DNA of 24,904 nucleotides from a virus: positions 1-24,904 of IMG/VR virus record IMGVR_UViG_3300032246_002481; one strand, written 5' to 3'. The translations under genes were made by a program, and so were the position numbers. This document shows positions 1-24,904 of this stretch, in pieces. The stretch's first letter is position 1; each line of letters starts with the position of its first letter. Below the pieces are notes generated by a model. The model searched no databases. It was not told where the DNA came from and worked only from the letters and a program-made list of their open reading frames with translations.

Positions 1-448
1 TAGCAGTTAAAGACGTAACATACGTTAACATTTGAGTTCCTGTTGTAGAAGAAGTTGTTGTATTACCTCTTTGATTAGTAGCTTTTACTTTAACTCCAAT
101 TATTTTTTCTGCATCTAAAGCACTTGTTGTATAAGTAGATGATGTTGCTCCAGATATATCTAAACCATCTCTAGTCCATTGATATGTATAAGATGTTGGA
201 ATATAGGCATCATTAGAATCCCATGACCCTGTTGATGCGCTATATGTACAACCAATACGACCATTAATCCCCGAAGTTACAGTAATTGCTGGATTTGAAG
301 AAGCACTTGGAAATTCTGGATAAGTTATTACCCAGTTTGTTCCATTATAAATCCATGCTTGTTTTGCGGGTGTCCAGGCTGAACCATTATAAATTCTTAA
401 TGCTTTTTGTGTTTGCCAAGCTGTTCCATCATATGCTTTTATAGTCAT
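1..448 (-). CDS. Putative tail fibre / adhesin, N-terminal part (runs off window)
   Basis: An open frame starts at the ATG at 448 and stays open to the window edge, giving 149 residues. The start is supported by an AGGA ribosome binding site that overlaps the TAG stop of the gene before it. The first 45 residues hold three short Trp modules of the form (Y/D)-(N/D)-G-(T/S)-x-W (YDGTAW, YNGSAW, YNGTNW), a motif that recurs at the ends of other fibres in this window. From about residue 55 the sequence becomes a Ser/Thr-rich beta segment with an Ig-like or FN3-like pattern: a Cys in GCTYSAS, then YTYQWTRDG, then YTTSALDAE. I infer a host-contact protein of the tail. The C-terminus is missing, so any receptor-binding domain cannot be judged. 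It is the last gene seen in this transcription direction. Confidence 0.75.
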   Translation of the reverse strand, partial: MTIKAYDGTAWQTQKALRIYNGSAWTPAKQAWIYNGTNWVITYPEFPSASSNPAITVTSGINGRIGCTYSASTGSWDSNDAYIPTSYTYQWTRDGLDISGATSSTYTTSALDAEKIIGVKVKATNQRGNTTTSSTTGTQMLTYVTSLTA

Positions 449-456
449 ATGTTATC

Positions 457-1302
457 CTAGTAGAAAATATATAAATCGCCAGCTGCAGTGCCAGTTGGTG
501 GCGTTCCAGTTGTATTATAAAATATTTTATTTGAATTTGCTGTATTGGTTCCATTTGCATATGCTGTTGTTGCAACAGTTGCCCATGATTCTACCGTTCC
601 ATTTGTAGTTAAAAATTTACCTGAGTTTGATGTTTGTGAAGGTAAAGCATATTGTGCAACTGTAGCCCATAATGCTGCCGTCCCATTTGTACTTAAAAAT
701 TTTCCAGAGTTTCCAGACTGGGTTGGTAATGTTTCTCCGACTGGTCCTGTGGCACCTGTGGCACCTGTCGATCCTTGTGGTCCTTGAACTCCTTGTGCAC
801 CCTGTGCGCCTGTGGCACCTGTAGCACCTGTATCGCCTTTTAATCCTTGTGGACCTTGTGCACCTTGTGCACCTGTATCGCCTTTAGGGCCTTGTGCGCC
901 TGTGGCACCTGTAGCACCTGTGGCACCTGTTGCTCCTTGTGGTCCTGTTTCACCCTGAATACCTTGTGGCCCTTGTGGGCCAACAATTTGACCTGCTGAG
1001 GTCCAAGATGATCCACCCCAAATATAAAGGTCTCCATCTGCATCAACAATTCTTGCATCATTTGCGCTATTACCAGTTGCTGGAAGTAGTGCTACTGTTG
1101 CTACTGATGCTTTAACATTGATTGATGTTCCTTGTGGTCCTGTTGGGCCTGCTGGGCCTTGTGGACCAACCTCTCCCTGTGGTCCTTGAGCACCTGTTGT
1201 AATTCTTTGAAGAGTCCATGCAATTCCATCCCAAATCCATGTGCTTCCACCAGCGGTGAATGACTGATTCAACGATGGACTATTTGGAAAATCAATTGCC
1301 AT
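457..1302 (-). CDS. Collagen-like tail fibre protein (281 aa)
   Basis: The ATG at 1302 follows an AGGAGATATAA ribosome binding site. The N-terminus (FPNSPS at 5-10, then WIWDGIAW at 22-29) resembles the start of many phage fibre proteins. Gly-X-Y collagen-like repeats fill about residues 38-58 and 108-190, rich in GPQG, GATG and GDTG triplets. Between them lies a 55-residue globular module (60-114, with [14 protein letters not shown]) that is almost the same as one in the 585-residue fibre next door. The C-terminal 90 residues carry two copies of a GNSGKFL-T-NGT-x-x-W-ATVA motif and end with GDLYIFY. Collagen repeats form trimeric rods in phage fibres, so this is probably a trimeric side or tail fibre. 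The product is clear as a fibre; its exact position in the virion is unknown. Confidence 0.85.
   Translation of the reverse strand: MAIDFPNSPSLNQSFTAGGSTWIWDGIAWTLQRITTGAQGPQGEVGPQGPAGPTGPQGTSINVKASVATVALLPATGNSANDARIVDADGDLYIWGGSSWTSAGQIVGPQGPQGIQGETGPQGATGATGATGATGAQGPKGDTGAQGAQGPQGLKGDTGATGATGAQGAQGVQGPQGSTGATGATGPVGETLPTQSGNSGKFLSTNGTAALWATVAQYALPSQTSNSGKFLTTNGTVESWATVATTAYANGTNTANSNKIFYNTTGTPPTGTAAGDLYIFY
961..1125 (-). repeat. 55-residue fibre module, copy in the 281-aa fibre
   Basis: This segment encodes residues 60-114 of the 281-residue fibre. It matches residues 316-370 of the 585-residue fibre (2217-2381) at 47 of 55 positions by eye, without gaps. The module contains [25 protein letters not shown] and [13 protein letters not shown] and sits between collagen-like stretches in both proteins. 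Confidence 0.9.
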
Positions 1303-1311
1303 TTATATCTC

Positions 1312-1572
1312 CTATGCTCCTGCTATTGCTTTAGCTTCATCTTCAGTTAAACCTAAAGATTGAAGTTTTATTAATGCTGAATTTTTTGCTGCTTCTTTAT
1401 CTGCTAAATCTTGTGCTTCTTTATCTTCTATTGCTTTGATTGCATCTTTTAATTGTTTTGCAGTTGGAATTGGAAATTCTTCTCCTACCCATGTAATCAT
1501 GGATACGTCGTCATTAATCATACTAAATTCTGCATTAGGATATATATAACGAATTGCATTAAAATTTTTCAT
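1312..1572 (-). CDS. Small fibre-associated protein, possible fibre chaperone (86 aa)
   Basis: The start codon at 1572 overlaps the TGA stop of the 585-residue collagen-like fibre (ATGA), which points to translational coupling. The N-terminal half ([14 protein letters not shown], then EEFPIPT) recalls the small proteins encoded after fibre genes in many phages. The second half is a helical, Ala/Lys/Glu-rich segment ending in [20 protein letters not shown], a motif often seen at the C-terminus of small tail-associated proteins (XkdW-like in my recollection). The YPNAEF motif parallels FPNASFP in the 95-residue protein at 4477-4764. Size, coupling and position suggest a fibre-assembly accessory or a short virion component. 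I cannot tell which, and no catalytic signature is visible. Confidence 0.7.
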
Positions 1573-3326
1573 GCTAGTATCTCCATCGCTATAATTTGAA
1601 CTGATGCTCCTGATGGATTTGCTCCATAACTAGGAGCACTAAAAATATTATTTATTTGAAATTTATATGTTGTTGCACTTGTTGTTGCAGGTGAATCAAT
1701 ATATTGAGTTGAATATACATCATAATCAGCTGTATTTACTGAGCTACCATTTGGGAAATACCCTCCAGTAAATGCATTTGTAATAGCAGTTGCTCCTCTT
1801 AATAGTTGAACCCATCCAGTAAAATATGGTTGCGATCCACCACTTGATCCGAATGTTCCAAATGATGACATTATAAGAATTTTACTTGTTGCAAGAGTTG
1901 GAGTAATTGTTACGGATAAACCAGATACATCTACCCATCCCGCTCCGCCTGTTGCTGATGTTGTACTTGTTGTTACTGCACTAACAACTTGAGCTATTTT
2001 TCCTGCAGAGCCAGCTGGGCCAGTTGCACCCGCTGGGCCTGTTGCACCCGTTAAACCCTGAATTCCTTGTGCACCTTGTGGTCCTGTTGGACCCGCTGGG
2101 CCTGTTGCACCTGTTGCACCTGTTGCACCTGTATCACCCTTTAATCCTTGTGCACCTGTTGCACCTGTTGCACCTGTTGCGCCTGTTGCGCCTTGTATAC
2201 CTTGTGCACCTTGCGGTCCCTGTGGGCCTTGAGGTCCTACAATTTGTCCTGCTGAAGACCAAGAAGATCCATTCCAAATATATAAATCCCCATCAGCGTC
2301 TACAATTCTTGCATCATTTACAGTATTTCCTGTTGCTGGCAATGCTGCTACAGTTAAAGAAGAAGCTTTAAGATTTATTGAAACACCTTGTGGTCCCGCT
2401 GGTCCTTGTGGCCCCTCTGGTCCTTGTGCGCCTGCTGGACCAGATAAAGATGATCCAATTTCTACCCAGTAAGAATCGTAGTAAGTATACCCTTTGCCAT
2501 TTGTAGAATTAAACCATGCCTGTCCATCCACAGGACTAGTGGGTGGTGTTGCAGAAGTAATAGAAAAAGTTGCTTTAGATCCTGTAGCGCCTGTTGCTCC
2601 AGTTAAACCTTGTGGTCCTGTTGGACCCTGTGAGCCCGTTAAACCTGTTGGGCCTTGCGGTCCTACTGAACCTTGTGGGCCTGTTGGTCCTTGTGCGCCT
2701 GTGGCACCTGTATCGCCTTTTATGCCCTGTATTCCTTGTGGTCCTTGTGGGCCTTGTGCACCCGTTTGACCTTGTGGTCCTTGCAAAGCTCCAGCATCAA
2801 ACCAAGTATTATTTACTGTATTCCAAACCATTAGTGTGCCAGTAGATAAAATTAACCATGCATCTCCTGCGCTGCCTGTTAAATTAGCAGCAGTAAATGC
2901 AGTCATTGTTGCATAATTTCCACGAACAGTTAATGCTGTTCCTGTATCACCTTTAGCACCAGTTGCACCTGTATCGCCTTTAGGGCCAGTTGCACCTTGC
3001 GGTCCTGTGGCTCCTGTAGGGCCTGCTGGGCCAGTTGCACCTTGCGGTCCTGTGGCTCCTGTAGGGCCTGCTGGGCCTGCAACAGTGCTTGCAGCACCTG
3101 TGGCACCTTGTGGTCCTGTTGGACCTGCTGGACCTTGTACGCCTTGTACACCTTGTGCACCCGTATCACCTTTAGGGCCTTGCGGTCCTGTGGCTCCTGT
3201 TGGTCCTGGATTGTTTGTTAAATAATTATCTATATCTGTTGCTAAATAGCCAAGGTCTCTTGGGACATCGGGCGACATATCTAATGTCGGATATCTAAAT
3301 GTTTTAGGTGTTACATTTCCTGGCAT
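1569..3326 (-). CDS. Large collagen-like tail fibre protein (585 aa)
   Basis: Gly-X-Y collagen-like segments occupy about residues 41-129, 182-250, 295-314 and 364-441. They alternate with three short globular modules: one ending in [12 protein letters not shown] (131-181), one with [14 protein letters not shown] (251-294) and one with [14 protein letters not shown] (316-363). The C-terminal domain (442-585) contains [36 protein letters not shown] and ends in IIAMEILA. I recognise this as a common phage fibre tip domain of aquatic phages. The N-terminal 40 residues probably anchor the fibre to the particle. No Shine-Dalgarno sequence precedes the ATG at 3326; instead a TATAAT box lies 6 nt upstream, consistent with leaderless translation. 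A perfect 45-bp tandem repeat lies in the first collagen segment. Likely a trimeric host-recognition fibre. Confidence 0.88.
2217..2381 (-). repeat. 55-residue fibre module, copy in the 585-aa fibre
   Basis: This encodes residues 316-370 of the 585-residue fibre and is the partner of 961-1125. It differs from that copy at only 8 residues. Both copies are followed directly by GPQGPQG collagen triplets, so collagen DNA flanks the module in both genes. Confidence 0.9.
2983..3075 (-). repeat. Perfect 45-bp tandem repeat in collagen-coding DNA
   Basis: The bases from 2983 to 3030 recur exactly at 3028-3075, a period of 45 bp, or 15 residues and five Gly-X-Y triplets. The unit reads as [15 protein letters not shown] at the protein level. 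Identity at the third codon positions points to a recent in-frame duplication rather than selection on the protein alone. Confidence 0.9.
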
Positions 3327-3332
3327 TTTTAA

Positions 3333-3341
3333 ATTATACCA
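3333..3341 (-). promoter_or_regulatory. Extended -10 promoter (TGGTATAAT) for a leaderless fibre transcript
   Basis: On the minus strand, TGGTATAAT is followed by only six bases (TTAAAA) before the ATG at 3326. A perfect TATAAT with the TGn extension is a strong sigma70-type -10 box. I see no good -35 hexamer at 17 nt, which an extended -10 can do without. Transcription would start at or next to the ATG. No Shine-Dalgarno sequence lies between the box and the start codon. This is a pattern-based call. Confidence 0.6.
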
Positions 3342-3355
3342 TTCTCAGGGTTATA

Positions 3356-3384
3356 AGCCTTTTAAAAGCCTACTATTTGAGCCT
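3356..3384 (-). repeat. Three AGGCT direct repeats upstream of the promoter
   Basis: AGGCT occurs three times on the minus strand, at 3380-3384, 3367-3371 and 3356-3360, with offsets of 13 and 11 bp, just upstream of the -10 box at 3333-3341. A palindromic TTTTAAAA joins the second and third copies. The 77-bp gap 3327-3403 is the largest in the window and otherwise holds only the promoter and a weak CTACT/AGTAG inverted repeat. Regulator or activator binding is possible but unproven. Confidence 0.4.
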
Positions 3385-3403
3385 TTCATTGCTTAAGTAG
3401 TAT

Positions 3404-3736
3404 TTAAGAAATAACCTCTACGCCAGAAACGGTGAGAAGAATACCACCTGGAATACTAGCCTTAGCAAATATCCGATCACCTGGGTTTACAACTATTGTA
3501 ACATTATGTGAAATAATAGATTTTTCTGTTGCGGTCATATCTGGAAATACTTTATTATAATCTTGAGCATCTTCACCTGCTGGAGCAACATAAATAGAAT
3601 AAATTAATGTTCCATTATAAATATTTGAAACAATGATATTTTTTAAAATTGCTTTATTAGAAAATGTTTTAAGTGGTGTAGTTGCCAGTTGGCTTAGTAT
3701 TAAAGGACCAACAAATCTTTGAGGTTCATATGCCAT
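3404..3736 (-). CDS. Small virion structural protein, beta-rich (110 aa)
   Basis: The ATG at 3736 is preceded by AAGGAGAAAAA, a good ribosome binding site. The protein is a compact all-beta sequence without signal peptide or membrane segment. It contains APAGED at about residues 51-56, NPGDRIFAKAS at about 84-94 and ends in LTVSGVEVIS. The pattern of a turn (PAGE), then PGD-x-I-x-x-x-A and SGV-x-(V/I) at the end is shared with the 105-residue protein at 8603-8920, so the two appear to be distant paralogs. Proteins of this shape are common next to fibre genes in tailed phages and are usually annotated only as virion structural. It lies between the lectin-like gene and the 585-residue fibre. 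A fibre-adaptor or decoration role is inference. Confidence 0.65.
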   Translation of the reverse strand: MAYEPQRFVGPLILSQLATTPLKTFSNKAILKNIIVSNIYNGTLIYSIYVAPAGEDAQDYNKVFPDMTATEKSIISHNVTIVVNPGDRIFAKASIPGGILLTVSGVEVIS

Positions 3737-3745
3737 TTTTTCTCC

Positions 3746-4468
3746 TTAGACAATTGTCCATTTAGAGATAAGGTCTCGTTCAACCTGACTCATTTCATAA
3801 TCACTTACAGCTCTGTTGTAAATAATAATTTCTCCTAGATCAAATTGACCATATGTAGATAGATAACGTCCAATTGATTGTCCAGTCATATTAGAAGGAG
3901 CACCATCTGAAGCTCCAAGAGCAACGGTTGTAGCATTTCTTCTAACTTCTCTTCTATTATTTGTATTATCAAATCTTATAGTATAAAGTTCTGGGCGTCC
4001 TGCTGTTACTGCTGGAACAATTGCGTTAATATCATCATTTCCAAAAACAGCTCTAGATGATGTTGGAATTGTATACCCAAATGCTAGGTTTGATCTTGTT
4101 GCTACTCCTTGACCGCCAATAACAAACGAGCTACCAGTCTTTGCGGTTTTAGTTGCTACATAAAAAAATGTAAAAGATGAATTTGCAAGCCATGATAATG
4201 TTGGGTCTGCAAATGTCATAAAGTTATTTACGCCATCAAATCTTAAAGCTGGCAATGAGTTAATTGCTGCTAATACATATGTTGGCTGATTTGTTGAGGT
4301 TGCTTGTACAAAGTTTCTTTGATATTGAGATCTATCAAGAGCTAGTGAGCATTTACCTGTTACGGGTGCTACTGTAAAGTTAGCAATAGATGTGCAATCT
4401 AGCCATAGGGATAAACCAAACTGGCTATATCTTGCTCTTTTAAATATTGATCTCTGTGACTCTAACAT
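3746..4468 (-). CDS. LamG / concanavalin A-like lectin domain protein (240 aa)
   Basis: The ATG at 4468 follows a strong AGGAGGAATA site that overlaps the stop of the 95-residue gene. The protein has the hallmarks of the laminin-G-like / concanavalin A jelly-roll fold used by many phage and bacterial adhesins: LSLWLDC at about residues 19-25, a Pro-Thr-Tyr then LPALRFDGVNNFMTF at about 73-87, a run of beta strands (SFTFFYVATKT, SSFVIGGQG), and the characteristic C-terminal IGRY, FDLGEIIIYNRAVSDYEMSQVERDL. The length fits a single LamG domain with little else. Such domains often bind carbohydrates, so attachment to a host glycan is a fair inference, though no sugar-binding residues can be named. 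It lies in the fibre cluster. Confidence 0.85.
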   Translation of the reverse strand: MLESQRSIFKRARYSQFGLSLWLDCTSIANFTVAPVTGKCSLALDRSQYQRNFVQATSTNQPTYVLAAINSLPALRFDGVNNFMTFADPTLSWLANSSFTFFYVATKTAKTGSSFVIGGQGVATRSNLAFGYTIPTSSRAVFGNDDINAIVPAVTAGRPELYTIRFDNTNNRREVRRNATTVALGASDGAPSNMTGQSIGRYLSTYGQFDLGEIIIYNRAVSDYEMSQVERDLISKWTIV

Positions 4469-4476
4469 TATTCCTC

Positions 4477-4764
4477 CTACAACGATTCAAATTCTTTAAT
4501 AGCGGCTTTATTTGATTTTATTTCTTGTGAAGTAAAATCTACAAGTTCAACTCTGTATACTGATCCATCTAAGAAGTATGGATCACAGAATATCATTTTT
4601 TGCTTTTTTTCATCATGCTCTAAATACTCTAAAACTTCAACTAATTTATTTTCTGTTTTAAAATCTTCATCTGGCCCTGAAAGAGGGAAAGAGGCATTAG
4701 GAAATAAAGTGGAAAGAGTTCCAGATCGTTCTACGGCTTCTGAATTAAGTATAGCGTAATACAT
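4477..4764 (-). CDS. Small fibre-associated protein with FPNASFP motif (95 aa)
   Basis: This gene begins one base after the TAA stop of the 516-residue fibre, so the two are probably coupled. There is only a weak GGAT ribosome binding site. The sequence starts MYYAILNSEAVERSGTL and has LFPNASFPLSGP at about 20-31, a short helix KLVEVLEYLEHDEKK, and a beta pair FLDGSVYRVELVDF. Similar short proteins with a 'tune/turn, then LFPN-x-SFP' N-terminus occur behind fibre genes in aquatic phages as far as I recall. It may be a fibre folding helper or a capping subunit. The 86-residue protein at 1312-1572 has a comparable YPNAEF motif and position, which supports a shared job, but similarity beyond that is slight. 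Confidence 0.65.
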   Translation of the reverse strand: MYYAILNSEAVERSGTLSTLFPNASFPLSGPDEDFKTENKLVEVLEYLEHDEKKQKMIFCDPYFLDGSVYRVELVDFTSQEIKSNKAAIKEFESL

Positions 4765-4765
4765 T

Positions 4766-6316
4766 TTATCCGTGTGACCATTCGTTCATTGGAACAATTG
4801 TTGGATAGTTTGTAGACTGATATCTTGTATCAAATGAGTATGTAAATACAGACTTAAAAAGGTTCAGTCTTGAACCATTTGCTTGTGCTGTTCCATCAGA
4901 GTCAACTCCATACTTTAAAAGTCCTCCTGGATCAACAACATAAAGTCTCATTCCAACATTTCCATCAACGTTTGAATCTCCTGAGTGAAAAATAAATTTG
5001 TCTCTCTTGAAAGGAACAATTTGTGCTCCCCAACTAGTGCTTGCCCATTGAGATGTATAATACTTTGAAGGATCTTGAGTATTAAAGAAAATACCATTCC
5101 ATCCTGTTTGATAGTAATAATATGGTGAATATGCTACAACCCAGTTTTGATCCCAAGTTTGCATATAACGCATACCATAGTAGTTTCCTTGTTCAATTCC
5201 ATATGAAGTTGTATGACCTTCACCATTTAAGGTTGTTAAAGTTCCAGAAGATGTTGCAAAGTTAGGAGCAAATGTTGCATAACGAGTTGTGTTTGAAGGA
5301 ACAAATCGTGCAATTCCAACTAGATTATTATCTCCCATAACAATGTATGCTTTTCTTCTTGATTCATCATAGTTTTGAGATGCATCTTGTTGCCACTGAA
5401 AATCATTATAATAGTAGTAAGCTGTTTGAGTTAATGCTGTAGGACGACCTGCAGTAAATGCCTCTAATAAAAATCTGTGCATAGTTCCAACTGTATAGTT
5501 AGTTGCATCTAAATCTCTATTTGAATTAGCATTTTTCCATACGTGAAGTCTATAGTTATTAGAGTTATCTCTAGGCTCCAATACTGCTAAAGTATTTGTT
5601 CTAACATTGTATGAAATTGCTGTATAGCCAGTATTAAATCCAGCCCATGTTGCATATGTACTGCTCATAGTTACTAATTCTAATGGTGCAGTTCCACTTC
5701 TAGGATAAATTCCCAGCTGGCTGTTTCTGTAATAAATTGAGTTTCTTGGTCGGATTCCTGATTTTTCAATCATTGTTCCAAAAAATGGCCAGTGTTCTAA
5801 TACATAGTTATACCAAACTGAGTGAGCAAATTGTGCGTCAGATCCTGAAGCAGGGGCATGTCCTGGTAGCTGAACGTGCCAGTTACCTTCATCTTGCTGG
5901 TAGTTAGTTCCTTTTACTGAAGAGTGTCCCGTTCCTCTGGAGTCTTGTGAAGTATTTGTATATCTTGTACCTCTATCAGGCCAGTCTTGACCTTCTGTAT
6001 CATCTCTTAAGTATCCGCCATACATTGGCTGCATATTGCTACTGTAAGTAGTAAATGCTGGCTCGTTAGCTCTATTAGTATAAACACCAAAAGTAGGGAG
6101 AGGGTTTCTTGTGACAGAAGTAGTTGAAATATTAGTAGATATTAAACCTACGTTAGCAATAGAGGTATTTAAGCCTAACCCTGACGAAGATGCTAAAAGT
6201 ATAGAAAGCATTTGAGGGCTTGTATTGATTCCAGCATTTAGATTATTGTAGACTGATAAGTCTAAATCTGGTAATGCTATAGAATTACTATTTCCTGATA
6301 TTGTTGATAGTGCCAC
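4766..6316 (-). CDS. Aromatic-rich tail fibre / receptor-binding protein, paralog A (516 aa)
   Basis: Translation probably starts at the GTG at 6316, which sits 6 nt after AGGAG; the product then begins with Ala-Leu-Ser like its MA-starting neighbours. The first 75 residues are Ser/Thr/Asn/Leu-rich and may form an attachment or trimerisation region. From NPLPTFGVYTNRANEPAF onward it aligns along its full length with the 503-residue protein at 7065-8576. Shared signposts are PLPTF, the LQPI/MQPM segment, the W-P-x-x-G-T-N-Y region, VPSN-T-YAT, EQG-x-x-YGMR, WD-x-NWVVAY-x-x-YYYY and the late PF/PY-x-x-DKF. The body is very rich in Tyr, Trp and Asn, and repeated beta segments suggest a beta-propeller or beta-prism. 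A host-receptor-binding role is inferred from composition and location. Confidence 0.78.
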   Translation of the reverse strand: MALSTISGNSNSIALPDLDLSVYNNLNAGINTSPQMLSILLASSSGLGLNTSIANVGLISTNISTTSVTRNPLPTFGVYTNRANEPAFTTYSSNMQPMYGGYLRDDTEGQDWPDRGTRYTNTSQDSRGTGHSSVKGTNYQQDEGNWHVQLPGHAPASGSDAQFAHSVWYNYVLEHWPFFGTMIEKSGIRPRNSIYYRNSQLGIYPRSGTAPLELVTMSSTYATWAGFNTGYTAISYNVRTNTLAVLEPRDNSNNYRLHVWKNANSNRDLDATNYTVGTMHRFLLEAFTAGRPTALTQTAYYYYNDFQWQQDASQNYDESRRKAYIVMGDNNLVGIARFVPSNTTRYATFAPNFATSSGTLTTLNGEGHTTSYGIEQGNYYGMRYMQTWDQNWVVAYSPYYYYQTGWNGIFFNTQDPSKYYTSQWASTSWGAQIVPFKRDKFIFHSGDSNVDGNVGMRLYVVDPGGLLKYGVDSDGTAQANGSRLNLFKSVFTYSFDTRYQSTNYPTIVPMNEWSHG

Positions 6317-6322
6317 TTTGTT

Positions 6323-6327
6323 CTCCT
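6323..6327 (-). promoter_or_regulatory. Ribosome binding site that supports the GTG start at 6316
   Basis: AGGAG is placed 6 nt before GTG on the minus strand. No ATG offers a comparable site in this frame near the N-terminus, and the resulting protein begins Val/Met-Ala-Leu like its relatives. This is the only non-ATG start I favour in the window. Confidence 0.7.
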
Positions 6328-6335
6328 ATTTTATG

Positions 6336-6773
6336 TTATATTTTTAAATCTGAAAATGCGTATGATCCAAAGATTGTTGTTCCATTATTTCTTGTATAAA
6401 AGTTTAAAACTGTTGTATCTAGTGAAAGTACTGGCTGAATGTTTGAAGCACCGCCACCATCCCATACGATTCCTGCTGGCCAAGTTATGGTGTATGATCC
6501 ACCAGACTTGATTTCCATTTGCCAAAATTGTGCTACGTTTGCTGTAGCAGCAATGTTTGAAAAAGCTACTGTAAAGTTTCCACCTGCAATTACTTTAAAA
6601 ACATTTGATGTAGATAAGTCTAGGGTAAGGGTTCCGCTTGACTTAGTTCCAAGGTTTGTAAACTGTGATGGGATATTAAAGTATGGCTTACCTTGTCCAT
6701 TAATTGGAGCTTGAAGATATGTATAAGTCCAAAGTGCTGGAGTTACTGATTGGGGGGTCTGTGTAATTGGCAT
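6336..6773 (-). CDS. Beta-rich tail domain protein (145 aa)
   Basis: The ATG at 6773 is chosen over an upstream in-frame ATG at 6848. It has an AGAGGAA site with 6-nt spacing and begins one base after the stop of the 92-residue gene, whereas the longer form would overlap that gene by 74 bp and add an uncharacteristic Gln-rich start. The sequence reads LTLDLSTSNVFKVI, FTVAFSNI, YTITWPAGIVWDGG and VLNFYTRNNGTTIFGSY. This layout (first strand with LDLS, then TWPA-x-V-W, then a FYTRNNGTT turn) is a very common phage tail-fibre / tail-associated module. It lies between the two paralogous 500-residue fibres. It is probably a virion component that caps or connects a fibre; the exact role is unknown. 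Confidence 0.8.
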   Translation of the reverse strand: MPITQTPQSVTPALWTYTYLQAPINGQGKPYFNIPSQFTNLGTKSSGTLTLDLSTSNVFKVIAGGNFTVAFSNIAATANVAQFWQMEIKSGGSYTITWPAGIVWDGGGASNIQPVLSLDTTVLNFYTRNNGTTIFGSYAFSDLKI

Positions 6774-6774
6774 T

Positions 6775-7053
6775 TTATTCCTCTTCTGGAAGATCGAGTT
6801 CAGGCAAATCTGCTGGTCGAATTCCTGGTCTTGGTTCTGGTAATGCATCCCATTCAGCTTGATCGTCTTTTACACGCTTAGCTGCTACAGCATGATCTGC
6901 AATTCTTACTTCATTATCTGTTTTTCCTGGATATTTGTCAACAACAACTCCGTCAACAAGACCAAGTCTATGTGGCAAAGACGTTACAATATCTGTTTCG
7001 TATTCTCCATTTTGATTAAACTCTGCTACTCCATTATAAAAATTAATTTTCAT
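6775..7053 (-). CDS. Small hypothetical protein, possible fibre chaperone (92 aa)
   Basis: The ATG at 7053 follows GGGAGAAAAAAA. The gene starts 11 bp after the stop of the 503-residue fibre and ends one base before the 145-residue gene. The first 40 residues look beta-like (MKINFYNGVAEFNQNGEYET, then RLGLVDGVVVDKYPG). The middle is helical and charged (VAAKRVKDDQAEWDAL) and the tail is Pro/Glu/Asp/Leu-rich (PEPRPGIRPADLPELDLPEEE region), probably disordered. I do not recognise a family. Its place just after a large fibre gene matches the position of the 125-, 95- and 86-residue genes, so a chaperone or accessory role in fibre assembly is a reasonable guess, not a demonstrated one. Confidence 0.6.
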   Translation of the reverse strand: MKINFYNGVAEFNQNGEYETDIVTSLPHRLGLVDGVVVDKYPGKTDNEVRIADHAVAAKRVKDDQAEWDALPEPRPGIRPADLPELDLPEEE

Positions 7054-7064
7054 TTTTTTCTCCC

Positions 7065-8576
7065 TTATACTCTTCTTGTCCAGTGCGCCAATGTTTGGAG
7101 ACCTGGAAAATTTGTGCTTGTGTAGTCTGTATCAAATCTACCTCTTTGTGTATTATCTTGTAACCCTAAAGTTCCACCGTTGGCAATAGTTCCACCTGTG
7201 ACTCTTCCTTGTAGTGCTCCTTCTGGATCAATAATGTGAAGTCTTAGTCCATAGTTATTATCAACATTATGATTAGAGTTATTAAATAAAAATTTGTCTT
7301 CTTGATATGGAACTAGCTGGCATCCTTGTTCAGAATTTGCTGCTTGTCCAATAAAATAATTTCTAGGGTCTCTTGTATCAATAAAGTATACGTTCATTCC
7401 TGAACCATAGTAGTAATAACAATTATATGCTACTACCCAGTTATTATCCCAACTAATATTGTGTCTCATTCCGTATCTTTCACCTTGCTCATATCCGTAT
7501 GAGGTTGTTAATCCAATTGTATTAAATGATGTTGTCAACTGTTGAGTTGCTGGATTATATGTTGCATAGTGAGTTACGTTTGATGGAACCATTCTAGCCA
7601 TTCCAATAATACCGTTATCTCCTGCTACAACACGCATTCTATATTGTGATTCTGAATAATTTTGAGAAGAGTTAGCCTGCCACTGGAAATCATAGAATGC
7701 ATAGCTGGGAACTCCAGCACCTTGTCCTGCATCAAGTAAACCTGTCTTTGCTTCTCTTAAGAAAGCCGCAAGCGTTCCTGGATAGTAATTATCGCCGTTT
7801 AAAGATCTATCAGTTCCTGTATTTTTCCAAATATGCATTCTATAGTTATTAGATCCATCTTTTGCAGCAATTACTACAAGAGTTCTAGTTCTATCGTTAT
7901 AGCATGCTGATCCATAACCAGTTCCACTTACCCAGGTTGAATATGTACCATTATTAAGGTTTATATTTTCATAATAACCGTTATAAATTCCACGTTCCAT
8001 AATTCTTAGTGTTGAGTTTTGATACCACATAGAGATGTTTTGTCTTATTCCTCTTTTACCAATAATAACTCCAAAGTATGGCATGTAGCTTGGAGATACA
8101 TCAGCATTTACTGCTGTGTAAGTTCTATTACCAGCATTTAATCTCATCATCCAGTGTCCGTCTGCCTGTTGATATGGTGTTGCTTGACTCCAATAAGATG
8201 TCCAGCTGCTTGAGTTAAAACGTTCGTTTGTATAGTTATTTCCAGTCCATGGTGCCCATAACTCCGAATCAGTATGTTGGCTTCCTGCATCAATTGGCTG
8301 TAATTTACTATTGTAAATATTCCAAAACGGTCTATTATCTCTGCATGAATATGTTGCAAATGTTGGCAAAGGATTTGCAGGTGGGAGAAGTTCTGTAACA
8401 GCAGTATTTGCTGATGCAATTGCTGCATCTAATGTTGCTGCAGATCCTGTTGCTGCTTGATTTGCTATAATTGTTGCAATTGTTGGATTGGCCGCAAATG
8501 CTGCGACTGTTTGATCCTGTACTACCTTATCTAAACCAGGTAAAACAATTTGCGTAACTGAATTTGCAACTGCCAT
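7065..8576 (-). CDS. Aromatic-rich tail fibre / receptor-binding protein, paralog B (503 aa)
   Basis: The ATG at 8576 has an AGGAGAAATAAAAA leader. The N-terminal 75 residues are Ala/Thr-rich (ALDAAIASANTAV-type helical segment) and may trimerise. From PLPTFATYSCRDNRPF the protein parallels the 516-residue paralog at 4766-6316: QPID, a W-P/T-GNNYTN region, VPSN-VTHYAT, GYEQGERYGMR, WDNNWVVAYNCYYYY, and PYQEDKFLF. Tyr, Trp and Asn are unusually abundant, as in many exposed adhesins. The two paralogs keep the framework while the loops between conserved motifs differ. It may form alternative or heterologous fibre tips. No enzymatic motif is visible. Assignment as a fibre is firm by context; the fold (beta-propeller-like or beta-prism) is only inferred. 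Confidence 0.78.
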   Translation of the reverse strand: MAVANSVTQIVLPGLDKVVQDQTVAAFAANPTIATIIANQAATGSAATLDAAIASANTAVTELLPPANPLPTFATYSCRDNRPFWNIYNSKLQPIDAGSQHTDSELWAPWTGNNYTNERFNSSSWTSYWSQATPYQQADGHWMMRLNAGNRTYTAVNADVSPSYMPYFGVIIGKRGIRQNISMWYQNSTLRIMERGIYNGYYENINLNNGTYSTWVSGTGYGSACYNDRTRTLVVIAAKDGSNNYRMHIWKNTGTDRSLNGDNYYPGTLAAFLREAKTGLLDAGQGAGVPSYAFYDFQWQANSSQNYSESQYRMRVVAGDNGIIGMARMVPSNVTHYATYNPATQQLTTSFNTIGLTTSYGYEQGERYGMRHNISWDNNWVVAYNCYYYYGSGMNVYFIDTRDPRNYFIGQAANSEQGCQLVPYQEDKFLFNNSNHNVDNNYGLRLHIIDPEGALQGRVTGGTIANGGTLGLQDNTQRGRFDTDYTSTNFPGLQTLAHWTRRV

Positions 8577-8602
8577 TTTTTATTTCTCCTAAATACTTTT
8601 AA

Positions 8603-8920
8603 TTAGATTGTTGTTATTTTAACGCCAGAGATAAATGCTGTAACAGAGCTTGCATTTCCTGCGCTGAGAATAATTGCATCTCCTGCGTTCAAAACTTGCT
8701 TAACATCTATAACTGTAATTTGACGAGGTGCTAGGTCAATATTCTTGTAAAAGAAAATTCCTGCAAACTTGCAACTTGTCTGTTGTGCTACGTCGGTAAC
8801 GTTAGATAGTGTAATAGATGTAATAACATCTGTCTCTCCTGCTGGGACGGTGTAAACCTGAGCCTCAGTTGCTGTAACGTTTCCGCCGAATAGTCTTGCT
8901 GGTAAACTAATTTGTGCCAT
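8603..8920 (-). CDS. Small virion structural protein, paralog of 3404-3736 (105 aa)
   Basis: The gene starts one base after the 110-residue gene's stop, with GGGAGTAATATAAA as ribosome binding site. The sequence is all-beta: FGGNVTATEAQVYTVPAGETDVITSITLSN in the first third, then a Cys-containing strand, APRQITVIDVKQVLNAGDAIILSAG and a final VTAFISGVKITTI. The VPAGET, (N/P)-AGD and SGV motifs line up with APAGED, NPGD and SGV in the 110-residue protein at 3404-3736, suggesting an ancient duplication. Proteins like this occur near fibres in many tailed phages, but I know no function. It ends 26 bp before the 503-residue fibre. Possibly a fibre-attachment or collar component. Confidence 0.65.
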   Translation of the reverse strand: MAQISLPARLFGGNVTATEAQVYTVPAGETDVITSITLSNVTDVAQQTSCKFAGIFFYKNIDLAPRQITVIDVKQVLNAGDAIILSAGNASSVTAFISGVKITTI

Positions 8921-8921
8921 T

Positions 8922-9254
8922 TTATATTACTCCCATGTTTACGAATAGATTATAGTTATCTACTGCTGCATTTACTAATGCAATTTGTTGATTTCCAGAG
9001 GTGACAACGGCATTTACCTGAGAAGATCCAGCATTGGTTATTGTTGTAACTTGCCCGCTAGATGCATTTGTTATATCTGAAATTTTTTCATTTGTTATTG
9101 CTACAATGTCGTTGACTCCTAGAAGTGATCCTAGTGATTCAAGGGACTTAGCCAAGAATACGATATCTTGTGTTGTGAGCGTAGATGCTGACAAGGCATT
9201 GATCTTTGTCTTTGCTAGCTCAATTTGTGCGGTTAAAGTTACTGCTGATGGCAT
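8922..9254 (-). CDS. Small coiled-coil structural protein (110 aa)
   Basis: AAGGAGG lies 9 nt before the ATG at 9254. The protein is almost wholly helical and free of Cys. Residues 6-72 (TLTAQIELAKTKINALSAST..., then LLGVNDIVAITN) match a stretch of the 883-residue FN3 protein (about residues 660-730) with roughly 40-45 percent identity and no gaps over about 67 positions, by eye. That suggests both use the same trimeric or dimeric coiled-coil module. The rest is Ala/Asn/Thr-rich (TNASSGQVTTITNAGSSQV), like stalk sequences of fibres. It may be a free-standing fibre linker or a truncated descendant of the larger protein. Two -10-like boxes lie upstream, so it may begin its own transcript. Confidence 0.7.
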   Translation of the reverse strand: MPSAVTLTAQIELAKTKINALSASTLTTQDIVFLAKSLESLGSLLGVNDIVAITNEKISDITNASSGQVTTITNAGSSQVNAVVTSGNQQIALVNAAVDNYNLFVNMGVI

Positions 9255-9276
9255 GTTGTGTTGCCTCCTTTAGAAT

Positions 9277-9301
9277 ATTGTATCATAAAACTCATTATAC
9301 T
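9277..9301 (-). promoter_or_regulatory. Two candidate -10 boxes upstream of the 110-aa coiled-coil gene
   Basis: Within the 40-bp gap 9255-9294 and the adjoining stop codon there is AGTATAAT (box TATAAT at 9294-9299, overlapping the TAA stop of the 125-residue gene) and, 14 bp downstream, TGATACAAT (9277-9285), an extended -10-like sequence. Either would give a short leader that keeps the AAGGAGG site. I cannot say which is used, and -35 elements are not obvious. Confidence 0.4.
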
Positions 9302-9672
9302 GGTACTACTGGGAAGGTATAAGTTAGGTCTTCAGATATATTATTTGGAAGATCTCTTAGTGCCTGTCTATATGTTTCCCACTCCATCTTTTTTGCATCA
9401 GATAAAGGAGAGGTAGATAATTGTGTCCAATCTGATTCCATTAGAGCTCGATCTCTTTTATTTCTTGCGTCTAAAATAACCCAAGCTCTTTTTAAATTAA
9501 ATCGATAGTCCTCTAATTCTTTTTCTGTCATTGCAACTGGTACACCATTTGACAACTTATAAAATTTACCATCTGTATTAGAAAGAATAACATGCCAATC
9601 TTGTCCTGGAGACTCTTCAGAAACTAATGTTTGCTCTTGAATATTATTTTCATCAAATTTAATATAAATCAT
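9295..9672 (-). CDS. Phage tail assembly chaperone-like protein (125 aa)
   Basis: The ATG at 9672 overlaps the TAA stop of the 311-residue fibre gene (TAATG) with GGAGA 6 nt upstream, so the two are translationally coupled. The C-terminal half carries the signature of the phage tail-assembly-chaperone family as I know it (Phage_tail_APC, PF16778): ARNKRDRALMESDWTQL, then a Ser-Pro-Leu-x-Asp-Ala-x-Lys segment, then WETYRQALRDLP. The N-terminal half (DWHVILSNTDGKFYKLSNG) is beta-rich and probably contacts the fibre. In the family such proteins help fibres fold or trimerise. Placement right after a fibre gene fits this. This is the best-supported chaperone among the small genes of the window; the other small genes are chaperones only by analogy. 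Confidence 0.85.
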   Translation of the reverse strand: MIYIKFDENNIQEQTLVSEESPGQDWHVILSNTDGKFYKLSNGVPVAMTEKELEDYRFNLKRAWVILDARNKRDRALMESDWTQLSTSPLSDAKKMEWETYRQALRDLPNNISEDLTYTFPVVPV

Positions 9673-10607
9673 TATCTATCTCCATAAAGTGTTGCACATC
9701 TGTTCCACAGTCTGTGGGATGAATATCCATTATATGCTGTATCATCTAAATCTGTATAGTTCATTGCTGTCATAGTCATTCTCATATCTGGTTGAATCCA
9801 TTTATCTGAGAATGTAGTATCCAAATCATATAGCTTATTTACTTCTAAAGCTTTTCCACCATATCCACCCTGCCACCAGTAATATGTTGATGTCTGACAA
9901 AAAAATGCTGTTGTATTTGCTGGGATTGTCATTGTTCCAGTCCAGGTATAATATGAGTTTCCACCAGAACGATTTGCCATTGTTGTCCATGTCATTCCAG
10001 TAGCCTGTGAGTATAGCCTGCCTGCTCCAGTTGGTATTCCATAATACATAGCAGAGCCTTCATAACCTTGATTCCAATAATTTGCATACCATCCAGATAA
10101 TGTAATTGTTTTGGATAGCGTTGGGTGAAAGTTTCTAATAAACATAGATCTCATTGAAAATCCCTGATATGCAGCATCTTCCATAATATTGTGAACTTGT
10201 CCTCCACCAACAACGTTTCCTCTTGCAAACTGTAGAACAGCTCCTGCACGATTATTTACAGATGAATATGAATTTGTATTTTGTCTATTGTGACGACCTA
10301 GCGCCATATGAAAATTTCTTTCATGATCTGTAGTAGAGTTCATATAATTATAATATGCTCCCCATCCATCGCCAGACTGCCATGCACCTGACCAGATTGG
10401 GTTTCTATCATTAATAGTATAAATTGTTGGAATATGATATGGGAATCTTGTTCCATCAGTTACTTCTCTAAATTCATTATCTATTCCAGTTTTAACTCCA
10501 AGAGATGTTGGTGTAATTCCAAGCGATGCGCCCGTTACTCCAATAGTGGCCAAGTCAGCACCCTTTAGCCCTGATGATAATGTTAAAAGTGAGTCTAATG
10601 ATGCCAT
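9672..10607 (-). CDS. Tyr/Trp-rich fibre protein (311 aa)
   Basis: The open frame could start at 10622, but the ATG at 10607 is preferred. It forms TAATG with the stop of the 883-residue gene, has GGAGA (10616-10620) at 8-nt spacing, and yields MASLDS, like the MA-starts of neighbours. The first 45 residues are Gly/Leu/Thr-rich (LSSGLKGADLATIGVTGASLG). The body contains IYTINDRNP, WGAYYNYMNS, FHMALGRHNRQN, and many Tyr/Trp/Gly clusters such as YYTWTGTM and STYYWWQGGYGG, then ends with SSHRLWNRCATLYGDR. The (I/F)-YT-x-N/D-R-x-(E/N/R)-P motif and aromatic richness recall the 516- and 503-residue paralogs, so it is probably a distant member of the same fibre group. The fold and receptor are unknown. 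Confidence 0.75.
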   Translation of the reverse strand: MASLDSLLTLSSGLKGADLATIGVTGASLGITPTSLGVKTGIDNEFREVTDGTRFPYHIPTIYTINDRNPIWSGAWQSGDGWGAYYNYMNSTTDHERNFHMALGRHNRQNTNSYSSVNNRAGAVLQFARGNVVGGGQVHNIMEDAAYQGFSMRSMFIRNFHPTLSKTITLSGWYANYWNQGYEGSAMYYGIPTGAGRLYSQATGMTWTTMANRSGGNSYYTWTGTMTIPANTTAFFCQTSTYYWWQGGYGGKALEVNKLYDLDTTFSDKWIQPDMRMTMTAMNYTDLDDTAYNGYSSHRLWNRCATLYGDR

Positions 10608-13258
10608 TATGCGATTCTCCATCCTTTTGCAGTATTTGAATATATTAATTTCATAGCTCTATTATTTACGTTAAAAATAAGGTCTTCTGCTACACCTTGA
10701 ATTAATTCACCGTTTCTAGCTACTGTAAAAAAGTTTGTTGCTGCTGTTCCAGAGATATCTATGATTTCTACAACAGCACCTAATCCTGGTCCTGCGGGAA
10801 GTGTTAAAGTTAATCCACCAACGCCACCACCATTTGCTGGAGTATTAACAAAAACTCTATCTCTATTAACTAAAAGCTTGCTAGCAGTTAAAACTTGCCA
10901 CGTATTATACCCAGCACTTGCTGCTAAAGCAGATGCTGTTGCAATATCTGATACCTGACTTGAAATTGATGACTCTATAGAAGTAACTCTAGGGTTTATA
11001 TTATCATATGAAGCTTGAAGAGTAGTATATTTACTTGATAGTGCTGAGACTGCTGTTCCATTTGCTGTTCCATTAACAAGGGTAATTGTAGCTGATCCTG
11101 CATTTTGAATATTTGTAATTGCATTTGCAGTCGCTGCAACAATATCGTCTATTCCTAATGCTTTAGATAAATTAGTTAATGCTTGTGATACATACAATAT
11201 TTGTTCTGCATTTAAAGTTGAAGATGTAAGAGCATTAATTTTTGTTTTAATTGTATCAATTTGATTTGATAATGTTGCATAGTTTGCTGCGCTGCCAAAA
11301 TCTGTAGTAATAATATTACTAGAGTTAGATTGCTCGCCTTCAGAAGCTGTTGTAATAGCTCTTACTTTAAAGGTATAGGCAGTAGCTGGAGTAAGTCCTG
11401 TTACAAGAATTGGTGATGTAGCACCTGCTCCCGTTCCGCCGATTGGAGTTGATACAACTGTATATCCAGTAATTGTTTGACCATTAGTTACAGTTGGTGC
11501 TGTAAATGAAAGTGTTGCGGTTGTTGCACCTGTTTTTGCAGCTACTCCAACTGTTGGTGGTCCAGGGGGAGCGGTATCTGTAGTTATGCTAGCGCTTGCT
11601 GCTGATTGCGCTCCAGTTCCAACCGAGTTTATTGCTGATACTTTAAATGTGTATGATGTTGCTGGAGTTAATCCAGTAAAAGTAATTGGTGATGTTGTTC
11701 CTGAAGCAATAACATTTCCTGGAGTTGATGTAGCAATATAACCAGTTATTGTTGCTCCTCCATTTGAAGCTGGAGCTGTAAATGCAAGAGTTGCAGTTGA
11801 TGAACCAGTTTTTGTTGCTGCTCCTACAGTTGGTGCTCCTGGCACAAAAACATCTGTAGCATCTGTTGTTATGCTATTACTTGCTGATGATTGTGCACTA
11901 TCGCCTACATAGTTTATGGCAGTTACTTTAAATGTATAAGCGGTTGCAGGTGTTAATCCTGTAATAGTAATAGGAGATGCTGATCCAGTTGCAACTATAT
12001 TACCTGGTGTTGATGCAATTCTGTAGCTAGAAATTGATGCTCCACCATTTGATGCTGGTGGTGTAAATGCAACTTGTGCTGATACTGATGATAACTTTGT
12101 AGCAGTGCCAATTGTTGGAGCGCCAGCCACTGTAGCATCTGAAACAATTTGATTACTTGCAGAAGAAGCAACAGATGTTCCAGCTGAGTTAGTTGCTGTA
12201 ACGGTAAATGTATAAGCGGTTGCTGCTGTTAATCCAGTAACTGTAATTGGGGAAGATGAACCAGTTGCGGTAACTCCTCCAGGTGAGGATGTGACTGTAT
12301 AGCTAGTTACTGCTGCTCCATTATTAATAGTCGGTGGAGTAAATGAAACACTTGCACTTGTTGCATTTATTTTTGTAGCTGTACCCACTAATGGTGCTGC
12401 TGGAGCTGCTGCATCTGTAGTTATTCTATTACTTGAAGATGAATTTAAACCGCTGCCTTGAGAGTTAGTTGCTGAAACTGTAAATGTATAATCTTGGCCA
12501 GGGGTGAGTCCTGTAACTGTAATAGTACCACTACCTGCTTGTGAAACAGATCCAGTAACTCCTCCTGGTGTTGATATTGCTGTATATGAAGTAATTGCAA
12601 ATCCACCATTTGAACCTGGAGCTGTATATGCAACTGTTGCTGTTGTTGATCCAGTTTTTGTAGCGGTTCCAATTGTTGGTGCTCCTGGAGCATTAGCATT
12701 TACAAAATCTGTAGTTGCTGTATTACTTGCTTGTGATGGAGCAGAAGTTCCTATAGAGTTAGTAGCAGTAACAGTAAATGTATAAGCTGTTCCTCCAGAT
12801 AATCCTGTAAAATTAATAGGGGATGATGTTCCTGTTGCAGTTATACTTCCAGGTAAAGATGTAGCTGTATAACCTGTAATTGCTTGTCCACCATCTGATG
12901 TTGGTGCAAAAAATGTAAGAGATGCTGTAGAGGTTCCAGTTTTTGTAGCGGTTCCAATTGTTGGTGCTCCTGGAACTGCAGAATCTGTTGTGATGCTGTT
13001 GCTTGCAGAAGATGGACCTGATGTTCCATCAGCATTAGTTGCTGTTACGGTAAATGTATAATTAGTATTAGGATTTAATCCTGTGACTGTAATGGGAGAT
13101 TGTGATGCTGTGCCAGTAATATTACCTGGAGTTGATGTGGCAGTATAACCAGTAATTGTGGAACCACCATTGTTAAGTGGTGCTGCAAACGCAACAGTTG
13201 CTGTTGTTGTTCCAGTTTTTGTAGCTTGCCCAATAATTGGAAGATCTGGTGCTGCCAT
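10607..13258 (-). CDS. Seven-FN3-domain tail protein with coiled-coil C-terminus (883 aa)
   Basis: The ATG at 13258 follows AAGGAGTATAAA. Seven fibronectin type III domains of 90-95 residues fill residues 1-654, starting near 1, 96, 191, 286, 379, 473 and 565. Each has PGAPT-x-G-x-A-T-K near the start, SPI-x-x-TGL-(T/S)-x-x-T-x-YTF-x-V in the middle and a TTD linker at the end. After them come a coiled-coil-like segment (about 658-730, QIDTIKTKIN..., ILYVSQALTNL) shared with the 110-residue protein at 8922-9254, and a C-terminal beta domain with LTLPAGPGLGAVVEIID, FFTVARNGELIQG and ending GWRIA, a common phage fibre tip. FN3 arrays are frequent spacers in phage tail proteins and may bind host surface polysaccharide weakly. 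It is long for an FN3 tail protein and likely sits at the end of a fibre or spike. Confidence 0.85.
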   Translation of the reverse strand: MAAPDLPIIGQATKTGTTTATVAFAAPLNNGGSTITGYTATSTPGNITGTASQSPITVTGLNPNTNYTFTVTATNADGTSGPSSASNSITTDSAVPGAPTIGTATKTGTSTASLTFFAPTSDGGQAITGYTATSLPGSITATGTSSPINFTGLSGGTAYTFTVTATNSIGTSAPSQASNTATTDFVNANAPGAPTIGTATKTGSTTATVAYTAPGSNGGFAITSYTAISTPGGVTGSVSQAGSGTITVTGLTPGQDYTFTVSATNSQGSGLNSSSSNRITTDAAAPAAPLVGTATKINATSASVSFTPPTINNGAAVTSYTVTSSPGGVTATGSSSPITVTGLTAATAYTFTVTATNSAGTSVASSASNQIVSDATVAGAPTIGTATKLSSVSAQVAFTPPASNGGASISSYRIASTPGNIVATGSASPITITGLTPATAYTFKVTAINYVGDSAQSSASNSITTDATDVFVPGAPTVGAATKTGSSTATLAFTAPASNGGATITGYIATSTPGNVIASGTTSPITFTGLTPATSYTFKVSAINSVGTGAQSAASASITTDTAPPGPPTVGVAAKTGATTATLSFTAPTVTNGQTITGYTVVSTPIGGTGAGATSPILVTGLTPATAYTFKVRAITTASEGEQSNSSNIITTDFGSAANYATLSNQIDTIKTKINALTSSTLNAEQILYVSQALTNLSKALGIDDIVAATANAITNIQNAGSATITLVNGTANGTAVSALSSKYTTLQASYDNINPRVTSIESSISSQVSDIATASALAASAGYNTWQVLTASKLLVNRDRVFVNTPANGGGVGGLTLTLPAGPGLGAVVEIIDISGTAATNFFTVARNGELIQGVAEDLIFNVNNRAMKLIYSNTAKGWRIA
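10616..10620 (-). promoter_or_regulatory. Ribosome binding site that decides the start at 10607
   Basis: GGAGA lies 8 nt before ATG 10607 and inside the last codons of the 883-residue gene. It is downstream of the alternative ATG at 10622, and so it supports the shorter product. Confidence 0.65.
12651..12689 (-). repeat. 39-bp exact repeat in FN3-coding DNA, copy 1
   Basis: This 39-bp stretch is identical to 12936-12974, exactly 285 bp (95 codons) away. It encodes the segment APTIGTATKTG at the start of an FN3 domain. Exact identity over all codon positions suggests recent domain duplication or gene conversion. Confidence 0.85.
12936..12974 (-). repeat. 39-bp exact repeat in FN3-coding DNA, copy 2
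   Basis: Second copy of the 39-bp identical segment, at the start of the adjacent FN3 domain. The remaining FN3 domains show diverged versions of the same segment. Confidence 0.85.
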
Positions 13259-13270
13259 TTTATACTCCTT

Positions 13271-16200
13271 TTATGCCTGAGCTTCTGTCCAAGACAAACG
13301 AGCTGAAATATCTCCAGATGTTAGTCCTAGGTTTGTTGCAACAATTGTTAAAATATCTGGACCATTTGGGAATCCTGGAGCTTTGTAGTTTCCATCTCCT
13401 GAAAGAATTGATGTTCCAAGGTCTTTAACCTTTGACAAATCAAAGCTGGTTGCTGAATAGTTTGTACCACCAGTACCGTCGGTATAGAAAGCAAATGCTT
13501 GATCTCCACCTCTAATTGTTGTTATTGGGCTAGTTACTGTAGAACCTGTCTTTCCAGTACCGTCGTGATAAATAACTTGAGCTAGTGATCCTCCAGCTAC
13601 TCTAATGTTTTCCCAATCATTTGGAAGAGTTACTCCAGTTGGGAACGATGAAGGATTATAAATACCCTGAATCAAAAATGCTCCTTGAGCAAGAATACCT
13701 AGCGAGCTAAGTGATAACTGCATAGTATTTAATGTTTCTCTCTTGCCATAATTTCTTCCAATTCCATTATCTGCAGATGGTGCAATTCTAATTGAAAGAA
13801 GTGGTCTTGCAACCGCTGTTGTACCGAAGCTTTGAGAAACGGATCCTTGTGGAGTAACAATACTTGATGCTATTGTTGTTGAATTAGATATTGAGTATTG
13901 AATAGTATTAGATGTTGCTGCGCTTACTGTAAATGTTCCATTAAATGTTGTTTTTTCAACTGCTGTTGCAGATGTTTGTGATTGTGCTGTAAATCCATAA
14001 ACTCCAGCGAGGATAATTTCAAATGTGTTTGATGCTGGCGTTGCTGATATAGTTCTATCACCATTTAAAACAGTAGTAACTGCAGAAGTTTGAATTTGAC
14101 CACTTTGAAGATTTCTAGAAAGTGCAGTATTTGTGATTGTTATTGTTTGCCCAGTATAAAGACCATGTGCACCTTGAGTTGTAACTAATATTGTAGATGC
14201 AGAAGTTCTTTGAACGGTTGTTATTGCTGCTGAGGTATTAACTCCAGTTACAATAAGTGGGTATCCCACCTGTACTTGGTGGTTTGCAGAAGTTGTTAAT
14301 GTTGCAACAGATGAAGCTGCAGACTTTGAAGAAATTTTTGCAATAACTTCACCTGAGCCTGCAACGTTTACGAATCTTTGCATACCAGCGGTAAAGATAA
14401 AGTTCTTATCATCATCAAATTTTCCGTCCATAATAACAGATGATCCCCAGTGTGAAATAACTGGAGCACATGTATTTGTAATTGTTTGAACAGAAACTTG
14501 TGCAATTCCAGTTCCATTTGTAATTGTATTATCTGGAAGATATGTTGCGTTATTTGAAGATCCAGAAAGTGCTACTGCTGTTCCTTGTAAATAAGAAGTC
14601 ATTGGCTGTCTTCTATTTATATTAACAGGGTAGCCCTGTGCAATTTCATTATATGCTGTATCGGTAATTGTATAAGAGCAAATTTCAAAATTGCTTGTGT
14701 CTTTTATTACCAAGAATCCTGAAGTTGGCCAATACTTAACGCTATCAACATACATAACAATCATTGTTGGTGTTAATGCTGATCCAACTATTCCTGAAGA
14801 TCCCGCCTTTAACTTTGTGCTAAAGAATGGTGAGTTAATTGCTTCATATCTTGCTGGAAGGTTTCCAGAACGCATGTAAGCTTCTGTATTTCTATTGTTA
14901 TTAGGCATCTTGTGGCAATAAACAATATTTCCTTCTGTACCTCTAAAACCAAATCTAATAAATCCTGCACCGTACCAGGTGTAGTCAATATATGCCATCT
15001 GCATTAATGCAGGGTCTAATGTATATCCTGAAGGGCCTTTTCCATCAAGTCTATCTACGTTCCATTCAGTTTGAGGAACTCTAACTTCTTGAGTTAAAAC
15101 ATAAGAAGAATTTGTTACAGAATCTCCCTTATATGCTGGAGTAACTTTTAAATTAGTATCTGATGCAATTTCAACAATAGTATAGTTTGCTCCCTTAATT
15201 ACAATATCATTTCCAACTAGTAGTTGTTTTCTAAATCTTGTATTTATACCAGTAATTGTATTTGAGTACTTAGTTGCAGCAATTTTACCGAATAGGTCTT
15301 TCTTAGTAAATCTTCTGACGGCATAAAGATATGTTCCATCATATTCTAGGAAGAACCCGTTTTGATCGTTATACATACCAGTTCTTGTTGCAGCGCCTTC
15401 CCACTTATAAACAGTAACCGAAACATCAACTCCTCCTGGGAATTGATCTGTAGCAGTTAAATTTTGTGTAAGCGGCATAATATATTGGAATTCATTTGTT
15501 CCAAGGACGTTTGTAACTACAAACTTACCATTCCATGGGTTATATAAACCTGCTGTAACAATTCCGTCTACCTTAATCTTTGCACCTGGTTGCATTCCAT
15601 GGTCTTGAAGAGTTTTTACAGTTACAACTTGATTTCCAATCAAAACTCCTGCAACAGAAATACTGTCTACGTCAAAAGTAGGTGTGAATTTTACACCTGT
15701 TGAGAATTGAATTGACTTTCCTGATTGATATCTAAAAGCACGACGTGTTTGACGAATAACTCTTACGCCACAAACGTTATCTGTTGTTGAAAGAATAACT
15801 CCGCCATCATGTGGTCTATGCTGAACATATCCATTTGGCTTTGAATAAAGTCCTACTCCAGTTGTAATAATTGGGTTAGCAACTTGTGAATCCATTTTAA
15901 ATTTCATTTGATTTGGAGCTGAAACGTTAAATACTCTCCAAGATCCCTTAATTGAACAACTTGCATTTTGGCTTCCGATTAGAATTGGAGTTCCTGGAAG
16001 AAGACCATGTGCAGTGCTTGTTGTAATTGTAATTGTAGATTGTGCGGCTCCATCTGATTGAGCAGTCCATCCTTGAAGTCCTACTGCATCGCTTCCACCT
16101 GGAATGTGTGCATTGTCATAAATTCCTCCGCCTGCTATGGATGTAAGACTTCCATTTGAAATAGCTCCAGAGACAACTCCATTTGCTAAATATGTAAATG

Positions 16201-16831
16201 TAAAACCATCTGTAGATACTGTTTCAACTGGAAAAGTTCCTTCAGCTAAAGGAGATGTAGTATCTTGAATTGAAATGACATCACCTGCAACAAGTTCTGT
16301 TGCTGGGCTAGAAACTACGCAAGTTATTGTAGATCTTGGTGAAACACCATCTCCAGTTACGCTTGTTACGTCAAATGAGTTTCCGCCTGTTGCTCTAGAA
16401 AAGAATGATGGGTAGTTGGATGTTAAAACTAGTGCTTCCCACTTAGAGCTCTGAACACCATATTCAAAGTCTGTGTCCATCAAAGATTGTGGTGGTGCAA
16501 CTCTTAGTTTATTTACTGCATCCATAAGTGGTTCTGTAAATGTTACTGTTTCTGCTGGTTCATCAACAATAATTGCAAGTTGATCTGTTGCAGCCATGCT
16601 TGCACAGTTGTACTTAAGAGTAATTACTGTTTTTGGCTCATAGCCTAGTGTGTTATCAATTGAAAAATTGGTAGCGCCTAAGTTAGTGTCGGAGAAATTA
16701 TAGATAACCTTACCCTGAGTAGTATTTGTGATAAGCATGAGTCTATCTTGTCTTACTATTCTTGGAATAGTAATTTGATTAGTTGCTGGATTAAATACGT
16801 AGTATGCGTGTTCTATTTGTCTTCTTGCCAT
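13271..16831 (-). CDS. Large virion structural protein, T4-like aquatic myovirus type (1186 aa)
   Basis: The ATG at 16831 has AGGAGAAATATAAA upstream. The start (MARRQIEHAYYVFNP, then ITIP, ILITNTTQGKVIYNFSD) and LRVAPPQSLMDTDFEYGVQ at about 110-127 match what I remember of a large structural protein of T4-like cyanophages and related aquatic myoviruses. Later hallmarks are HRPHDGGV (about 338-345), RQTRRAFRYQSGKSIQFSTG (about 360-379), NGFFLEYDG, DRLDGKGPSGYTLD, YIDYTWYGAGFIRFGFRG and CHKMPNNNR. At least five beta units of the type (T/S)-x-x-(A/D)-HG-(L/M)-x-x-G-x-x-(I/V)-x-(I/V) recur, for example AHGLLPG near 274, DHGMQPG near 410 and AHGLYTG later. These probably form stacked sandwich domains. 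No enzymatic motif is seen. It is the longest gene here and likely part of the tail or baseplate periphery. Confidence 0.82.
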   Translation of the reverse strand: MARRQIEHAYYVFNPATNQITIPRIVRQDRLMLITNTTQGKVIYNFSDTNLGATNFSIDNTLGYEPKTVITLKYNCASMAATDQLAIIVDEPAETVTFTEPLMDAVNKLRVAPPQSLMDTDFEYGVQSSKWEALVLTSNYPSFFSRATGGNSFDVTSVTGDGVSPRSTITCVVSSPATELVAGDVISIQDTTSPLAEGTFPVETVSTDGFTFTYLANGVVSGAISNGSLTSIAGGGIYDNAHIPGGSDAVGLQGWTAQSDGAAQSTITITTSTAHGLLPGTPILIGSQNASCSIKGSWRVFNVSAPNQMKFKMDSQVANPIITTGVGLYSKPNGYVQHRPHDGGVILSTTDNVCGVRVIRQTRRAFRYQSGKSIQFSTGVKFTPTFDVDSISVAGVLIGNQVVTVKTLQDHGMQPGAKIKVDGIVTAGLYNPWNGKFVVTNVLGTNEFQYIMPLTQNLTATDQFPGGVDVSVTVYKWEGAATRTGMYNDQNGFFLEYDGTYLYAVRRFTKKDLFGKIAATKYSNTITGINTRFRKQLLVGNDIVIKGANYTIVEIASDTNLKVTPAYKGDSVTNSSYVLTQEVRVPQTEWNVDRLDGKGPSGYTLDPALMQMAYIDYTWYGAGFIRFGFRGTEGNIVYCHKMPNNNRNTEAYMRSGNLPARYEAINSPFFSTKLKAGSSGIVGSALTPTMIVMYVDSVKYWPTSGFLVIKDTSNFEICSYTITDTAYNEIAQGYPVNINRRQPMTSYLQGTAVALSGSSNNATYLPDNTITNGTGIAQVSVQTITNTCAPVISHWGSSVIMDGKFDDDKNFIFTAGMQRFVNVAGSGEVIAKISSKSAASSVATLTTSANHQVQVGYPLIVTGVNTSAAITTVQRTSASTILVTTQGAHGLYTGQTITITNTALSRNLQSGQIQTSAVTTVLNGDRTISATPASNTFEIILAGVYGFTAQSQTSATAVEKTTFNGTFTVSAATSNTIQYSISNSTTIASSIVTPQGSVSQSFGTTAVARPLLSIRIAPSADNGIGRNYGKRETLNTMQLSLSSLGILAQGAFLIQGIYNPSSFPTGVTLPNDWENIRVAGGSLAQVIYHDGTGKTGSTVTSPITTIRGGDQAFAFYTDGTGGTNYSATSFDLSKVKDLGTSILSGDGNYKAPGFPNGPDILTIVATNLGLTSGDISARLSWTEAQA

Positions 16832-16843
16832 TTTATATTTCTC

Positions 16844-17464
16844 CTAAAATAAATAACTTGTTGCTGCAAATTTGCTGTTTAACTCTGTTTGAGTCAAAGT
16901 ACTTGTATACTTTGGATAATATAGACCAAGATTTAACATTGCGTCTACTCTGGCTACCGTTGTTTCACTAAGTATAGCATTAGCCAGTTCATTACCAGAA
17001 GGTCCAGTTGCGCCTGTTGCTCCAGTTATTCCCTGTGGTCCTTGTGAACCTCTAATATTTCCTTGTAATGTCCAAGTTGATGAGGTTGAATTATATTGAA
17101 ACCAGTCACCTGTTGTTGTATTTAAATAATTATCTAAGCCTAATTTATTTGCTGGGTTTGATGATGTTGGATCTGCAATCCCAGTAAAATTATATGAGCC
17201 TCTTTGTCCAGCTGTTCCTTGTGGTCCTGCTGCACCTGCTGCACCTGCTGGTCCTTGTGTTCCAGATGGTAGACTAAAATTTAATATTGCTGCTGAAGAG
17301 GATCCGCTATTTACAACAGTTGGTGCTGATCCAGAAGGAAGTGTTGTTACTGTGCCAACAGAAATTGTTGCTGCATTACCTGGAAGTCCTTGAGGTCCTT
17401 GTGCTCCAGGACGTGATCCTGCTACTACAACCCAGGCCGTACCATTCCAACGTTTTAATGACAT
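16844..17464 (-). CDS. Collagen-like tail fibre protein (206 aa)
   Basis: The ATG at 17464 follows GGAGGAATTATAAT, a strong site. The N-terminus MSLKRWNGTAWVVVAG is a Trp-Asn-Gly fibre start module. Two collagen-like runs follow (GAQGPQGLPGN at about 21-31 and GTQGPAGAAGAAGPQGTAGQRG at about 69-90), and a third at about 139-157. Between them lie an Ala/Ser/Thr beta stretch (ISVGTVTTLPSGSAPTVVNSG) and a module ending in YNSTSSTWTLQGNIRG. The C-terminal 50 residues (ILSETTVARVDAMLNLGLYYPKY, then LTQTELNSKFA) look helical. This architecture fits a short trimeric fibre or a fibre adaptor. The motif W-N-G-T-A-W also opens other fibres. No receptor-binding domain is recognisable. Confidence 0.8.
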   Translation of the reverse strand: MSLKRWNGTAWVVVAGSRPGAQGPQGLPGNAATISVGTVTTLPSGSAPTVVNSGSSSAAILNFSLPSGTQGPAGAAGAAGPQGTAGQRGSYNFTGIADPTSSNPANKLGLDNYLNTTTGDWFQYNSTSSTWTLQGNIRGSQGPQGITGATGATGPSGNELANAILSETTVARVDAMLNLGLYYPKYTSTLTQTELNSKFAATSYLF

Positions 17465-17485
17465 ATTATAATTCCTCCATTTGTT

Positions 17486-17493
17486 ATTATACT
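17486..17493 (-). promoter_or_regulatory. Candidate -10 box (AGTATAAT) for the 206-aa fibre
   Basis: AGTATAAT on the minus strand lies 21 nt upstream of the ATG at 17464. A leader of about 14 nt would retain GGAGG. No clear -35 hexamer is visible. The gap 17465-17503 contains nothing else that I can support. Confidence 0.5.
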
Positions 17494-17503
17494 ATAAATT
17501 TGT

Positions 17504-19972
17504 TCAAAATCCTATCCAAGAAAGAACTTCTGAATCTGAGTTTGGGTACATCTTTTTCCATTGATCATTAACAGAAACATATATTGCTTTTTCTAAAACC
17601 ACATATACGTTTAATCCTGGATACAAAGTAGCATTAGGTAGATTTACAAAAGATTGAACTGATGCTGCTCCATTTTTAAATAAGTCTTTATACTCTAGAT
17701 ACCCTTCTTCATTTGCTAGGTCTATCCAAAGATCTGTTTCTGCGGGCGTTGGAGGGGTCAAAGAAGAGATAATAGCTTGACCTGCAGTGTCATCTAAGTC
17801 TATCCAAAGTTCGCCTGCATAAGATGGTGTTGCGGGCTCATTTGCGCTATAGATTAATTCTGTGATTGGTTCATCAGTATCAATCCAAAGAGTATCTGTA
17901 TTATAGTTTTCTGGAGCTTCTGGGCCAGCATAAATAAATTCTGTTGCACCTGCATCATCATCAATATCTATCCACAGATCACCAACAGATGTTGCGCCTG
18001 CTGGTGGATCTATTAAACCAACAAAGAATGTACTTGGCGGTGCAGATGCATCTGTTGGAATTAATGTTAAACCTCCGCCGCCTCCGCCTGAACCTTGAAT
18101 ATCTTGCCAAAGCAATCCATCCCAAACCTTAAGTTTATTTAAAGACTTGTTGTAATAAATTTGTCCATGGACTGGTGTTAATGGTGCTGCATCTAATCCA
18201 ATAATTACGCCGTTAGTATATGTATTTTTAGATGTCCATGTGTTTGTTGTTGATAAAGAAAGGTCTGATGCTACATATTCCCAAGTAGAGCTTGATGCCT
18301 GCCAAACTTTTAATGCTTTTGTAGTGCCAGTTCTAAACTCATCTGTATCAAGCCAGAATGTTCCATCTGCTGGTGATGTTGGAGCAGAAGTTGACATAAT
18401 AGCTTTTGATGGAGGAATAATTGTTTCTAAAATTAATTTATTTGCAACATCATCATATGTTGCTGTTATGTTAGGGTTTAGCCCGTGTGTAAATAATGGA
18501 GCTATATAATCTTGTGCTTGTTCTTGAGTTAGCTGTGCTATAACAGAAAGATTAATTTTATTTGCAACATCATCATATGTTGCAGTTACATTTGAATGAC
18601 CTGCATGATTAAATAAACTTGCTGCTGCGTCTTGTGCCGCTTCTGTAAATCCTGGTAATTCTGCTGTAGTTATTTCAAAATTTAATTTGCCTGTTGGATC
18701 GTCATATGTAACGGCAAGGCCTGTTGATTCTGTATTAGAAACAACCATGCCCCCTACAACATCTTGGATTCTTTCATCAGTATCATTTAAAGCAAGATAT
18801 GTTGCTGCAGCGGTGCTTGAAGCAAGCTTAGCATCAAGAGCTGTTTGAGTTGCTGTTGATATTGGCTTATTTGCATCGGCAGTATTGTCGACATTCGATA
18901 AGCCAACCATTGATTTGTCAATGCCAGAAACAGTTCCTGTAAATGTAGGTGAATTTAATGGAGCCTTTAAATTATCACTAGCAATTGTTGCATATGTTGC
19001 TGCTGCAGTAGTTATATTTAATTTAGTAGCAAGAGCAGTTGTTATAGTGGCTGCAAAATTTGCATCATTTCCTAGTGCATCTGCTATTTCTTTCAGTGTG
19101 TCTAAAACTGCTGGAGCAGAGTTTATTAAATTAGATATTGCAGTATTTACATATGTTTTATCTGCTATTACAGTGGTATCTACAGCTAGTGTTATTGTAT
19201 TAGCTGGATCATTATAAGTTTTTGTTATTCCATTGCCCGCCGTTAAAGATTGAGCAATTGCATCCATTACTTCTTCGTCTGCGTATGTAGCAGTAAGATT
19301 TAATGTATTAGCCGTATCATTATATGAGACAGATATTCTAGTATGAGTTCCATCGGTTATTAGCTTTGCTGCTTGATCTTGAATTCTTTCATTTATATCA
19401 AGCTGTGATTGAGGTACAAATCCCGATGGGTCAAGGGTTGCAACTCCATCTGCATTTCCTAAAATAGATAAAGGAATATATGTTGTAGATGCTGTATTGC
19501 CCAATGCAGATACTGCTGTATCAACATATTGTTTTGTTGCTATGACTGTTGTATCTACTGAAACTGTAATTGTATTAGCAGCATCATTATAAACTTTTGT
19601 TATTCCGCCACCTGCAGTTAAAGAGGTAGCAATTGCATCCATAACCTGCTCATCGCCATATGTTGCTGTTAAACTTAAAGAATTAGCAGCATCATCATAA
19701 GCAACTGTTATATTGCCATGTGTTCCTGCGGCCAAGGCGGCAGCAATTGTATCTTGCGCCATTTCATTTGTATAAATTTTAGAAATTAAATCCCGAACTT
19801 TATAATCTATGGTTGTAGCATCTGTAGAATTATTAACACCTAGTTTTGCCTCTAAAGCCTCAATTGCATCATTAGCGTTAGAATGTTGGGCAGCATGGGA
19901 TACAAGCTGAACCGAATCAGTACTTGTTGGATTTAACAGTTGATCTAGGGTAGTTGGGAATGTAGTTGCCAT
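17504..19972 (-). CDS. Large repetitive tail fibre protein (822 aa)
   Basis: The ATG at 19972 is preceded by TATAAT 7 nt away and no properly spaced Shine-Dalgarno sequence. Residues 1-70 form a helical attachment part (MATTFPTTLD, EALEAKLGVNNS). Six copies of a roughly 30-residue repeat follow, of the type D-A-I-A-x-x-L-x-x-G-x-G/H-x-I-x-x-x-Y-(D/N)-D-x-A-N-x-(L/I), near 72, 107, 199, 233, 447 and 486. A PLNSPTFTGTVSG and VGLSNVDNTADANKP stretch (337-370) is typical of trimeric phage fibres. A Gly-rich hinge (about 627-634) leads to four acidic (D/T/E)-LW-I-D repeats (about 665-751) and a C-terminal domain ending near VNDQWKKMYP. The same 30-residue repeat and a YVDTAVSxLG-ADGVA-L-D segment also occur in the fibre at 23494-24904. 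Clearly a long fibre; receptor unknown. Confidence 0.85.
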   Translation of the reverse strand: MATTFPTTLDQLLNPTSTDSVQLVSHAAQHSNANDAIEALEAKLGVNNSTDATTIDYKVRDLISKIYTNEMAQDTIAAALAAGTHGNITVAYDDAANSLSLTATYGDEQVMDAIATSLTAGGGITKVYNDAANTITVSVDTTVIATKQYVDTAVSALGNTASTTYIPLSILGNADGVATLDPSGFVPQSQLDINERIQDQAAKLITDGTHTRISVSYNDTANTLNLTATYADEEVMDAIAQSLTAGNGITKTYNDPANTITLAVDTTVIADKTYVNTAISNLINSAPAVLDTLKEIADALGNDANFAATITTALATKLNITTAAATYATIASDNLKAPLNSPTFTGTVSGIDKSMVGLSNVDNTADANKPISTATQTALDAKLASSTAAATYLALNDTDERIQDVVGGMVVSNTESTGLAVTYDDPTGKLNFEITTAELPGFTEAAQDAAASLFNHAGHSNVTATYDDVANKINLSVIAQLTQEQAQDYIAPLFTHGLNPNITATYDDVANKLILETIIPPSKAIMSTSAPTSPADGTFWLDTDEFRTGTTKALKVWQASSSTWEYVASDLSLSTTNTWTSKNTYTNGVIIGLDAAPLTPVHGQIYYNKSLNKLKVWDGLLWQDIQGSGGGGGGLTLIPTDASAPPSTFFVGLIDPPAGATSVGDLWIDIDDDAGATEFIYAGPEAPENYNTDTLWIDTDEPITELIYSANEPATPSYAGELWIDLDDTAGQAIISSLTPPTPAETDLWIDLANEEGYLEYKDLFKNGAASVQSFVNLPNATLYPGLNVYVVLEKAIYVSVNDQWKKMYPNSDSEVLSWIGF

Positions 19973-19979
19973 ATGCTCT

Positions 19980-19987
19980 ATTATACC
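19980..19987 (-). promoter_or_regulatory. Candidate -10 promoter (GGTATAAT) for a leaderless fibre transcript
   Basis: GGTATAAT on the minus strand ends 7 nt before the ATG at 19972. The AAGGGG upstream is 13 nt from the ATG, too far for ordinary initiation. The transcript would begin at or near the start codon. The 46-bp gap 19973-20018 holds no hairpin that I can identify. Confidence 0.55.
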
Positions 19988-20018
19988 CCTTAGTAAATTA
20001 TTATCGTTTTATTTTTAG

Positions 20019-20249
20019 TTACTCAGAAATTACTTCTATTGCATCCCATTTACCGATTGGACATGATGCATGTGGAAGCTTTGTTTTTGCTGCCATAAAG
20101 CATCCACACTTTTTACAAGTTTTAGTTGTTTGAATAAGCTCTGGGCAAGCTTTACAAATATCATATCTTTCAAGAGCAATCTCAATTGGGACTCTAGTTT
20201 TTGAAATAAATAAATCCCATGGTCTTGCTTTCTTTGGTTCATTAGTCAT
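20019..20249 (-). CDS. Small zinc-knuckle-like cysteine protein (76 aa)
   Basis: The ATG at 20249 forms TAATG with the stop of the upstream 222-residue gene and has AGGA 9 nt before it. Six cysteines lie at 32, 35, 45, 48, 50 and 63, in the order CxxC, nine residues, CxxCxC, twelve residues, C; a His at 60 is close by. The segment CKKCGCFMAAKTKLPHASCPIGKW is a motif I have seen repeatedly in small phage proteins, where it is annotated only as hypothetical. A zinc-binding or structural-metal role is likely from the cysteine spacing. It may belong to the virion assembly region, since it ends the block of DUF6065-like genes and precedes a fibre. The function is unknown. Confidence 0.75.
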   Translation of the reverse strand: MTNEPKKARPWDLFISKTRVPIEIALERYDICKACPELIQTTKTCKKCGCFMAAKTKLPHASCPIGKWDAIEVISE

Positions 20250-20917
20250 TAGCTATAATCCTTTCTATGCCAGAATTTTCTTTTGTATGTTGCTTCTGGT
20301 TGAATATTCCATCTCCAAAAATCTTTATAAAAATAAGACTCTTGATCATTTATTTTTAATTTCCAAGGTTCTCTTTTTATTGGAATTATTTGAACCAAAG
20401 GAGTTCCTGCTGGAATTAATCCGCTAAAACCTTTTTTCATAAAAAATGGGAAATTAATAACTACTGGGTGTGTGTCGGAATCTACAATTCCAGTCAAACT
20501 TTGAAAAGGAAGATCTGTTCTATTAAATGGATGTGTAATTAAAAGACTATATCCTTTTGGCGCTTTTAGGTGCCAAGTATTGATCCATTTAAATGGATGT
20601 GGGTTTAAGTTTTTATCTATAATCATTTCTTCTGTTTGAAAATCCATATGCTGACTAATTGGCTGATTATAAGTTGCGTTTTCTAAAAATCTTCCAGAAT
20701 GCTCGTCAAACATGAAATCAACATTGGTAACAATCATATAACCAGATGTAAATGCATCTAAAATTGGAACGCAACGCTTAATTGACATTTGTCCCTCTAC
20801 AATAGAAGGAATTGATTTAAACCAATCTGGTATCTCTGATTTTGCTGTTTTAGGTGGAGCAAAATCTACAAATTTATCATTCGTTTGTGCTTGTAGTATC
20901 TTCTTCTTGATTCTCAT
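20249..20917 (-). CDS. DUF6065-like phage protein, paralog 2 (222 aa)
   Basis: The ATG at 20917 has GGGGGAG about 10 nt before it and overlaps the 98-residue gene by 41 bp. The sequence has IPDWFKS near 29-35, a ladder KRCVPILDAFTSGYMI near 47-62, WINTWHLKAPKGYS near 111-124, HPFNRTDLPFQSLTGIVDSD near 129-148, and IPAGTPLVQIIPIKREPWK near 168-186. The C-terminus is basic and aromatic (YKRKFWHRKDY). These blocks line up with those of the 232-residue protein at 21176-21874, so the two are paralogs. I recall such proteins as DUF6065 in Pfam, found in phages and some bacteria, with no known function. The conserved core reads like an all-beta fold. It has no signal peptide or membrane segment. Confidence 0.78.
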   Translation of the reverse strand: MRIKKKILQAQTNDKFVDFAPPKTAKSEIPDWFKSIPSIVEGQMSIKRCVPILDAFTSGYMIVTNVDFMFDEHSGRFLENATYNQPISQHMDFQTEEMIIDKNLNPHPFKWINTWHLKAPKGYSLLITHPFNRTDLPFQSLTGIVDSDTHPVVINFPFFMKKGFSGLIPAGTPLVQIIPIKREPWKLKINDQESYFYKDFWRWNIQPEATYKRKFWHRKDYS

Positions 20918-21173
20918 TTGAAATAAACTCCCCCTCTTCTTCTAAATATATCCAGCCTGGTTTTACCAAGTAATCTTTTGTTGTTAAATCTATAATTTTA
21001 GGATTGCTTGTTAATATTGCCATCAAGCGTTCTTCTGTCCTCATTATGTCTATCACTTCATTATCAATAACTAGGGCAAGGGTAAATATCTTGTTGCCTT
21101 CATGATACTCTTTAGGTTGATTAAAATTATTTGATTTTGGGCTTCTCTTATTAAACTTTTTCTTTTTAAACAT
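20877..21173 (-). CDS. Small charge-polarised protein, member of duplicated cassette (98 aa)
   Basis: I choose the ATG at 21173, two bases after the stop of the 232-residue gene, over a TTG 24 bp upstream that lacks a better ribosome binding site and would overlap that gene. The first 30 residues are strongly basic (MFKKKKFNKR), the middle (about 35-75) is a small folded core with LALVIDNEVIDIMRTEE and LTSNPKIIDL, and the last 20 residues are acidic and disordered. The core matches the 70-residue protein at 21875-22087 (aligned IDNEVIDIM versus VDGVVQQIM, SNP versus LNP), so they are paralogs. Its gene overlaps the following DUF6065-like gene by 41 bp. Possibly a nucleic-acid- or partner-binding helper; function unknown. 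Confidence 0.65.
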   Translation of the reverse strand: MFKKKKFNKRSPKSNNFNQPKEYHEGNKIFTLALVIDNEVIDIMRTEERLMAILTSNPKIIDLTTKDYLVKPGWIYLEEEGEFISNENQEEDTTSTNE

Positions 21174-21175
21174 TT

Positions 21176-21874
21176 TTAATATTCTTTCTTTTTCCAAAAC
21201 CTTTTTTTATAGGACCAAGGGTATGATCCATTTTCATCAGGAGTACGTAAATTTTTATTTTGTTCATCTAATATCTTATCATTAAAAGCATTGTCTGTCC
21301 ACATTTTCCATTTATTTCTTTTAAATGGAAATATTTGAACAAATGGGGTTCCTTCTGGAATGGTGCCATTAAAATCATCTTTAATAAAAAATGGAATATT
21401 TCCATTACCGTGGAATGCATCGCTATCAACAATTCCACTTAATGTTGTAAATGGTAAATCAAATCTATTAAATGGATGAGTTACAATTGTGCTATATCCC
21501 CTTGGTGTTTTCCATGACCATTTACATGACCATATAAATCCCATAGGTAAATGACCTGCTGGTCTAGGTATTGTTGCACCTAATTCTTTTGCACGTTCAC
21601 CAACAAAATCTTCCCAGCCTTCTGGACCCTGCCATTTAACTTGAGTATTTCCATCTTCATCTTTAAAAATATGTATATCAAATGGAGTTAATATTTCATA
21701 TCCGCTTGACATTATTTCCATAAATGGGATGCAAGATTTCATGCCATTACCTTGCTTAATGCCATCTATAATAACTTCAATTTCACCTTTTTTCCACCAT
21801 TGTGGAATCATGGATCTAACTGGTTTAATCAATGGGAAATACTCAACCCATGGGATAAACTTTATTAATTTCAT
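21176..21874 (-). CDS. DUF6065-like phage protein, paralog 1 (232 aa)
   Basis: The start at 21874 follows the TAA of the 70-residue gene directly (TAAATG). Key blocks: IPQWWKKGE near 23-31, SCIPFMEIMSSGYEILTPFD near 47-66, WSCKWSWKTPRGYST near 115-129, HPFNRFDLPFTTLSGIVDSD near 133-152, NIPFFIKDDFNG near 159-170 and TIPEGTPFVQIFPFKRNKWK near 171-190. These correspond to those of the 222-residue paralog. Compared with it, this copy has an extra segment at about 68-110 (KDEDGNTQVKW, GWEDFVGERAKELGA). I recognise DUF6065, whose function is not known. Placement next to fibre genes might mean a virion or host-interaction role, but this is only context. An A-rich run near the 3' end (AAAAAAAGG) is noted but not read as frameshifting. 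Confidence 0.78.
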   Translation of the reverse strand: MKLIKFIPWVEYFPLIKPVRSMIPQWWKKGEIEVIIDGIKQGNGMKSCIPFMEIMSSGYEILTPFDIHIFKDEDGNTQVKWQGPEGWEDFVGERAKELGATIPRPAGHLPMGFIWSCKWSWKTPRGYSTIVTHPFNRFDLPFTTLSGIVDSDAFHGNGNIPFFIKDDFNGTIPEGTPFVQIFPFKRNKWKMWTDNAFNDKILDEQNKNLRTPDENGSYPWSYKKRFWKKKEY

Positions 21875-22087
21875 TTAGACACCCGCTGTGGCGTCTGCTT
21901 GAGAATCTCCTGGGACAGCTAAATCATTGCATCGTACTACTACTGGATTTAATACCCATAGAGCAGCTTGTGCTAGTCCTACGTCCATAATTTGTTGAAC
22001 TACTCCGTCTACACATAATGCAAATTTGACTCTTGTAGCTTCTTCTTCTCTAGTTACAAATGTCCATTGTGGAATTTCTATTGTCAT
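21875..22087 (-). CDS. Small protein, member of duplicated cassette (70 aa)
   Basis: AAGGGGTAAAAA precedes the ATG at 22087. The protein is short and folded-looking: IPQWTFVTREEEATRVKFALCVDGVV, then a hydrophobic AQAALWVLNPVVVRC and a short Ala/Asp/Ser tail. About 9 of 27 residues match the core of the 98-residue protein at 20877-21173 (FALCVDGVVQQIM aligned with LALVIDNEVIDIM, then LNP with SNP). Both are followed directly by a DUF6065-like gene. In several aquatic phages I recall small proteins with a similar V-D-G-x-V core, all of unknown function. I call it a partner of the DUF6065-like protein on context alone. Confidence 0.65.
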   Translation of the reverse strand: MTIEIPQWTFVTREEEATRVKFALCVDGVVQQIMDVGLAQAALWVLNPVVVRCNDLAVPGDSQADATAGV

Positions 22088-22099
22088 TTTTTACCCCTT

Positions 22100-23494
22100 C
22101 TAAGATATTGATACTTTTTGTGCTGATATGTCTTCGTTATAACTGCTTGGATTAGCAATTATACCGTAATTGGTGTTAATCTTCAATCCTGTAGCTTGAT
22201 GTATAAAATCAGTACCTATTTGATTTGTAAATAAGGTATCTGAATATGCTTTTACTGTTACTGTGGCTGTACTGCCGCCTTTTACTGCGTTTGTAACAAT
22301 AACCCTTAAAGATCTAATTATCGGAAAAGATGTTAATGAGTCTAGGGTTTGAAAAGTTACTTCGCTCAATACATTTGATACATATTTAAAAATTTTAACT
22401 TTTCTTGGATAAGTATCTTGATAATGTGTGCAATTACCTCCAGTTGCAACGCAGTTTTGTCCTGCACCACATGGATTATAATTGTCTCCACTGCCAGATA
22501 CTAGCTGCACATCTGATGAATTTCTACCACAGCATGAACAAGAGTTGGTTGTGAATCCTGCTGCTTGCCCTGGATCATAGCCACACGCTCCACAATAATA
22601 ATATCCTGGTGATCCATTTAAACAATTATTTGGATTTCCAGTATTTGTATATGAATAACAATATGTACCTGCTACACAACATGGAGTATTTGGTTCTTGA
22701 GTTGTCCAGTAAATATATCCTCCAACGCATGGATTTAAATAAGCACAAGAGTTATATGCATTATAAGCTTTACAACAAGAAACATAGTAGCTTCCATAAA
22801 CTAAACAGTTTCCAAATGTTTTACAATTTCCTCCAGTTGCTACACAATTTCCACCTGTTTTGCAATTATCATAATATTGATGAGCTAAAGTATAGTATCC
22901 ACAAACTGCTCCACTGTATGAAATATTAGCACAGCTATCTGCATTACAAACATTAACAGTATTTCCAGCATTTGTTCCAGCTACACAATTGTTTGCATAT
23001 TGACAGTTGCAAACATAATTATTATAGGTTGCAGGTATGGCTGGATTAGAAGTGGTTACAGAATTAATACAATTATATCCATAGTCAACATTATATGCAT
23101 AATTATAAGGACCACCTGTTGCAATGCATCCATTTCTAGCACCACAGTTATCAATTGCAGAATATGTATCACAATTTCCTGTACCTGATGAAATTTCTTG
23201 AGATGTTACTACAGCAAACCAATTCCCAGCATCGGTTACCCAAAGAGCTGCGCCTGTACCAATTCCTGGACTTGTAATATCTATTGTAACATTTGGTTTT
23301 GACATTGTTGTAGACAATAAAGGGTATTGTGTTGGGTTTGAAGCTGATACTCTATTGCTACCAGCAGTCCATCCAGATCTTATTACTTTCCACCCATTTC
23401 TTAAACTGTTTTGAAATAATTCTTGAAAAGATAAAAATCCTTTTAATCTTGATGAAGATACAACTGCTCTTCTTGATGTTATTCTAGATGCCAT
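22100..23494 (-). CDS. Tail fibre-like protein with a 30-cysteine central domain (464 aa)
   Basis: The ATG at 23494 overlaps the stop of the preceding fibre (TAATG). Residues 1-105 look like a phage structural N-terminus (SRRAVVSSSRLKGFLSFQELFQNSLRNGW region, then a beta-rich ALWVTDAGNWFAVVTS). Residues 108-355 hold 30 cysteines, many Asn, Gly and Tyr, with short motifs such as NCVATGGNC (twice exactly) and a third GCIATGG, plus CC pairs and C-x-C. Residues 363-464 return to a Cys-free beta sandwich (KVKIFKYVSN, FPIIRSLRVIVTNA, VKAYSDT, ISS-type end). The Cys-rich part looks inserted between two halves of a jelly-roll-like domain. I have a general impression that other aquatic phages carry similar fibres. 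Disulfides or metal binding are both possible; the function is unknown. Confidence 0.78.
   Translation of the reverse strand: MASRITSRRAVVSSSRLKGFLSFQELFQNSLRNGWKVIRSGWTAGSNRVSASNPTQYPLLSTTMSKPNVTIDITSPGIGTGAALWVTDAGNWFAVVTSQEISSGTGNCDTYSAIDNCGARNGCIATGGPYNYAYNVDYGYNCINSVTTSNPAIPATYNNYVCNCQYANNCVAGTNAGNTVNVCNADSCANISYSGAVCGYYTLAHQYYDNCKTGGNCVATGGNCKTFGNCLVYGSYYVSCCKAYNAYNSCAYLNPCVGGYIYWTTQEPNTPCCVAGTYCYSYTNTGNPNNCLNGSPGYYYCGACGYDPGQAAGFTTNSCSCCGRNSSDVQLVSGSGDNYNPCGAGQNCVATGGNCTHYQDTYPRKVKIFKYVSNVLSEVTFQTLDSLTSFPIIRSLRVIVTNAVKGGSTATVTVKAYSDTLFTNQIGTDFIHQATGLKINTNYGIIANPSSYNEDISAQKVSIS
22430..23173 (-). repeat. Cys/Asn/Gly/Tyr-rich low-complexity protein segment (30 Cys in 248 residues)
   Basis: This is the part of the 464-residue protein from residue 108 to 355. 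It is built of short irregular units, each with an N-C, and includes three ATGG motifs (GCIATGG near 122, NCVATGGNC near 216 and 347). The rest of that protein has no cysteine. Most other proteins in the window have few or none. Confidence 0.85.
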
Positions 23495-24904
23495 TATGCG
23501 TCAATATCTCCTGTTAAAATCCAAGAGTTACTTGCTCGTTTTTCTAAAAATGCCGATGAATATTGTGTTCTTGTTTTTAAATACCCATCTGTTGAAACTA
23601 TTGTAGCAGGGGAAGTAACAGAAAATATAAGTCTTCCAGCACCCATTTGTCTTAACTCTAAACTTGACCCAATTGGCCAAGTAGTATTTGATGCATCATT
23701 AGGTATTGTAATTGTTACATCTGTTCCTGAAGTAAACTCTGTCATTCGTCCAGAATTAGCGGATGAAATAGTGTATGAAGTTGCAGCAGATGAAGTTGCA
23801 TACTCTACAACATCAACAGCATAAGAGTTTATTGATCCTCGCATTGAAGAATGATATTGACAGACATAATATAAGTTATCTGGTGCTGATTGAGAAAGCT
23901 CTACTAAAATAGATCCATTATCTGTTCCCGCATTTGTTATACCTGTAGAATAAAGACTGCCTGCAGAATATGCACCATTTACTGTTTGTATCCAGAATGG
24001 GTGACCTGAAGCGTTTACAATAATTCTGTACTTTTTGCCTTTTTTAAAGTTAATTGTTCCATTTAAAACTCCATTTACAAGATATCCGCTCATCCCAGAA
24101 TTAGTTATGTAATATTCTATTGCTGGCTCAGATATAGAAAGTTTAGTATCTACTGCTGCTTGTGTTGCAAAATCAGCATCTGTTAAAGAGGCATTAAATT
24201 GTGCTAATGTTCCAGTTAATGTATTGCCGCCTATCTCAATCAATACTCTTGTTCCGCCACCAATGATTGCTATTCCAGAAGTATAACCCAGTCCAGAGTT
24301 TGCAACAGTAATAGCTCCAAGTGAGGATATATTTATCTTTCCGCCTTTATCTAGCCCATCTTGCAATATAGCAATATTATTTTGTCCAAAAAATCCTTCA
24401 ATATTGTCATATCCAGAAACAGAAGTAATTCCATTTGATATTGATATGTTTTTATTTTTAAGTGTATCTTGACTTGTTGCAGTTATTTTAGTGCCTAAAG
24501 CTGTTGTAATAGTTGCAGCATAAGATGAATCATCATTTATTGCAGCTGCTAATTCATTTAAAGTGTCTAGTGCTGTTGGTGCTCCATCAATTAAATTCCC
24601 TAATTCTGATAAAGGAATTTTTCCGTTTGAATCTAAAGAGGCAACTCCATCTGCGTTTCCAATAGCGCTTAGTGGAACATAGGTTGTTGCGGATGTGCTT
24701 CCCAAGCCAGATACGGCGGTATCTACGTAAGTTTTATTAGCAATAGTACTATCTACAGAAATAGTAATTGTATTTGCTACATCATTATAAGATTTAGATA
24801 TTCCAGTTCCAGCCGTAAGAGCTGATTCAACTGCATCTTGAGCAAGTTCTGTAAATTCAGAAGGAAGTGTATTTAAATATGGAAGATCTGACCAAGGAGT
24901 TGAA
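23494..24904 (-). CDS. Modular tail fibre with cupredoxin-like domain, C-terminal part (5' end off window)
   Basis: The frame is open from the window edge (first full codon at 24903-24901) to the TAA at 23494, about 470 residues. The visible order is: a repeat of the ALTAGTGI-x-K-x-YND-x-ANTIT type near the edge, YVDTAVSGLG, ADGVASLDSNG, a fibre stalk, then a domain at 23806-24114 that reads as a cupredoxin: NGVLNGTINF, GHPFWIQT, LYYVCQYHSSMRG. The four classical type 1 copper ligands are all present (His at 24001-24003, Cys at 23860-23862, His at 23851-23853, Met at 23842-23844). A fibre tip domain follows (TIPNDASNTTWPIGSSLEL, ending GDIDA). The N-terminal repeat also occurs in the 822-residue fibre. 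Such domains are known in phage fibres; copper binding is not shown here. It is likely a host-contact fibre. Confidence 0.85.
   Translation of the reverse strand, partial: STPWSDLPYLNTLPSEFTELAQDAVESALTAGTGISKSYNDVANTITISVDSTIANKTYVDTAVSGLGSTSATTYVPLSAIGNADGVASLDSNGKIPLSELGNLIDGAPTALDTLNELAAAINDDSSYAATITTALGTKITATSQDTLKNKNISISNGITSVSGYDNIEGFFGQNNIAILQDGLDKGGKINISSLGAITVANSGLGYTSGIAIIGGGTRVLIEIGGNTLTGTLAQFNASLTDADFATQAAVDTKLSISEPAIEYYITNSGMSGYLVNGVLNGTINFKKGKKYRIIVNASGHPFWIQTVNGAYSAGSLYSTGITNAGTDNGSILVELSQSAPDNLYYVCQYHSSMRGSINSYAVDVVEYATSSAATSYTISSANSGRMTEFTSGTDVTITIPNDASNTTWPIGSSLELRQMGAGRLIFSVTSPATIVSTDGYLKTRTQYSSAFLEKRASNSWILTGDIDA

Follow-up and report, generated by a model that had tools for sequence, protein, structure and literature searches.

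A protein encoded by a virus in the stretch of DNA analyzed here (the window: positions 1 to 24,904, 24,904 nucleotides, of the IMG/VR record IMGVR_UViG_3300032246_002481) carries a cysteine-rich insert that is probably a long antiparallel hairpin, placed in one loop of a lectin-like β-sandwich, with arms joined by nested disulfides and occasional CxxC motifs paired with themselves. The two arms would be zipped together, the first cysteine bonding with the last, the second with the second-last, and so onward. Nested pairing is supported by even cysteine totals, a fixed difference between the arms, matched spacings, paired gain and loss of cysteines, and a conserved base and tip; that the pairs are disulfides is predicted from the counts and spacings. 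The gene and its zones, as placed by this putative register, are as follows.

22100..23494 (-): complete gene of 464 aa beginning at ATG, with 30 Cys; 12 further distinct family members have homologous ORFs
23174..23494 (-): N-terminal flank (residues 1-107), opening part of the β-sandwich; AF2 strands 69-74, 81-86, 92-99
23126..23173 (-): predicted ladder base, outgoing arm; C108, C117, C123, kept in 13/13 members
22883..23110 (-): variable shaft, outgoing arm A; C142, C162, C164, C170, C183, C188, C198
22697..22882 (-): conserved tip; C211, C217, C224, C230 / C240, C241, C250, C256
22481..22696 (-): variable shaft, returning arm B; C272, C273, C279, C291, C319, C321, C322 and C301/C304
22583..22594 (-): CGAC (C301-C304), a CxxC predicted to be self-paired, outside the ladder
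22430..22480 (-): predicted ladder base, returning arm; C342, C348, C355, kept in 13/13 members
22103..22429 (-): C-terminal flank (residues 356-464), remainder of the β-sandwich; AF2 strands 364-372, 375-383, 395-402, 410-417, 425-434

In the window protein, the predicted pairs are 108-355, 117-348 and 123-342 at the base; 142-322, 162-321, 164-319, 170-291, 183-279, 188-273 and 198-272 in the shaft; and 211-256, 217-250, 224-241 and 230-240 at the tip, with 301-304 as the CxxC self-pair. This would make 14 rungs in the window protein, besides its one CxxC, and up to 20 rungs in its relative L039, a number that, to our knowledge, lies far beyond any known cystine ladder.

The insert, its flanks and its family

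The insert comprises residues 108-355 (window 22430-23173, minus strand) and holds all 30 cysteines of the protein, i.e., 30/248 residues or 12.1%; neither flank contains any, and cysteine is both the first and the last residue of the segment. Cysteine makes up 0-2.9% of the remaining ORFs of the window, with the exception of a 76-aa protein with six cysteines (20019-20249, minus strand), which comes close to DUF6171 (E 1.9e-5, slightly short of the cut-off) and is likely a zinc ribbon. An earlier note, made from the sequence of the window, had described 30 cysteines at about 12% in a mostly cysteine-poor setting, and the ORF counts bear this out. Its further observation that NCVATGGNC occurs twice with a third, partial copy is also correct (residues 216-224 and 347-355, with CIATGG at 123-128), and the growth by small duplications that it proposed is clear in the relatives, the inserts of which are built of tandem units such as GGNCxxT (7 residues) and NPYNPCxxx (9 residues) or, in L004 and L005, of 9-mers and 11-mers of the NNCLNGTPSYW type.

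The family consists of 13 distinct sequences, namely the window protein and 12 members from IMG/VR: the close relatives L002, L004 and L005, and the more distant L018, L031-L033, L035, L038, L039, L052 and L054. Both flanks align well across the family, while the inserts span 154-305 residues with 20-42 cysteines. Scans for held-out members gave none beyond the 13; among the results of the DNA-pattern scans, L024, L037 and L057-L070 proved on reading to be chance frames and were discarded. Because 12 other distinct members from several metagenomes share its layout, the cysteine-rich insert is real, being neither a chance product nor an assembly artefact. At the codon level, comparison of insert cysteines with L002, L004 and L005 finds 8-10 of the 24-28 aligned sites changed synonymously, with the cysteine retained.

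None of the family or structure libraries searched names the insert, and a search placing it in a characterized cysteine-rich family, which the earlier note had held would count against its reading, did not materialize in Pfam, PHROGs, the PDB, INPHARED or prokaryote genomes. Thus, the 464-aa protein has no Pfam match and no relative by PDB sequence search; at E <= 1, the window protein, L018 and L004 drew no PHROG match, and L005 a single weak one (E 0.057). In INPHARED, tblastn found no match with the whole protein or with either flank, only collagen-like and other low-identity composition matches with L018, and a single weak match with L035. No homologue of the cysteine-rich protein was found in 84,980 prokaryote genomes, and no protein of this kind in the examined regions of the cultured phages S-PM2, S-H9-1, Gilson and DSL-LC01.

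The proposal that the flanks are two halves of a β-sandwich, with the insert between strands, agrees with a weak AlphaFold model in which they form one sandwich with strands on either side of the insert. The modeled strands of this putative galectin- or ConA-like jelly-roll lie in both flanks; there is no Pfam hit, and the matches from a PDB fold search of the flanks (galectin, PL14 alginate-lyase and VP8* types) are not significant (E at least 0.098). The insert was left without a confident predicted structure (pLDDT about 24); AF2 of the L039 tip gave one hairpin, with strands 44-52 and 58-70, at very low confidence (pLDDT 30). Foldseek in BFVD matched the window protein over nearly its full length to A0A6J7WYT9, A0A6J7WRS3 and A0A6J5RDN1 (E 1.8e-13 to 2.5e-8, 17-22% identity). 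These uncharacterized proteins of uncultured Caudovirales phages are probable homologues.

Conservation differs sharply between zones. The N- and C-terminal flanks of the window protein are 79-93% and 81-84% identical, respectively, to those of L002, L004 and L005. Within this group, identity is 77-93% in the flanks, 68-95% in the base and 88-98% in the tip around C211-C256, the tip being mostly more conserved than the flanks, and 34-55% in the shaft arms, with the exception of L004 versus L005 (80 and 84%). Between the window protein and its three close relatives, the arm A shaft is 36-48% identical, compared with 91-98% for the tip, where the turn LVYGSYYVS sits between C230 and C240. Both shaft arms diverge together, while base and tip stay conserved. 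Conservation of each cysteine position among homologues, the lack of which the earlier note had named as a refutation, is poor in the shaft and complete at the base; this is the wrong test for this insert, because shaft positions turn over while the pairing pattern stays.

It should be mentioned that the window flanks group with those of L005 and L004 (89% identical to L005), and that the window shaft is without the regular repeats of L005, having an irregular cysteine layout, including the CxxC, in common with L002. Phages may thus swap this shaft among themselves as a cassette.

Cysteine counts, spacing and the rival readings

The cysteine totals of the 13 members are 30, 28, 30, 28, 38, 32, 30, 32, 20, 32, 42, 20 and 20, an even number in 13/13, with no cysteine outside the insert. 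When the tip CC is taken as the boundary between the arms and CxxC pairs are left out of the count, arm A exceeds arm B by exactly two cysteines in 12/12 members with a tip CC, the counts ranging from 9/7 to 21/19; in the window protein, it is the exclusion of CxxC pairs that restores this difference. Under nested pairing, such a difference results if the leading cysteine of the CC seals the tip loop and the other one forms the next rung.

The third line of support is the matching of steps. In the nested register, where cysteine k is paired with cysteine N+1-k, long gaps lie opposite long gaps, and 7-residue steps opposite 9-residue steps. Thus, in L018, steps of 12 and 10 face steps of 14 and 12 at the same rungs; in L004, 19, five 9s, 12 and 13 face 21, five 11s, 12 and 15, all three long steps coinciding; in L031, a step of 14 faces one of 15; and in the window protein, CNC (162, 164) faces CSC (319, 321). 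In L018, L031, L032 and L039, nearly every rung takes 16 residues, divided 7+9 or, close to the base, 9+7, and the two arms make the 9-to-7 switch at a common rung. The mean correlation of arm spacings is 0.53 in the nested register, compared with at most 0.13 in twelve shifted registers, and the permutation p is 0.0004 (0.001 without the CxxC rule), values to be read with the fact that the register and the CxxC rule were derived from the same related sequences on which both were tested. The 13 sequences, being related, are therefore not 13 independent tests, and since the flank tree resolves them into three clades, the independent changes are few. The match is also imperfect: in the window protein, steps of 20 versus 1 and 6 versus 28 disagree and the correlation is only 0.24, while the arms of L039 are anti-correlated (r = -0.52), opposite to other members, as is expected from the 9/7 swap.

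Analogously, cysteines are gained and lost in pairs. In three close comparisons, one cysteine per arm differs, raw arm counts being 15/15 in the window protein versus 14/14 in L002, 16/14 in L004 versus 15/13 in L005, and 17/15 in L031 versus 16/14 in L032. L002 lacks both C183 (arm A) and C279 (arm B), which the nested map pairs with each other; for the other two comparisons, the exact repeat that differs is ambiguous and the arms agree.

Matched arm lengths would also result from an inter-chain ladder: in an appendage that is a trimer or a fiber, arm A of one subunit would be bonded to arm B of the next, making a covalently closed fiber. Tail appendages are frequently trimeric, which speaks for this arrangement. 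C108 and C355, however, bracket an insertion in a single β-sandwich, which favors pairing within the chain, and inter-chain bonds do not require the even total per chain that is seen; we consider this arrangement unlikely.

Metal binding, by zinc, copper or an iron-sulfur cluster in a metallothionein-like or zinc-ladder virion domain, is suggested by the 12% cysteine content, by the CxxC of the window protein, and by a stretch of the upstream gene, GHPFW...CQYHSSM, which by eye, with no Pfam match, recalls a copper-binding cupredoxin motif. The spacing speaks against it, since steps are mostly 6-9 residues rather than CxC or CxxC runs, and no metal-binding family scored above its Pfam cut-off; the CxC/CxxC clusters and Cys4 or Cys/His sites that mark metallothioneins and zinc-binding proteins were not found. 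Moreover, the totals, always even, are not multiples of four in 5/13 members (30, 30, 38, 30 and 42), and the insert contains 0-1 histidine; for these reasons, the sequences favor disulfides over metal, and metal binding appears quite improbable. Of the disulfide- or metal-rich domain envisaged in the earlier note, it is accordingly the disulfide half that is favored and the metal half that is not, and the nested pattern looks like an antiparallel two-arm ladder rather than a compact domain.

A different disulfide topology, with neighbors paired within each array as beads or a β-solenoid and the matched lengths otherwise caused, has precedent in solenoids that carry one or two cysteines per short repeat, such as insect antifreeze proteins. 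It predicts changes of two cysteines within one array, yet in each of the three close comparisons the change is one cysteine on either arm, and it predicts no rung-by-rung match of spacings, yet such a match is seen, which leaves it very improbable. Finally, it is hardly credible that the insert is low-complexity Cys/Asn/Gly/Tyr sequence, growing by slippage under little constraint, with even totals and matched arms due to chance and shared ancestry: the shaft does turn over fast and by whole repeats, but even totals (13/13) and the arm difference (12/12) are constant, the register is specific, changes between close relatives affect each of the two arms, and the tip is for the most part better conserved than the flanks.

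The nested ladder thus remains the preferred reading. Whether it represents a new repeat-protein class, the unit of which is split between distant arms (7 + 9 residues) and closed by a disulfide so that stalk length changes only through paired changes of the two arrays, is in our view an evenly balanced question.

Comparison with known ladders and stalks

The spacings and counts favor a nested register of parallel disulfides, the defining feature of cystine ladders, on which AF2 is unconfident. The cystine-ladder-like motif of green-algal HAP2 has 37 residues and three parallel disulfides paired 1-2, 3-6 and 4-5 (PMC6327110); one self-pair plus nested pairs is the topology proposed for the phage insert. 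The scale is different, 37 residues and three disulfides compared with 154-305 residues and a predicted 10-21 disulfides in the phage family, and HAP2 is a eukaryotic secreted protein for which the passages cited describe no tandem repeats (PMC6327110). θ-Defensins are 18-residue cyclic cystine ladders with three disulfides (PMC6327110). They share with the insert a ladder of parallel disulfides, in their case across a short peptide, and differ in being cyclic peptides that are neither insertions, phage proteins nor built of repeats. No homology to HAP2 or θ-defensins was found by PDB sequence or Pfam. The phage insert therefore resembles cystine ladders in topology only and is not a member of their families.

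As a stalk inserted in a β-sandwich, the insert has its nearest analogue, by architecture, in the bovine ultralong CDR H3, a very long β-sandwich insertion in which a stalk carries a disulfide-stabilized knob at its tip (PMC5994613, PMC8602281). The bovine stalk is a β-ribbon with the disulfides in the knob (PMC5994613, PMC8602281), whereas in the phage protein the shaft itself has cysteines and the tip is the conserved part. Among the titles and abstracts returned by literature searches on disulfide ladders and on cysteine-rich disulfide proteins of phages, no phage precedent was found.

Gene neighborhood, oxidation and biological meaning

The genes next to the cysteine-rich gene are the following.

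23494..24705 (-): upstream overlapping gene, tail-fiber-like; PHROG tail/minor-tail matches
20249..21874 (-): downstream phrog_7084 pair, 20249-20917 and 21176-21874; PHROG match

The order tail-fiber-like gene, cysteine-rich gene, small gene, phrog_7084-like genes is conserved: the tail-fiber-like neighbor is also present in L004, L005, L018 and L033, and phrog_7084-like genes, so judged by eye, come after the ladder gene in L018, L033 and L054. A phrog_5838 virion structural gene lies in the same block, as do an FN3-repeat protein (10607-13258, minus strand, seven stretches) and a collagen-repeat tail protein (1569-3326, minus strand, six stretches). One phrog_7084 copy is near DUF6065, and the product of 21176-21874 matches, in INPHARED, halophilic archaeal viruses and a few cyanophages at about 33% identity at best. 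Since its neighbors are tail-fiber-like, collagen-like and FN3 proteins, the likeliest location of the ladder protein is a tail appendage of the virion.

The tail-fiber-like gene carries GHPFWIQT...YYVCQYHSSMRG, which resembles the His...Cys-x2-His-x3-Met site of type-1 copper proteins (cupredoxins), without a Pfam match. A cupredoxin-like stretch also occurs in the L004 and L018 homologues of this gene, is absent from that of L005, and has a counterpart in a DSL-LC01 protein (L078 18852-20222). That a copper site beside the cysteine-rich protein aids thiol oxidation is speculation.

Family contigs of 108 and 82 kb carry related terminases, and that of the 108-kb contig, which also has portal and head-protease genes, shares about 60% identity with its counterparts in Streptomyces phages, Gilson (Stanwilliamsviridae) among them. 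A cyanobacterial host, brought to mind by a structural gene of the window that resembles cyanophage genes, was rejected, the 12 family contigs searched having no psbA or psbD and the terminases of two family contigs being nearest to those of Streptomyces phages; on the same grounds, these are probably large phages of actinobacterial hosts. Their source would appear to be fresh water. A search for a T4-type capsid protein gp23 found nothing, its control being equally silent.

The cytoplasm in which phage proteins are synthesized is reducing, which speaks against the disulfide reading. A search for a phage-borne sulfhydryl oxidase (PF04777) gave no match, its control being silent too; the 108-kb contig encodes a thioredoxin and has, at the same place, a glutaredoxin-like match below the cut-off, neither of which is evidence of an oxidizing system. 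As no dedicated oxidase was found, the rungs would form within one chain after lysis or on the assembled particle, oxidation probably proceeding after lysis or through host enzymes.

A tip that stays conserved on a shaft whose length varies points to a stalk that presents a constant contact site. The ladder would then form, on a tail appendage, a stiff stalk that resists proteases and can be adjusted in length, with its conserved tip turned toward the host or a partner in the virion. The model yields a definite disulfide map. If it is true, the family would represent a tandem-repeat architecture in which two arrays of different sequence must stay matched in copy number, and so a direct example of repeat numbers that coevolve within a single protein. 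It would also pose the question of how 10-20 disulfides come to be formed in order on a phage protein synthesized in the cytoplasm, and protein engineering could gain a disulfide scaffold that is very long, stiff and extendable by genetic means.
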